From the NCBI GenBank assembly GCA_029940695.1, contig JAPYUP010000002.1:1-64000 (forward strand): 64,000 nt of DNA, given 5' to 3'. Made by a program: the position numbers and the translations under genes. Numbering within the stretch: position 1 is the first letter of the stretch; each line of letters begins with the position of its first letter. The notes under the pieces are model-generated. The model searched no databases. It worked only from the letters and a program-made list of their open reading frames with translations, and had not been told where the DNA came from. Positions 1 to 64,000 of the stretch are shown here, piece after piece. Source of the DNA: Candidatus Thalassarchaeaceae archaeon (GTDB lineage Archaea; Thermoplasmatota; Poseidoniia; Poseidoniales; Thalassarchaeaceae).

Positions 1-3000
1 ATGCTGTACCCATCACCACTGTCATCGTCCATAAGCCCAGGGGGCGGGCACTCGAAGGACCAGTCGATTGGGGTGATTTCCTCAGGGATTCCTAGCTGCG
101 CGAACTCGTTGTCGCCCCAGCACGCCACCGAGCCGTTGTCCAGAACCGCGCAGGTGTGCGCATCGCCCGTCGAGAGCGTCGAGTCGGCGAATGCCGAGCC
201 CTCCTGGCCCCCGGCCTGGTAGTCCGCGTCGCAGGCCAGCGGCCTGTCCTCCACGTCGATGTACTGGTTCTCGCTCTCTATGGTCTGGTCGCCCATCCTC
301 TTGGCGTCGAATTGGACGTAGTAGTAGGTGCGGAGGTCGCACCCGAAGGAGTTGACCGTGAGGTTCCAGTGGAATGCCTCGGCCTCGCCGCCCAGGAACC
401 TGCGGCTCTCGCCGACCGTGACATCCTGGTCGTTCCAGCCGTACCTGTAGCACTCGTCGTACTCGTAGTCGGAGGTGTCCTGCTTCCAGTAGTGGCATGA
501 GGTGTACCCCCTGTAGGGTTGGTAGTTGGAGTCGTACAGGTGGTAGGGGGTGCCGTCGTCGAGGTCCAGGTCCCAGCGCATCTGGTAGCGACCCGGCTCG
601 AGGCTGTCGGGGACCTCGGTCCAAAGCCCAGGTTCCCAGTAGTCGTTAGCGTTCACGGACATGCCGATGTCCAAGCCCTCGGCATATTCGTTTGTGTAGT
701 TGAACGTCTGCGCGGGGAAGTCCTCGGCCTGGATGGTCAGCTGCAAGGAATAGACGTCGTCGTCGTCGAAGTTTTCGAACTGATAGAGGTTGAAGTATTG
801 CTCGAGGATCCCGTCCCCGTTGGCATCGGTGAGGTTGCTTGGGTTGATGGTTACAGAGCTGTTGGCCGTTAGGGTACCGATGGAGGAGCATGTCCCTATG
901 GGGCCGCAGTCGCCGTCGAAGATGAGGACATCCCCCACTGCGAGGAAGTCGATCTCCTGCCCGGACTGGTCGAAGGCGTCTAGGGACAGTGTCCAGTTCA
1001 TGTCATCGATTGGGGCGTGTGATGGATCGAAAATCTTGAGCGTGACCGCCTCGTACTCCTCGGCCTGGCCCGAGCACGTCGGGTCGTAGTACCGGCTGTA
1101 CGAGTCGACCTGGTGCCAGTTCTCCCTGTCCGCATCGTGCCAGTCCTGGTTGACGGTCTTCACGTATAGGTAGGCGAAGACGTCGACGTCGCACACTGAC
1201 CCGGCGCGGGTGAGGTCCCAGTGAAGTTCCAGCGCGGCATCGGTCCCGGTGTTCCACTCGTGGATGTCGTAGTGCCTGTACTTGCCGTCGACCCTGGTCA
1301 CCCACTCCAGCATGTAGTCGTAGCCGTCCTCGAGGTCGGTGATGTTCCAGACCATCGTGGTGGTGCCGTTGGCCAGCTCCTCGGTGTCATTGCCGGCATC
1401 GAAGGCGAACGACTCGACGTCGCCGCCGTCGACGTAGCCGATGACGTCGAAGCTCTCGTAATAGTAGTCGGCGAGGGTCTCGATCCCGAGGACCGAGACG
1501 TGGTAGAAGTAGGCCTCGAGGTAGCGGTAGCTGCCGAACTCGTCGACGGTCACGTCGAAGTAGACATAGTCGTCGTTGACCAGTCTGCGATCCTCGAAGA
1601 CCTTCTCGCTGCCCGAGGTCGGGCTGTAGTAGTTGTAGTGGAATTTCACCTCCTGGCCGCTGGTCGCTTGCCCCAGATCCCACCTGAACTCCCAGTCGCC
1701 GATCTCGAGGTCCTCGGGGGGGTCTGCCCACGAGGCGGTCGGCGAGTCCCTGGCCTGCAGAGTGATGATCTCGACTGGGTCCCCGGTGGTCCCGTCGCAC
1801 GGGGCAATCAGGAGATCGCTACCATATATCTGCAGCTTCGACCTGACCCAAACGTAGGAGTTCACCTGTATGTTGAGGTGTAACTCTACCTCGATGTCGC
1901 ACTCGTGGCCCTCGAGGGTAATCGACCAAGGTATGAATAGCGTCTGCGAAGCGTCGACAGTGAAGTCAGACTCGAACAGAGTGATGACCTCGTCGTCTGC
2001 TCTGACGAACACGAGCAGGTTGTAGTTCATGTCGATTACCGGGTTGTACATCCCGAACCTCATGCTGTTCGACCCGGAGGAGAGGGCGTAGGAGTTCCCG
2101 AAGTCGAGGATGGTATTGGTGCCGCCGATGGTGATGAGGTTGGAGGCGTCGGGGCATGACTCGACTTCGAGCTCCCTGTCGTAGTACTCGATGGTGCTGC
2201 CCGAGCTGTCCTGGATGTAAGCGTAGATCTCGACGTAGCACGTCCAACCATTTACCGAGTTGAGCTCGAATGTCACATCGCTGCCATCAGCCGTGAAGTA
2301 TTCCTCCCCCGAGTCGGTTGCCGCGGCGGTACTCCATGAGTAGTAGATGTAGTACTGCGCTCCGCTCAAGAGGTGCTGCGTGTTCCAGGCCATCTCTGCG
2401 GTCGAGGACTCGACCGAGTCGGGGTTCTCTTCCCAAGAGTCGCCATCGAGGGTGTACAGCACGATTGGATCGCCGTTGCACATGTTGGCGCTGCCAGCCG
2501 TTGTCTCGTTGGGTTCGTTCCAGTCGTACGTGGAGCCGCACATCTCGAACGAGCCGTCCCTGCCGGAGTCCCAACCGTAGCCGTCCCTGCTGTCGGCGTC
2601 CCACTCGACCATGAGGTCAGCGTCGTCCGAGTCGACGTTACGGGCGGCCAGATAGAGCCCCTCCTCGTCGCTGTCGATATAGAAGGAAAAGTCGGTGCCG
2701 TAGCTGAGGGAGAGGAAGCCACTGCCGTCGATGGTGGTCCCGTTGCTGATCTCACTGCCGTCGTTACCGCTGTCCTGCTGGTCGTGGTCGGAGACGTGCC
2801 AGCCGCCGAGGTCGCACGTCGACCCGGAGTTTGACAGCTCGAACCAGTTACTGCTTCCTGGGTAGGCCTCCGAAATAGTGATGTTCGCAGTCACGCAGTC
2901 CGCATGAGTAATCGTCATCAGCGGTGATTTGACATCATCGAGCTCGGCGTTTCGATTCAGCTTGGATGTCTGAATGGCGAGCAGGGGTGCCGAAGCCATC

Positions 3001-3053
3001 AGGGCCGCAAGCAAAAGGGCGGTCGCCGTCTGCCTCCGGCTTACGCTGAGCAT
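1..3053 (-). CDS. Secreted multi-domain protein (signal peptide, N-terminal lamin-tail-like domain, repeated beta-sandwich modules, C-terminal RCC1-like repeat); 3' end beyond window
   Basis: Read by hand on the minus strand from ATG at 3053: MLSVSRRQTATALLLAALMASAPLLA...; ITISEAYPGSSNWFELSNSGSTCDLGGWHVSD... (LTD-like); near the window edge DAHTCAVLDNGSVACWGDNEFAQLG (RCC1-like). Frame is open to base 1. Absent from the ORF track because no stop lies in the window. Confidence 0.85.
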   Translation of the reverse strand, partial: MLSVSRRQTATALLLAALMASAPLLAIQTSKLNRNAELDDVKSPLMTITHADCVTANITISEAYPGSSNWFELSNSGSTCDLGGWHVSDHDQQDSGNDGSEISNGTTIDGSGFLSLSYGTDFSFYIDSDEEGLYLAARNVDSDDADLMVEWDADSRDGYGWDSGRDGSFEMCGSTYDWNEPNETTAGSANMCNGDPIVLYTLDGDSWEENPDSVESSTAEMAWNTQHLLSGAQYYIYYSWSTAAATDSGEEYFTADGSDVTFELNSVNGWTCYVEIYAYIQDSSGSTIEYYDRELEVESCPDASNLITIGGTNTILDFGNSYALSSGSNSMRFGMYNPVIDMNYNLLVFVRADDEVITLFESDFTVDASQTLFIPWSITLEGHECDIEVELHLNIQVNSYVWVRSKLQIYGSDLLIAPCDGTTGDPVEIITLQARDSPTASWADPPEDLEIGDWEFRWDLGQATSGQEVKFHYNYYSPTSGSEKVFEDRRLVNDDYVYFDVTVDEFGSYRYLEAYFYHVSVLGIETLADYYYESFDVIGYVDGGDVESFAFDAGNDTEELANGTTTMVWNITDLEDGYDYMLEWVTRVDGKYRHYDIHEWNTGTDAALELHWDLTRAGSVCDVDVFAYLYVKTVNQDWHDADRENWHQVDSYSRYYDPTCSGQAEEYEAVTLKIFDPSHAPIDDMNWTLSLDAFDQSGQEIDFLAVGDVLIFDGDCGPIGTCSSIGTLTANSSVTINPSNLTDANGDGILEQYFNLYQFENFDDDDVYSLQLTIQAEDFPAQTFNYTNEYAEGLDIGMSVNANDYWEPGLWTEVPDSLEPGRYQMRWDLDLDDGTPYHLYDSNYQPYRGYTSCHYWKQDTSDYEYDECYRYGWNDQDVTVGESRRFLGGEAEAFHWNLTVNSFGCDLRTYYYVQFDAKRMGDQTIESENQYIDVEDRPLACDADYQAGGQEGSAFADSTLSTGDAHTCAVLDNGSVACWGDNEFAQLGIPEEITPIDWSFECPPPGLMDDDSGDGYS

Positions 3054-3176
3054 GCCCCTAGAGAGAATGGTGTAAATATTAAACCTGCTATGGAAAACGA
3101 CGCATTCCATTGTTGCGGCAATAGGGTTTGTCTATAATGACTCGGGAATATCCCTTGCGAGTTCTTCATTGGGTAG

Positions 3177-4538
3177 GTGCCCCACCCGAAACTGATGGAG
3201 GAGTGGCCGGAGCCCGGGACGCCGGTGAGGCTGGTCGTCAAGACCTGGTCGGGCAAGGTGGAGCACCTCGGTCTCGCTCTGCCTCCCTCGGGCCCAAAGC
3301 TGATCACTGTGAAACTCCAGAACGGGTACAACGTCTCCTTCCCCGAGTCCTACGTTGATACGTTCGAACTGATTGAGGAGATGCCCACGATTGAGGAGCC
3401 AACCGTTCCCACGGTACCACAAGACGAGTCGCTCCCGCTGGTTCATCTCATCCACACAGGGGGTACGATAGCCAGCAAGGTCGACTACGCGACCGGAGCG
3501 GTAACAGCGAGGTTCGATCCGTACGAGCTGCTCGATGCCGTTCCAGAGCTGAGGGGGGTTGCGCGCATCCGCGCCGTCAAGCTCGGCAACATGTGGTCCG
3601 ACGACCTGCGGCCACGCCACTGGAACAGAATGCTGCGGGCGACCGAGGAGGCGTTCGCCGAGGGCGCGGTAGGGTGCGTCATTACGCACGGCACCGACAC
3701 CCTGCACCTGACTGCGGCCGCTATGTCGTACGGCTGGTCCGGACAGGGCGGCAGACCACCTGGAAAGATTGTGCTCACCGGATCGCAGCGCTCTCCCGAC
3801 AGGGGTTCCTCTGATGCCTCGGAGAACCTAATCGCCGCCGTCCACTGGGCCGCCTACGGCCCGCAACCCTCAGGATACCGTGACTCCGCTGTGGCCATCC
3901 TACACGCCGAGTCATCGGACGGCAGGTGCGCCGTCCTCCCCGGGTGCGCTTGCCGCAAGTACCACTCCTCCCGTAGAGATGCCTTCAAGCCGATTAATCA
4001 GGAGGCACTCGCCCACATCGACCTCACGAAGGAAGGCGCGTCGATAGACCACGAGCCTGAGGCGCACGACGCGAGGGTGGAGGCGATTGGCCCGATGCTG
4101 TTCGACGAGTCAGTCCGCATCGCCCAGTTCATCTCTGACGCGCACCTGCAGCCCGACATGGTGCAGGCGGCAATTGACGCGGGGTTCGACGCGCTCCTCT
4201 TCCACGGCACTGGCCTTGGACACCTACCGATTTCGGACCCCGAGGAGGACAGTCTCGAGAACACCCGCCTAAGGGTGATACTGGAGGACCACTGCGCTCA
4301 GGGAGGGGTAGTCGTCGTGGTCGCTCAGACCATCCACGGCCCGATCAACATGAACGTCTACTCAAAGGGCCGCAAGCAGCAGGAGATGGGAATCATCGGC
4401 CACGGCTCACTGTGCCCGCCCGGCTCTGGGCTCGTCAAACTGCACCACCTGCTCTCGGTGGGTGGGGGACGCGAGGCGGTGGCCGAAGGCTGGGCGAATG
4501 ACCTAGTGGGGGAGAACCCGCCCTTCTCTAGATCATGA
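3177..4538 (+). CDS. gatD: Glutamyl-tRNA(Gln) amidotransferase subunit D (asparaginase-like)
   Basis: LIHTGGTIASKVDYATGAV, ITHGTDTLHLTAAAMSY, LTGSQRSPDRGSSDASENL; N-terminal AnsA-like extension typical of GatD. Start may be ATG at 3195. Confidence 0.9.
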   Translation: MPHPKLMEEWPEPGTPVRLVVKTWSGKVEHLGLALPPSGPKLITVKLQNGYNVSFPESYVDTFELIEEMPTIEEPTVPTVPQDESLPLVHLIHTGGTIASKVDYATGAVTARFDPYELLDAVPELRGVARIRAVKLGNMWSDDLRPRHWNRMLRATEEAFAEGAVGCVITHGTDTLHLTAAAMSYGWSGQGGRPPGKIVLTGSQRSPDRGSSDASENLIAAVHWAAYGPQPSGYRDSAVAILHAESSDGRCAVLPGCACRKYHSSRRDAFKPINQEALAHIDLTKEGASIDHEPEAHDARVEAIGPMLFDESVRIAQFISDAHLQPDMVQAAIDAGFDALLFHGTGLGHLPISDPEEDSLENTRLRVILEDHCAQGGVVVVVAQTIHGPINMNVYSKGRKQQEMGIIGHGSLCPPGSGLVKLHHLLSVGGGREAVAEGWANDLVGENPPFSRS

Positions 4539-4550
4539 GTCGCCTCCGGT

Positions 4551-6134
4551 TTGCTGATGAACCGGCTTGCGCTTGGGTCGGGCATGGCGGGCACCACACC
4601 GAGCGACGAACTCGATGCGAAGAGGATGGACGCCCGGTCCCCAGGGGATCGGGAGGTCGTGCAGAGGCTTCGTGTGGCGGGGGCTCGGACTGCTCGTGAG
4701 CGCATTGGTGAGTTGTTGGACGAAGGCTCGTTCGTCGAGGTCGATGCATTCGTCCGGCATCGCTCCGGGGACCACGGCATGCACATGCATACTCCCCTCG
4801 GTGACGGCGTGGTAGCCGGTCACGGGATGATCGACGGAAGGCGTGTGGTCTGCTTCTCCCAGGACTACTCGGTGTTCTCCGGCACGATGGGGGAAATGCA
4901 CGCCAAGAAGATCTCCAAGGTAGCCGAGTTCGCTGAGAAGGCGCAACTGCCGATTATAGGGATCTGGGATGGCGATGGCCAACGAGCCCATGAGGGCGTG
5001 ACCTCGCTGGGCTCGACCGGGGAGCTGCTCGACATCCTTGTCGCCTGCTCGGGTCGTGTGCCCATGGTCTCGATCGTGCTCGGCACGGTCTCTGGGACAA
5101 GTGCGCTCGCGGCCGGCCTCTCTGACTTCGTGATACTCGGCTCGGAGCGCGGCCGCATGTTCATGCGTAGCCCGTACACCATCCCCGAGATAATCGAGGG
5201 CGAGCTTGACGAGGATGAGCTAGGGGGTGCGGAGCAGCATGCAAGCAGGAGCGGGGTTGCCTGCCTGGTTGCAGATAGCGAGAGTAGTGCCTTCGACTTC
5301 GCAGCAGAGATCCTCTCATACCTACCTGACCACACCCTAGCCGAGCCGGCCGTGCTCAGAGGGGGGGACAAGTGGTCCCGCAAGTGCAAGGGCATGGGCA
5401 AGCTCGTGCCGCAGGACTCGGATCAGCCATACGACATGAGGAAGGTGATTGGACAAGTCGTGGATGACAAGCGCTTCCTGGAGCTCGCCCCCAGTTATGC
5501 CGAGAACGTTGTCATAGGCTTCGCTAGGCTCGATGGGCACTCGGTTGGAATCGTGGGCAACCAGCCCTCTGTGCTCGCCGGATGCCTCGACATCGACGCC
5601 TCGGTCAAGGCGGCCAGATTCATCCGCACCTGCGACTGCTACAATATCCCAATCATCACCTTCGTAGACGTTCCGGGCTTCCTTCCGGGAACCGTGCAGG
5701 AGTGGGGCGGAATCATCAGGCACGGCGCCAAGCTGCTGTACGCCTACGCCGAGGCGACCATTCCCAAGCTGACCGTGGTCACTAGGAAGGCGTATGGTGG
5801 GGCCTACTTGGCGATGAGTTGCAAGCACCTTGGCTCTGACTACAACGTCGCTTGGCCAACCGGCGAGCTCGCGGTGATGGGGGCCGAGGGGGCTGTCAAC
5901 ATCATCCACCGTGCCGAGCTCGCCAAGGCGGAGAACAGCGGTGCGATGCACGAGGAGCTCGTGCGCGAGTACCGGCAGAAGTTCGGTGACCCCTATGTGG
6001 CGGCACGACATGGCTGGCTCGACGATGTCGTCGAGCCGAGTGACACGCGCAGAGTCCTCGTGAGTGCGCTCAGGCCACTGCTCTCCAAGCGCGAGTGGGT
6101 GCCACCGAAGAAGCACGGCAACATTCCGCTGTGA
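4551..6134 (+). CDS. Acyl-CoA carboxylase carboxyltransferase subunit (propionyl-CoA/methylmalonyl-CoA type)
   Basis: ARTARERIGELLDEGSFVEVD, VDVPGFLPGTVQEWGGIIRHGAKLLYAYAEATIPKLTVVTRKAYGGAYLAMSCKHLGSD, C-terminal KHGNIPL. Confidence 0.93.
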   Translation: MLMNRLALGSGMAGTTPSDELDAKRMDARSPGDREVVQRLRVAGARTARERIGELLDEGSFVEVDAFVRHRSGDHGMHMHTPLGDGVVAGHGMIDGRRVVCFSQDYSVFSGTMGEMHAKKISKVAEFAEKAQLPIIGIWDGDGQRAHEGVTSLGSTGELLDILVACSGRVPMVSIVLGTVSGTSALAAGLSDFVILGSERGRMFMRSPYTIPEIIEGELDEDELGGAEQHASRSGVACLVADSESSAFDFAAEILSYLPDHTLAEPAVLRGGDKWSRKCKGMGKLVPQDSDQPYDMRKVIGQVVDDKRFLELAPSYAENVVIGFARLDGHSVGIVGNQPSVLAGCLDIDASVKAARFIRTCDCYNIPIITFVDVPGFLPGTVQEWGGIIRHGAKLLYAYAEATIPKLTVVTRKAYGGAYLAMSCKHLGSDYNVAWPTGELAVMGAEGAVNIIHRAELAKAENSGAMHEELVREYRQKFGDPYVAARHGWLDDVVEPSDTRRVLVSALRPLLSKREWVPPKKHGNIPL

Positions 6135-6142
6135 TAGACCAG

Positions 6143-6868
6143 TCACAGCGCGTCGAGGACCGTTTGCAGGGGCGGCAGGTCCGTTGCCCTCCCCGGTGCG
6201 AACAACTTCTTCCAAGCCATCAGGTGCTGCGCGGCAACCATGATTACGGCGAACTCGTCCGAGCCGGCACCCGGCCCGTAGGAAATGGACACCTCCGTGT
6301 TCGCCTCCAAATCCCTCGACTCGCCCCCACCCGGAGCCGTGTCCAAGTCGATTGCAATATCCGCCTCACCTTCACCGATGACCGCATCATCCCAAGGTCC
6401 GCTGACCAGACTTCTTCTTCCCTTCACAGAGATTATTCGCCCTCCCTCGGACGCCCAAGCTGCGGCGATGGCACGTGCAGCGGAGCCGCCGCCGCGCATG
6501 CGTAGTACCGAATCGCGAGGCTCCGTTCCGGTATGACGGCATGTGGCGACGAAGCCGACACCATCTGTGCTGGTACCGCTCCACTTCCCTCCTGCCCGCT
6601 TCAACTGGTTGATCGCGTTCACACCCTCAGGACCAGAGACGCCCAGTCTGCCTTGTGGAGAGTGCTTGAGGGGGGCGGTGCAGGAGAGCCACAACTCGCC
6701 TTTCAAATTCGCTGCTTGGCTCTCGAACTCATCGATACCGTCAGCCTCAATGAACACCTGCTCGGGTCCCACTAGTCCGAGATGGGCGCCTACGATGGAG
6801 AACAGCCTAGGTGTGAGGGAGTGGGAGATTGGGCACCCCGCGATGCCCCAGTATGCCGGCTCGTTCAC
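6143..6868 (-). CDS. aroE: Shikimate dehydrogenase-like protein
   Basis: GIAGCPISHSLTPRLFS, CTAPLKH, NAINQLKR, GTSTDGVGFVATC, RMRGGGSAARAIAAAW. Divergent. Confidence 0.75.
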   Translation of the reverse strand: MNEPAYWGIAGCPISHSLTPRLFSIVGAHLGLVGPEQVFIEADGIDEFESQAANLKGELWLSCTAPLKHSPQGRLGVSGPEGVNAINQLKRAGGKWSGTSTDGVGFVATCRHTGTEPRDSVLRMRGGGSAARAIAAAWASEGGRIISVKGRRSLVSGPWDDAVIGEGEADIAIDLDTAPGGGESRDLEANTEVSISYGPGAGSDEFAVIMVAAQHLMAWKKLFAPGRATDLPPLQTVLDAL

Positions 6869-7028
6869 TAGGCGGCCCTGCGTGTTCTCAGCGATGAAGG
6901 TTTCAAGGGGGGCGCTTCGTCGAGGTCACATGATGAAGATGCTCGGGCTACCCACTAGGTCAGCAACTCTAGACGTGAACATTGGAGGGCGGTAGGCCCA
7001 CTGGGGCCTTCGTCTAGGTTGTGATTAG

Positions 7029-8087
7029 GTGCGTCGAGTCAAGCGGCTGGACGAGGGGGTTCGACTCAGGGTCGAGAGCGATGACGACCTATGGGTGCTG
7101 GCTCAACTTTGTCGTCCGGGATCGCTGATCGGGATGCTCTCGCATCGCCGAGACTCGATGACTGGGACGCGAGAGGGCGGCAGGGCTAGGAGCGCGGAGC
7201 GCAAGCCGATGTGGGTCCTACTCGATGCGATGGAGACTGCTTTTCAGCCATTTACTGACAACCTGCGCGTCCACGGCACAATCAAAGAGGCAAAGATCGA
7301 CATCGGCAGCCACCACACTCACGTCATCGGCGTCGGCGACGAGATTGAGGTCTCCCGAGAGGGTGGACTCCCCGCTGCTGATTTGTCACTGCTCAAGGAG
7401 TCGTTAGTAGCCGGTCGGCGCGCCAAGGCTGGGCTGCTCGTCATCGAATCTGACGAGGTGTCGGTCTTCGAGATCGCAGCGCACGGAATCAGGGATGTCT
7501 CACAGTTCACCATGCGTGGGGGTGGCAAGCGCCAGGGGGACTCGACCAGCGTCCGGCGAGGTTTCTTCGAGCGCGTCGCCAAGGAGATCCGCCTGGTGTT
7601 CCCCGATACCATGCCGCTGGTGTTGTGTGGGCCAGGCATGTCACGCGAAAGTTTCGAGGTTCAACTGAGGGCCTTGGGCGCGCAGAACAGCATCATCAAC
7701 GCAGCCACTTCGATTGGTGGGAGGTCGGCTGCCAACGAGGTCCTAGCAGAGGGGCTGGCTGATGCCTTGCTGGGCGAGCACGCGTTGGTTCAGCAGATTC
7801 GTGCCATCGAAGAAGGGCTCAAGCGGATCTCGACTGAGGGCTCGGTCACCTACGGAATAGATTCAGTGGCTGACGCTGCCCAGCAGGGCGCCGTGGAGAC
7901 GCTGGTCATAGTCGCCTCGATGCTGCGCTCTAGCGACGACTCCTCAAGGGTTAGGTGGGAGGTCATCGCCTCCCAAGTCGAGGCTTCCCGAGGCAGTGTC
8001 ATCCAAAGCTCCATCGACCATGATGCCGGTCAGCAACTGGTCGGGCTGGGTGGTGCCATCGCCCTCCTAAGGTGGAAGGTTGAGTAG
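7029..8087 (+). CDS. pelA: Pelota/Dom34-like mRNA surveillance protein
   Basis: EGVRLRVESDDDLWVLAQLCRPGSLIGMLSHRRDS, FTDNLRVHGTI, HHTHVIGVGDEIEV, GLLVIESDEVSVFEIA, central peptidyl release-factor-like domain. Confidence 0.9.
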   Translation: MRRVKRLDEGVRLRVESDDDLWVLAQLCRPGSLIGMLSHRRDSMTGTREGGRARSAERKPMWVLLDAMETAFQPFTDNLRVHGTIKEAKIDIGSHHTHVIGVGDEIEVSREGGLPAADLSLLKESLVAGRRAKAGLLVIESDEVSVFEIAAHGIRDVSQFTMRGGGKRQGDSTSVRRGFFERVAKEIRLVFPDTMPLVLCGPGMSRESFEVQLRALGAQNSIINAATSIGGRSAANEVLAEGLADALLGEHALVQQIRAIEEGLKRISTEGSVTYGIDSVADAAQQGAVETLVIVASMLRSSDDSSRVRWEVIASQVEASRGSVIQSSIDHDAGQQLVGLGGAIALLRWKVE

Positions 8088-8122
8088 GCAATACTCATCA
8101 CGGCACGGCCGGAGCGTCCGCT

Positions 8123-8782
8123 GTGGGAACCGGCGCAGTGCGCATCGTGGGCTTCGGCCGCCCGGATAGGAGCGACCGAGCCTCGGTGGTTCTATCAGCT
8201 GCGGCCGAGATTGGGGCAATCGCCGTGCACGTTAGTCCGGAAGGGAGCACCAGCTTCGATACGATGGATCAGGGGGCTCTGGACTGGCGAGCCGCGCTCG
8301 ACTCGGCGCACTGGTTGGTGAACTCCTCCTCCACTGTCCTCGAGGGGGATGCTCCTCGGGGCGCCTGGGGGGCCTCGATGGCCTTCGCGGAGCTGGAGGG
8401 CAGCCGCTCGGTGATGGTAGTCGGCATGCCCGATAGCCCGGAACTTCTAGCCGAGGCTTGGGGGTCTGTGATTGAGCGAATTCGGCAGATTCACCTCCTG
8501 TTCTTCGAGTCCGATGCCTTGGGGGCGATCGCCGACCTCGAGGGCATCGAGCCCGAGTCCCTCCTTTCCAGTGTCAGGGACAGGGGGCTCGTACCCATAG
8601 TCTGCAGCTACGAGCCGGGAACTCGCAAGGCGTGCGTCGAGCACGCGCTAGGATCCACCGAGGTCCACACGAGCGCGACGATGGACTCAGAGTCATGGCT
8701 GGCAGCCTTCCTGTGCAAACTCCCCCTCTCAGGCTCTGGTAAACTGGGATTGGAAAAAGCTGCTAGGGCAGGAACCGACTGA
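8123..8782 (+). CDS. Truncated/divergent PfkB-like protein (KDG-kinase-like fold), possibly non-catalytic
   Basis: LDWRAALDSAHWLVNSSSTVL resembles the KDG-kinase pattern; the usual DTTGAGDxF motif is not recognisable (HTSATMDSESWLAAFL in its place). Confidence 0.4.
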   Translation: MGTGAVRIVGFGRPDRSDRASVVLSAAAEIGAIAVHVSPEGSTSFDTMDQGALDWRAALDSAHWLVNSSSTVLEGDAPRGAWGASMAFAELEGSRSVMVVGMPDSPELLAEAWGSVIERIRQIHLLFFESDALGAIADLEGIEPESLLSSVRDRGLVPIVCSYEPGTRKACVEHALGSTEVHTSATMDSESWLAAFLCKLPLSGSGKLGLEKAARAGTD

Positions 8783-8862
8783 ATAACCGGTATTTGCACC
8801 CGTCGAACGGATACCCCTTTTGAAGGGGCACCCATTCGGCCCGACCTGCGAGGAACACGGGG

Positions 8863-9993
8863 ATGCCAATCAAACTAGGACCGGCTGGAGTACCTCTCTC
8901 TTGCAAGGGCAGGACGATAGTCGAGGGCATGGACGACATCACCGTCCTCGGACTCGACGCGATGGAGGTCCAGACAGTCCGAACTATCCAACCACAGCAC
9001 TTCGACCAATACTGGCAGGCAGGGATATTGTCGTGGAACTCAGACTTTGAAATGAACATGCACGGACCCTACTATGCCGAGCTCCTAGGCAGCACGAGAG
9101 AACGGAACAGGACCCTCTCCAAGATGGAGACAAGCCTGCAGGCTGGCAAGATCATCAACGCTAGGCACCTCACTTTTCACGTCGGCCCTTACGGCGACAA
9201 TGAGCCGGGCTCGGAGACGAACGAGCAGGTCGCCAACGTTCTCGCAGGAGTGGTGGACAGGGTCAGAGAGGTTTGGGGGGACGCCGAGGAGGAGGAGGAC
9301 TACGCAGCATTCCCCTGGGTTCACGAGGCCGAGCCGTCGCTGGTGGGCGTCGAGACATCAGGACAACAGGATCTATGGGGCACCGTCGAGGAGGTCCTAG
9401 AGGTCTGCAACCATGTCGAGGGAACTGTCCCGGTCCTCAATATGGGTCACATACACGCGCGCGGGCACGGGAGACTGAGAACCAGTGAGGACTATGCGGA
9501 GTTGTTCGACCAAGCTAGGGAAACCTTCGGAGGCTCGACCTTCTACTGCCACTTCGCCGGAGTCGAGCACAGGATGGGGAACGCCCTGCATTACACCCAG
9601 ATTAAGAAGTCGGACCTGAAGTTCGAGCCATTTGCCGAGTACCTCGCTGAGGAAGGAGACTGGATGGACATCACGATCATCTCGGACTCTCCCCTGCTCG
9701 AGCACGACGCGATGTACATGCTCCAGCACTATGACAAGGCGAGACAGCGGCTGCTGGAGATCCGCGCCCGTGACGATCGCAGGGCCAAGCTCGCCGCTCA
9801 GACTGGCATGGATCCCGAGGAACTCAAACAAAAGGAGGAGGATGCTGCTGCGGCTAGGAAGTCGCAACTCGAAGAGGAGCATGGCAAGACAACGAAGAAG
9901 CCGGCCAAGAAGCCGGCAGTCAAGGAGAGTTCAAGCAAAGGTGGCAAGATGATGTCATCCGATGAGAAAAAGGACGAGGACAACGCTTCCTAG
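8863..9993 (+). CDS. Endonuclease IV-like / xylose isomerase-like TIM-barrel protein with Lys-rich tail
   Basis: ARHLTFHVGPYG, LVGVETSGQQDLWGTVEEVLEV, PVLNMGHIHARG, STFYCHFAGVEH; tail KTTKKPAKKPAVKESSSKGGK. Confidence 0.7.
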   Translation: MPIKLGPAGVPLSCKGRTIVEGMDDITVLGLDAMEVQTVRTIQPQHFDQYWQAGILSWNSDFEMNMHGPYYAELLGSTRERNRTLSKMETSLQAGKIINARHLTFHVGPYGDNEPGSETNEQVANVLAGVVDRVREVWGDAEEEEDYAAFPWVHEAEPSLVGVETSGQQDLWGTVEEVLEVCNHVEGTVPVLNMGHIHARGHGRLRTSEDYAELFDQARETFGGSTFYCHFAGVEHRMGNALHYTQIKKSDLKFEPFAEYLAEEGDWMDITIISDSPLLEHDAMYMLQHYDKARQRLLEIRARDDRRAKLAAQTGMDPEELKQKEEDAAAARKSQLEEEHGKTTKKPAKKPAVKESSSKGGKMMSSDEKKDEDNAS

Positions 9994-10047
9994 ATTAATT
10001 CAGTCTCGGAAGGCTTGAAGTCGGAACCATACTAGCGGGAACGCTAC

Positions 10048-10123
10048 GGGACTGTAGCTCAGTTGGGAGAGCGCCGCACTGAAGATGCGGAGGCCGCTGG
10101 TTCAAGTCCGGCCAGTCCCACCA
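10048..10123 (+). tRNA. tRNA-Phe (anticodon GAA), CCA encoded
   Basis: GGGACTG...CAGTCCC acceptor stem, TAGCTCAGTTGGGAGAGC D-arm, anticodon stem CCGCA-CTGAAGA-TGCGG, GGTTCAAGTCC T-arm, terminal ACCA. Confidence 0.97.
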
Positions 10124-10171
10124 CTCTTCGCATGCCCATCATGGTGGCTTGGCCGATGGCTGCTGCTCCGT

Positions 10172-11032
10172 TCAACTGGCATCATCCAGAACACTAGCTT
10201 GTAGAGTGTGAAGTTTGGCGATGCCAGCCGTTGCGGCATCGACCATGGCATCAAGCTCCTCCCTCGTGTAGGTAGCCTCCTCTCCGGTCCCCTGGACCTC
10301 CACGAAGCCGCCATCGCTAGTCATCACGACGTTCATATCGACGTCGGCATTGCTGTCCAAGTCATAATCCAAGTCAGTTCTGACTTCACCTCCGACCATT
10401 CCGACGCTGAGGGCAGCGACGTCGTTGGCCATGACGGCCGACTCGTGCTCTGCTTGCTTCTCTTCGGAGAGCACTGGTGGCGCCACGCCCTTGCGGACAT
10501 CATCCCTGGATAGCCTGAGGTCGGCGGGAAGGCACTCGCCGGATGCGATGAGCCTACGAATGGCCAGTCTGAGGCCGATGTTGGCAGCCGTGATAGAAGC
10601 GCACCGAGTCCCCCCGTCGGCGTTGAGGACGTCGCAGTCAACTGTCAGAGCGACCGGGCCCAGCTGATCTAAGTCGACAGCGCCGCGCATGGAGCGGGCG
10701 ACCAGTCGCTCAATCTCATGGGTCCTTCCCTTGGCTCCGCTGCGCTCCCTGCGAAACCTAGTATCAGTCGAGCCCGGCAGGAGCGAGTACTCTGCGTGCA
10801 CCCACCCTCGGTCGGCATCGCGTGGGAACCAGCGAGGCAGGGACGTCGCCTTGGTGATACACACGAGGACGTGGGTCTCGCCCTGGCAGTAGAGCAGGGA
10901 AGCGAGAGCGTTTTGGGTGAAGTCGAGCGTAACCTCAATCCCTCGGATCTCGTCGTTCCCCCGATCGCTGTTGCTAACACCGGTCTTTATCTTCGCCATG
11001 TCCGGGCGAGTCCGGCTATCCAGATGAATCAT
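10172..11032 (-). CDS. rph: Bacterial-type RNase PH
   Basis: GWVHAEYSLLPGSTDTRFRRERSGAKGRTHEIERLVARSMRGAVDLDQLGPVALTVDCDVLNADGGTRCASITAANIGL ... DMNVVMTSDGGFVEVQGTGEEATYTREELDAMVDAATAGI: close to bacterial RNase PH, unlike Rrp41. Confidence 0.88.
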   Translation of the reverse strand: MIHLDSRTRPDMAKIKTGVSNSDRGNDEIRGIEVTLDFTQNALASLLYCQGETHVLVCITKATSLPRWFPRDADRGWVHAEYSLLPGSTDTRFRRERSGAKGRTHEIERLVARSMRGAVDLDQLGPVALTVDCDVLNADGGTRCASITAANIGLRLAIRRLIASGECLPADLRLSRDDVRKGVAPPVLSEEKQAEHESAVMANDVAALSVGMVGGEVRTDLDYDLDSNADVDMNVVMTSDGGFVEVQGTGEEATYTREELDAMVDAATAGIAKLHTLQASVLDDAS

Positions 11033-11580
11033 TCGCGTCTGGCGTGGGGCGGGCGAAAGGCATCGACCATGGCGGGGTCTGTGGTGATGTACGGCCCGCC
11101 AATCAAATCTACGCAGTAGGGTACGGCTGCGAAGACCTCATCCAGAATCTCATGGATTGAGCGTGGCGAGCCTGGGAGGTTTAGAACCAGTGAGGATCCA
11201 CGAATCCCAGCGGTCTGGCGGGACAGTATAGCAGTTGGCACGTGCTTCAGAGAAACTGCGCGCATCTGCTCGCCAAAGCCGGGAAGCATCCGCTCACAGA
11301 CTGACTCCGTGGCTTCTGGGGTCACGTCCCTTGGTGCCGGCCCCGTTCCCCCCGTGGTCACGACCACCGAGCAACCCTCAGTGTCCAGAAGTTCCACCAG
11401 CGCCGCCTCGATTGCATCCTGTTCGTCTGCAACGACCCTTCGAAGCACCTCCCACGGAGAGGTAAGCGCCGCTTCTAGGAAGCGCTCTATGGCCGGTCCG
11501 CTGAGGTCATCGTAGTCTCCCGCGCTCGCCCGGTCAGAGGCTGTCAATATCCCGAATCGGCACACATCGCTGCCTGTCAT
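11029..11580 (-). CDS. Molybdopterin adenylyltransferase-like (MogA/MoaB family)
   Basis: GILTASDRASAGDYDDLSGPAIERFL, VVVTTGGTGPAPRDVTPEATESV, LVLNLPGSPRSIHEILDEV; start taken at ATG 11580. Confidence 0.9.
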   Translation of the reverse strand: MTGSDVCRFGILTASDRASAGDYDDLSGPAIERFLEAALTSPWEVLRRVVADEQDAIEAALVELLDTEGCSVVVTTGGTGPAPRDVTPEATESVCERMLPGFGEQMRAVSLKHVPTAILSRQTAGIRGSSLVLNLPGSPRSIHEILDEVFAAVPYCVDLIGGPYITTDPAMVDAFRPPHARRE

Positions 11581-11815
11581 CGTACCTTCAGGCGGGGCGA
11601 TGCAGAAAATCGCGTCGGTCAGCAGGAGTAACGTCATGGACACGTTCAAAGACCGTCGATTCGAACTCGCGTCTCCGGAGGTAATGAGGTGCCACGTCTA
11701 CCCCAACATGCACCGACAATCGTTTCCCGAACAACGTCACGTCGTGTGTCATCCCGGTCTTTCGCATCGGTGGTTGAAATAGGCTCAGCACCCATCCACT
11801 GATACAGGTGAGACC

Positions 11816-13504
11816 ATGACAGAAGGAATATATGCAAACCAGATTGCTATTGTGATGCAAGAATGCCCCGAAGCCGATGAGGATGGTATCGGCAAGGAGT
11901 TCGCGAGGTACGAGGAGGAGTTCCTAATTCCTCCCGAGGACGCCCTGCGCTCGGTCATCAGGAAGTTCCAAGCGGCCACGGGTAAGGAGATCACCTCTGG
12001 AATCTCGGCACCCGTTCGAGCGGAGAAGAAGGTCAACAGATTCTCCGAGTTAGGCGCCGACGACAAGAACGTATCCATCGAAGTCGCCGTCGTGACCTAC
12101 ACCCCCCGGATCCAGACAGTCAAGGGCGAGGAGCGTCAGGTCGCCTTCGGTTGGATCGAAGATAACCCATGGGAGTCGAGTTCCAAAAGGGAGCGCTGGG
12201 ACTTCAAGGATTGGGGGGAGAAGAGTGAGAGTCTCGCTCCCGGCTCGATTGTCAGGCTCGAGGGTGCCTCTGTGAACGAGTGGAACGACAAGCGCTCTTT
12301 GAACATCAACCGAACAACCAGAGTCACCATTCTCAGGGAAGGCGGGGCAGCAGCCCCCCAGATCAACGACGAGCCGCTTAGCATTTCCAAGGCATCGGAG
12401 ATAGAGGGCTACGTGAACGTGGTCGCGAGGATACTGACCTCCAAGCCTGACGTCATAGTCAAACGTGACGGGAGTGGACAGATCGACGTCGTCAGGGGAA
12501 GTCTTGCCGACCCCAGTGGGAGCATTGGGTTCCTCTCTTGGGTGCCGTTCGAGCATCAGGAGGGCTCACTGGTCAAGATAGTTGGAGCCTCGGTTCGTAA
12601 GTTCAGGGATACTCCGGAGATCAACATCAGCGATGGAACTGTCATCGAGCCATACCACGACACCGCATTCCCCAACATGAGCGAGCTCTCTGCTTCATCG
12701 AAGTCCACGATTGCCGACCTCAGGAATGGTATGAGAGACGTAGAGGTCACCCTTCAGGTCGAGTCATGGAACCAGAGGACCTTCGATGGCAAAGATGGCT
12801 TACAGAGAGTGGTCCGCAGTGGAGATGTCATCGATCCCAGCGGTAGGTGCAGGCTGACCGCATGGTGTGAGTTCGACCCAAAGCCGGGAGATTTCATACA
12901 CATAGAGGGAGGCAGAGTCCAGTTCTGGCAGGGTTCCCCTGACCTCGTGATTGACCAGATTGAACAGGTCATCGATCTATCCGACCCACCTTGGAAGAAG
13001 ATTGACCCAGAGGGCCACTGGATCGATTTGGACCTCACTGACATAGTCAACGGGGGCTCAAGAAGAGGGATTAGGACATTGGGAACGGTCGTTGCGGTCC
13101 GGCCCGACTCGGGCATCGTCGAGCGCTGTCCGGAGTGTCGCCGCGTCCTTCGGGACAGTGCCTGCATGGAGCATGGCCCCCAACGTGGGCATGAGGACCT
13201 GCGCCTCAGGTTCGTCATTGACAATGGCGTCTCGAACGCCTCGCTCCTGATGTCGAGAGAGCCGGCGGAGGCTTTTCTGGGCATTGGAATGGACGGGGTG
13301 AGAGACCAAATCGCAAGCGAGGGTCAGGACGGGTTTATCGCCTCACTGAAGACTAGGGTGCTTTCTGGGGCAATGGTCGTCCATGGCCGCACCATAGTTG
13401 ACGATTATGGGGCGATGGTGCTAGCGGACACAGCGGAGCTCGAGGCGTCTAGCCCCTCCGAGGCTGCTCAGGAAATCATACAGAAATGGGGTGTGTTACT
13501 ATGA
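11816..13504 (+). CDS. Replication factor A (RPA), multi-OB-fold ssDNA-binding protein with zinc-binding motif
   Basis: Repeated OB-fold patterns (VNVVARILTSKPDVIVKRDGSGQIDVVRGSLADPSGSIGFLSW; TGRC-like SGRCRLTAW) plus CPECRRVLRDSACMEHGP. Confidence 0.88.
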   Translation: MTEGIYANQIAIVMQECPEADEDGIGKEFARYEEEFLIPPEDALRSVIRKFQAATGKEITSGISAPVRAEKKVNRFSELGADDKNVSIEVAVVTYTPRIQTVKGEERQVAFGWIEDNPWESSSKRERWDFKDWGEKSESLAPGSIVRLEGASVNEWNDKRSLNINRTTRVTILREGGAAAPQINDEPLSISKASEIEGYVNVVARILTSKPDVIVKRDGSGQIDVVRGSLADPSGSIGFLSWVPFEHQEGSLVKIVGASVRKFRDTPEINISDGTVIEPYHDTAFPNMSELSASSKSTIADLRNGMRDVEVTLQVESWNQRTFDGKDGLQRVVRSGDVIDPSGRCRLTAWCEFDPKPGDFIHIEGGRVQFWQGSPDLVIDQIEQVIDLSDPPWKKIDPEGHWIDLDLTDIVNGGSRRGIRTLGTVVAVRPDSGIVERCPECRRVLRDSACMEHGPQRGHEDLRLRFVIDNGVSNASLLMSREPAEAFLGIGMDGVRDQIASEGQDGFIASLKTRVLSGAMVVHGRTIVDDYGAMVLADTAELEASSPSEAAQEIIQKWGVLL

Positions 13505-14439
13505 TAGCCCAGACCACGCGGAAACGGGTTCGGCAGAGCGCGGTGAGAATCTTCGCGCAGGAGTTCGCTGAGGCTTCTCTAATCGAAGAGGGTACAGGAG
13601 AGTACGAGCCATCCTTCGTCGTCACCAAACTGGGGGCCAAGGTCAATCGTTCCCTTGTTGGGGGTGTCATCGACAGGATTGAGCGCCGCGAGGGAAATAG
13701 CGGCCCGTATTACTCTGGCCAAATCAGGGACCCTACCGGCGCCCATTACTTCGACGTGGCGTCGTTCCAGCCTGAGCTTCATGCCGACACCGAGGAGCTG
13801 TTGGCCAGATTCGAGTCAGGAGATCGCTTCCTGTTGATTATGGTCGGTCGGGCGCGGTGGTTCGAGTCAGAGGACGGTGGCATTTTCACCTCGATACGTG
13901 CCGAGGACTTCACAGTCGTTGACAAGGATCGCTACAAGAGTTGGTTGGTCGAGGCGGCAGATGCGACCCTGAGACGCCTCGATGCGCACTCCACGTCGAT
14001 GGAGAGCGAACTGAACCCAGCTGCTCTGGAAGCAGCAGGCGTTCCGCCAGACCTGGTGGACGGCCTGATCCTCTCCAGAGGGCACTACGCCGACTTCGAT
14101 TCCGAGGGATACCGTGTTGGCGTGCTGCAGGCGCTCTCGCTAGCAAGTGGTAGAACGGACTCCTTGGAGTCTGTCGCTCCGGCACCGGAGCCAGAGCAGA
14201 CCCAACCAGCAGAACAGACAGAGTCGCTAACCGGACCCGTCGATGCCCGCCAGGTGATTCTCGATCTGCTTTCATCCAAAGGGGACGAATTAGTGGATTA
14301 CGACTCCCTAGTGGGTGCCTGCACATCAGCGGGAGCATTGAGAGAAGAGGCCGAGGATGCGATTGAGAACCTCAGAGATATCAGTGGAGAGATCCACGAG
14401 CCCCGGTTCGGATTCTTCCAATTACTGCAAGATGGCTAG
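13501..14439 (+). CDS. RPA-associated OB-fold protein (RPAP/COG3390-like) with C-terminal winged helix
   Basis: ATGA overlap with RPA stop; RKRVRQSAVRIFAQEFAEASL...SGQIRDPTGAHYFDVASFQPE; C-terminal GDELVDYDSLVGACTSAG...AEDAIENLRDISGEIHEPRFGFFQLL. Confidence 0.82.
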   Translation: MIAQTTRKRVRQSAVRIFAQEFAEASLIEEGTGEYEPSFVVTKLGAKVNRSLVGGVIDRIERREGNSGPYYSGQIRDPTGAHYFDVASFQPELHADTEELLARFESGDRFLLIMVGRARWFESEDGGIFTSIRAEDFTVVDKDRYKSWLVEAADATLRRLDAHSTSMESELNPAALEAAGVPPDLVDGLILSRGHYADFDSEGYRVGVLQALSLASGRTDSLESVAPAPEPEQTQPAEQTESLTGPVDARQVILDLLSSKGDELVDYDSLVGACTSAGALREEAEDAIENLRDISGEIHEPRFGFFQLLQDG

Positions 14440-15407
14440 GCGTCCCCGTCAAGGATGAGCGACTCGACTTCGGCCAACTTGTTCCTGATTCTCTCTATTG
14501 TGGACCCGGTGTCCTCGCTGATTCCTATTCCTGTGATTACGGAGTCCATCGCTGCGCCCTTGACCTCGGCGATGTTTGTAGCGACCATGAGTACCCTGTG
14601 CCTGACGAACCGCTCGTCTAGAGGCCACCCCCTGCGCCTAGCTAAGCGGAGGAGGAGTTCCTTCTCCTCTTGGCCCCATGCTCCGCCATGGCCCCTCAGA
14701 ATGGTTCCTACCATCCGCTCAAGGTCCTCGACCCGGACCTGGATAGTCAACAAGTCGCCTTGCACTGAGGCTGTCTGTTTGTCTATTCCTAGCACTAGGG
14801 AGTCCCTCGCGTCCTCGATCACCGCCTTCGTTGGCAACGCTTGGAAGTCGACGTCTTGCGCTGGCCTCTCGACTGGACTTTCAGCGGTTTCCTCAGTCTG
14901 TGGTGCCTCGAACATCGGAGCTTGGAGTCCATTTCTCCTCAGGCTCCTCTTGATGCGCCCCCAGCCGTTGACCTGACTAGTCAGAACTCCAGCGACCCTT
15001 CCCATGAGCACGGTCCTGTTCCCCGTCAAGTCTAACTCGAGTCTCTTGCAGAGCTCGTGCAGGTCGTCGCGACCCATCTCAGCAAGATATTCGATGGTAA
15101 GCCTCCTAGAGTCGTAATTGAGGTGGAGCCAGAGACGCTGGCGCCTCTCTTTGTGGGAACCTGAAGACTTGATGCCGAAAACCTTCAAGATCCCCCCAGT
15201 CTCCTTGTGGGACATCGCTTGGATACTCTCCCACGATAAATCGAGGTCTGGAATGACCTCTTCGCAAATCAGTTTGGCCCGGAGAACCTCTACCGAGCCG
15301 CTCTTCGAGATTCCGCACTCTTCAGCCCTTTGTCTGAGCTTCTGAAGACGGGCCGTGTACAGCGAACTCAGCAACTCGGAGTCTACCTGCATGGAACCAC
15401 TATGCAC
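14436..15407 (-). CDS. SAP/HeH-like domain protein of unknown function
   Basis: Leu/Arg spaced helices resembling SAP motifs (SLYTARLQKLRQRAEECGISKSGSVEVLRAKLI; DDLHELCKRLELDLTGNRTVLMGRV). Start probably ATG at about 15392. Confidence 0.55.
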   Translation of the reverse strand: MHSGSMQVDSELLSSLYTARLQKLRQRAEECGISKSGSVEVLRAKLICEEVIPDLDLSWESIQAMSHKETGGILKVFGIKSSGSHKERRQRLWLHLNYDSRRLTIEYLAEMGRDDLHELCKRLELDLTGNRTVLMGRVAGVLTSQVNGWGRIKRSLRRNGLQAPMFEAPQTEETAESPVERPAQDVDFQALPTKAVIEDARDSLVLGIDKQTASVQGDLLTIQVRVEDLERMVGTILRGHGGAWGQEEKELLLRLARRRGWPLDERFVRHRVLMVATNIAEVKGAAMDSVITGIGISEDTGSTIERIRNKLAEVESLILDGDA

Positions 15408-15493
15408 CTCGCCCGAAGGAGTCTTTGTTATCGCTTGCCCTCACGGGCGGTTGCGCTCATGGGTTTTTTCCGTGGCGTGGTAATCACGAGAGT

Positions 15494-16567
15494 TCAGAGA
15501 ACGATGAAAGGCGGGGCCTCTGCATCGGACGGGTGGTCCTTGGGAACCTCCCTAGAGGCCTCCTTGAGCAATTGTCCCCAGTCCCTGATGGCAGATTGGA
15601 TCGCATACTCATAGTCAAGACGGGACACGAGGCGGTTCAGAGCAAGGGTCCTGCGGCCATCCTCAGAGATGAGCTCCATCCTGAGTTCGACTTGTACCTC
15701 GTCCTCTAGGACCTCGCCATCGGGACTCTGGAAGGTCCCCTCCAAAATGGGGTCCTTCTCTTCCTCGGCCTGCCTTAGTAGTGAGCCGATATGGCGGTGT
15801 CGTACTTGGAGGCCAATGATACCAGCAAGATGGTTGTCCAGCTCATTCAGCACCCTGCTCTGAGCCCAAAGCGCGGTATTGCCCTCTGCCTCGGTGACTC
15901 TCATGGAGACGGTTGATGGGAACCTCGCTCGCGCGATTAGTGCGATTAGGTCGGAGAACGGAGGAGGTAGGAAGTGCGCCCCTCCCCTCTCCTTGGGAAA
16001 TGATAGGAGGGTGTGTCGGCGCTCTGATTGGTTGGAAGACTCGTAGACTGCCCTGGATATAACAAAGCCGTCAATCTCGCCACGTTCTTGCAGTCCCCCC
16101 AACCACCTCGCCCTCTCGATCGCCTCGTCCGGAGCTGAGGCGGCCGAGCCTTCCAGTGGGATCTCCTTCGGTGCCATGACCGCCAAGTCTGATCGGGCCC
16201 TGAGCAACTGCCTGCGGACCAGCTCCGAGTTGGTGACGATGATGGCGGACTTTGGCTGGTAGTACAATCGGTCACCTGAGACGAGGACTAGGTTCGGTCT
16301 CCTGGGAGTTCTTGCTCCAATTATCTCACAACCCGATTGAGCTATTTCGGACTCCCTGCCATGCATGATCGTAGCCGGGATGGCTAGGATATCGACGTGG
16401 CCGTTGCTGAGCTGTTCCAATCCGACATCGAAGTCCGGGACCCGTTGGACCTCGGATTGTATGTCCTGGACATCAGAGGATTCGAAGAACGAAGTCATGG
16501 GTACGTAGACCGGGCAGTCCGCGGTATCCAGCGCCCCCACCACTAACTGGTCATTCATCGCATCCAC
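15494..16567 (-). CDS. Divergent hydroxymethylbilane synthase (HemC)-like protein, catalytic cysteine context not conserved
   Basis: SAIIVTNSELVRRQLLRARSDLAV resembles HemC TSSLRRxxQLLxxRPDL; GLEQLSNGHVDILAIPATIMH resembles EALLxGEVDLAVHSLKDLP. Confidence 0.5.
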   Translation of the reverse strand: MDAMNDQLVVGALDTADCPVYVPMTSFFESSDVQDIQSEVQRVPDFDVGLEQLSNGHVDILAIPATIMHGRESEIAQSGCEIIGARTPRRPNLVLVSGDRLYYQPKSAIIVTNSELVRRQLLRARSDLAVMAPKEIPLEGSAASAPDEAIERARWLGGLQERGEIDGFVISRAVYESSNQSERRHTLLSFPKERGGAHFLPPPFSDLIALIARARFPSTVSMRVTEAEGNTALWAQSRVLNELDNHLAGIIGLQVRHRHIGSLLRQAEEEKDPILEGTFQSPDGEVLEDEVQVELRMELISEDGRRTLALNRLVSRLDYEYAIQSAIRDWGQLLKEASREVPKDHPSDAEAPPFIVL

Positions 16568-16651
16568 CTCAAGGGAGGGAGCACGCCTCGTGCTCGACTA
16601 AGCCGCGTGCGCACCTGTTGATATAGGCGACCCTAGGGGTAGAACTGTACT

Positions 16652-17635
16652 ATGGGCGCCATGCAACACAAAATAAGGAGCCTAGAATCAGTCAGGGACT
16701 TGGTCGACGAGGCCCTCGAGAACCTAGTGCTCGAACGGCTGTCGTCGACTGGTGAGGGGCCTGCAATGATGCTCGCCAGAGATGTGCTGCTGGCTGGCGG
16801 CAAGAGGTACAGGCCTATTCTGACGCTCCTCGCCTTCGAGGCGACCGGTGGCACTGACTTGGGAAAAATAGTGGACCTGGCTGTTGCGGCCGAGCTGATT
16901 CACACGGCGACTCTGGTTCATGATGACATCAATGACCAATCCAGGACACGTCGTGGAAGACCTGCCGTCCATGCCACGCATGGTATTTCCCACGGCGTCA
17001 TCGCTGGAGACTACCTATTTGTGCTTGCATTCGAGCGTTGCGGAGGCTACGAAGCAAGGATAGTTGAGAGGGTAGCTGCCGCGTGCATTCAAGTAGCAAG
17101 TGGCGAGCTTCTTCAGCTCAAGCACATCGGTGACCTGGGAACCAAGCCCGAGGACTACTACGGCATCATCGATGGCAAAACCGCAGGCACGTTTGCCACC
17201 GTTTGCTCCTGCGCTGCGATCTACACTGGCTCCTCGGAGGACTACATCAAACCAATGGAGTCTTACGGAAAAGAGCTCGGTAGAGCCTTCCAGCTCGTCG
17301 ACGACCTGCTCGATCTAACGGGTGATCCATCCATGGGAAAGCCCAGAGGGACGGACGCCCAGGAGGGCAAGATGACTCTGCCTATCATCCACGCCCTGAC
17401 TATGCTGCATGGCGTGGAGCGGGAGCAACTGGCGGACGTCCTTACGAACTTCGGTGACGACAGGATGCAGGAGTTGATTGGGTTGCTGGAGAAGGCTGGA
17501 TCGTTCGATTACTCTCGCCAGCTCATTTCGAACCATGTCGAAAGGGCCCTGTGGCACCTACACAAGATACCTGCGAGCAACGCTAGGGATCTGATGGCTG
17601 ACATTGCCAAGATGTCCCAGACTCGAACGGCCTAA
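16652..17635 (+). CDS. Polyprenyl (geranylgeranyl) diphosphate synthase
   Basis: GGKRYRPILTLLAFE, LIHTATLVHDDINDQSRTRRGRPAVH, FQLVDDLLDLTGD. Confidence 0.93.
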   Translation: MGAMQHKIRSLESVRDLVDEALENLVLERLSSTGEGPAMMLARDVLLAGGKRYRPILTLLAFEATGGTDLGKIVDLAVAAELIHTATLVHDDINDQSRTRRGRPAVHATHGISHGVIAGDYLFVLAFERCGGYEARIVERVAAACIQVASGELLQLKHIGDLGTKPEDYYGIIDGKTAGTFATVCSCAAIYTGSSEDYIKPMESYGKELGRAFQLVDDLLDLTGDPSMGKPRGTDAQEGKMTLPIIHALTMLHGVEREQLADVLTNFGDDRMQELIGLLEKAGSFDYSRQLISNHVERALWHLHKIPASNARDLMADIAKMSQTRTA

Positions 17636-17655
17636 GTTAGACGAGGCGATACGAG

Positions 17656-18756
17656 ATGCCTGAGAACGAGGCCTGGGACGTCATCATAGTAGGGGGGGGG
17701 CCTGCGGGGAGCACCACTGCTAGGTATGCCGCTGAGGGCGGACTGAGAGTTCTGGTAATCGATGGCAGAGATCCAATTGGGTCCCCGCTCCAATGCGGCG
17801 AACTTGTTCCGGCGAATGATGAGATGCGCAGGCTCTGTCCGGACGTGCCCGATATCGATGATCTGTTCAGAACGCCAGAGCATGCAATCTCGAGGCTAAC
17901 AGACAAGATGCACATAGTCCCCCCTAATGGCAAACCACTGAAATTCGACTTCGAAGGTATGATTCTCGACAGGATTGCCCATGATGAAGCGTTGGTCGAG
18001 CTTGCCATCTCAAGGGGTGCTGAGTATCTTCTGGGGACTAGGGTTGAGAGAGTCGAGGGTGACGCCGTGCTCCTGAAAGACGGGAGGAGGCTTGAAGCTA
18101 GTGTAATTGTAGGGGCTGCAGGTCACAATGACCCTATCAAAATAGGGCACTGGGAGGAGAATGTGCTCAACATCCCGGTCAAGTTCGTCCTCATGGATGG
18201 AGATTTCTCTAACGCAGTTGAGTTGCACTTCGGCTCTGTGGCCCCCGGTGGCTATGCCTGGGCATTCCCGAAGCAAGGGGGTGCTAACGTCGGTCTTGGC
18301 ATACAGAGGAGGCTCTCGAAGGGAAGGAGCCTGAACGATTACGCTGACGACTTCTTCGCCAGATACGGGGGAGAGGTGACTTTCAGAGGGGCCGGCTCAC
18401 TCCCCATGTCAGGCACTATCAAATCGTTCGTGAAGGGAAATTACCTGCTGGTAGGTGACGCCGCAGGTATGGTGCTGCCTTCGAATGGGGCTGGAATCAC
18501 AATCGCGATGATTGGTGGTAGGATTGCCGGACAGGTCATCGCCGAGCATGTCACCATAGGGACGCCCCTCATAGAGTACGAGCGACGATGGGGCAGACAG
18601 ATGGGCAAGGTGATGAGGAACTCCAAGCGGTCCTTTAGGTTGGGCAGCCTTGTCTTCAGGCTGCCAGACTGGATGGTGAACCTGAGCTTCAATCGACTGA
18701 CAAGGGGAATCATCTGGCGGGCTGTGACCTGTCGAAGGATGTTCTGGATTCTATGA
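17656..18756 (+). CDS. Geranylgeranyl reductase family FAD-dependent oxidoreductase
   Basis: DVIIVGGGPAGSTTARYAAEGGLRVLVIDGR, LQCGELV, GGYAWAFPKQGGANVGLGI, LLVGDAAGMVLPSNGAGI. Confidence 0.9.
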   Translation: MPENEAWDVIIVGGGPAGSTTARYAAEGGLRVLVIDGRDPIGSPLQCGELVPANDEMRRLCPDVPDIDDLFRTPEHAISRLTDKMHIVPPNGKPLKFDFEGMILDRIAHDEALVELAISRGAEYLLGTRVERVEGDAVLLKDGRRLEASVIVGAAGHNDPIKIGHWEENVLNIPVKFVLMDGDFSNAVELHFGSVAPGGYAWAFPKQGGANVGLGIQRRLSKGRSLNDYADDFFARYGGEVTFRGAGSLPMSGTIKSFVKGNYLLVGDAAGMVLPSNGAGITIAMIGGRIAGQVIAEHVTIGTPLIEYERRWGRQMGKVMRNSKRSFRLGSLVFRLPDWMVNLSFNRLTRGIIWRAVTCRRMFWIL

Positions 18757-19479
18757 AGGTGCTCGGGCGCTCCAAATCGTGGCCATCCCGGGAAACACCA
18801 CCTTTGCCTTGGTGCCCTCGAACCCGACGTCGTCAAGCATCCTGACGTAGTCCTTTGTGGTGCCGAATCCCGCGTAGGTCTTCGTCAGCCATTTCCATGG
18901 GTGGTCGCGTTGGCCACACACCAACCTTGCGTAGGACCCCACCCAGACCCTCATCCAAAAGAGACCCAGTAAACCGTGGACTCGGTTCATCTTGGCTGGG
19001 TCCACGATTACAATCGATCCCCCGGGCTTGAGGACACGCAGAGACTCGGTGAGCCCCGCCCTCTTGTCATACCAGTCGCGGAAGGAGAACAACGAGCATA
19101 TCGCATCGAAGGAGTCGTTCTCAAAGGGAAGATTCTCTGCGGTTCCCTCGACGAATTTCGCCGGGCTGTCGCCGTGCTGGGACCGCTTCGCGTTGACCCG
19201 GGTCTCAGCGGCTCCGAGCATCTCGGGAATGGGGTCGAGGCAGATTAGTTCTCCCCCCTTGACGTCCTCTGCGAAGCTGCCGGGTCCGCAACCAATCTCA
19301 AGAACACGGCCCTCGGGGAGCATCTCGCGAACCATTCTGCGCCACTTCGAGACCTGTCCGAGGGTTGCGAACCGGTTTATCCGGTCATAGAAGGGAATGG
19401 TCGCCACTAGGTTGCGCTGAAGCTCGTTCCACTCTCCTTCCTCGATTCGCCCAACGTCCACGCCCCCTCCTCGGCCCAT
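18751..19479 (-). CDS. SAM-dependent methyltransferase (UbiE/COQ5-like)
   Basis: FYDRINRFATLGQVSKWRRMV, GRVLEIGCGPGSFAEDVKGGELICLDPIPEML, FDAICSLFSFRDW. Confidence 0.85.
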   Translation of the reverse strand: MGRGGGVDVGRIEEGEWNELQRNLVATIPFYDRINRFATLGQVSKWRRMVREMLPEGRVLEIGCGPGSFAEDVKGGELICLDPIPEMLGAAETRVNAKRSQHGDSPAKFVEGTAENLPFENDSFDAICSLFSFRDWYDKRAGLTESLRVLKPGGSIVIVDPAKMNRVHGLLGLFWMRVWVGSYARLVCGQRDHPWKWLTKTYAGFGTTKDYVRMLDDVGFEGTKAKVVFPGMATIWSARAPS

Positions 19480-19585
19480 CCTCTATTTGGTTGAATCTCG
19501 AAACGGCCTTCGAGGTCCGTCTAGTAGGGTCATGGTCAATATGATAAACTCCTCAACAATGCGGCATTCACCCAAGGGTGGACGC

Positions 19586-19903
19586 ATGGCTAGGGACGAA
19601 GTTTTGAGATCTATTAAGGAAGCCGAAGAGAAGACTAGGGTCAAGTTGGAGAAGGCGCGCACGGACGCCTCGAACATAACAAGCAAAGCTCGTGCTAAGG
19701 AGGCCGACACCATCGCCTCCGGGCTGCAAAACGCCGAGGCGGAGGCACAGTCCATGCTCAATGAGGCGAGAGAGGATGCGGGCAAAGAGGCTGACTCGGT
19801 CCGGGCCGAGGGTGAAGCCGCTCTTGCAGCGATTCACGAGCACGGTGAGAAGAACCGTTCCTCTGCGGTCGATGCGGTGCTCGACGCGTTCCTCCAATCA
19901 TAG
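19586..19903 (+). CDS. A/V-type ATP synthase subunit H
   Basis: Short coiled-coil MARDEVLRSIKEAEEKTRVKLEKARTDASNITSKAR... at first position of the ATP synthase operon. Confidence 0.85.
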   Translation: MARDEVLRSIKEAEEKTRVKLEKARTDASNITSKARAKEADTIASGLQNAEAEAQSMLNEAREDAGKEADSVRAEGEAALAAIHEHGEKNRSSAVDAVLDAFLQS

Positions 19904-19943
19904 AAAACCAACAGAGTTGACTGATAGGATCGGAGTTGGAAGA

Positions 19944-22307
19944 ATGGGACAGTTTACTACCCAAGGGATGTCGCGCCTGACCGCTGCAGGCTCGCTCTCC
20001 GTGGTCGATGAAGCAGTTCGCTCTCTCGCCGATTTGAAGGCAATCCACCTCCTAGATTATCCAGGTGACGAGGAGGGTTTTGACTTAGGGAGCCCCGCTG
20101 ATGAATCCGAGGAGATCGGTCGCGATCTCAACCGTTACCGTAGCGCATCCTCACAACTTGAGCTCAGCGGCCCGAAAAAACTGCTTGGGTCCGTGCCTAT
20201 TCGTAGTCATCTGGACGGAGAGCTCCCCTCTCGCGTCGAGGTGATGCTCGAACACTTGGATCGGGCCGATGCCATCGACAGCGAACTCTCCAGCATGGAA
20301 GAAGAAGAAGGAGCTTTGGAATTACTGCGGCCACTGGGCCTCGAACTCGGCCTGCTTTCAGGTTACGAGTCCCTAGCCGTCTTCGTAGGCACCGTGAAGG
20401 ATGTTCTCCGAGCCGAGTCCTGTGCTCCTGGTGGCATTGTAATGATCAAGGGTGACAAGCCAACTGTGGTCGCAGTGTTCTGCGAAAACGGTTCTGCGAA
20501 CGAAGTGCAGTCAGAGTTGGGAGAAGCAGGGTTCTCCGCTATCTCGGTTCCTGATGGCGAGGGCTCGATAGTGGCTCGACAGGAATTGCTCGCTGCGAGG
20601 CGTGACGAACTGCTGGAAGAGCGCTCTGCCCTACAGGGTGAGTTGGACAGTTGGGCCGAGGTCAATGGTGCGATCCTGCTGGGGGGAATCGAACTCCTAG
20701 AAAGGGACATGGCATTGGCACTTGGGCCAATTAAAGTCGCAGTCAGTGGTCACGCCTTCGTTATTGATGGGTGGGTAGAGAGTTCTCGCTCCGAAGAGGT
20801 CGGTGCAGTTCTTTCCAAAACCTGCGAGGTCATCGACATCGTGCCGTTCAAAATAGCCCCTGGGGGCGGGGGGCACGCTCACCATGGATCCGAACTCAAA
20901 CTACCCCCAATCAAGTTCGCTGATCGGCGTGCGAGCAAGCCGATGGAGTTGCTCACCGATCTGATGGGTCGCCCTCGCTACGGCAAGATAGACCCGACAC
21001 TGTTCATGTTCTTCACCTACCCCCTGTTCTTCGGACTCATTCTTGGAGACATACTATACGGTGCTGCCACGATATTATTCGGCTATTTCCTCTACACGAG
21101 AATCGGGCATACTGAGACCGGTCTCCTTGCCTCCAAGTTCGTTGCCTACATAGGCATGGCCGCAGTGGTCTTCGGATACATCTACGGTGAGTTCGCCGGA
21201 TTTGAAATTCTACCACACGGCCACTGCGACATAGAGGCAATCGTCGGCGCGCATGCGTGTGAGGTTGCGCATGGGCACTGGCATTGGGGGGCATCGAGCG
21301 CTCCGGATTGGGCTACATGGCTCACAGCCTTGTACCCCTCCGGCGGAGAGATCTACTACGAGTGGTCATGGGATTTCGGTGGACTGGTTATTGCCTTCCC
21401 CCTCCATAGGGTAGTACCAAATTCGGCCGGTGGCAACCTTCAGGATTTGCTCCTTCTGACGATCTACATGGGTGCAGTCCACGTTCTATTAGGCCTGATA
21501 CTCGGATTCCGTGACGTCTGGCTCCACGGAGACAGCCATGGCAATACTGGTCCAGTTGTTGCATTTTTCGATCGCGGTTCGTGGATATTCATCTTGATGG
21601 GTGGTTACATCTTCGCCAAGGGCTTCCTCGGACTGAAAGACGCCCCCGGCGACGAGATGCTTACAATGTTGCAGAACTACGGTGGCATACTAATTGTCAT
21701 CGGCGTACTGATGCTCAGTTATGCCAGCTACAAATACCATGGGATGCCCGTATTCATCGCAGCACTGCTCGGACCCATCGAGGGCATCGGCATGATGCCG
21801 ACAATCATCTCCTATGTGCGGCTGTTCGCTGTGGGAGTTGCCGGTGTCAAGATAGCAGAGACTGGAAACGAAATGCTATACGGTCACATCGAAGATGGGC
21901 ACGCAACTGGCATGTTAGGGGTGCTGGATGATCTAGCACATAATCACGACATCTCTGGTGTGATGCTATTGCTCCTGTTGCTACCTGTCATCGTTCCCTT
22001 CTTGGTCAAATTCGGTAAGATTTCCCTGCCGGTCAACATTTCCTTCGGCAGGATGTTTCTAGGTGGCTTCCTTCTATCGGGATTTCTTGGATTCGCCCTC
22101 GGCGCCGGTAACAATGTCTTCATGCTGATGATTCTCTTCTTCTCTTGGCTCGGGGTACAGATCTTCGCGTGGATACTGGGACTTGTCAGTCCAAACATTC
22201 ACACGGCCCGACTCCACGTAGTCGAGTGGATGAAGCAGTTCTACGAAGCCGTCGGTGACAAGTTCGAGCCATTCGGGTTCACTGCCCGAGTTGTGGAGGT
22301 AGAGTAA
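19944..22307 (+). CDS. A/V-type ATP synthase subunit I (a-subunit)
   Basis: Starts MGQFTTQGMSRLTAAG; RYGKIDPTLFMFFTYPLFFGLILGDILYG, multiple TMs, ISYVRLFAVGVAG. Confidence 0.93.
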   Translation: MGQFTTQGMSRLTAAGSLSVVDEAVRSLADLKAIHLLDYPGDEEGFDLGSPADESEEIGRDLNRYRSASSQLELSGPKKLLGSVPIRSHLDGELPSRVEVMLEHLDRADAIDSELSSMEEEEGALELLRPLGLELGLLSGYESLAVFVGTVKDVLRAESCAPGGIVMIKGDKPTVVAVFCENGSANEVQSELGEAGFSAISVPDGEGSIVARQELLAARRDELLEERSALQGELDSWAEVNGAILLGGIELLERDMALALGPIKVAVSGHAFVIDGWVESSRSEEVGAVLSKTCEVIDIVPFKIAPGGGGHAHHGSELKLPPIKFADRRASKPMELLTDLMGRPRYGKIDPTLFMFFTYPLFFGLILGDILYGAATILFGYFLYTRIGHTETGLLASKFVAYIGMAAVVFGYIYGEFAGFEILPHGHCDIEAIVGAHACEVAHGHWHWGASSAPDWATWLTALYPSGGEIYYEWSWDFGGLVIAFPLHRVVPNSAGGNLQDLLLLTIYMGAVHVLLGLILGFRDVWLHGDSHGNTGPVVAFFDRGSWIFILMGGYIFAKGFLGLKDAPGDEMLTMLQNYGGILIVIGVLMLSYASYKYHGMPVFIAALLGPIEGIGMMPTIISYVRLFAVGVAGVKIAETGNEMLYGHIEDGHATGMLGVLDDLAHNHDISGVMLLLLLLPVIVPFLVKFGKISLPVNISFGRMFLGGFLLSGFLGFALGAGNNVFMLMILFFSWLGVQIFAWILGLVSPNIHTARLHVVEWMKQFYEAVGDKFEPFGFTARVVEVE

Positions 22308-22353
22308 TCACATCAGATTCCAATGCTATGCATGGAGAAAGGAGAATGAAAGA

Positions 22354-22677
22354 ATGAAGAATATGAAGTTGACGAGATTGAGTATGCGATTGTTGCTAGT
22401 GCTATCAGGTTTGACTCTGATTGCTAGCGTGGTTACCGCACAGGGAGGCACGCCGAGTGACTCCGGGTTTGCTGAGAGTGATACCATGGCCAAGCTGGCC
22501 GCGGGCATTGCACTGGCGGGTTGCGGCATCGGAACTGGCCTAGGACAAGGACAGATTGGTGCAGCAGCAGTCGGCTGGGTGGCTGAAGACGGCTCTAAGT
22601 TAGGGCTTGCAATGCTATTCACCGTGTTGCCTGAGACCATACTGATTTTCGGATTCCTTGCAATGTTCATACTGTGA
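22354..22677 (+). CDS. A/V-type ATP synthase subunit K (proteolipid c)
   Basis: N-terminal leader, then LAAGIALAGCGIGTGLGQGQIGAAAVG ... LAMLFTVLPETILIFGFLAMFIL hairpin. Confidence 0.93.
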   Translation: MKNMKLTRLSMRLLLVLSGLTLIASVVTAQGGTPSDSGFAESDTMAKLAAGIALAGCGIGTGLGQGQIGAAAVGWVAEDGSKLGLAMLFTVLPETILIFGFLAMFIL

Positions 22678-22714
22678 ATGTTCGGGATGAAGAACAGGAT
22701 AAGGAGAACTACAC

Positions 22715-23314
22715 ATGACGTTAGATGCACTTGCAATTGAAATTGACAAGGCGGCGGATGAAGAGGCGAAAGCCATAACCGATGCTGCCAAGGCAAAAGC
22801 CGAGGACATCGTCGCAGAAGCCGAGCGCAAACTGAAGTCGCTACGCAGTGACATTCTCTCCAAAACTGAGAGGGAGTGCTCTCAAATCAAGACCGAAATG
22901 ATTGCCTCGGCTAGACAGGCCAATCAGAAGTCGATTCTCATTGCGCGCAGGGAAGAGCTCGACGTGACCAAAGTGTCTGTTAGGGAGATGGTTAAATCGA
23001 CCAATCTGAAGGGCCGTTCCGCCCTGCTCAAATCACTCGTCGCAGAAGCTAAGGATGATGCGAAGACGGAGCTCACGCGGGGCAAGAAGGGCAAGAAGAA
23101 GATGATCCTGAGGCCCGTGAGAGTCGATCGTTCAGTTCTGAAGAAGAGTGGGGACGACTTTGTAGTCAGTGATGACATCGATGGTCTAGGTGGCTTCGTT
23201 CTTGAGACACCGGACGGCTCGGTAGTCCTCGACTACCGCTTCGATGCACTTTTGGAGAATTCTTGGACCAGAGCTCTCCCTGCGGTGACGTCGACACTGT
23301 TCGGAGAGAATTGA
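22715..23314 (+). CDS. A/V-type ATP synthase subunit E
   Basis: Coiled-coil N-terminus, operon position, C-terminal GGFVLETPDGSVVLDYRFDALLENSW. Confidence 0.9.
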   Translation: MTLDALAIEIDKAADEEAKAITDAAKAKAEDIVAEAERKLKSLRSDILSKTERECSQIKTEMIASARQANQKSILIARREELDVTKVSVREMVKSTNLKGRSALLKSLVAEAKDDAKTELTRGKKGKKKMILRPVRVDRSVLKKSGDDFVVSDDIDGLGGFVLETPDGSVVLDYRFDALLENSWTRALPAVTSTLFGEN

Positions 23315-23321
23315 AGAAGGA

Positions 23322-24395
23322 GTGAGAGTGATGGCGACAGTAACGACTGGGCAATCCAATTGGGCCAACGCATCAGCGCGTGGCAAGGCTCGCAAGGCTG
23401 GGTTGATTGACGATACACGCATGCGCCAGTTGCTGCAACAGTCCCCGGACTCAATCGCCGCCAGCATCGCCGAATTCGGCTATCGGGACGAACTCGACAA
23501 GTATGCTGGTAGTCTAAGCGGCGTAGACCTGATCGAGGCCGCATTGAACCACAACATGGACCGGGACCTTAAGCAGGTGCTCGGTTTCTGCCAAGGGCAC
23601 TTGAAGGGTCTGGTATCCATCTACACGGAGAGATTCACCTATCAGAAGGTGAAGGCCGCCCTCAGAGCGATTCACAGTGGCGTTTCGCTGGACGTCGTGG
23701 CTAGCCAGGTTCTGCCTGAACAAAACGAAGCTAATCTCCAATGGCTGGAGTTGGTCAACAACACGGAAACACTGCAAGACGCCGTTTCGGCGCTCGATGG
23801 AACGCAATTCGGACGTGCACTCGCCGACCTCGATGGGAACAATGACCTGATGGCTATCGAGGATGCGCTCGACCGCCACTACTACTCTGCTGCCACGAAG
23901 AAGCTGCGTGAAGGCACGACTCGCCATCCGATGCTTCTTCGCTACCTGCGAACGGAAATAGACCATAGAAACGTGATCAACCTGTTTCGCATTCTCAAGC
24001 AGAAAATGCCTGCTGAGAAGCGTAGCGAGTTGATGATCTCTGGTGGCAGGGCGATCACATCGACGTTGTTGCGTCAAGCGGCAGAGGCGGAAAACGAGGA
24101 GTCTTTGCTCGAAATTCTCAGGCGCGCCCCTGGATTCGACGACAGCGGCTTCGACGAGGCGCTGGCCGAGTCAAGAGAGGGGGGGACTCTTGACCCGATT
24201 GTGAATCTCCTAAACATTCAGAGACTGGAATTGCTGAATCGGATGAATATGCTCAATCCTCTGTCGGCGTTTCCTCTAATCTACTATATCGAAAGAAAAG
24301 TGCTAGAGGTGCGCAATCTACGCTTACTCGTGCGTGGGAAGGCAGTAGATCTTCCCAACGATGTCATCGCATCACATCTAAGGCTGGGACTATGA
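23322..24395 (+). CDS. A/V-type ATP synthase subunit C
   Basis: NRMNMLNPLSAFPLIYYIERKVLEVRNLRLLVRGKAVDLPNDVI; operon position. Confidence 0.92.
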   Translation: MRVMATVTTGQSNWANASARGKARKAGLIDDTRMRQLLQQSPDSIAASIAEFGYRDELDKYAGSLSGVDLIEAALNHNMDRDLKQVLGFCQGHLKGLVSIYTERFTYQKVKAALRAIHSGVSLDVVASQVLPEQNEANLQWLELVNNTETLQDAVSALDGTQFGRALADLDGNNDLMAIEDALDRHYYSAATKKLREGTTRHPMLLRYLRTEIDHRNVINLFRILKQKMPAEKRSELMISGGRAITSTLLRQAAEAENEESLLEILRRAPGFDDSGFDEALAESREGGTLDPIVNLLNIQRLELLNRMNMLNPLSAFPLIYYIERKVLEVRNLRLLVRGKAVDLPNDVIASHLRLGL

Positions 24396-24408
24396 GGGGG
24401 AACTAAGA

Positions 24409-24708
24409 GTGGAGATAGCAATAGTCGGGACCCCCGAATTCACCCTAGGTTTCCAACTCGCGGGCATCACACGCCTGCACAACCCAGAGAGCATAGAGGA
24501 GACGGGCGACGTCCTGCGATCGATGATAGAGGAGGATGAAGTCGGTATCATCGTCATCGATGCGGCCGAACTCACGAGTCTGCCGGAGAAGTTGCGTCAG
24601 CGCCTGTCCGACAGCATTTCGCCCACAGTTCTGGGCATCGGGACCCAGGAGGATAATACCCTCCGAGAGTCCATTAAGTCGGCTCTAGGAGTCGACCTTT
24701 GGAAGTGA
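24409..24708 (+). CDS. A/V-type ATP synthase subunit F
   Basis: EIAIVGTPEFTLGFQLAGI ... EEDEVGIIVIDAAEL; operon position. Confidence 0.92.
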   Translation: MEIAIVGTPEFTLGFQLAGITRLHNPESIEETGDVLRSMIEEDEVGIIVIDAAELTSLPEKLRQRLSDSISPTVLGIGTQEDNTLRESIKSALGVDLWK

Positions 24709-24738
24709 TTCCTCAAGAGAAAAAAAGGAAGTGAAAAT

Positions 24739-26481
24739 ATGAGTGAAGATAATGGAATAATTTACAGAATCTCTGGGCCGGTTGTCACCGCAGTGGGTAT
24801 CACCCCGAGAATGTACGAAGTGGTGCGAGTAGGCGATGAAGGGCTGATGGGAGAAGTAATCGAATTGCATGGTGACCAATCGGTCATTCAGGTGTATGAG
24901 GAGACATCCGGTGTCAAGCCCGGGGAGCCAGTCATCAGGACGGGGCAGACCCTGTCCGTAAAACTGGGTCCGGGTCTGTTGACCCAAATCTACGACGGCA
25001 TCCAGCGTCCCCTCGCGGACCTAGAGGCCACTATGGGTGTGTTCATCACACGAGGAGTAGATGCCGACGGACTCGATATGAAGAAGGAGTGGGAGTTCAA
25101 CGCGACCGTCGCGATTGGCGACGAGGTCTCAGGGGGTGACGTGATCGGCACTGTCCAAGAGACCGAGACCGTCGAGCACAGGGTAATGGTGCCGCCCGGT
25201 ACCAGCGGCAAGGTAGCCAGCATCCAGTCGGGCAAGTTCAACATCACCGCTACGGTGTGCTCACTTGAAGATGGAACAGAGATAGCGATGATGCAGGAGT
25301 GGCCGGTGCGAACACCAAGGCCGTTTGTACAGAAGTACGCTCCCGACGTTCCGCTAGTCACAGGTCAGAGGATTCTCGACTTTCTATTCCCTCTCGCAAA
25401 GGGCGGCACGGCTGGTATTCCAGGGCCCTTCGGGTCCGGTAAGACGGTTGCTCAGCAGCAACTTGCCAAGTGGTCGGACGCTCAAATCGTTGTATACATC
25501 GGCTGCGGTGAACGAGGGAATGAGATGACTGAGGTTCTAAGCGAGTTCCCTCATCTTATTGATCCAAACACCGGCAAACCCCTGATGAACAGGACCACTA
25601 TGATTGCCAACACCTCCAACATGCCAGTGGCTGCCCGCGAAGCTTCGGTTTACACTGGAATCACCATCGCCGAGTACTTCCGCGACATGGGTTACGATGT
25701 TGCTCTGATGGCCGACTCCACCAGCAGGTGGGCTGAGGCCATGCGTGAAATCTCATCCCGTTTGGAAGAGATGCCGGGCGAGGAGGGCTATCCCGCTTAC
25801 CTGTCAAGCCGATTGGCTGAGTTCTACGAACGAGCCGGTCGTGTGGAGACTCTAGCCGGGGACGACGGCTCGGTCTCCGTTATCGGAGCCGTGTCCCCAC
25901 CTGGTGGTGACATCTCAGAGCCAGTCAGCCAAGGAACTCTGAGAATCGTCAAGGTATTCTGGGGTCTAGACGCCGGTCTCGCACGGCAGCGACACTTCCC
26001 TGCCATCAACTGGCTCAGTTCGTACAGCCTGTACCCACAGGCCCTCGACCCATGGTACCGCGATAACATAGCCAGCGACTACCCAGAGGTCCGGACCAAG
26101 ATCAGCAGTCTGCTCCAAATCGAGGCCGAGCTCCAGGAAATTGTCCAGTTGGTCGGCTCGGACGCACTGCCGGTAGACCAGCAACTGACTCTAGAGGTGG
26201 CGCGAATGATTCGCGAGTACTTCCTCCAGCAGAACGCATTCCACGATGTCGACACATTCAGCTCCCTCAGCCTGCAGTACACCATGGCCAAGGCCATCTT
26301 GACCTTCCAGGAAGAGGCGGAGAAAGCCATCGCCGGGGGGGCCAGTCTCGAGGAGGTCGTCAACGTGCCCGCGCGCACCGACCTCATGAGGGGCCGCTTC
26401 GAACAGGGCTACGATGTACGCATCGATGAGTTACTCGGGGAGATGTCGAAACAGATCGCCGGGACTAGGGAGGATAACTAA
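24739..26481 (+). CDS. A/V-type ATP synthase catalytic subunit A
   Basis: [46 protein letters not shown]. Confidence 0.98.
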
Positions 26482-26494
26482 GGGGGTGCCATGA

Positions 26495-27880
26495 ATGAGC
26501 GGAAAAGAATACAGGACAATTACTGACGTAAAGGGACCATTGGTCTTCCTCGAGAAGACCGAACCAGTGGCCTTCGGAGAGATCGTGCAACTTCGACTAT
26601 CTGACGGCTCGATGAAGAACGGACAGGTACTGGACACCAGCGACGAGCAAGTCATCGTTCAGGTCTTCGAGGGAACCGCCTCGGTCGACCGGCAGACGGG
26701 GGTCAGATTCCTCGGTGACGTATTTCGACTGCCCGTGAGCAAGGACCTCGTTGGAAGGATTCTAGCCGGTAACGGCAAGCCCAGAGACGGGGGCCCCGAG
26801 ATTGTTGCCGAAGAGATGGCGGACATCATCGGAGCAGCCATCAACCCATATAGCCGAGAGAGCCCTGAGCAATTCATCCAGACCGGCATCTCTGCAATCG
26901 ATGCCTGTACCACCCTGGTACGCGGTCAGAAGTTGCCAATCTTCTCGGCATCAGGTCTGCCGCACAACGACATAGCCCTGCAGATCGCCCGACAAGCCAA
27001 GCTCATCGATAGCGACGACGACTTCGTCGTCGTTTTCTGCGCGATGGGAATCACAGCTGAGGAGTACAACTTCTTCGTTCACGACCTCGAACGCACCGGT
27101 GCCATGGAGAACGCGGTGCTGTTCGTCAACCTAGCCGATGACCCGGCGGTCGAGCGGCTGATCACACCGCGACTGGCCCTAACAGCAGCGGAGTATTTGG
27201 CCTTCGAGCACGACTACCACGTGCTAGTCATCTACACTGACATGACCAACTACTGTGAATCCCTCCGGCAAATCGGAGCCGCCCGAGAGGAAGTCCCGGG
27301 TCGACGTGGTTACCCCGGTTACATGTACACCGATCTGGCCATGCTGTACGAGCGTGCTGGAATCATCAAGGGCAAGAAGGGGAGCATCACACAGTTCCCT
27401 ATTCTCACTATGCCCGGAGACGATATCACTCATCCGATACCGGATCTTTCGGGATACATCACCGAGGGGCAGATTGTGATTTCTCGTGAACTGCACCAGA
27501 AGGGAATCTACCCTCCGATCAACGTGCTTCCTTCCCTGTCCCGACTGATGAACGCCGGCATAGGCGAGGGCAAGACCCGCGAAGACCACAAATCGGTCTC
27601 CGACCAGTTGTACGCCGCCTACGCCCAAGGGCGCGAGTTGCGTGGCTTAGTTGCCATCGTAGGTGAGGACGCACTGAACGAGCGCGACCTGCAGATGCTG
27701 AAGTTCGCGGATATCTTCGAGGATCAGTTCCTGAGGCAGAGCCGCGATGACGACCGCTCGATTAATGAGGGCACTCTCGACCTCGCTTGGAACCTGTTGA
27801 CCAATATCGATACCAAGTTCCTCGTGAGGCTCGATCAGAAGTGGATCGACAAGTACCACCCCACGGAGAAGAAGTCCTGA
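26495..27880 (+). CDS. A/V-type ATP synthase subunit B
   Basis: [38 protein letters not shown] ... [11 protein letters not shown]-type motif ([23 protein letters not shown]). Confidence 0.98.
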
Positions 27881-27908
27881 GGGTGACATTTTCGCTGGAG
27901 GTGACAGG

Positions 27909-28526
27909 ATGGCACTCGACATCAAACCGACCCGCAGCGAGTTGATTACCCTCAAGCGCCGCATCAAGCAAACCGAAAACGGGTACAACCTGCTCAAGAT
28001 GAAGCGCGACGGGCTTTTCCACGAGTTCAGGGCCCTGCTGTCCGAGATGATTGCAGCCAGAGAAGAGCTTGTCGGGACTTACAGGGACGCTGTCCGGGCG
28101 ATTGGGCTGGCCAGCGCCATGGAAGGCGGCCTCGCTGCAAAGAGCGCCGCAATAGCCATCTCACGTCATCCCGAGGTCACAGTAACTCGTCGCAACATCA
28201 TGGGCGTAGTAGTTCCAAGCGTGGTAGGGACAAATCTGACTACGTCCATCGACGAACGTGGAACTGGCCTAATCGGCGGCTCTGCATACATCGACGAGGC
28301 ATCGGATTCGTACTCTACACTGGTTGAGAAAATAGTCAGAGCAGCCGAGATGGAGGCGACTCTCAAACGACTGCTCGTTGAGATTGAAGCGACCAAGCGT
28401 CGTGTCAACGCCCTCGAGTACGTGGTCATACCCCAGATGGAAGAGGCCCGCAACTTCATCCAACTCCGTTTGGAGGAGATGGAGCGTGAGGAGACATTCC
28501 GTCTGAAGCGCTTCAAGAACAAATGA
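27909..28526 (+). CDS. A/V-type ATP synthase subunit D
   Basis: MALDIKPTRSELITLKRRIKQTENGYNLLKMKRDGLFHEF; KRRVNALEYVVIPQMEEARNFIQLRLEEMEREE. Confidence 0.97.
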   Translation: MALDIKPTRSELITLKRRIKQTENGYNLLKMKRDGLFHEFRALLSEMIAAREELVGTYRDAVRAIGLASAMEGGLAAKSAAIAISRHPEVTVTRRNIMGVVVPSVVGTNLTTSIDERGTGLIGGSAYIDEASDSYSTLVEKIVRAAEMEATLKRLLVEIEATKRRVNALEYVVIPQMEEARNFIQLRLEEMEREETFRLKRFKNK

Positions 28527-28579
28527 GCCCCATGGCTCTCCTGACTTAGAGCGAGGGGTCAAATCGGACCCCCTCCCGC

Positions 28580-31018
28580 ATGGCTGTGTCAGGTGAGTGC
28601 ATGTCAGACTCGGAACCCATCGTCATCGATACTGAGACTTGGGGTTCGCAGGAACTGTGCGAAGTCATCGTCTCAAGGTACTTCGTCCTAGGTAACGAGG
28701 GGGCGACTCCCGCATCCTGGGAGGTACGAGGGCTCGATGACAAGGACGCTAGCAATCAGCTGGTTCGACTGAACAGGCACCTAAAGCCGCTTGGCATGGT
28801 GGGCGTCCTCGAAGACAGGAATCCACCGATTCTATCAATCGCTCGATATCCCTCGAGCCATTCTGTTCTGCGGACGTGGCAGCAGGTTCTGGTATGGTTC
28901 CTGATGGCAGGGTTCATGACCATGGTCGGAGCGAGTTGGCTGGCGAGGTACGAGACTGAGAGCAAAGCCCTACAGACAAGCACGTTAGGCCAGTCCGCCC
29001 TCTTCTTCACGCTCCCCATCGTGGTCTCCCTCCTGATAGCGAGTCACCTGAGAAGCGTCGTCGCGAAGCGCTACGGTGTCGAGATTGGCCACATGGTCCC
29101 AATCGTATTCCCCATTCCGATGCCCTCTTGGCCTTTCGGAATTGTCGGCGTCATGGGGCAGCGCCGTACCGACCTGCTACCCATGCCCAATCGAAGGGCT
29201 CTTGGGCTGATCGAGATCGTAGTTCCTCTGACACTCTTCGTTGCCGGCACTTCGCTTACCATAGTCGGATTGAGTTTCACATCCAGCACTCCGCCGAGCC
29301 TCGATGAGGCCCCTGTAGTCTTCGAGGCCAATGCGATAGTCCAGATTCTCTCTGCGTCCTGGTTGGGAGAGGACTTCGGCATCAGGCTCCAGTGGCTTCA
29401 CCCCACTGGAATTGCGGGTATTGGTCTGTCTATCATCGGCTGGGGGCTGATGCTGCCGATTCCGGGATTCCCCGGTGACAGGGCGCTACACTCCCTAATC
29501 GGACCATCTGAGATGAGGGACAGCAGCGTCCAGACGTCCATCTTCGTCGTGATGCTAGTAGTTCTGGTGCTCGTGTTCACTGCCTCGGACTACATGCCGT
29601 GGATCTTCCTCGCTCTCGTCGGGGCCTGGCAGAGGTTCAGTCCTGAGATCGTTCCACAGCCATTTGTCGTGGACGAGTACGCTGGATTGGACAATCAAGT
29701 GAGGGGGAGACTGGCGTCCATAGTGCTCGTCGTACTGATTGCCGGCTTCCCAGGCATGATGCCTTCGAGCCTGCTAGGTGACTATGATGCAGGACTCTCT
29801 ACTGAGAGTTGGCCCGATGAGTTGGCGGTTCAGCCCGGCGAGGAGTTATCCTACTTGCTAGTGCTCGAGCCTGAAGGAGTCCTACCAGTAACAGGATGGC
29901 TGCAGATGCGAATCGAGGGGGGGATGTCGAGTCAATGGGGTATCTCATCCGAATGCCTCGACTTACGGGGGACTTGCCCGTTCTCAGGCGTCCTACAAGC
30001 CAACACAGGCGAGGTCTCCATCACAATCACCCCACCAGAGACCAGTGTCGTTCCACACTCCCTGAGAATCCTAATCGATGTCCAGGGAAACCAGAAGGAG
30101 CACGTCATCGGGCTCATTCACACTGGCTCCTCCGGACCGCTCCAGACGTTCTGGGCTCTTGTGGACGGTGGCGTCAACCCATTAATCTGCATTGACGTGA
30201 GAATCTCAGAGGGCGATTCCGGCAACCTGACCACAAATGACCCGTATTGGGGCTTCGCGAACGATACCGAGCTGCGCCCTGGGCTGCAAGAGATCTGTCT
30301 GAGGGGTCACGAGGGAGCAATGCAGTCCTCCGAGGGCACGGACGAGCAACACAGGAAGTTAGGCCCCGAGGTAGTGTTCGAACGCGACGACGGTTCGAAC
30401 GAGACCTGGCAATTGGCAATCGAGGGCTCTGAGCCGGCATTGTATATCTCTGGGGGCGAGTGGTCGCTTCCGAGTTGGTTCGCAGCCGGCTCTGAGAACG
30501 TCATCTATCATGCTGACAGCGGCTCGGCATTCTGCCCATCGAGCGATATGGCCGCAGAAGTGGACACGAGCGAGAACTGGTCGAGGACGCTTGAGGACTA
30601 CTCGCCCATCCAAATCACCGGTGATCGTGGTGGGAACGGAACTCTGGGCCTAGGTGACATTGGCTGGATAGCCGTGTGCTCGGGAGATGGTATAATCGAG
30701 TCCTATCGAATCGTTGAGGGAGTCGATGTGTTGATTGTCCCGGGTAGCATCGGGCAGGGGCTAGATTCCTCTGAATTTGTCCTTCACAACAGAGGTGGCG
30801 AACAGCTTTCGGTCTCTGTCGAATGGCACGGGGACTCGCCAGAGAGCGGTATCTGGGACGTTTCCATTCCGGATTTCGTCGAGTCAGGTGGCTCGGCTGT
30901 TTTGGGGGCCTTCCCCACAGGTGAGCTCCCTCTTCTTCGAGCCTTGTGGGTATCCGCAGACGAAGACGGGATTGTGGTCCACCTTGCCGCCCGATGCCCG
31001 ACAGTGGGGTGTGCATGA
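28580..31018 (+). CDS. Site-2-protease (EGY-type M50) family pseudoprotease with large C-terminal extracytoplasmic region
   Basis: S2P-like N-terminal module (VSRYFVLGNEG...LVRLNRHLKPLGMVGVLEDRNPPILSIARYP), then AKRYGVEIGHMVPIVFPIPMPSWPFGIVGVMGQRRTDLLPMPNRRALGLIEIVVPL and LQWLHPTGIAGIGLSIIGWGLMLPIPGFPGDRALHSLIG; expected HExxH position reads SHLRS. Confidence 0.75.
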   Translation: MAVSGECMSDSEPIVIDTETWGSQELCEVIVSRYFVLGNEGATPASWEVRGLDDKDASNQLVRLNRHLKPLGMVGVLEDRNPPILSIARYPSSHSVLRTWQQVLVWFLMAGFMTMVGASWLARYETESKALQTSTLGQSALFFTLPIVVSLLIASHLRSVVAKRYGVEIGHMVPIVFPIPMPSWPFGIVGVMGQRRTDLLPMPNRRALGLIEIVVPLTLFVAGTSLTIVGLSFTSSTPPSLDEAPVVFEANAIVQILSASWLGEDFGIRLQWLHPTGIAGIGLSIIGWGLMLPIPGFPGDRALHSLIGPSEMRDSSVQTSIFVVMLVVLVLVFTASDYMPWIFLALVGAWQRFSPEIVPQPFVVDEYAGLDNQVRGRLASIVLVVLIAGFPGMMPSSLLGDYDAGLSTESWPDELAVQPGEELSYLLVLEPEGVLPVTGWLQMRIEGGMSSQWGISSECLDLRGTCPFSGVLQANTGEVSITITPPETSVVPHSLRILIDVQGNQKEHVIGLIHTGSSGPLQTFWALVDGGVNPLICIDVRISEGDSGNLTTNDPYWGFANDTELRPGLQEICLRGHEGAMQSSEGTDEQHRKLGPEVVFERDDGSNETWQLAIEGSEPALYISGGEWSLPSWFAAGSENVIYHADSGSAFCPSSDMAAEVDTSENWSRTLEDYSPIQITGDRGGNGTLGLGDIGWIAVCSGDGIIESYRIVEGVDVLIVPGSIGQGLDSSEFVLHNRGGEQLSVSVEWHGDSPESGIWDVSIPDFVESGGSAVLGAFPTGELPLLRALWVSADEDGIVVHLAARCPTVGCA

Positions 31019-31968
31019 TGCGTATTGCAATCCTAGGCGTGGGTTCGGTCGGAGGGGTACTGGTCGGTGCTCTCGCTGACACCCAAGTTGGGTTGCTATG
31101 CGTATCTAGGGGGGAGACCGTCGCCTCCCTACGAGTTGGGTTGGTGATTCACACTCCCGAGGGCGCTATCGAGATGGTATCTCCGGACCGCTATGACGTC
31201 ATAGACAGCGAGGAGGGGCCGATTCCCGACATACATGTCGGAACTTACGACGTTGCCATCATCGCTGGGAAGGCCTCGTCAACGCCAATACTAGCATCGC
31301 TAGCCGAGGAGGTCCTGTCACCGAGTGGGCTCGCCATCAGCATCCAGAATGGACTGGGGCACGCCGAGACGCTCACACATAGAATAGGCCGCAAGCGCGT
31401 CCTCGGAGGCTCGACCACTCACTCGGCGTGGAGGGACGGAGATGGCTCAGTACATTGGTCCGGCAGGGGTGTGGTCGAATTCGGACAACTGGACGGGGCC
31501 GATATGACTGGTATTTCGAAGGAATTACACGATGCGCTGGAGACGGCGGGTTTGAGCCCCAAGTGGTCCTCCGACATTCAGAGCGTGATTTGGAGGAAGC
31601 TGCTCATCAACGTCGCCATAAATCCGGTTTGCGCCATCGCCGGAGTGCGTAACGGTGCCCTCGCTCAGGTGCCCGAGTTGTGGGAGCAGTCGATAGCGGC
31701 CATGCGAGAGGCCGAACTCGTCGCTCGAGCGGCTGGAATTGATGTGGGCGATGGTGACATCGAAGATTACCTGCGCGAGGTCGTCATAGCCACATCGGAC
31801 AACCGAGTCTCCATGCTGCAGGACCTGATGGCAGGGCGAAGGACCGAGATAGACTCACTTTGTGGCGAAGTCGTTGCCAAAGGGGATGAGTTCGGTGTGC
31901 CGACGCCTAGAAACGAGATGCTTCTTGCACTCGTAAGAGGCATTGAGATGTCCCAGCGCCACGACTAG
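31015..31968 (+). CDS. 2-dehydropantoate 2-reductase (ketopantoate reductase family)
   Basis: MMRIAILGVGSVGGVLVGALA, SIQNGLGHAETL, GGSTTHSAWRDGDGSVHWSGRG, IWRKLLINVAINPVCAIAGVRNG, SMLQDLMAGRRTEIDSLCGEV. Confidence 0.92.
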   Translation: MMRIAILGVGSVGGVLVGALADTQVGLLCVSRGETVASLRVGLVIHTPEGAIEMVSPDRYDVIDSEEGPIPDIHVGTYDVAIIAGKASSTPILASLAEEVLSPSGLAISIQNGLGHAETLTHRIGRKRVLGGSTTHSAWRDGDGSVHWSGRGVVEFGQLDGADMTGISKELHDALETAGLSPKWSSDIQSVIWRKLLINVAINPVCAIAGVRNGALAQVPELWEQSIAAMREAELVARAAGIDVGDGDIEDYLREVVIATSDNRVSMLQDLMAGRRTEIDSLCGEVVAKGDEFGVPTPRNEMLLALVRGIEMSQRHD

Positions 31969-32633
31969 GCAGTAGTGGCCTTGTAAGCGTAAGCAGCAAC
32001 GCAGCCGCCTGCTATCTGAGGGACTAGGTGCATCCAAACATCAGCCGAGTCCAGCGCTCCAGTGACCAACAGAGAGGTGGTTACCGCGGGATTGAACGAG
32101 GCGCCGGAGATGCCGCCCACAGTCAGAGCGCCAGCGAGGACCACGAAGGCAATCGCGGCGCCGTAGTACTGGTTTCCCTCAGTCGCTTCCGAGGTCGCGA
32201 CGTGGAGAATCACGTATGCTAGCGCGAAAGTGAACAACAGCTCGGCGGTTACGGCCGATGTCGGGTCCATGTCTAGAGCGGTGACGCTGGTGTCCCTCAA
32301 CAGCAGGTTGCCCGCGACAAGAGCAGCGACTGCACCCGCTGCGACTTGTGTGAGGATGTACGGCACGACGTCGGACCTGTCGCAAGCCCCCCTCAAGTAG
32401 ACGGAAATCGTTACGGCGGGGTTGTAGTGGGCACCCGAGACGTGGCCTCCAGCGTATATCATCACCATCAGCGTGGAGCCGATGGCAAAGGGCGCCAATG
32501 CCCCTGCGGACTCCATTACCGCTGCTGTGCAGACCGTTAGTGACAGGAAGAATGTCCCGATGAATTCCGTTATCAGCTTGGCCTGCATGGTGTGTTCCGA
32601 CATGGTAACTCTGCTTCGCGCGCCGTCCATCAA
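31965..32633 (-). CDS. Aquaporin/MIP family channel
   Basis: GGHVSGAHYNPAVTISVYLRG and GGISGASFNPAVTTSLLV (two NPA motifs), six hydrophobic segments. Confidence 0.93.
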   Translation of the reverse strand: MMDGARSRVTMSEHTMQAKLITEFIGTFFLSLTVCTAAVMESAGALAPFAIGSTLMVMIYAGGHVSGAHYNPAVTISVYLRGACDRSDVVPYILTQVAAGAVAALVAGNLLLRDTSVTALDMDPTSAVTAELLFTFALAYVILHVATSEATEGNQYYGAAIAFVVLAGALTVGGISGASFNPAVTTSLLVTGALDSADVWMHLVPQIAGGCVAAYAYKATTA

Positions 32634-33523
32634 CGTTGGCAGACGGGACAGAAGAATGTCGATCTGTTGGACTGGACAATCCTGCTGACCGTCCCCGGGC
32701 AGCCGTACCCGAGGCAGGGTTCGTTCTCCCTGCCGTAGACCAGAAAGTTGTGTGTGAAGTACCCCATCGCGTCGTCCCCGTCGACGCCCCGGAAGTCCTG
32801 CAGGGTCGAGCCGCCGGCGTCGATTGCCTCAGTGATGACGTCGTGTGTCGCACCGGTGATCCTCTCAACCCTCCTAGTCACTGCCGACCTGCCAGCCACG
32901 CTGGCTGCAGATCTCCTAGGAGAGACCCCTGCGCGATGAAGGATTTCGCAGACGTAGATGTTGCCTAGTCCCGCCACCGTCTTCTGGTCCAGCAGAGCGG
33001 ACTTGATAGGAGTCCTTCGGCCTCTGAGTCTCTCCGCTAGTTCCATTGGAGTCAGGTGATTGGGGGTCGGCTCGGGCCCGAGGCTTGCAAGCAGTTTGTG
33101 GCTATCCTGCTGGTCCGTAGGGAAGCAGTCCATTATCCCGAATCGACGATGGTCGGAATAGACTGCCCTGCTTCCGTTCCCAAGGTGAATCACGACCCAG
33201 TCGTGGGGGCCCTCCCCGCTTCCCACCGATGTCCCATTGGCGAACTTTCCTGGCCTGCTATCAAGATCATCCCCGAGCAGGGTCCATCGGCCGCTCATCC
33301 CCAAGTGGCAGAGCCATGTAAGTCCCCCTTCCAGTCTGATCAGGAGGTATTTGGCACGCCGGTCCACCCGCTCGATCAGCCTTCCTTGGAGCATCCTATC
33401 GAATTCCTCTGGGAATGGGAATCTGAGATCGCCCCTGCGGAGTTCCACCTCCCTAATCCTACGGCCGACAAGATGGTACTCAAGACCACGACGGACCGTC
33501 TCGACCTCAGGCAGCTCAGGCAT
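32630..33523 (-). CDS. mutM: Formamidopyrimidine-DNA glycosylase
   Basis: MPELPEVETVRRGLEYHLVGRRI, LDQKTVAGLGNIYVCEILHRAGVSPRR, GGSTLQDFRGVDG, C-terminal zinc finger CLGYGCPGTVSRIVQSNRSTFFCPVCQR. Confidence 0.95.
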   Translation of the reverse strand: MPELPEVETVRRGLEYHLVGRRIREVELRRGDLRFPFPEEFDRMLQGRLIERVDRRAKYLLIRLEGGLTWLCHLGMSGRWTLLGDDLDSRPGKFANGTSVGSGEGPHDWVVIHLGNGSRAVYSDHRRFGIMDCFPTDQQDSHKLLASLGPEPTPNHLTPMELAERLRGRRTPIKSALLDQKTVAGLGNIYVCEILHRAGVSPRRSAASVAGRSAVTRRVERITGATHDVITEAIDAGGSTLQDFRGVDGDDAMGYFTHNFLVYGRENEPCLGYGCPGTVSRIVQSNRSTFFCPVCQR

Positions 33524-33617
33524 ATCTCTCGATTAGAGAGAGGGACCATTACCCTTGGGAATCCAATCGTAATAGGTCATCGTAGAGTTAATCTCCAATG
33601 GAAACCTCCGGAATATC

Positions 33618-34004
33618 ATGGAGCAGGATTCGGAGGTGCCGGGAACTGTCGTTCTAGACGGTAGCCCCAACGTCTCAGAGGGAGTAGCGCCAGAGCAGAT
33701 CTATGTGCAGGCGGGCCAGCCCGGCCTAGGCGGGATGCCCCCTGCAACCAACGCCACCGTGGCGCTTATCCTATCCATAGTGGGGCTGTTGATGTGCTTC
33801 CACTGCACCGCAATACCTGGAGTCATTCTCGCCAACGGGGCCCTCGTGACAACGAATCAATACCCCAACCACCCAGATGCAGGCGTTGCCAAGGCAGCAC
33901 AGGTTGTCGGATGGATTGCAATAGTCATTTATTCACTTGTGTTCTTGGCGTACCTGGCACTCGTTGGCTTCGTTGGTCTGGCAATTTGGTCAGAAGGCGC
34001 GTAG
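33618..34004 (+). CDS. DUF4190-like small membrane protein
   Basis: ATNATVALILSIVGLLMCFHCTAIPGVILANGAL ... GVAKAAQVVGWIAIVIYSLVFLAYLALVGFVGLAIW. Confidence 0.7.
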   Translation: MEQDSEVPGTVVLDGSPNVSEGVAPEQIYVQAGQPGLGGMPPATNATVALILSIVGLLMCFHCTAIPGVILANGALVTTNQYPNHPDAGVAKAAQVVGWIAIVIYSLVFLAYLALVGFVGLAIWSEGA

Positions 34005-34745
34005 AGAGCATCTGAAGACTACGTGCTGCTCCTCCAGTCCTGCGAGGTCTATCCTCTCGACTACCTCGAGCTCTGACTCTCCCAGAATGCGTTCAGCTTT
34101 GGCGAAGCGGGAGTCGTCATCGCCGTCCGATGCCCGCTCGCTGGCGGCCTTCAGGCTTAGCAGGCCCACGCCGTTCAGTCCGAGGAAGGCGGTTGCCATG
34201 TTGACGAAGGTCTCGGCCTGATCGGCGATGCTGAGGTCTTGGTGAATCCAGTCTGCCTTACCTCTGATGAAGGGAGCGATCGTCTCGGGGCGTCGGGCAT
34301 CGCCCAGCACTGGGACCAAGCCACTCCTGCGCTCGGCCAAGGTCGCCAGGTCCCTCATCATCCTAGGGGATATCTCCACTGCAACAACCTGTCCACCGTG
34401 GTGGTTGCCAGCACCGCAGACGATGTCATGGATATGGCTGACAGTCCCCCCGCTAGAGGCTCCAAGGTAGAGGCAGGTGGATCCGGTCTGGGGGAGCAGT
34501 TCTGAGGGATCGTCCCCCGTCCTCTGTAGGGCTGCGGCGACTTTCGACTTGGTCGGATCCCACTTCCTCCACTCGATACGCCCGTCCCTCTTTCGACGCT
34601 CGCCCCTGACCGATACGCCCCTCACGGCGTTCCGCGTCCATAGGCTCCTGCCCTCTCTCCTCGCTCCCCAACCGAGCGGGACCGGACGATTGGACAGAGG
34701 ATCACCCTCTCTTCGGAGGTTTTGGGAACTTCGCCTTGATGGCAT
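33990..34745 (-). CDS. flpA: Fibrillarin-like rRNA/tRNA 2'-O-methyltransferase
   Basis: LWTRNAVRGVSVRGERRKRDGRIEWRKWDPTKSKVAAALQ, VYLG-like CLYLGASSGGTVSHIHDIV, GQVVAVEISPRMMRDLATLAERR. Start uncertain; nearest in-frame ATG is 34745, inside the nop5 3' end. Confidence 0.88.
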   Translation of the reverse strand: MPSRRSSQNLRREGDPLSNRPVPLGWGARREGRSLWTRNAVRGVSVRGERRKRDGRIEWRKWDPTKSKVAAALQRTGDDPSELLPQTGSTCLYLGASSGGTVSHIHDIVCGAGNHHGGQVVAVEISPRMMRDLATLAERRSGLVPVLGDARRPETIAPFIRGKADWIHQDLSIADQAETFVNMATAFLGLNGVGLLSLKAASERASDGDDDSRFAKAERILGESELEVVERIDLAGLEEQHVVFRCSLRAF

Positions 34746-35706
34746 TGACATGGCCGTTAATCTCATCGATCTGTTCCTGACTCCACGGCACACCGCCGAA
34801 GTGATCGACTCGGACGGCGATGCTCGCCTTGCCGGCAAGGAAGCGGGCGATCTTGCCGCGGACCCATCTTGGGGAGCGGCTAACCTGAGGCATGGAGAAC
34901 AGAATTGCTCCGTGCTTTGGAGGGGGGGCTCCCCTTCTGTGAGCTGCCATAGCCGCATGGGCGCCGAGAACCTGCAGGGAGCCAGAGGGCATCCTAGACA
35001 GGCGTTCCCTGCCACGCGCAAGGACCACGAGTTTGGCCGCGCCGAGCGGACCAATGAGCGCGCTGAGCGATGGTATGTAGCTGGAGGCAATCTCTCGGAT
35101 TGCATCCTCGTGCTCTTGTAGCCTCTGTGTTGATGTGACGACGCCAATAGCGTGGCTCTTGAGTGCCGTCCACTCGATTTTCGTTGGCGCGTGTACGGGA
35201 GGGGAGACACCGAGGGCTTCGGCTGCATCTGTAATCTTCGAAGCGCCTGCTATCGCTGGAGGAATCTGGGCCCTCTGGCCATCCAAGTCTGCCTCGGTGA
35301 TGAACAGCCCCGCCCACTCGACGCAGCGCGCCTCGTTTGTCGTCCAGGCCGACCTCAACTCTACAGTAGCGGAGACTAGCATGTCTAAGCGTCTGTCGAC
35401 ATCGCCTGCTGCATCCGCCACTCCCCTCTTGGCCAACATCGTAGTAGCCTCTTGGAGCAGCTTTCTCTCATCCTCATCAAGTTCAGGCCAATCAGGATTG
35501 GAGAGAGCGCCGAGAGGATCTGGTGTCGCCTCGGGGAAGCGCTCGAGGAGGGTCCTCATCTCTGGGACGAGTCTGCCTGTTTGGAGTTGAGCTAGCCGAT
35601 TGGTGAGGGTGGAAAATGTCCTGTGACCGTCCCAAGCGACTTCGTCCAGCACGTTTCCATCTTCGTCGAGGACACGTGCCAACCTCCAATCATAGTGCAT
35701 TTTCAC
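34702..35706 (-). CDS. Nop5/Nop56-58-like C/D box sRNP core protein
   Basis: LAPTIEWTALKSHAIG-like region; SYIPSLSALIGPLGAAKLVVLARGRERLSRMPSGSLQVLGAHAAMAAHRRGAPPPKHGAILFSMPQVSRSPRWVRGKIARFLAGKASIAVRVDHFGG. Confidence 0.93.
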   Translation of the reverse strand: MKMHYDWRLARVLDEDGNVLDEVAWDGHRTFSTLTNRLAQLQTGRLVPEMRTLLERFPEATPDPLGALSNPDWPELDEDERKLLQEATTMLAKRGVADAAGDVDRRLDMLVSATVELRSAWTTNEARCVEWAGLFITEADLDGQRAQIPPAIAGASKITDAAEALGVSPPVHAPTKIEWTALKSHAIGVVTSTQRLQEHEDAIREIASSYIPSLSALIGPLGAAKLVVLARGRERLSRMPSGSLQVLGAHAAMAAHRRGAPPPKHGAILFSMPQVSRSPRWVRGKIARFLAGKASIAVRVDHFGGVPWSQEQIDEINGHVNAIKAKFPKPPKRG

Positions 35707-35834
35707 ATGCCACCCAAGACGTATTTCCGCTTGAACGGTGCGGAAGGCATCGAAAAGCGTTCAAACGAATGGTTGAAGAGTCAGTCGGGTCAGCGATGCT
35801 TGGTTCGCGTTTCTGCGGTAATGGTGCGAGAGAG

Positions 35835-36215
35835 ATGTTCTGTCCTGAGTGCGGTTCTCTATCCTACCCCGATTCCAATGGTTGGGTAAAGTGCCCTGAC
35901 TACAAATGCGGATATGAGGGACCCTTGTCAGGAACAGATGGGAAGGGCTCCGAATTCACTGACCCGATGACCGGTAAGACCATCGATCTCTCCAAGGCGA
36001 GGGCGACGACGTCCTCCAAGTCTCTCAAACACCTGACCGAGGTGGTTGAGGAGGAAGGGCCAAGGGGCACGCTTAGAGTTGGGGACTATATCTGTCCCAA
36101 ATGCGATGGCAACAGGACTTTCGTAGAGCTTCGTCAGACTAGGGCCTCGGACGAACCTGAGACCAAGATTTGTACATGTGAGACCTGTGGCCACAGATGG
36201 CGGGAATACCAGTAA
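35835..36215 (+). CDS. Transcription factor S (TFIIS/RPB9-like)
   Basis: MFCPECGSLSYPDSNGWVKCPDYKCGYEGPL and CPKCDGNRTFVELRQTRASDEPETKICTCETCGHRWREYQ. Confidence 0.93.
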   Translation: MFCPECGSLSYPDSNGWVKCPDYKCGYEGPLSGTDGKGSEFTDPMTGKTIDLSKARATTSSKSLKHLTEVVEEEGPRGTLRVGDYICPKCDGNRTFVELRQTRASDEPETKICTCETCGHRWREYQ

Positions 36216-36286
36216 TATCACCGATGTGGCTGACCAATAAGCATCAAGAGCCTTCTATTACGAAAAGGGCGGGAGGGCGTGTGCGG

Positions 36287-37036
36287 ATGCTGAGGATTAC
36301 CGCTAAACAGCAGCTGATGAGGGAGATTGTCGACATTCTCTCCGTGCTCACTGACGAGGCAAAACTCGTCTGGGGCGAGAAGGGGCTAGGTGTCAGTGTG
36401 GTCGATGGCTCCCACGTTGCCCTCCTGTCCGCTACTATTGCAGACGAGTGCTTCGAGATGTACGAAGTAGAGCCAGTCGAGATTGGGCTCGAACTAGGCA
36501 AGATGAGGGACCTCCTCACCCTCGCTGGACCGAGTGACCTCGTGGAGATGGATTACGACGAGGCAGTTGGTGCTATCAACGTCAGGGTGGGAGAGGTTCA
36601 CCGAATTCTCAGAGGGCTTGATACGAGCATCATGGACGATCCCAACCTCCCTCAGTTAGACTTTCAATCGAAGGCTGCCATCGGCTCCGAGAAGCTCTCA
36701 AGAGCGCTTCGTGCTGCGAAATTCGTAGGCGAGCTGGTGGACCTGAGCATGGACAAAAACCAGATGACGGTGTCGGTAACTGTAGAGGCTGGTGAGGGCG
36801 TAAACGTCCGCTTCGAATCTGGAGAATTAAGTGAATTATCCTGTGCTTCCCCCACACACTCAACCTACTCCCTACAGTTCCTCGACCCGCTCACAAGGAA
36901 ACTCGCGGGCGGACTGACGAACGAGGTCACTCTTGAGTTTCAGGACAAGTACCCACTCAGACTGACTTGGATGAGCAACGAGGGCGGTGCGAAATGGACC
37001 TACTTCCTAGCACCCAGAGTGATGAATGACCCGTGA
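36287..37036 (+). CDS. pcn: DNA polymerase sliding clamp PCNA
   Basis: AKLVWGEKGLGVSVVDGSHVALLSATIADECFEMYEVEPVEIGLELGKM ... DKYPLRLTWMSNEGGAKWTYFLAPRV. Confidence 0.93.
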   Translation: MLRITAKQQLMREIVDILSVLTDEAKLVWGEKGLGVSVVDGSHVALLSATIADECFEMYEVEPVEIGLELGKMRDLLTLAGPSDLVEMDYDEAVGAINVRVGEVHRILRGLDTSIMDDPNLPQLDFQSKAAIGSEKLSRALRAAKFVGELVDLSMDKNQMTVSVTVEAGEGVNVRFESGELSELSCASPTHSTYSLQFLDPLTRKLAGGLTNEVTLEFQDKYPLRLTWMSNEGGAKWTYFLAPRVMNDP

Positions 37037-37069
37037 ACTCATCAATGAGGCCCCTCAGGCAAAACTGAG

Positions 37070-38155
37070 ATGGTTGCTAGCGTCTGCGTCATCGTCCCAA
37101 CCATCCGAAATGCCGTTGAGCTGGAAGTAGCGCTGGACGGACTATCCAACCAGACCCATCCTGAGGTCGACGTCCTAGTAGTAGGGTCCGCCGACGACCC
37201 GGGTCGCCAAGTCGCAGAGTCCAGAGGTGTGCGCTACTTGGATGACATGGGTTCGCGGACCAGGGCGGATGCCTGCAACGTCGCGATAGAAGCCACGAAA
37301 TCCGATATCGTTCTGTTCACCGATGACGACGTAATCGTCCCCAATGACTGGGTTGCCAATCTAGTGAGGTGGTTTGATCGACCCGAGGTAGCAGGTGTGG
37401 GGGGGCCGAACTTCGCGCCCCTAGAGTCGTCGACGCTGTGGCAGCGAGTGATTGACGTCTCCTTTTGCAATCGCGTCTTCACTGCAGGTACCAACTATGG
37501 CAGACAGGCTAAGGGTAGCCTCGAGGAGGTTGAGCAGCTTCCCGGCGTGAATTCCGCATACAGGAGGTCTGTGCTTGCGGAGGTCGATGGGTTCGATTCG
37601 GGTGCGATTGGCGCGGAGGATGTGATACTGGACCATAGGATTAGGTTAGCGGGACACAGGCTATGGTCCGATGGAAGTGCAGTTATGTGGCACAGACGGC
37701 GCAATCTCGGCCGCGTAAAGAAGCAGATTCGCAATTACGGATTGGTCAGGACTCTTGCTAGCATGGAATACCCAGGACTCTGGAGCTGGAGCCACACGCT
37801 CGTTGCCGCATTCCCTCCCTTGGTCCTCCTCTCCCTCTCCCTGTTCGTCTGGGGTGCTCTGAACGGTGGTCTGGCGTGGCCTGAGTTCTGGGACATCTCT
37901 GCGGAAGCTGTGCCAATGAGCCCGGAGAGGTTGGCTGTCCACCAACTCCCGACGCTCGCTATCGTGTACAACCTAATCGCGTGGTTCGGAGCGGCTAGTG
38001 GGAGTTCTCCGAATCGAGCTCCCTTGACCGTGTTCCTCTCTTCACTAGTGACCTACATGCTGCATTGGAACTACGGATTGGGCATCCTGCAAGGTCGGTG
38101 GAGGATAGTTACGGGTCGTCTTGGCCTCCAGATTGACGATAGGACCAGAGGATAG
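37070..38155 (+). CDS. Glycosyltransferase family 2, membrane-anchored
   Basis: CVIVPTIRNAVELEVALDGLSNQTHPEVDVLVVGSADD, VLFTDDDVIVPNDWVANLVRWFD, two C-terminal hydrophobic segments. Confidence 0.88.
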   Translation: MVASVCVIVPTIRNAVELEVALDGLSNQTHPEVDVLVVGSADDPGRQVAESRGVRYLDDMGSRTRADACNVAIEATKSDIVLFTDDDVIVPNDWVANLVRWFDRPEVAGVGGPNFAPLESSTLWQRVIDVSFCNRVFTAGTNYGRQAKGSLEEVEQLPGVNSAYRRSVLAEVDGFDSGAIGAEDVILDHRIRLAGHRLWSDGSAVMWHRRRNLGRVKKQIRNYGLVRTLASMEYPGLWSWSHTLVAAFPPLVLLSLSLFVWGALNGGLAWPEFWDISAEAVPMSPERLAVHQLPTLAIVYNLIAWFGAASGSSPNRAPLTVFLSSLVTYMLHWNYGLGILQGRWRIVTGRLGLQIDDRTRG

Positions 38156-38157
38156 AT

Positions 38158-40053
38158 TCAGACTTCGTCCACGCTCAGCTCACCGGTTTGGATTGACCAT
38201 TGGGAGGCGTAGACGTTGTCGTTGTTCAGAAGTTCGTTGTGGGTTCCACGCTCGACAATCGCTCCATCGACCATGGCGACGATCTCGTCCGCGTTGCGAA
38301 TCGTAGCGAGGCGGTGAGCCACAGCGATGGTGATTCTCTGCTCGTGTCCGTTAGAGCCGCCGAACAGGGACTGCTGGATACGCTTCTCGGTCTCGGAGTC
38401 GAGAGAGGCGCTGGCCTCATCGAGGATTAGGAGGTCCGGGTCGTTTAGAAGGGCTCGAGAGAGGCTGATTCGGGCACGCTGCCCGCCAGAGAGCATTACC
38501 CCCCTATCGCCCACCATAGTGTCTATGCCATCGGGCATCTCGGACACGAACTCCCAAGCGCCGGCTGTCTCGAGGGCCTGTTGGACCTGCTCGTCTGAGG
38601 TTTCGCGTGCATAGGCGACATTGTCGCGAACAGTGCCAAAGAACATGAATGGATCCTGTGAGACGAAGCCAACTCGGTCTCGGACCGATTCTATCGCGTA
38701 GTCATTGATGTCTATTCCATTTACCAGCACCCTGCCTTGCTGGGGCTCGTAGAAGCGCTCAACGAGTTTGAGAATGGTGCTCTTTCCTGCTCCGGTGTGA
38801 CCCATCACGCCGAGGAAGTCGCTCGAAGTCGCGGAGAAAGAAATCCCGTTAAGCGCGTTGATTTTGGAGGTAGGGTATGCGAACGTCACATCGTCGAAGG
38901 AGATCGTCCTAATCGGGCCTTCGAGCGGAATCGCGTCTGGCTTGTCGAAAATCGATGGCTCCAGGTCAATTAGTGCGAACACCCGCTTTGAAGCCGCTTC
39001 TCCCCTCTGGAGTTGGTTCAGAAGCATCCCGAGTATGAACATCGGCATGGTCATCCTCGTTGATATGAGCAGGAAGGTAACGAACTGCCCGACAGTGATT
39101 TCACCAGACTCCATCAGCCATCCACCAGCCGATACCAACAGCCCGAAGGAAAGACCCGCGACAACATAGATACCGGGAATGAATCGGTTCCGCAGGTTGG
39201 AGGCGTGAATGGCTTGATCTCTGTATTCGCCGCTCTCACTCTCGACGCGAGAACGCTCGAATTCGCTGGCGTTGTAGGCCTGCACGACTGTAATTCCAGA
39301 CAAGACATTCTCGAGAATCGCGACGATTCCACCAGTGCTCTCGCGTTGCTTCCTGTATCGCCTCTGGACCCTAGTCGAGAACCAAACCACCATGGGTATG
39401 ATGAGAACAAGCGGAATGAATAGAATCAGTGCCAGCTTCGGAGACATCCAGAACATTATCGCGTAGGCCCCGGTGAAGGTGATGATGATTCGAATCATAC
39501 TGGTACTGGAATCGGAGACGACGTCCTCCAGTTGTGCGACGTCGGCCGACAGCACGGACATCAGATTACCTGTCTGTCGAGTCTCGAAGTAGGAGGCTTC
39601 CATCGCCATCAGGCTTGTGGTCGCATCCATCCTGATGTCGTGCTGGACCTTGTAGGCCGTTGACTGCCAGAGGAACTCGCTGAGGCCTTGGAAAACAGCG
39701 AGAAAAGAAAAGGAGACGAGGATCAATAGGCCGAATCCGATTTCGACGGGAGCTATCGGTCCAATCGACGGCAAGAGGTCAGAGTTGACAAGGGACTCTA
39801 TTGTCGAGTCTGTGTAGACCTTGTTCTGGTAGTAGTCGGCAGCCATTCCGATTGCGATGAAAGGTATGAGGTCGAAGGCCCGGGCCACGGCGTTGGCTGC
39901 AATGCCCCCCATGGCCCTCCTCCAGTAGCGTTTGATGTAGGGCACTATCCGCCATATCTTGCGGCCGACCACCTGCTTCTCGTCTGAGAGGTCGGACTCG
40001 TCCTTACTGATTCCAATTCTCTCTGAGGAAGTTCTCCCATCTTTGTCTGACAC
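38158..40053 (-). CDS. ABC transporter, fused permease and ATPase (ABCB/MDR type)
   Basis: GVMGHTGAGKSTILKLVERFYEPQQG, LSGGQRARISLSRALLNDPDLLILDEASASLD, N-terminal six-TM domain. Confidence 0.95.
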   Translation of the reverse strand: MSDKDGRTSSERIGISKDESDLSDEKQVVGRKIWRIVPYIKRYWRRAMGGIAANAVARAFDLIPFIAIGMAADYYQNKVYTDSTIESLVNSDLLPSIGPIAPVEIGFGLLILVSFSFLAVFQGLSEFLWQSTAYKVQHDIRMDATTSLMAMEASYFETRQTGNLMSVLSADVAQLEDVVSDSSTSMIRIIITFTGAYAIMFWMSPKLALILFIPLVLIIPMVVWFSTRVQRRYRKQRESTGGIVAILENVLSGITVVQAYNASEFERSRVESESGEYRDQAIHASNLRNRFIPGIYVVAGLSFGLLVSAGGWLMESGEITVGQFVTFLLISTRMTMPMFILGMLLNQLQRGEAASKRVFALIDLEPSIFDKPDAIPLEGPIRTISFDDVTFAYPTSKINALNGISFSATSSDFLGVMGHTGAGKSTILKLVERFYEPQQGRVLVNGIDINDYAIESVRDRVGFVSQDPFMFFGTVRDNVAYARETSDEQVQQALETAGAWEFVSEMPDGIDTMVGDRGVMLSGGQRARISLSRALLNDPDLLILDEASASLDSETEKRIQQSLFGGSNGHEQRITIAVAHRLATIRNADEIVAMVDGAIVERGTHNELLNNDNVYASQWSIQTGELSVDEV

Positions 40054-40109
40054 AGTCTACGGGGGGAGCGAGCACCGTTTGAATACATCAGTCGGTGAAC
40101 TTGATGTCG

Positions 40110-40183
40110 TGGTGCGCCGGCCGGGATTTGAACCCGGGCCATGAGCTTGGAAGGCTCAGATGCTACCCCTACATCACCGACGC
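40110..40183 (-). tRNA. tRNA-Gly (anticodon UCC), CCA encoded
   Basis: Reverse complement GCGTCGGTGATGTAGGGGTAGCATCTGAGCCTTCCAAGCTCATGGCCCGGGTTCAAATCCCGGCCGGCGCACCA folds as a cloverleaf; loop CTTCCAA. Confidence 0.97.
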
Positions 40184-40266
40184 TCGGACAGTCGAGCATC
40201 GACCCGCTATAAACCGATTCGGTGTTCTCACAGGCCTTCAAAAGCGAGAGCGCGCGGCAAGGCTCA

Positions 40267-40469
40267 TGCTAGTCCGACAACGTCTTGGAATAGCGGTGAT
40301 GATCCTGTTCCTACCTATCAACGGCCCTCTGTGGAGGATGGCTATCGAGTCTCTTGGGCAGACCATCCCCATCGGGGAGTTCTCTTTCTTCTCCCTTTCA
40401 GTTCTGCTGTTCGTTATTGGGGCCCTGATGATTTTCACTCCCGAACTGGAGTTGGGTCAAAGGTCATAG
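40267..40469 (+). CDS. Small hypothetical membrane protein
   Basis: MLVRQRLGIAVMILFLPINGPLWRMAIESLGQTIPIGEFSFFSLSVLLFVIGALMIFTPELELGQRS; two hydrophobic segments. Confidence 0.45.
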
Positions 40470-41341
40470 AGAGCCTTGGGCCAGTCTATGTGGATATTCG
40501 TCATCAGATTGGTGACCTCATCCCTATCCCATCCATCTGAAAGCAGAGAATCGCAGAGCTCGCGGGTCCTCCTTGGTACGGTCTTCGGTCCCAGAACCGC
40601 CCCCGGTCTGCGCGGGTCGTCGAGGTAGTCGGTCTCCATACCCCATGGAGCACATGCGCTGCGGGCACTACCAGTCAGTGCCTCCACACTCCCCTTGCCA
40701 ACACTAACCGTGGCCGACAAACCGTGAGTGAATCCTGCGCTGACATCGGGAGGGGCATAGTGCCTGACTGCCTGATTCAATGGAAGACCGGCCTTGCCAC
40801 AGAGCTCAGAGAGCTCCCTACATGTCTTCTCCCCGTTGTCCTCGACATGCAACTGTATCGCCACGCCAGCGCCTGATGCCATCGACATGATCTCTAGTAG
40901 CAGATCGTTGGCGGCTGTCCAAGTCATCTCGTCTACGGGATAGTGGGGGCGGCCGACCTCGCCAAGGCAATTGGCCTCACCGGCCTCGATGTGGTCCAAA
41001 GCTAGGCCGACTGCCTCGATGTGGAGTTCAGTTGAACGCTCTAGGCCAAGCGGTTCGATTTGATGTTCCCATGCCACGGGATGAGGGCCGAGCACCACAC
41101 CTACGTCAACGCCGTGAGTGTCTCTGACCTCGTTGGCCATGCCCAAAGTCTCGGAGTAAGCGAATCGGTAGCCATCGATGTCGGTTGGCAGGGCCCCTGA
41201 GAACCCCGGCTTGTGTACCAGCATTATTCCGGTCCCTCCACTCTGCACGAAATCGGAGATTGCCTTCAAGAATCTGTTCTCACGATCCAAGTGCATGTGT
41301 TGGTCTAGAATTGGGCCTTTCCACACTCTACCCTCGAGCAT
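40457..41341 (-). CDS. TatD-related metal-dependent hydrolase (archaeal amidohydrolase-fold)
   Basis: PILDQHMHLDRENRFLKAISDFVQSGGTGIMLVHKP, VVLGPHPVAWEHQ, AIQLHVEDNGEKT, PWGMETDYLDDPRRPGAVLGPKTV. Confidence 0.8.
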   Translation of the reverse strand: MLEGRVWKGPILDQHMHLDRENRFLKAISDFVQSGGTGIMLVHKPGFSGALPTDIDGYRFAYSETLGMANEVRDTHGVDVGVVLGPHPVAWEHQIEPLGLERSTELHIEAVGLALDHIEAGEANCLGEVGRPHYPVDEMTWTAANDLLLEIMSMASGAGVAIQLHVEDNGEKTCRELSELCGKAGLPLNQAVRHYAPPDVSAGFTHGLSATVSVGKGSVEALTGSARSACAPWGMETDYLDDPRRPGAVLGPKTVPRRTRELCDSLLSDGWDRDEVTNLMTNIHIDWPKALYDL

Positions 41342-41345
41342 GATC

Positions 41346-41873
41346 TCACGCCAAAGCGCCTTCGGCCTCGAGTTGGGAGAACCAGTAGTCGACGGCCATC
41401 TCAGCAACGCCCTTAGATGGCTGTCCAAGGACCAGGCCCTGTCCATTGTTGAACAGCAGGATCGTGCATCTGTGCCTCTTTGCATCGATCCTGAGTGCAT
41501 CCAACCTTAGATCGTGCTCTGCCTCGGAGAATCTCTCCCCCGCGAGCCCTAGGAAAACTGCCCTGCCGAGCGAGAAGCTCGCTAGCATGTCCCCCTTCTC
41601 AACGATCAGGCCAGACTCTGGCATGCCAATGCCGAGGAGGAACTCCTCGGCGATCAGGGTAGCCGCCTCGATGTTAGATATGCCGTGGACCAAAATCGAG
41701 CCCTGAGGCTCGATGACAAGCGTGGAGCGGGGGTTCTCGTGGCCGACGACAGCGTAGGCCCCGTTGCTTCGTCCCCCACCCATCTGTACGGCATCTTCGA
41801 GGGTGACTGGAATCAGGGGGATGAATCTGAAAACCTGTGTCTCGACCTCAATGTTGGCTCGTTCGTCGGTCAT
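41346..41873 (-). CDS. Divergent TBP-like (TATA-binding-protein fold) two-lobe protein
   Basis: Two lobes with TBP-style strand-strand-helix patterns: TLVIEPQGSILVHGISNIEAATLIAEEFLLGIG and CTILLFNNGQGLVLGQPSKGVAEMAVDYWFSQL; lobe 2 starts DMLASFSLGRAVFLGLAGERF. Confidence 0.55.
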   Translation of the reverse strand: MTDERANIEVETQVFRFIPLIPVTLEDAVQMGGGRSNGAYAVVGHENPRSTLVIEPQGSILVHGISNIEAATLIAEEFLLGIGMPESGLIVEKGDMLASFSLGRAVFLGLAGERFSEAEHDLRLDALRIDAKRHRCTILLFNNGQGLVLGQPSKGVAEMAVDYWFSQLEAEGALA

Positions 41874-42742
41874 GCCTCCACCTCCATGGTCTCCACTGCC
41901 CGGCAGGCCAAGAGACTAGCCTCGATGGCGGGAACATGGGCCTGTTGAACGGGTGCCAACAGTGTAGCCCCCCTCGTTTCGCTTTCATCAATCCTACTGT
42001 TTCTGAGATCTGACAACGCACCTCTCAGACGCGCAGCGATACGGACATCCCGCTCTTCGATGAGTTCGTCCGTCAATCCTTGTCGCTCTTCTAGCCACCA
42101 AGCGGCGCACACTGTGGCTGCTGCACCGAGGTCGGCGTCTATCCCATTGAATGGGGTGACTTTGGGGATGGCCAGCTTGCGTGACTTGGCCCACCTCTTC
42201 GATCTCCATATGGTAGCAAGTAGGTTGCGAATTCTAACTTGCTCGTCGGCGCATCTTGCGAGCCAGTCCGCCCATTCCCCATCGTCCAAGTCGGGGATAA
42301 TGGAGTAGATGGGCATCCCGCCCCTAGAGTTATGTGCGTGGTGCAGAAGGCGAATTGGCTCAGGGTCGGGGATTGCAGGTCCCTCCACCTCTAAGTCTCG
42401 CAGGTCCTTGACCAGCATGCCAAGAGTGGTGCCAGAGGCGGCGGCGGACTCGACGTGGACGCCGTTGCTGCGTTTGTCCTGCTCCTCCTCCTCCATCATC
42501 GCTTCGAGTTCGTCAGAGGATGCCAGGAGGGCCAAACCATCCCATTCACGGGGCCTTAGAGATGCTGGCATCCTGATGCAGGGCAGGTAGGGCCATAACA
42601 CGATAGTACCACCATCGGGATCATCGTGGACTGAGGGTTCCCAGCGCAATTCCGGTATGGCCACACGCTTCCGAGACGCCGCCTTCGGTTCAATACAACG
42701 GTGAAAGCGGAATTGTCGAGTTCGGAATACTGTAGCATTCAA
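41870..42742 (-). CDS. Hypothetical protein, first gene of the operon with the TBP-like protein
   Basis: Long ORF, ATGA overlap with downstream TBP-like gene; start uncertain. Confidence 0.6.
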   Translation of the reverse strand: MNATVFRTRQFRFHRCIEPKAASRKRVAIPELRWEPSVHDDPDGGTIVLWPYLPCIRMPASLRPREWDGLALLASSDELEAMMEEEEQDKRSNGVHVESAAASGTTLGMLVKDLRDLEVEGPAIPDPEPIRLLHHAHNSRGGMPIYSIIPDLDDGEWADWLARCADEQVRIRNLLATIWRSKRWAKSRKLAIPKVTPFNGIDADLGAAATVCAAWWLEERQGLTDELIEERDVRIAARLRGALSDLRNSRIDESETRGATLLAPVQQAHVPAIEASLLACRAVETMEVEA

Positions 42743-42747
42743 GGGTG

Positions 42748-43224
42748 ATGGGCTTTCAAGCAGGGTTGATGGAGATCAGTGGGCCCTACTCGCTTGAACC
42801 CGTGGTATTGCTGAATGAGGTGTTCCCCGGCCACACTAATGCCATGAACACGCTCTACGGTGGTAGGCTGATGTCAATAATGGACACCGCCGCGGGAATG
42901 TCGGCTTCGAAGTTTGCTCATCGGGAGTTCGTCACCGTTTCCGTAGATGCCCTGAAGTTCAGGAGGCCGGCATTCCAAGGTGACGTCATAAGGACTACAG
43001 CTAGAGTTGTGTGGACTTCTCCGAGGACTGCGGGCGTCCACGTGATCTCATGCAGACTCTCGCGTTCGGAGTGGGAGGGGGAAGAGATTTGCTCCGGCTT
43101 CTACTTCATGGTCGCGGTCAATGAGTCGATGAAGCCTGTTCAGATTCCCCAGTTCACACCAGAGACAGATGAAGAAAAGGCCTTGTGGGAGATGGTGGAT
43201 GCGGCTCGAAAAGCCATGAGATAA
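42748..43224 (+). CDS. Acyl-CoA thioesterase (hotdog fold, YciA/BFIT-like)
   Basis: PEHTNAMNTLYGG-type GHTNAMNTLYGGRLMSIMDTAAGMSASKFAHREFVTVSVDALKFRRPAFQGDVI. Confidence 0.9.
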   Translation: MGFQAGLMEISGPYSLEPVVLLNEVFPGHTNAMNTLYGGRLMSIMDTAAGMSASKFAHREFVTVSVDALKFRRPAFQGDVIRTTARVVWTSPRTAGVHVISCRLSRSEWEGEEICSGFYFMVAVNESMKPVQIPQFTPETDEEKALWEMVDAARKAMR

Positions 43225-43231
43225 TCTGCGA

Positions 43232-44992
43232 TTGCGTGCTACTGCAAAGTTACGGCGATGTACCCCCTGTGCTACAAGTGGTTCAACTGGTTCTTCCAAT
43301 GCCCATGCACTTATACCCTGCAAGAGCCGCTCGGTCCACTGGATGTACTTAGCCGGGCCGAAAGGCCCGACGGAGAAGAGGAATGCGGAGCTAATCGGCG
43401 GACTCTCTTTAGTCGGGACGCGAGGAACCTTCTGCGCTGTTCTAACGGAGCGGCAGCTGACCATCGAAAGATTCGATGGTAAGGGCGTCAGGCTAGACTT
43501 GGCTGCAATAGATAGAATGAGGCATCTGAAGGTCCCTCTCCTTCCTGCTGGAACCGTGCCACTAGGAATTCTGATTATCTATCTCGGAATCACCACAATC
43601 GTGTCACCATGGCAATGGCTAGCAATCGGGACAGGGGTTTTCGTCATCACGTTAAACTTCCTGTCCAGATATTCAATACTCGCAATCGAAACCAGTTCGG
43701 AGGATCGGCATCTGGTGTCTGGAGATGAGGGGAATCTGCTTAAACTGTGCATGATGGTCGATAGAGTGAGGCATGGGAGCACAATCGAGGAAGCTCTTGT
43801 AGGCTTGGAGAGCTTGGAGACGGAGTTGCCCACATTCCCAGCCATGAGGGACGCCAAGGGGCTTCTTACAGCTCCAGCAGAGATGCCATCGAATCCAAAC
43901 TCAGTAGTGTCTGCGGACCCTGTGATTGGAGTTCACCGTGACGCTGTGAAGATGGAAGAAGATCCAATTGCCCTAGACGAGCCCACTATACCGGCGCACG
44001 TCGTGAGCCTGAATCGCGAGCCCGAAGCCGTCCAGGCCCCACTGTACCAGCACGGTCCAGTCATCACATCCGACCAAAATGCCTACGAGAGAGCATGGGG
44101 TGGAAGGCAGGCTCCCTCATGGTATGCTGAGAAGAACCTCGACAAAAACAGCGGTAACAGGATGGATTCGGCCATCACGGACGCCGCTCAGGGTTTGGAC
44201 CTCTTCGCCAGTGGGGGGATTTTCGACTCTGATTCACCAATCGTGACCCAGGAAGAAAGCGAACTCCTGCCTTCCTACGGATTTGGTGATGTGGACGCTG
44301 CTCCCGACTATACGCAACGCCGCCTGTCTAGCTCTCAAATGATTAAGATGGCCCAAAGCGGTTCAGTAGTACCTGACGAGCCTTACCGTAGGTCCATCCT
44401 ACCTCCGCCGACAGAGGAAGCAGTGCGAGAGGAATGCAAGGCGGGTGTCGTGCGTCAGGCGAGGGCGAAGCAGGAGTTGAATCGGCGAACGAGCTTCGAG
44501 ATTATGCAGCAACCAGCGAGCCTAGAAGAATACCCCGCATTGAACAAGTTGGCCGCAACCATGGTATCTAACAGAGTATCGAAGAGTAACAGGGGTGTAA
44601 TGGGATTTTCCTCAGGCTGGTTAGGCAGGCTCCTGAGGCCCAGCGGCGGAGTCCCTAGAGTATATTCACCAAGTCGGAGGGACGTAAGTGCGATTGGCAA
44701 AGAGTCGAAAAAGGGCCTTTCCCGCTTCCAGTCGTCACAACACATGAGGCTTAGGAGCGACCAAGAGCACCAAGCCGAAGTCGGAGAGAGAATCAGGAGT
44801 ATGCGGTCAGCAACGGGGGCGTCATCTGCACGGGACACCCTAGATTCCATCGTCTCGAGGTTGGCGAGTGGCGAAGAGGAGTCCCCCAGGTTGCTCGAAG
44901 CGGCGATCGATTCGCTCAGATTCAACCAACTCAAGCCCACTTCCTCTAAGGAGGACCCGCACCCTCTACCAGGAATCAGACGACTTGGGTGA
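43232..44992 (+). CDS. Hypothetical membrane-associated protein with long low-complexity/disordered C-terminal region
   Basis: Long ORF; two TM segments (VPLGILIIYLGITTIV, WQWLAIGTGVFVITLNFL). True start uncertain. Confidence 0.6.
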   Translation: MRATAKLRRCTPCATSGSTGSSNAHALIPCKSRSVHWMYLAGPKGPTEKRNAELIGGLSLVGTRGTFCAVLTERQLTIERFDGKGVRLDLAAIDRMRHLKVPLLPAGTVPLGILIIYLGITTIVSPWQWLAIGTGVFVITLNFLSRYSILAIETSSEDRHLVSGDEGNLLKLCMMVDRVRHGSTIEEALVGLESLETELPTFPAMRDAKGLLTAPAEMPSNPNSVVSADPVIGVHRDAVKMEEDPIALDEPTIPAHVVSLNREPEAVQAPLYQHGPVITSDQNAYERAWGGRQAPSWYAEKNLDKNSGNRMDSAITDAAQGLDLFASGGIFDSDSPIVTQEESELLPSYGFGDVDAAPDYTQRRLSSSQMIKMAQSGSVVPDEPYRRSILPPPTEEAVREECKAGVVRQARAKQELNRRTSFEIMQQPASLEEYPALNKLAATMVSNRVSKSNRGVMGFSSGWLGRLLRPSGGVPRVYSPSRRDVSAIGKESKKGLSRFQSSQHMRLRSDQEHQAEVGERIRSMRSATGASSARDTLDSIVSRLASGEEESPRLLEAAIDSLRFNQLKPTSSKEDPHPLPGIRRLG

Positions 44993-45955
44993 TTACAGGC
45001 CGACGATTCTGCGATACCGGTCCAGCCTCGCATGGTATAGGCCCCGTTCCAGACCTTGTAACTTTGAGGAGCCGAGGCCTCCAATGGTGAAAGATGAGGT
45101 GACGACAGCGTGAACCAGAGCTGCTCGAATCGCCTCGACGTCGTTCAATGCTCCGGGCCGACCCGAGATGTTTGCTAGGAAGGCCCCCGCAAAGGAATCC
45201 CCGCACCCGGTAGGGTCGACGATGTCGTTGGTCGGGAAGGCTGGCAGAGAGAAAATCCCACAAGGGAAGTTGGCCAGAACTCCCCCGGAGCCTCGCTTGA
45301 TGATTAAGGCACTCGGGCCCCTGCCAGCGGATTCGCCTCCGTGGAGAGCAGATCCGGACAGGATGGGTTGAATTGCTCGGGTAAAAATGTCCTCGCCCGA
45401 AATCGCACAGACCTCCTCTTCGTTTAGAATGGCGATATCGGCCTTTCTCAATGCCAGTGAGAGCTGCTCGAACTCGGTTTCGATCCACAGCATGAAGGTG
45501 TCAACCGCAGATATCTCGACATTCGGGCATTGGTCAAGGACGGAAACCTGTGTACTAGGATGCGTATTGGCGCAGAAGAGGACCTTCGGAGAAATCCATG
45601 GACTGGGAATCTCAGGATCGAAGTCTCCCAGAACGTTCACCTCGGTCGAGATAGTCTCCACGTTTTCCATCGTACCCTCGTACCTTCCCGACCACCTGAA
45701 CGTCTTGCCCTCCAACCTCGCTACGCCTGAGAAGTCGAGACCCAACCCCTCTAGCACTGACTGGTGCTGCTCGGAGAAATCAGCACCCACGGGGGCCACT
45801 AACCCTACTCTGGGCATTCGACTGGGGGACACTGGCATGTGGAATGAGGCCGAGACTCCGGCATGCACTGCTGAGCCGCCTAGTATGTCTGAGCCACTAG
45901 CGAACGCGGTCTCGATGTCGTCGTAGCCAATGCTCCCGACGATGACCATCTCCAA
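44993..45955 (-). CDS. PfkB/ribokinase-family sugar or nucleoside kinase
   Basis: GGSAVHAGVSASF, DIAILNEEEVCAISGE, NDIVDPTGCGDSFAGAFLANIS. Confidence 0.9.
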   Translation of the reverse strand: MEMVIVGSIGYDDIETAFASGSDILGGSAVHAGVSASFHMPVSPSRMPRVGLVAPVGADFSEQHQSVLEGLGLDFSGVARLEGKTFRWSGRYEGTMENVETISTEVNVLGDFDPEIPSPWISPKVLFCANTHPSTQVSVLDQCPNVEISAVDTFMLWIETEFEQLSLALRKADIAILNEEEVCAISGEDIFTRAIQPILSGSALHGGESAGRGPSALIIKRGSGGVLANFPCGIFSLPAFPTNDIVDPTGCGDSFAGAFLANISGRPGALNDVEAIRAALVHAVVTSSFTIGGLGSSKLQGLERGLYHARLDRYRRIVGL

Positions 45956-47320
45956 TTAACGACCCCCTGAGAGTAACCCTGGATGAGTGTCCAAGTAGTC
46001 GGTGGTGATGTTCCTTTCCCTGAAGTCGGACTCATCCAGAATGGCTCGATGCAATGGTATCAGAGTGTCGACACCCAGTAGGATGATCTCATCCAGCGCA
46101 GCATCGAGCCTGACAATCGCCTCCTCCCTTGAGGGGGCCCACGCAATGACCTTGGCAAGGAGAGAGTCGAAAGCATCTGGCATGTCATATCCAGTGTGTG
46201 CATGAGAGTCTATCCTGACACCCGGTCCGCCTGGCCAATGGCACTCCCAAACCTTGCCGGGAGAGGGAGTCAAGGTCACTGGATTCTCAGCGTTTATCCT
46301 CGCCTGAATAGCATGGCCATCCCACCTGACGTCTTGCTGGGACAAGGGGAGATCTTCTCCCGCGGCGACTTGGATGCCCAAGGAAACCAAATCCAACCCA
46401 GTAATCATTTCGGTGACGGTGTGCTCGACTTGAACTCGTGGATTGGCCTCCATGAAGAAGAACTCGCCCTCGGCATCCCTCAGGAACTCGAAGGTCGCTA
46501 GGCCTTGGTATCCGATTGCCTCCGCGCCGGCCACCACAAGCGCGCCGATTTCCTGTCTGACATCTTCACTAAGCCAAGGTCCCTCTTCGAGAATCTTCTG
46601 ATGGCGACGTTGGATCGAGCAGCATCGCTCGCCGAGGTGTATCGCCTTGCTGCCATCACCCAGAACCTGGAACTCGATGTGCTCGGCGTCACCGATGAAC
46701 TTCTCAAGAAAGACTCGATCATCGCCGAATGCAGATGCTGCCATACCTTGACATAGTCTCAGCGCAGATTGAAAGTCTTCCTTTTTCCCTACTACCTGCA
46801 TCCCGATTCCACCACCCCCAGAGGCGGCTTTGATGATAAGCGGGAAACCGATCTCTGCGGCAATCTCAAATGCCTCTTCAGGATTAGCAATCGGTTTGTC
46901 CGAGCCCCTCGCCACAGGAATGCCAGCATTTGACATCGCCTCCCGGGCAGCAATCTTGTCTCCGAGCAGGCGGAGGGACTCGGGACTAGGGCCGATGAAT
47001 GTGACGCCCTCGTCAGCGAGGCGTTGGGCGAATGCTGCGTTCTCGGCGAGGAATCCATAACCAGGGTGTACGGCATCTGCGCCGACGTCCTTGGCTGCGG
47101 CGACGATGGCCTCGATGTCCAGATAAGAGGCCAGTGGATCGTCACGGGGTATGTAATATCCCTCGTCTGCTAGCCTGACGGGCAGAGATAAGCGGTCCTC
47201 CCTGCCATGGATGACAACTGCCTCCATGCCCATCGAGCGCAGAGAGCGTAGGATGCGGAGCGCAATCTCTCCACGGTTCGCGATAAGGACACGTCGGAAC
47301 ACGTTCCCTGCTGAGTGCAC
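45956..47320 (-). CDS. Biotin carboxylase subunit of acyl-CoA carboxylase
   Basis: FRRVLIANRGEIALRILRSLRSMGMEAVVIHGREDR, DAVHPGYGFLAENAAFAQ, FFMEANPRVQVEHTVTEMITGLDLV; no C-terminal BCCP domain. Confidence 0.95.
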   Translation of the reverse strand: MHSAGNVFRRVLIANRGEIALRILRSLRSMGMEAVVIHGREDRLSLPVRLADEGYYIPRDDPLASYLDIEAIVAAAKDVGADAVHPGYGFLAENAAFAQRLADEGVTFIGPSPESLRLLGDKIAAREAMSNAGIPVARGSDKPIANPEEAFEIAAEIGFPLIIKAASGGGGIGMQVVGKKEDFQSALRLCQGMAASAFGDDRVFLEKFIGDAEHIEFQVLGDGSKAIHLGERCCSIQRRHQKILEEGPWLSEDVRQEIGALVVAGAEAIGYQGLATFEFLRDAEGEFFFMEANPRVQVEHTVTEMITGLDLVSLGIQVAAGEDLPLSQQDVRWDGHAIQARINAENPVTLTPSPGKVWECHWPGGPGVRIDSHAHTGYDMPDAFDSLLAKVIAWAPSREEAIVRLDAALDEIILLGVDTLIPLHRAILDESDFRERNITTDYLDTHPGLLSGGR

Positions 47321-47348
47321 GTTCGTATGAGTGAATCGGCCTACGAAA

Positions 47349-48629
47349 TCAGTAGACGTCCCTGAGGTATCGCTTCTCTGTTTTCATCAGTCCGGTCTCG
47401 ACAAAGTCCTTTGCCTCGTCCGGGCTCATACTACCATACTCAACGCAGATTTCAATGAGAGTACTGTGGACGTCTTTGGCCATGTAATTCTTGTCACCAC
47501 AGACGTAGAAGTACGCGCCATTTTCAATCCAGTTCCAAATCTCCTCACCGTGCTGCTTCATGAGGTGCTGCACGTAGACCTTCTCAGGGCCAGCTCTGGA
47601 CCAAGCCAGATCGTGCTTGGAAAGGACGCCTCGTTCCTTCCAGTCATCCATTTCGTCCCTGTAGTAATACTCTCCCTCTTCGGTCCAGTCTCCGAAGAAG
47701 AGCCAATTGCGCCCGTTCGCTCCATCGATGTCTCGCTGTTGAAGAAAAGCCCTGAATGGGGCGATTCCAGTACCTGGGCCGACCATGATGATGTCAGTCG
47801 ATCCGTCTTGGGGGAGGACAAACGAGCGAGTCGGGGACATGAATGCCCCTACTTGCGTCACGTTGGTGTCGCATCTATCGGCCATGAATCCGGTGCAGAG
47901 CCCGGTTCGGTCCCTGTCGTGGTGATTGTAACGGACTATGGCTACGGTCAGATGAACAGTGCCTTGCTCGAAGTCGGGACTGCTGGCAATCGAATAGAGA
48001 CGCGGCTTGAGCCTGTCCATGCCATCGACCAACTGTTGTGGCGAGAACCCGATGTGCCCGAAGTCGGCGATGGCGTCGATGTAGTCCCTCGACCATATGT
48101 AGTCCTCCATAGAACTAGGATCGGAGGTCAGATTACTCCAGAGCGTGGCTGCTGGGTCTCCGGAAGCTCCAATCTCAACGTAGTCCTCCGGGATATCTTC
48201 GTCGGTGCCGCTGCCTTGCCAATCCATCAACAGTGAACCATCCGAGGTGGAGTAGCGCTGACGTCTCACGATCCTCATCTCGATTAGCCCTGTGTCGTTT
48301 GACAGGCGGTCCCCTAGGCCCCCGATCCATTTCTTAGAGACACGATGGATCTCGTATCTATCAGTGAGGGCTTCCCTCAGGGTACAGTCTCCAAGGTGAG
48401 TCTCGACCTCTTCTTCTCCTGAGAAGTTGGTAACGGATAGGAGGGCCTCGACCAAATCCGGAGGGCACCTTGGAATGATGCCGAGAGCGTCTCCGGCCTT
48501 GTATGCCATGCCCGAGCCCTCCAAATCGAACACGATGTGTCTAGTCTCCTTACGAGAACCATTTCCATTGAGGATGAAATTTTGGGTAGGGGTAGAGTGA
48601 AACGGGTTCTTCGCACTCCAGTCGGACAT
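47349..48629 (-). CDS. CysJ-like FAD/NADPH flavoprotein reductase without flavodoxin domain
   Basis: MAYKAGDALGIIPRCPPDLVEALL, RLYSIASSPDFEQGTVHLTVAIV, IDIIMVGPGTGIAPFRAFLQQRD, AYFYVCGDKNYMAKDVHSTL. Confidence 0.9.
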   Translation of the reverse strand: MSDWSAKNPFHSTPTQNFILNGNGSRKETRHIVFDLEGSGMAYKAGDALGIIPRCPPDLVEALLSVTNFSGEEEVETHLGDCTLREALTDRYEIHRVSKKWIGGLGDRLSNDTGLIEMRIVRRQRYSTSDGSLLMDWQGSGTDEDIPEDYVEIGASGDPAATLWSNLTSDPSSMEDYIWSRDYIDAIADFGHIGFSPQQLVDGMDRLKPRLYSIASSPDFEQGTVHLTVAIVRYNHHDRDRTGLCTGFMADRCDTNVTQVGAFMSPTRSFVLPQDGSTDIIMVGPGTGIAPFRAFLQQRDIDGANGRNWLFFGDWTEEGEYYYRDEMDDWKERGVLSKHDLAWSRAGPEKVYVQHLMKQHGEEIWNWIENGAYFYVCGDKNYMAKDVHSTLIEICVEYGSMSPDEAKDFVETGLMKTEKRYLRDVY

Positions 48630-48735
48630 GCCTTCACTCTCAGTAACTGGGAGTTGTAGTTCGTTTATGAACGAATGCGGAGGGGGTGCTCCTCACGAAG
48701 CGAAGCATCAAGTCTCGGAGCCTCTAACGCAAGCC

Positions 48736-49527
48736 ATGGCGGAGGTTCTGTTCCTCGGAACCGGCAACGCATTCTCTCCCCCGGGGAGGATGCACGCCTT
48801 GGCCCTAATCGACGGCATAGTTCTGATCGACGCGCCGCCCACCGTCCTTCCGCAACTCAGGCGCGCGGGCATTTCGCCCTCGGATGTTCAGCACCTACTA
48901 ATCACCCACTGGCACGCCGACCACACCTTCGGGTTTCCGTTCCTGATGCTCGACAGGGAGTGGCTGGCCCCGGATAGAAATGCTCGGAATACGTTGAGTA
49001 TTCACTCTAGACCAGGGGGCAGGGAGCGTCTGAGTGAGCTCTGCGAAGTCGGTTTCCCCGGTAGTCTTGACGCCGCGCTCAGGGAACGGGCAGCTTGGTA
49101 CGAAGATGGGTGTGGATCTCTGGAAGGAACACAATGGAACTACGACAGGTTCCCCGTCAGTCACACTCCCGAGACTGATCCTCACGGGTACAAGCTGATG
49201 CACGAGAGTGGAACTACGATTCTCCACTGCGGGGACTCGGGGCCGTGCCAAGAAATCGAAGAACGGGCTCCGGATTCAGATGTCGTAATCCTAGAAATGG
49301 GGGTGCCCGACTATGTTGACAGTCCCCATCATCACAACCCGTCTCAAGTAATTTCGTTCTCTGAGCGACACCCTAATGCCATGGTTCTGGTCACGCACAA
49401 CTTCGCCCGATCGCCGGATAGCGACCATGGATTCGAAATACCTGAGTTACCTAGTAGAATCCAACAACTCAACGACGGGAATCGTCTTGAAATCGATGAT
49501 AACGGAGAGTTATCGTTGATAAATTAA
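48736..49527 (+). CDS. MBL-fold metallo-hydrolase (RNase Z-like)
   Basis: MAEVLFLGTGNAFSPPGRMHALALIDGIVLIDAPP, LLITHWHADHTFGFPF, HCGDSGPCQEIEE. Confidence 0.88.
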   Translation: MAEVLFLGTGNAFSPPGRMHALALIDGIVLIDAPPTVLPQLRRAGISPSDVQHLLITHWHADHTFGFPFLMLDREWLAPDRNARNTLSIHSRPGGRERLSELCEVGFPGSLDAALRERAAWYEDGCGSLEGTQWNYDRFPVSHTPETDPHGYKLMHESGTTILHCGDSGPCQEIEERAPDSDVVILEMGVPDYVDSPHHHNPSQVISFSERHPNAMVLVTHNFARSPDSDHGFEIPELPSRIQQLNDGNRLEIDDNGELSLIN

Positions 49528-49932
49528 CATTTAATTATTTAACCCATATTTATACTGTAAATTCAATTCTGTACTTCCAATAGCAATAATGGATTCTCTG
49601 GAAGCAGATTCTGTATAGTCCCGAAGTTGTGAATCCCTTCAAACTTCTCAGTTTGTAAATACAAAGGTATCTGAGGTTTCTAAATGTAAAAAATGCATTG
49701 ATAAAATATGGAGGAAACGATTGATTGCATGCTGTAACTTAGTATTGTATCCATTGTCCCTTGATTGTTAACATACACGTTACAAGACGTGTGGAATGTA
49801 TCGTAAATCGCGATCTTGCAAGACACTCTTATTACCCCCGACTACTTCGGTTCGAGGTACACACTTGCTAGCAATGAATCCACTGGGGTGGAGGATTAGC
49901 CATGAGTGGGTTTATTGCGTCGGTGTTAATTA
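49528..49932. other. AT-rich intergenic region upstream of orc1/cdc6; candidate replication origin
   Basis: About 400 bp, no ORF, clearly AT-richer than flanks; inverted repeats CTTCCA(49574)...TGGAAG(49604), TCCAC-TGGG-GTGGA (49879-49892), ACACG-N8-CGTGT. Confidence 0.5.
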
Positions 49933-51171
49933 ATGGAAGGAAATATTTTCGAGAAAATTCTCGGACAAGATAGCCTCTTCACCGATAGAAAGGCCTTCGA
50001 CCACGCGTTCGAACCCTCGCGCCTGCCACATAGGGAGCACGAGGTAGATGCGCTCGTGCGGAACCTAGTCGACGCGCTCAATGGGCACATCCCCTCGAAC
50101 ATGCTCCTTTACGGTGTTCCTGGATCGGGAAAGACCGTAGTAACTAGGTTCGTGCTAGGACAACTCCGAGAGAAGGGAAACGAGATGGGGCAGTTCGTGA
50201 ATACCTACGAAATCAACTGCAGGAACGTGGATACGAAGTACAGGGTTGTTCAGACCATTGCGAGTCAGTTGGCACAACGGGGCGACCCGCCCGTGCCGTT
50301 TACCGGATGGCCGACAGATAGGGTGCTCGAGACTCTGATTATGAGGATGAGCAGGGCTGGAGGAGTTCACATAATTGTACTCGACGAGGTTGACAACCTA
50401 GTCGGCCGAGCAGGAGATGACCTGCTATATGCACTGACTAGTCTGAACACGGTGCTCGATAATGGTCGATGCTCGATTATAGGTATCAGCAACGATTTGC
50501 ATTTCACACAGCATCTGGATCCAAGGGTGAGCTCGAGACTCAGTCAGGAGGATGTGGTTTTCCACCCCTACGTTGCGACTGAGATTCAGAACATTCTCGG
50601 CGAGCGCGCTTCGATGGGCATTAGGGAGGACGTGCTCGAACAAGGCGTGATTAGGCTGTGCGCAGCGCTCGCTGCTCAGGAGCACGGGGATGCGCGGAGA
50701 GCTCTGGACCTGCTCAGAATCTCCGTTCAAAAGGCTGAGCAAAGGGCCCAGTCAAAGGTCGATATCAAACACGTGAGGCTGGCTCAGAGCCAGTTGGAGT
50801 ACGATCAGGTGACGCCGGTGCTCAAAACGCTGCCCCTGCACCAAAAGCTCGTTCTTTTCTCAATCTGCTTGAATGAGGAGAATGGCCTGAGAAACATCTC
50901 GACCGGCGAAGTCTACCGAACCTATGCAGATGCCTGTGCCAAAATCAGCATCGAACCACTGACCACCAGGCGCGTTTCGTCGCTGTTGAACGAGCTCGAT
51001 ACCATCGGACTGATCATGGCGAGAAACGTCAGCAAAGGTAGAGGAGGTCGGAGTAAGCAAGTCAACTCGGCCATCCCAAAGGCCATAGACGCGATATCCT
51101 TGATGAGTGAGAGTGAGCCACTAATCAAAGAGGCCTCCTTTGGAAAGTACCATCTCCAAGTTAATCTTTGA
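49933..51171 (+). CDS. cdc6: Orc1/Cdc6 replication initiator (AAA+)
   Basis: NMLLYGVPGSGKTVVTRFVL, VHIIVLDEVDNLVGRAGDDLLYALTSLN, CSIIGISNDLHFTQHLDPRVSSRL, C-terminal winged helix. Confidence 0.96.
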   Translation: MEGNIFEKILGQDSLFTDRKAFDHAFEPSRLPHREHEVDALVRNLVDALNGHIPSNMLLYGVPGSGKTVVTRFVLGQLREKGNEMGQFVNTYEINCRNVDTKYRVVQTIASQLAQRGDPPVPFTGWPTDRVLETLIMRMSRAGGVHIIVLDEVDNLVGRAGDDLLYALTSLNTVLDNGRCSIIGISNDLHFTQHLDPRVSSRLSQEDVVFHPYVATEIQNILGERASMGIREDVLEQGVIRLCAALAAQEHGDARRALDLLRISVQKAEQRAQSKVDIKHVRLAQSQLEYDQVTPVLKTLPLHQKLVLFSICLNEENGLRNISTGEVYRTYADACAKISIEPLTTRRVSSLLNELDTIGLIMARNVSKGRGGRSKQVNSAIPKAIDAISLMSESEPLIKEASFGKYHLQVNL

Positions 51172-51746
51172 GCGAAACGGTTCCGACAACGGTTATACCG
51201 AAAGGGCAGGTCGCCGGCTCGATGTCAAAAGATGACTCCGAGTGGATGAATGCACTGCTGAGGCCGAGCAGCCCCCTGTCCGCCGGTGCCATATTTATCG
51301 GACTTTGGGTACTCTTCCTCACCACTGTAAACATCGTTAGCGGCGCTTACTCGCCGGGCCACAAGGTCCTGTGGATTGACTTTCTGACCGATGGCATCTC
51401 GACTAACACCGAGGAAATGGGCTTGGTTCTCGATGACGCGGTGTTCGGGACTCTCGGTGTGGCGATTCTAGCTGCTGGCATAGTTGGCATGGGCAAGTCT
51501 CGCGAGGACGGCTTCGCAGGCTGGTTCCGTGAACTGCCCCACGATCCGATCTTCACCAGTCTGTTGTCATCGAAAGATGGGTTTGCCAGGACGTTGGCAA
51601 GCTGGATGATTCTAGCAGGACTTGCTTTCTATCTCGTGTGGAGTGCATTGAACACAACTTGGGTCGATCCCGGGGTGTACTCGGTCACGATTGCCTTGGT
51701 AGCCTTTGGATTTGGACTCCACATGCTACAAGCGTCGGAGTCGTAA
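51168..51746 (+). CDS. Hypothetical multi-pass membrane protein
   Basis: Four hydrophobic segments; ATGA overlap with cdc6 stop (alternative start ATG 51223). Confidence 0.6.
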   Translation: MSETVPTTVIPKGQVAGSMSKDDSEWMNALLRPSSPLSAGAIFIGLWVLFLTTVNIVSGAYSPGHKVLWIDFLTDGISTNTEEMGLVLDDAVFGTLGVAILAAGIVGMGKSREDGFAGWFRELPHDPIFTSLLSSKDGFARTLASWMILAGLAFYLVWSALNTTWVDPGVYSVTIALVAFGFGLHMLQASES

Positions 51747-52766
51747 TCAATCACCGCTATCAAACCCACACAGCAGCTTCCTGCAACGCTGTTTGGATTC
51801 CTCGCTGCACCATCTGACGACGACGCCTCTGCCCGGCTGACCGTAGAGCACCACCGAGCCCAACGGAGCCAAGGGATGCAATATTAGTGGGGCAAGGTCC
51901 TCTTCTCCTACTACTTCTATGAGGTAGGTCGAACCGTCTTTCATCCAAGAGGAGACTGCGTGCTCGCAGGCTTCCAATAGTGAGGGAGTGAGGGACCCGG
52001 CGGGACTCTCGCACTGCAGCACTCGGTCGTATGCGGAGGGATCGAGAGCTTCGGCGCCTTCCCATGGCTCCCTCCTAGTTAGTCCGTCAACTAGGGCGAT
52101 GTCGGCGGGTCGGCCAAGGTCCTGCAGCGTGTGGACGGTTACGTCCCCGATGGCGATGACCGGCCCCCGTTCAAACTCGATGAGAGCAATCACCTCTGAC
52201 ATAGCTATGGAAGGATCAGCCTCTGGTCCCGGTACCAACTGGCCGAACGGATCCTTGAGCTCTGCCTCGACCGCGGGAGTCAGGCTGATTTTGCCCTCCC
52301 TCACCGAGTTCGGGATCCAAGGCATACCCGTGCGGTCAATCTCTCCATTCCTGATTCGAGAGCTTGAGAGCGGCTCCCCATCCCAAGCCATGAGGGGCTC
52401 CACCTCGATGACCTCTAGCGGCTGAAGGTGGTTCTGAAATCTCATTGAATTGATTTCGTCGCATGTAGACCGCGTCTCTGGGGTGCAGATAATGGCCCCA
52501 GCCTCTGGATGAGTGGGGGCTGGACCGTAAGGATCGTCGAGGACTCCAAAACTGATGCGCTCAGATGACTTCGGGGCCAATCTATCGCGTATGTCCTGAC
52601 AACGCTCCTCCCAACTCAGTACCCGAGGATCCTTGGAGAGGGCGGATGAATCTGAGGTTATCCACACCTCCAAAGAGGTGCAGGCATCGAGCGATCTCTC
52701 GATGAATCGATAATGGCCATCATGGAAGCGATCGAAGGTGCCGCCGATGAGGCCGACTTCATGCAT
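51747..52766 (-). CDS. Fusion of archaeal phosphopantetheine adenylyltransferase (PPAT) and DUF359 GTP-dependent dephospho-CoA kinase-like domain
   Basis: N-terminal MHEVGLIGGTFDRFHDGHYRFIERSL...EVIEVEPLMAWDGEPLSSSRIRNGEID; C-terminal DPFGQLVPGPEA...PVIAIGDVTVHTLQDLGRPADIALVDGLTRREPW...LIEVVGEEDLAPLILHPLAPLGSVVLYGQPGRGVVV. Confidence 0.88.
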   Translation of the reverse strand: MHEVGLIGGTFDRFHDGHYRFIERSLDACTSLEVWITSDSSALSKDPRVLSWEERCQDIRDRLAPKSSERISFGVLDDPYGPAPTHPEAGAIICTPETRSTCDEINSMRFQNHLQPLEVIEVEPLMAWDGEPLSSSRIRNGEIDRTGMPWIPNSVREGKISLTPAVEAELKDPFGQLVPGPEADPSIAMSEVIALIEFERGPVIAIGDVTVHTLQDLGRPADIALVDGLTRREPWEGAEALDPSAYDRVLQCESPAGSLTPSLLEACEHAVSSWMKDGSTYLIEVVGEEDLAPLILHPLAPLGSVVLYGQPGRGVVVRWCSEESKQRCRKLLCGFDSGD

Positions 52767-53154
52767 CAGGATTCCGCCTGTAGGCCATGCTTTGAGTGCT
52801 GTGGAAAAATGTGTGCCCCGGGGCGTAACGGCTACCTTCACAGCGTAGCTCGGGTGCCTGACCCACCCCGGGACGTCTGTCGGATTGCGGGGTAGTCCCT
52901 TGATTCATTCTATACAGTCCTCAGGGGACCTAACGCAATCCGGCCACCTGAATTGCGCCAACGATCACACCGCACAGACGGTCACGCTGGTCTTCGACAG
53001 GTGGTCACCCATTCCGTGGTGCCGTGTTTCATCCTCTACCTCCGGCGAGGGGGGTTCGTCCACACGGTGTTGCCGGTTGGGCATCATGCGGCACCCTGAG
53101 ACGCACAAGAACCCAACGGTGGTTGAAAAGTGCGGATTCCGACGTATTTTCGTA
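52767..53154. ncRNA. Candidate structured non-coding RNA or long structured leader in intergenic gap (strand uncertain)
   Basis: About 390 bp without credible CDS; perfect 9-bp inverted repeat CGGATTGCG (52881-52889) / CGCAATCCG (52934-52942) extended by GTCCC/GGGGAC pairing, plus GCCCCGGGGC palindrome near 52815. Confidence 0.3.
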
Positions 53155-55764
53155 TCAAGAAAGGTCTGAGTGGAACCCCGAGAGACCTAGAATTAGTCGC
53201 TCGGCCACCGACTGATCTCCATCCATCATCATCTCAATAGTAAATTTCGGCCATCTCTCGGTCGGTTGGGCGAGCCACCCTACTAGACTGTGCGTTCTAC
53301 CAGAGACAGGCGGAGTCTTGTCACGCGCGGACTCGAGGGCGTCCAGTAAGTCCATCAACGGGTCGAGATTCTTCGTAGAGATCTCGTCGCTGGAAATGCT
53401 TCGTATCCTATTCTGTAGCGATTGTATCAACTCGGGATCACAACCTGGGTGTGTGATCGAAGAGAGGCCGGGAGCAACACATTCCTCACCAATGGGACGC
53501 AGGATGGTTGCGCACCATGGAGACCGGTGAGAAAATAGGTCATCCATGCTATCCTCCTGCAGAAGTCGCATTAGTATCTCAGAGGAGATTGGGGCCCACC
53601 ATCCCGGCGGCAAATCTCTTCGAAAATGCCGAATTGCCTCTAAGTCAGCCTTTTGTTCGCCCAAAGTGTGGCTCAGCAGTTTGGACCACGTATTGAGGCA
53701 ATGACCCTCTGGTAACTGCAATCCTCGCTCCCTGATTCTTTGAATCATCTCTTCGTGCTCTCTGGGTGAGCTCTGAGTGTTGTCGTACAGCCATGATACG
53801 CCCCTCAACGCAGAAAGGGATTCCCCGGGAGGTTCTGACAACCATGCCTCCACTGCCCAGCCAAGAAGGTCACCATGGGAGTCGTCGGGCAGCCATGCCG
53901 AATTCTGGATAAATTGAGAGGCTAACCAAGCCGCACCTCTGTTTGCTTGGGTTGGATCTATGGCTGGCCATGATCGAAGTAGGTTGTCAGGATCCTCTCT
54001 GAGCTTCGCGGTAATCTTCTCTGCGTATAGTTCCAATACCGAATCGGATGCTTGGTCGGCAATGCTGGAAATCTTGTCTATGGGGAGATGGTCGACATCC
54101 AAGAGGGCGAGCCATTCTGGGTCCATCCTGGTTGACAGGCGTTGCCACCTTGGCCACCTTGCCCACTGAGGCGAGGCGACCCAAGCTGCAAGTGGGTACC
54201 TCGCCTCCATCTGGTTGGCCCACTCCTCATCACCCTCAGGAAACTGTGACGCTGCTGAGCCGACGATTGATGCCATGTCTCCATCAAGCTTCAAAGGGGT
54301 GAATTCGTGACTAGGGGTACGTCCGAGAATATCCCAAGGAGAAATTGTGTACTGTTCGTTGTCATGGGATGATGCGATAGCCTTGGCCTCCTCCATTAGA
54401 CGAATCGGAATTGCCTTGCCGCCTTTTGTGGAGAAATTCAGCCATGGAAGAGTCCTCAAACGATCCAAACCCAATCTGTCGAGACTCGCGAAGGGGGGCA
54501 TCATCTCATCCAATAGCACCAATCTCAAGTTCGGGTGCGATGCAACGATCGATAGTATATCGTTTGGCAAGTGAGCCGCTATCTCTAGGACGAGCGGGGT
54601 CCCGTCAACTTCCTGCAAGGACCAGAGAATGAGTGACTCGCTGGCAGACTTCCCCAGGCCTCTGAGGTCGACTAGTCGGATGGATGATTCCTCGGTCGAA
54701 AAGCTCGCGCTGCCCCAATCCCTCCTGAAACGTCGCCATGTCGAGTCGTCGGTCTTGACTCTCCTGGAAGTCGAAATTCTGTCACGGATAGCCTGTAGTC
54801 TCCTACGTCGCTCGTGGTCAGTCAGCCTTGGATGCGCCCTCTGTATCCAATAATCCAGTGCTGACATTGGATACTCTCTGCCCTCCAAGTGTAAACCACC
54901 CAAATCAGCGACCACTATTGCATTCGACTTTGCTGATCTGAGCAGGACCGATCTGGGGAGCCTCTCCTTTATCGGTGCAGCGACAGGCTGGTTCGGACGG
55001 ACAACAGGGGCCATCTCATGGCACGAGCCCAAGACCCATGGGCCGCGGTGGTAAGCGAGTTCGTCGAGTGGTGGGTCTGGCTTAGAGCGCGGCGGTGAGA
55101 ACCACGCCCCCGGAGAGACGGTGATTGACGGATCCTCGTCGAGCAACCTTGCCCTCATCACACCAACAACCGGAGCCTGGCCCACGTACGCCTCGATCCT
55201 CTCTGGGTCTGCGAGGTTTGGGGGGGCTTCCACCACTTCCATGTTGCCGAGATCGAACCAGCGCGGAGAACGCTCTGTTAGCACGGCCCAATTCCAAGAC
55301 ACCCCCTGGTTTCTAGTCGAAGCAGGATGGTCGCCTGAGGGCGGTGGTAGGCGATTTGGTATTAGCACCAGGGGATCACTAGGGGGAGTGAGAAAACAAA
55401 GGAGGAGGTTTGTCTCATCCCGAGAGAGAATGCAGTAACCATTCCGATTTGAGGGTAGTTCGGTTACTGTCAACGCCTTCGACCACTCGTCGTCCTGCAG
55501 CGTCATCCATCCCTTCTCAGTCAAGCGGATTTGTGATCCACGGCTCCCGGGGGGCAAGTCGCTAGAAACCAAGTTCTCTTCCCTCATTCTGCGAATCTCG
55601 GCCGATGCGTGAGGTACCCTCAGTCCCGAATCCACCGCTAGTTCGCTCACAGTTGCTTCACCCTCTGCGAGCCTAGAAATGAGCCTCGAACGGTGCTTGC
55701 TTCTGATTCTACGAGGTGAGATAGAATAGGCCCGTCCCATATCACTCTCGGAACCAATTGACAC
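53155..55764 (-). CDS. Very large winged-helix (MarR/ArsR-like N-terminus) protein of unknown function
   Basis: N-terminal HRSRLISRLAEGEATVSELAVDSGLRVPHASAEIRRMREENLVSSDLPPGSRGSQIRLTEKGWMTL wHTH pattern, then about 780 aa without recognised motif. Confidence 0.75.
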   Translation of the reverse strand: MSIGSESDMGRAYSISPRRIRSKHRSRLISRLAEGEATVSELAVDSGLRVPHASAEIRRMREENLVSSDLPPGSRGSQIRLTEKGWMTLQDDEWSKALTVTELPSNRNGYCILSRDETNLLLCFLTPPSDPLVLIPNRLPPPSGDHPASTRNQGVSWNWAVLTERSPRWFDLGNMEVVEAPPNLADPERIEAYVGQAPVVGVMRARLLDEDPSITVSPGAWFSPPRSKPDPPLDELAYHRGPWVLGSCHEMAPVVRPNQPVAAPIKERLPRSVLLRSAKSNAIVVADLGGLHLEGREYPMSALDYWIQRAHPRLTDHERRRRLQAIRDRISTSRRVKTDDSTWRRFRRDWGSASFSTEESSIRLVDLRGLGKSASESLILWSLQEVDGTPLVLEIAAHLPNDILSIVASHPNLRLVLLDEMMPPFASLDRLGLDRLRTLPWLNFSTKGGKAIPIRLMEEAKAIASSHDNEQYTISPWDILGRTPSHEFTPLKLDGDMASIVGSAASQFPEGDEEWANQMEARYPLAAWVASPQWARWPRWQRLSTRMDPEWLALLDVDHLPIDKISSIADQASDSVLELYAEKITAKLREDPDNLLRSWPAIDPTQANRGAAWLASQFIQNSAWLPDDSHGDLLGWAVEAWLSEPPGESLSALRGVSWLYDNTQSSPREHEEMIQRIRERGLQLPEGHCLNTWSKLLSHTLGEQKADLEAIRHFRRDLPPGWWAPISSEILMRLLQEDSMDDLFSHRSPWCATILRPIGEECVAPGLSSITHPGCDPELIQSLQNRIRSISSDEISTKNLDPLMDLLDALESARDKTPPVSGRTHSLVGWLAQPTERWPKFTIEMMMDGDQSVAERLILGLSGFHSDLS

Positions 55765-56021
55765 GAACTATCACCTACAAATAAAGTCACATTGTAACCT
55801 AGTATTAAATTATGCTATTTCATTACATTTAATTACATATTTCCACTGGAATAATTACTGCTTCCAATTGTGCACCGGATATTGGTGGTGATTATCAACA
55901 GTATTGTGTCACTATCTGTAACCAACGAGACGAAATACATACAGAAGCGTTATATCACCATCCGCCTTCCTGTGAAAGACGGCTCGAAAACAGAGTCGTG
56001 GATAGCACCAGGTGATAGAAA
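55765..56021. promoter_or_regulatory. AT-rich divergent intergenic region with palindromic TTCCACTGGAA element
   Basis: Strongly AT-rich; TTCCACTGGAA at 55841-55851, similar to archaeal ORB core TTCCAGTGGAA on the minus strand. Confidence 0.45.
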
Positions 56022-56273
56022 ATGAGAACAACTAGACTAAGGCAGAAGATTAAGAAATTCCTAGATGAGAGAGGCGAGGCGAATACGACCGAGATCCTCG
56101 AACACGTGAACTCTACGATGAGGCACGGGACAACACCTCAACAGCTTGGTAACGTCCTATCGAAGGACAAGGACATTCTCAAGGTCGCCACCACCAAACG
56201 CGGTGGCGCGCTATCGGGAAGGTACGAGATATGCGTGTGGCAGGTCCGCCCGGGCGCGCTTGACAAGAACTGA
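56022..56273 (+). CDS. Small basic winged-helix-like protein
   Basis: MRTTRLRQKIKKFLDERGEANTTEILEHVNSTMRHGTTPQQLGNVLSKDKDILKVATTKRGGALSGRYEICVWQ: HTH-like with beta-wing pattern. Confidence 0.65.
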   Translation: MRTTRLRQKIKKFLDERGEANTTEILEHVNSTMRHGTTPQQLGNVLSKDKDILKVATTKRGGALSGRYEICVWQVRPGALDKN

Positions 56274-57338
56274 TTAGACTTCCAGTTCCTCGCTCCAATC
56301 ACCGCTGCGTGCCAATCTGTTCATTTTGGCACGGTGGGAGAAGGCGCGTTGGCTGGCGGCGTCGAAGTCGTCTCCCGAGCCAGCCCACTTCATCAGGGCC
56401 TCGGACTGGAGTGCCCTGCCATAAGAGTACGAAAGTTGCCACGGGTGCTCGATATCCATCTTGTTCATCAGATTCAGGTGGGCCGTGGCGTCCTCGTCAG
56501 ACTGCCCTCCGGAAAGGAAGACGATGCCGGGGAGATTGTGGGGGACGTGCTGGGTAAGGCAATCTACGGTCATTTGGGCGACCCTCTCCCTCGATATCTG
56601 GGTCTCGCATCCCTTGCCGGCAATCACCATGTTCGGTTTGAGCAGGGAGCCGGGGATATGGACGCCTTGGGCAGCACACTCAGCGAAAGTTGCATCTAGG
56701 GTAGTGGATGTGACTTCGAAGCAACGCTGGGCATCATGTTCCCCCTCCATCAGGACTTCTGGTTCGATGATGGGCACTAGGCCCTGCTCCTGACAGATGG
56801 CAGCATACCGTGCGAGTGCGTGGGCGTTGGCGGAGACGCAGGCCTCGCTTGGAATGCCATCTCCGATTCTGATTACAGCGCGCCACTTGGCGAAGCGGGC
56901 ACCCAAAGCGAAATACTCGGTGCAGCGTTCCCTGAGGCCATCGAGTCCCTCTGTCACCTTCTCATCTGCGTGATGTGCTAGGTCCTTGGCACCAGTGTCG
57001 ACCTTGATTCCAGGGTGAATGCCCCTAGAAGAGAGTGCATCAGGAATCAGGGTCCCATCGTCCATGGACTGGCGTATCGTCTCATCAAATAGGATCACTC
57101 CGCTGACGGCCGACTCATAGCCTTCGGTGGCGAACAGGTTGGCGCGATACGCACGCCTCGCCTCTGACGATGGTTCTACTCCGACTGCTTGCAGTCTGTT
57201 TGACATCGTTCCGTTGCTCTCATCAGCAGCTAGAACGCCCCTCCCAGGAGCCACTAGTTCCCTAGCTGTTCTCTCCAAGAGCTCCTTGTCCAATCCCAGA
57301 CCTCGCTCCACGGAGGGTGGAGTCAGAAAAGAAGCCAT
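56274..57338 (-). CDS. Class I fructose-bisphosphate aldolase (eukaryote/bacterial FBA-I type)
   Basis: LVAPGRGVLAADESNGTMSNRL, GVILFDETIRQS, FAKWRAVIRIGDGIPSE, VPIIEPEVLMEGEHD, SLLKPNMVIAGK, GIVFLSGGQSDEDAT. Confidence 0.95.
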   Translation of the reverse strand: MASFLTPPSVERGLGLDKELLERTARELVAPGRGVLAADESNGTMSNRLQAVGVEPSSEARRAYRANLFATEGYESAVSGVILFDETIRQSMDDGTLIPDALSSRGIHPGIKVDTGAKDLAHHADEKVTEGLDGLRERCTEYFALGARFAKWRAVIRIGDGIPSEACVSANAHALARYAAICQEQGLVPIIEPEVLMEGEHDAQRCFEVTSTTLDATFAECAAQGVHIPGSLLKPNMVIAGKGCETQISRERVAQMTVDCLTQHVPHNLPGIVFLSGGQSDEDATAHLNLMNKMDIEHPWQLSYSYGRALQSEALMKWAGSGDDFDAASQRAFSHRAKMNRLARSGDWSEELEV

Positions 57339-57386
57339 CGTCGGAAATCTCTGTGACTCAGCAGCGTTTGAGGGCGGGAATTCTCC

Positions 57387-58340
57387 CTATGCGTCGATCT
57401 CGGAGGAGACGAGCCTGTGAACCCCTGAAGAGACCTCGATGACCTCTGATTGCACGGAGGCCCTCTCGTTGCCTAGGAACTCGACGCCTCTGGTTCGGCC
57501 ACTGCACACGCCGGTGCCTATGAAGACCGAGTCCTCCGATGCGCAGAGCTCATCGCGAGCCCAGATTCGCTCGATGTCGCCTTCTATCATGAGCTCGGCA
57601 CGCTCCCGGTGCCCTTCGTTCTTGAACACGAGGCGTCCCTCGAACGAAGCATCGAGCCCACGCAAAGCAGTGGCGGTGATGACTCCCTCGGGTGCTGCCC
57701 CTATGCCCATCAGCATGTCGATCTGAGAATTTGGGTCCGCGGCATCGAGGGCGGCAGAGATGTCCCCGTCACCTATGAGCATTATATCGGCATCGAGCGC
57801 ACGCAAGTCACGGAGAAGGTCCTCGTGCCGGGGGCGGTCCATGACCACGATTCGGAGTTCGTTCGGACGCTTGTCGAGAGCCGCGCATGCCGCCTCGACG
57901 TTGTAGGCCACGTCGGCCTCTAGGCTGACTTCGCCAGCGATGGCCGCGGGCCCAGCAATCTTGTCCATGTAGCAGTCTGGAGCGTGGAGCAGAGATCCCC
58001 TCGGGCCCGCTGAAAGGACTGCCATGGCGTTCGGAAGGTCCAGAGCTACGTGGTTGGTGCACTCCAAGGGGTCGACTGCGATGTCAATTGAAATTGCAGA
58101 GGGGTCCCCCTGCATTGAGCCGAGCGGTTCTCCAATCCAAAGCATGGGCGCATCGTCGCGCTCTCCCTCCCCGATGGCGACCCTGCCGTCGAACGGCACG
58201 GTGTCGAAAACCGCTCGCATGGCCTCGACTGCAGCTCCATCGGCTGCCTTGCGATCACCGCGGCCCTTCCATTTGGCAGCGGCCACAGCAGCGGCCTCGG
58301 TCGCACGCAGAAAGTGCGGAACCAAATCGGTAGTCGCCAT
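57387..58340 (-). CDS. glpX: Class II fructose-1,6-bisphosphatase
   Basis: RATEAAAVAAAKWKGRGDRKAADGAAVEAMR, GRVAIGEGERDDAPMLWIGEPLG, AVDPLECTNHVALDLPNAMAVLS, GIGAAPEGVITATALRGL. Confidence 0.95.
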   Translation of the reverse strand: MATTDLVPHFLRATEAAAVAAAKWKGRGDRKAADGAAVEAMRAVFDTVPFDGRVAIGEGERDDAPMLWIGEPLGSMQGDPSAISIDIAVDPLECTNHVALDLPNAMAVLSAGPRGSLLHAPDCYMDKIAGPAAIAGEVSLEADVAYNVEAACAALDKRPNELRIVVMDRPRHEDLLRDLRALDADIMLIGDGDISAALDAADPNSQIDMLMGIGAAPEGVITATALRGLDASFEGRLVFKNEGHRERAELMIEGDIERIWARDELCASEDSVFIGTGVCSGRTRGVEFLGNERASVQSEVIEVSSGVHRLVSSEIDA

Positions 58341-58365
58341 GTGGCTGGGAGGGGGGGCGAGACGT

Positions 58366-58866
58366 TCAATCCTGCGGGTCACCCTTTGACTTCCTTACCA
58401 CGTGGACGTCCTGTACTCTGGCGTTCGGGTACTGGCCCTCGGAGTCCTTCTCAATCGGCTTGAGCATATCCCAAGCACACAAAAGCCCGGCGCTGACGCC
58501 ACACAGCGCTTCCATCTCCACCCCTGTCGTCCAGTGAGTCCGAACCGAAACAGTGCAACGCAATCCTGCTTTCTCGACCTCCCAGTCGACCGTGCAGCCT
58601 TCGATTGGCACGGGGTGGCAGTGCGGCAGGGTCCTAGGGGTCTCCTTGACAGCCTGGATTGAAGCAACAGTGGATGCCTCGCGCACGTCTCCCTTGGGCG
58701 AGCGGCCATTCGCGACCACGTCTAGTCCCTCGGGGGACAGCGTCAGAACACCAGTTGCAACGGCCTCACGGGCGACGACCGGTTTTGAGCCGACGTCTAC
58801 GATACCGGTCCACGAGCCATCCATAACCACACCAGACACCCCTCGGATAGGATGCTCCCTCTTCAT
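58366..58866 (-). CDS. moaC: Cyclic pyranopterin monophosphate synthase
   Basis: IVDVGSKPVVAREAVATGVLTLS, KGDVREASTVASIQAVKETPRTLPHCHPVPI, TTGVEMEALCGVSAGLLCAWDMLK. Confidence 0.92.
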   Translation of the reverse strand: MKREHPIRGVSGVVMDGSWTGIVDVGSKPVVAREAVATGVLTLSPEGLDVVANGRSPKGDVREASTVASIQAVKETPRTLPHCHPVPIEGCTVDWEVEKAGLRCTVSVRTHWTTGVEMEALCGVSAGLLCAWDMLKPIEKDSEGQYPNARVQDVHVVRKSKGDPQD

Positions 58867-58918
58867 AGGCTCGCAAGATTGGCATTGGGATGAAATACCA
58901 ACATGTGGATTGGGTAGT

Positions 58919-59179
58919 ATGGCGGAGGCGTTCCGTGACAGGGCCACCCCCGGGACGGTGCCGATCCTGATATCGGGCTTGGCACACGACAGGCCCGCTA
59001 CCGATGGTGTCAAGCTGCAGGTGATCGACGACCTCTGCGTTGGCTGCTCGTACTGCCTGATGGCTTGCAAAGACGATGCCCTAGTCGTCGAAGGGCTGTG
59101 CGAGGTCATCGAGCAGAATTGCACCGACTGCCTCCTATGCCTGCTGTGGTGCCCGACGGGCGCCTTAGTGTATGCATGA
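58919..59179 (+). CDS. 2[4Fe-4S] ferredoxin-like protein
   Basis: CVGCSYCLMAC and CTDCLLCLLWCPTGAL. Confidence 0.88.
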   Translation: MAEAFRDRATPGTVPILISGLAHDRPATDGVKLQVIDDLCVGCSYCLMACKDDALVVEGLCEVIEQNCTDCLLCLLWCPTGALVYA

Positions 59180-60533
59180 GGTGGAATTAGTGGGGAAATC
59201 GAAGGCCGTAGTGATTGGTGCGGGCGTCGGGGGGCTGTCATCGGCAGCCCAACTCGCACAGACAGGAAAGTACGATGTCTCGGTATACGAGAGGATGTCA
59301 TTCGCTGGCGGTCGCTTCACTCAACACGACCACGACGGGTTTCAGATTCCCACTGGCGCGGTCCACATGATTCCGCACGGGTGCAAAGGGCCATTCGCAG
59401 ACCTCCTGTTGGGGAAGCGTAGCAAAGGAGGGCTGGATCTCGGGCGTCACGGCGTCGAGTTCCTCCCGACGACCAAGTTCGCTTGCCAACTCAAGGACGG
59501 CAGCCTCTACGGCGCTGATTCTGTCTATGGTATCCTGCCTTGGTTCCCAATGAAAAATGCGCTGAACCTGCCCCGGCTCCTCGCTAAGCGCGCCAAGCGG
59601 CCCTGGGGGAATGAGACCGAGGATGGACGAACATGGCTGAAGCGCTTGTTCACGGACGACTTCATTGACTTCTTGGATGCGTTTTCCAACTTCGCCATCA
59701 GCCTGCGCTTCGACCAGATGCCTGCCTCGACAGTCATCAGGATACTGCAGAACTCATTCTGGAGCGACAGGCCCTATATTCCCAAAGGCGGGTGCAAGGG
59801 AGTGATTGATGGATTGAAGGCTGATTTGAAGCAGCATGGGGCGCGAGTCAAGTTATCGCACGAGATTACCGAGATTCTTCCCGGTGAGGCGGAGGAGTCC
59901 ACCAAGGAGAAGCGATTCTGCATAGGCGTGAGGCGCCGGGGCAGGGAAAACCCGACTTGGTTAGGTGCCGATGCAATAGTCCACAATGGCGGGCACCCAA
60001 ACCTCCTGAGCTCCCTCTCTGATGACTTCGAGGTGGCAGAGGGCGTCCGTGAACAGGTCGCGAACACACAGGCAGTCGGCGGAATCGGATTCGTCTTCGA
60101 CCTCGACGACGAGATTCCACACCGTGACAGTGGTGTAACGATGCTGCCGAACCTCGACAGAGTAGGCGGATACGTGATACCGACATTCTCGGAGCCTGGA
60201 TTGGCCCCCGAGGGAAGACACATGATGATCACACACCAGTACGTCCCCGACCCCAGCGTGAAGTCCGAGATTTCCAAAGGTAGGGATGATCTCTACGAAG
60301 CGATACCATGGCTCTCCGACCACGGCGAGGAGTTGTGCGTGCACACCTACCATAGGAACTGGCCGTGCAACCGCGCCCCACAGGGCGCGGAGTTACCGGC
60401 TGACATCGGGGTCGAGGGTATCAGGCTCGTTGGGGATGGAGTGAAGGGACATGGGTGGATGATGGTAGAGGGGATTGCGGCCAACGTCCCTAGCGCTGTG
60501 AGAGACGTCAGCAGAACAATGGATGGGGCCTAG
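59172..60533 (+). CDS. Phytoene desaturase / carotenoid isomerase / RetSat-like FAD oxidoreductase
   Basis: KAVVIGAGVGGLSSAAQLAQTGKYDVSVYERMSFAGGRFTQHDHDGFQIPTGAVHMI; C-terminal EGIRLVGDGVKGHGWMMVEGIA. Confidence 0.82.
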   Translation: MHEVELVGKSKAVVIGAGVGGLSSAAQLAQTGKYDVSVYERMSFAGGRFTQHDHDGFQIPTGAVHMIPHGCKGPFADLLLGKRSKGGLDLGRHGVEFLPTTKFACQLKDGSLYGADSVYGILPWFPMKNALNLPRLLAKRAKRPWGNETEDGRTWLKRLFTDDFIDFLDAFSNFAISLRFDQMPASTVIRILQNSFWSDRPYIPKGGCKGVIDGLKADLKQHGARVKLSHEITEILPGEAEESTKEKRFCIGVRRRGRENPTWLGADAIVHNGGHPNLLSSLSDDFEVAEGVREQVANTQAVGGIGFVFDLDDEIPHRDSGVTMLPNLDRVGGYVIPTFSEPGLAPEGRHMMITHQYVPDPSVKSEISKGRDDLYEAIPWLSDHGEELCVHTYHRNWPCNRAPQGAELPADIGVEGIRLVGDGVKGHGWMMVEGIAANVPSAVRDVSRTMDGA

Positions 60534-60965
60534 TCAGCCGAGCCCGGCCTTCCATACCTCTCCGTCCACGCGGACTTCCTTCTTCCATAGCGGTGCCTGC
60601 CCCTTCAGCTCGGAAATCAGCCACGAGCAGGCAGCGAAGCCCTCCGCTCGATGGGCAGAGCCCACATGAATGCATACGATTGGCTCACCTGGCCCCACCG
60701 AGCCGGTTCTATGGGCCATCACCACAGAGCTGACTCCGAAACTGTCCACGGCTTGCTCGGCGAGGCTCTCAAGGACACTGAGGAGCATCTCCTCCCAGGC
60801 ATCGAACTCCAGTCGCTCAACGCGGACTCCGTCCTCCCGTCCCCGTGTCAGGCCGACGAAGCTGATGACGCTGCCGCAACCATCGGCGTCGACCAGCGCT
60901 CGGAGCGCTTCGGGGTCGAGTATGTCTTCGGCGACTTCGACGTGGACACTGCCTGTGCTGGACAT
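60534..60965 (-). CDS. moaE: Molybdopterin synthase catalytic subunit
   Basis: GSVISFVGLTRGREDGVRVERLEFDAWEEM, VMAHRTGSVGPGEPIVCIHVGSAHRAEGFAACSWLISELKGQAPLWKKEV. Confidence 0.93.
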   Translation of the reverse strand: MSSTGSVHVEVAEDILDPEALRALVDADGCGSVISFVGLTRGREDGVRVERLEFDAWEEMLLSVLESLAEQAVDSFGVSSVVMAHRTGSVGPGEPIVCIHVGSAHRAEGFAACSWLISELKGQAPLWKKEVRVDGEVWKAGLG

Positions 60966-60983
60966 GCTCTCGGCACCTGAGCG

Positions 60984-62357
60984 TTGGCATTCCTGCTTCA
61001 ATCCGCCGCTACGAACCATTCATTCCCGAACCGCCGGTCGCCGAAACCAGAGTGGGGACTGGAGATGCGCACCGAGCCGCCCGGGGGGCACGAAGCAACC
61101 GCAGAACGGAGAGCCGCACGAAAAGCAGTAGAATTGGCGGAGCCGATTCACATCCTAGGCGCTGGTCTGTCAGGGTTGGCTGCGGCAGCCACGCTCGCTA
61201 GCGCTGGGAGGAATGTCCACGTTCACGATATCCGCGAGGACAGTGGAGCGCGGTTCGATGGTGACTTCCAGGGCATCGAGAACTGGACCAGTGACGCTGA
61301 CTTCTTCGACGAGATGCGTGACTGGGGGCTTGATCCTAGCGAATTCAAGTCGGATGCGTTCGACGTCATCGACCTAGTCCACCCCGACGATGTGATCACC
61401 CAGCCTAGCACAGACAGCGTCGCCTTCAGAGTCGTACAGAGGGGTACCGAAGGGCACACCATCGACCAAGGGCTCAAGCGCATGGCCATCGAGGCAGGCG
61501 CTGAGATTCACTACGGCACGCGGAGGGAGCCCGGGGACTGTCACATTGTCGCCGCAGGGCCGAGGGAGTCCAGCGCAGTGGCCTTCGGCGAGATCTTTCA
61601 CACCGACCACCCCAACCACGTAACCTTCCAACTGAACGACAAGCTGGCACCTGGTGCCTACTCCTATCTCATCATAATCGATGGCATAGGCCTGATCTGC
61701 ACTTGCTTGTGGCGCCAGCAGCGCAAGAGCACTCGCCACCTCAACGAGACAATCGCTTGGTACGAGCAGCACTATGACCTGAACAGGAGGCCAATCAAGC
61801 GAGTGGGTGGTAAGGGAGACTTCGGTCTACCGACGCGGTACGTCCACGAGGGGCGCTACTACGTCGGGGAAGCCGGTGGGCTACAGGACTTCATGTGGGG
61901 TTTCGGTATGCGCTATGCCATCACCAGCGGCGTGCTCGCGGCGAAGGCCGTGCTGGGGGAATGCGACTACGAAACAGAGGTACGACGGCGCCTAGTTCCA
62001 CTGGTTAGGGCAAGTGCAATCAATCGCTTCCTGATGAACAGAGTCGGAAATCGCGGCTTCAAGATGGTCGCGAGATACTGGATGTGGAACCAGAGTCGCA
62101 AGGGCGACGGACTTGCATTCATGCGCTGGCTCTACAAACCCGGCTTGGGGCGGAGAACAATCTGGCCGATGGTTAGGCTCGGAATGCTACGTCGCAAGCA
62201 GCTGACCGACGGTAGGACAGTGCACCGCATGCCGTTCAGGAAGGCCCTCAAGAGAGACATTTGGGAGCCGGGTGCAAGGGCGATGGAGATAGGAGAGGAG
62301 TGGCGGTCGGTCCAACGAGGCGAGAGGATGAAGCCACGTGGGGAATCTGACTCCTGA
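60984..62357 (+). CDS. FAD-dependent oxidoreductase (geranylgeranyl reductase-like)
   Basis: EPIHILGAGLSGLAAAATLASAGRNVHVHDIR; HEGRYYVGEAGGLQDFMWGFGMRYAITSG. Start uncertain (61064 plausible). Confidence 0.8.
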   Translation: MAFLLQSAATNHSFPNRRSPKPEWGLEMRTEPPGGHEATAERRAARKAVELAEPIHILGAGLSGLAAAATLASAGRNVHVHDIREDSGARFDGDFQGIENWTSDADFFDEMRDWGLDPSEFKSDAFDVIDLVHPDDVITQPSTDSVAFRVVQRGTEGHTIDQGLKRMAIEAGAEIHYGTRREPGDCHIVAAGPRESSAVAFGEIFHTDHPNHVTFQLNDKLAPGAYSYLIIIDGIGLICTCLWRQQRKSTRHLNETIAWYEQHYDLNRRPIKRVGGKGDFGLPTRYVHEGRYYVGEAGGLQDFMWGFGMRYAITSGVLAAKAVLGECDYETEVRRRLVPLVRASAINRFLMNRVGNRGFKMVARYWMWNQSRKGDGLAFMRWLYKPGLGRRTIWPMVRLGMLRRKQLTDGRTVHRMPFRKALKRDIWEPGARAMEIGEEWRSVQRGERMKPRGESDS

Positions 62358-63267
62358 AGGTGCATCGAGGCTCCGTTTGGTTGATATGGCGTCCCTCGGT
62401 GGAATCTCCATGACATCGTGGCCTGAGCTGGAGCCGATGCAGAACAATCTGGTGAACTACGGGGTCACCGACAACGGCATCGCCGTCATCGAGCTGTCCT
62501 CTGACTCGTCCGGAGAGCCCTGGACAGAGGGCAAGACCTCGGTCAACACCTACACCCATGCCATGATGCGTGACATCGACGAGGCCGTGCTGCGCGCCCG
62601 CTTCGACGATGACGTCGCTGTGATCATCCTCACCGGGCACGGCGAGAAGTTCTTCTCAGCAGGAGCGAGCATCAGCATGCTCGACTCAGTGAGTCCCGGC
62701 TTCAAGTACTTCTTCTGTCTTCACGCCAACGAGACTCTCAGCAGGCTCGAGCAGACCCCCAAGCTGGTCATAGCCGCCCTGAACGGCCACGCAGTCGGCG
62801 GAGGGCTCGAGATCGCGATGTCCGCCGATATCCGCGTCGCCCGCAAGGACTCGGGGCAAGTCGGCCTGCCAGAGGTGTCCCTAGGCGTGCTCGCCGGGAC
62901 CGGTGGCACCGCTAGGCTCTCTCGCCTCGTCGGCAAGGCGAAGGCGATGGAGATTATGGTGACTGGCAGGAAGTTCTCGTACGAGGAGGCCAAGGACATT
63001 TCCCTGGTCCACGACATCTGGGATGGCAGCCTCGAAGAATTCCAACAGGACGTCATTGACTATGCCGGCCAGTTCACCCTTCCAATGGCAGCCAGCAAGG
63101 CGATTGGGAACATCAAGCGCAGCGTCCAGAGTGGAATGGAGATCCCGCTCGAGTACCACCTCGCATTGGAGCGCGAGCTGCAGTCGGACCTGTTCCAGAG
63201 CTCGGATGCCAAGGAAGGCATAGCCGCCTACGTCGAGAAGAAGACGCCGCGCTTCAAGGGCAAGTGA
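62338..63267 (+). CDS. Enoyl-CoA hydratase/isomerase (crotonase) family
   Basis: VAVIILTGHGEKFFSAGASISML, KLVIAALNGHAVGGGLEIAMSADIRVARKDSGQVGLPEVSLGVLAGTGGTARLSRLVG. Start probably 62386 or 62410. Confidence 0.93.
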   Translation: MGNLTPEGASRLRLVDMASLGGISMTSWPELEPMQNNLVNYGVTDNGIAVIELSSDSSGEPWTEGKTSVNTYTHAMMRDIDEAVLRARFDDDVAVIILTGHGEKFFSAGASISMLDSVSPGFKYFFCLHANETLSRLEQTPKLVIAALNGHAVGGGLEIAMSADIRVARKDSGQVGLPEVSLGVLAGTGGTARLSRLVGKAKAMEIMVTGRKFSYEEAKDISLVHDIWDGSLEEFQQDVIDYAGQFTLPMAASKAIGNIKRSVQSGMEIPLEYHLALERELQSDLFQSSDAKEGIAAYVEKKTPRFKGK

Positions 63268-63279
63268 GTCGCTGGTCCG

Positions 63280-63726
63280 CTACGGCTGAAACCTCATGAT
63301 TGTCTCAATCGGACAGTTGTCAACTACTGCGATGCCATAGTCATACATCTCCGAGACCCATCTCTCATCGTTCATTTCCGACTGGGACCAAATGATCTTG
63401 ATGTCGCCATACCACTGCATTCGCTGAGATATTCTGGATACCAAGTCCCAATGGTCTAAGTCACCTAGTAGAATGATGACATCCACTTGGGAGTCTATGT
63501 CTTCAATTGTCTCGTGGGCATTCAAGTCGATATTTTCTAAGCGAGTGGATTGCAGGCACACCATGTGAACCGCTCTACCAAGTTTCCTCAGAGCCCCAGT
63601 CAGCTTGTGGATATCCTGATTGAAATCTTGTTTTGTTCCGATAATTGCCCAGTTTTCCTGCTCCATCGCCCACTCCGCTGCTGCCCGCCCCCCAGTCAAC
63701 CTGAGCGTGTGCAAGTCGATGCCCAC
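63280..63726 (-). CDS. CoA-binding-domain (YccU/COG1832-like) protein
   Basis: ENWAIIGTKQDFNQDIHKLTGALRKLGRAVHMV ... VDVIILLGDLDHWDLV ... IKIIWSQSEMNDERWVSEMYDYGIAVVDNCPI. Confidence 0.65.
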   Translation of the reverse strand: MGIDLHTLRLTGGRAAAEWAMEQENWAIIGTKQDFNQDIHKLTGALRKLGRAVHMVCLQSTRLENIDLNAHETIEDIDSQVDVIILLGDLDHWDLVSRISQRMQWYGDIKIIWSQSEMNDERWVSEMYDYGIAVVDNCPIETIMRFQP

Positions 63727-63874
63727 ATCCCTAGAAGTGAAGCCGTGCCCCTAAGTCCTCGCCCGAACATAGTCGAACAAATATTGGTGTGAATCATCAC
63801 ACCTTCCATGTTCGGCGAACTAATTATTCGATGAAACCCCTCCGACCTACTGGCGAGAAAGTCGGGGTTTGGGC

Positions 63875-64000
63875 ATGAATACGAGGAAGGGTTTGCGTGG
63901 CAGAAGGATTCCCAATACTGATGGAAGTGAGATCGCTAGGGGCATTTCCCTGTCGATCAAGAGACTGATGGATCGCCGTATCATCCTTGTCGACGAATCG
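63875..64000 (+). CDS. N-terminal fragment of hypothetical protein running off window end
   Basis: Open frame MNTRKGLRGRRIPNTDGSEIARGISLSIKRLMDRRIILVDES to base 64000. Confidence 0.4.
   Translation, partial: MNTRKGLRGRRIPNTDGSEIARGISLSIKRLMDRRIILVDES

Follow-up and report, generated by a model that had tools for sequence, protein, structure and literature searches.

Directly behind the ATP synthase genes of a planktonic archaeon lies a gene whose product resembles a site-2 protease (S2P) with a destroyed HExxH motif, and the locus raises the question of what such a protein is and why it stays where it is. The window, i.e., the whole stretch of DNA that was analysed, covers 64,000 nucleotides of contig JAPYUP010000002.1 from Candidatus Thalassarchaeaceae archaeon, whose genome has 1.4 Mb in 44 contigs. 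The open reading frame at this place (28580-31018, plus strand) opens at ATG 28580 and encodes 812 aa. We placed the start at ATG 28601, giving 805 aa, because relatives share the sequence 'MSDSEP...' at the corresponding Met. According to Pfam, the eight genes directly upstream form a complete-looking A-type ATP synthase operon, and the stop codon of the pseudoprotease overlaps the start codon of panE (ATGA).

19692-28526, plus strand: A-type ATP synthase operon I-K-E-C-F-A-B-D, Pfam match for every subunit
27909-28526, plus strand: atpD, last gene of the ATP synthase operon (Pfam)
28527-28600, plus strand: gap of 74 nt between atpD and the pseudoprotease gene, carrying the hairpin-capable GAGGGGTCAAATCGGACCCCCTC (about 28552-28574)
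28601-31018, plus strand: S2P (M50, EGY-like) pseudoprotease gene, 805 aa, ortholog in 277/294 genomes of the order
31015-31968, plus strand: panE/ApbA ketopantoate reductase (Pfam ApbA)

Taken singly, the window protein had no match in Pfam, NCBIfam or PDB sequence searches; its S2P identity became visible only through profiles of orthologs. Peptidase_M50 (PF02163) was matched by 8 of 41 orthologs (best 4.9e-6), and a family profile searched across the phylum found proteins of about 360-750 aa with E-values down to 1e-31. When the family was compared by hhalign with an alignment of intact EGY-like S2Ps of Thermoplasmatota, the match (probability 99.9, E = 1e-32, 405 columns) ran from the N-terminal domain through the membrane core into the beginning of the beta region. 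The AlphaFold model has a pLDDT of 85.7 over the full length and 81.0 in the core, and Foldseek placed the S2P of M. jannaschii (3b4r) at the top of the PDB matches of the predicted core (probability 1.00, E 4.4e-3, TMt 0.48), other S2P entries being SpoIVFB (8vjl, probability 0.80) and RseP (9j82, probability 0.33). The structural E-value is modest; the profile comparison is strong evidence for S2P descent. The full-length model drew mostly generic Ig-like chains, and these matches did not indicate ligands. By fold, the protein is a member of the S2P/M50 superfamily, of the EGY-like type.

Its parts, in the order in which they are encoded, are as follows.

28601-28870, plus strand: N-terminal cytoplasmic alpha/beta domain, residues 1-90 (AlphaFold secondary structure; within the hhalign match)
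28874-29743, plus strand: S2P membrane core, residues 92-381 (AlphaFold; Foldseek 3b4r, probability 1.00)
29039-29053, plus strand: degenerate HExxH position, ASHLR, residues 147-151 (joint alignment of 127 pseudoprotease and 33 intact sequences)
29129-29140, plus strand: W-P-F-G, residues 177-180 (nearly invariant columns in the family)
29447-29482, plus strand: degenerate NxxP...LDGGH position, LMLPIPGFPGDR, residues 283-294 (joint alignment)
29765-31015, plus strand: predicted extracytoplasmic beta-sandwich domains, residues 389-805 (AlphaFold, Foldseek, invariant columns)

Both catalytic motifs are gone from the window protein. HExxH is replaced by A147-S148-H149-L150-R151, which turns the first His into Ala, the Glu into Ser and the second His into Arg. 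The second motif, NLLPAGQLDGGH in relatives, reads LMLPIPGFPGDR here, with Pro291 in place of the Asp. The joint alignment combines 127 distinct orthologs from Poseidoniales (Marine Group II) with 33 intact relatives from elsewhere in the phylum. Neither the first His nor the Glu of HExxH occurs in any of the 127 orthologs (mostly Ala and mostly Ser, respectively), and the second His is kept in four (mostly Arg or Gln elsewhere). The Asp of LDGG is likewise absent from all of them (Pro in 123, Ala in 4); in the same region, five orthologs retain the Asn, and all retain the Gly that follows the Asp position. By contrast, all 33 aligned Thermoplasmatota relatives keep every catalytic residue. 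We considered a relocated metal site and rejected it: within residues 1-395, none of the His, Asp, Glu and Cys positions is invariant. Of these positions, just two in the membrane core reach 70%, namely H267 (88%), which the intact relatives have too, and D293 (71%). A motif scan of 20 further orthologs returned a single HExxH, the HEQRH of one of them (L143), which lies in the outer domain at about residue 465 and is a chance match. With the defining catalytic features absent from its sequence, the protein is not expected to be an active S2P.

The first-pass annotation had already read this gene as an S2P scaffold with a destroyed HExxH, and both points hold, the first by profile and structure alike. 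It had located the motif as SHLRS (29042-29056), one residue late in register, which leaves its conclusion unchanged. It had also described a conserved inactive S2P with about 450 aa of extracytoplasmic beta-rich sequence, directly downstream of the ATP synthase operon and on the same strand. The conserved inactivity, the large outer domain and the position proved correct across the order; the beta domain stands as well, with its length revised to about 415 aa. Of the two findings that would have contradicted it, orthologs with an intact HExxH and the want of a structural match to S2P, neither turned up. The membrane chaperone or regulator that it suggested is a putative function.

The N-terminal alpha/beta domain is common to the pseudoprotease and the intact EGY-like S2Ps. 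Seven membrane helices are predicted (92-117, 126-157, 198-226, 268-283, 308-328, 333-346 and 365-381), and a strand region (165-197) follows the second helix of the core. The WPFG residues sit where intact S2Ps have a GTFGAF loop, in a part of the model with low confidence (pLDDT below 50 at 178-181). Given seven helices, a cytoplasmic N-terminal domain would place the C-terminal 415 residues on the outer side of the membrane. This part is modelled as all beta (pLDDT mostly 80-94), gives Foldseek matches to Ig-like/ASH-type beta-sandwich chains, and is acidic (63 D/E vs 16 K/R). Its four invariant Cys (530, 566, 645, 693) could form two disulfides.

How widely is this protein kept? An ortholog is present in 277 of the 294 Poseidoniales genomes. 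The other 17, which gave no match in the first search, are not taken as independent losses: 13 of them lack atpD too, and three more have a contig that breaks off within atpD or shortly behind it. The last one (G179) has a short contig (C27:1-3000), the only one seen in Poseidoniales where an unrelated convergent gene comes after atpD, an arrangement that is possibly a misassembly. Compared with its nearest relative, the window gene has dN 0.116 and dS 0.802 (NG86; dN/dS ~0.14), and hence evolves under purifying selection. None of the 127 orthologs has an intact HExxH and, as open reading frames are intact at this dN/dS, strain-specific decay is rejected. Taken together, the absence of the site from all orthologs examined, the low dN/dS and the fixed locus indicate that this is a lineage-wide S2P pseudoprotease, fixed across Poseidoniales, as far as sequences can tell. 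Two database entries stood out in passing. Contig PANV01000002.1, labelled Candidatus Neomarinimicrobiota (a bacterium), carries the archaeal pseudoprotease locus, and its label or binning is probably wrong. One genome of family f2 (G102) has two members of the protein family (contigs C7 and C1), of which one is nearly f1-like and lies at a contig edge; this second copy is probably contamination of the draft genome.

In a quick, unrooted tree without outgroup, the pseudoprotease sequences formed one branch with a support of 100, apart from all intact ones. When 97 Poseidoniales genomes were searched with a profile of the intact family, no active EGY-like S2P turned up, which suggests that the dead protein has replaced the active one in this order. 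The genome of the window still encodes two intact S2Ps of other types (HEYSH/PFDGGH and HEFAH/PLDGRK). The sister order, which we identify as MGIII from its kinship label, has no S2P after atpD and an active S2P elsewhere; this places both the inactivation and the relocation on the stem of Poseidoniales. The intact EGY-like S2P of this sister order has about 525 aa, including a C-terminal outer domain, and should be a useful outgroup for dating the loss of the catalytic site.

Several known systems share some of these traits. The EGY-like S2Ps of Thermoplasmatota (PF02163) are the closest, since their N-terminal domain, membrane core and C-terminal beta position align over the 405 columns; they differ in keeping HExxH and NLLPAGQLDGGH-type motifs, both lost in the pseudoprotease, and in having shorter outer regions or none. 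The proteins 3b4r, 8vjl and 9j82, among the best structural matches of the core, are active zinc proteases that lack the outer beta domains. Plant EGY3 is likewise an S2P homolog whose catalytic site no longer works, and it is conserved in a large clade (PMC9355673). It is a stress-induced protein of the chloroplast thylakoid, described from plants only, and we liken it to the archaeal protein by description rather than by sequence comparison. To our knowledge, EGY3 has no large outer beta domain. Finally, iRhoms offer an analogy only, that of a dead intramembrane-protease scaffold acting on membrane clients (PMC3149277), as their fold and catalytic class are unrelated. The 2022 paper on EGY3 presents it as the only pseudoenzyme of the S2P family, in plants only (PMC9355673), and M50 is absent from a review of metallopeptidase pseudoenzymes (PMC11266112). 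The open-access literature that we searched describes no S2P pseudoenzyme besides EGY3, and an earlier report may exist elsewhere. The profile of the archaeal clade matches that of intact Thermoplasmatota S2Ps of the EGY-like type, and the tree holds no plant sequence; the clade is a second case, apparently independent of EGY3.

The link to the ATP synthase genes comes from gene order. The order atpD-pseudoprotease-panE was found in all 62 fetched loci, from both families of Poseidoniales. In the 57 loci with full flanks, atpB, atpD, the pseudoprotease and panE were always kept (57/57), as opposed to fpg (25/57) and aqp (8/57), the next downstream genes of the window. We saw no atp genes in the flanks of the intact EGY-like relatives. 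The ATP synthase of Marine Group II is an unusual one, whose c ring carries sodium-type motifs (PMC6336850). In Thalassarchaeaceae, ATP synthase is among the highly transcribed genes (PMC9723583). Our search of the open-access literature found no relevant paper on assembly factors of archaeal ATP synthases.

The gap between atpD and the pseudoprotease has features of its own. In the window, 28545-28580 holds a short, conserved, hairpin-capable element (GAGGGGTCAAATCGGAC...). Many close relatives have a related sequence (a regular expression matched related forms in 37/126 loci), and other clades have different recurrent motifs in the same gap. The element is not widespread in the genome, where the exact 10-mer GGGTCAAATC occurs only three times. 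It is possibly a promoter, a processing site or an attenuation site.

We propose the following scenario. On the Poseidoniales stem, an EGY-like S2P would have lost its zinc-binding His, catalytic Glu and zinc-binding Asp, its extracytoplasmic beta-sandwich region would have been enlarged, and the gene would have taken its fixed place behind the A1AO ATP synthase operon, with atpD on one side and panE on the other. The catalytic residues being lost in all species examined, the protein probably holds membrane partners or helps to assemble them, and does not cut. Its substrate-cradle fold may still bind transmembrane segments, and the clients may be subunits I/a and K/c of the membrane part of the ATP synthase, for which it would act as a membrane chaperone, an assembly factor or a stabilising accessory protein; the outer domains would contact the complex or another surface partner. 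Reasoning from synteny, we give about even credence to a non-catalytic role at the A1AO ATP synthase, be it as a membrane chaperone, in its assembly or as an accessory protein. A more tentative proposal is that the protease was converted once, on the Marine Group II stem, into a dedicated assembly factor or a permanent accessory subunit of this enzyme. Some observations count against a role in ATP synthase. Synteny alone is no proof of a functional tie, since panE, which serves in coenzyme A biosynthesis, keeps its place just as strictly, and its function is probably unrelated to that of the pseudoprotease in spite of their adjacency in every locus checked. The outer domain, about half of the protein, has no obvious use in an assembly factor, and the 74-nt gap with its conserved element could provide separate expression. 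The G179 locus without a pseudoprotease after atpD also speaks against a fixed link, if it is not a misassembly.

The same case of panE leaves room for a regulator resembling iRhoms or derlins, which would present membrane or secreted clients to active proteases, or shield them from these, and would have inherited the site behind atpD only as a well-expressed position. Dead intramembrane-protease scaffolds work in this way in eukaryotes (iRhoms, PMC3149277), and the genome retains two intact S2Ps of other types. Yet all 62 loci have the gene in this position, which it acquired in the lineage that also saw the inactivation, and we regard a regulator of this kind, not specific to ATP synthase, as rather unlikely. 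The membrane core might instead be a simple anchor for a surface sensor or cell-envelope protein, whose Ig-like outer domains would bind extracellular ligands or the S-layer. The size of the beta-sandwich region and its invariant cysteines fit such a function, and outer domains also stand at the C-terminus of several intact relatives, in one case with a weak match to a NEW3 domain. But it is the core that is more constrained (dN 0.088 vs 0.144 in the outer part, at similar dS), with 20 of the 26 invariant columns located before residue 400. A core that served only as an anchor would be free to drift, and we consider this reading clearly improbable.

A protease still active through displaced or unconventional catalytic residues has no direct support and is very hard to reconcile with two catalytic motifs replaced by fixed non-ligands and with the scarcity of conserved candidate ligands described above; we think it highly improbable. 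A decaying gene or an assembly error could be suspected from the few orthologs that are split at contig edges or have one in-frame stop in draft genomes, but intact reading frames across the order and the low dN/dS refute it, leaving it a negligible probability.

Throughout an abundant order of planktonic ocean archaea, a pseudoprotease is fixed, and gene order ties it to the energy-converting machine of the cell. It provides a case, open to test, in which a protease scaffold would have been put to non-catalytic use in the membrane, and it may point to a new partner of archaeal ATP synthases. If the proposal is true, this partner would be built on a dead protease fold and carry large outer domains.
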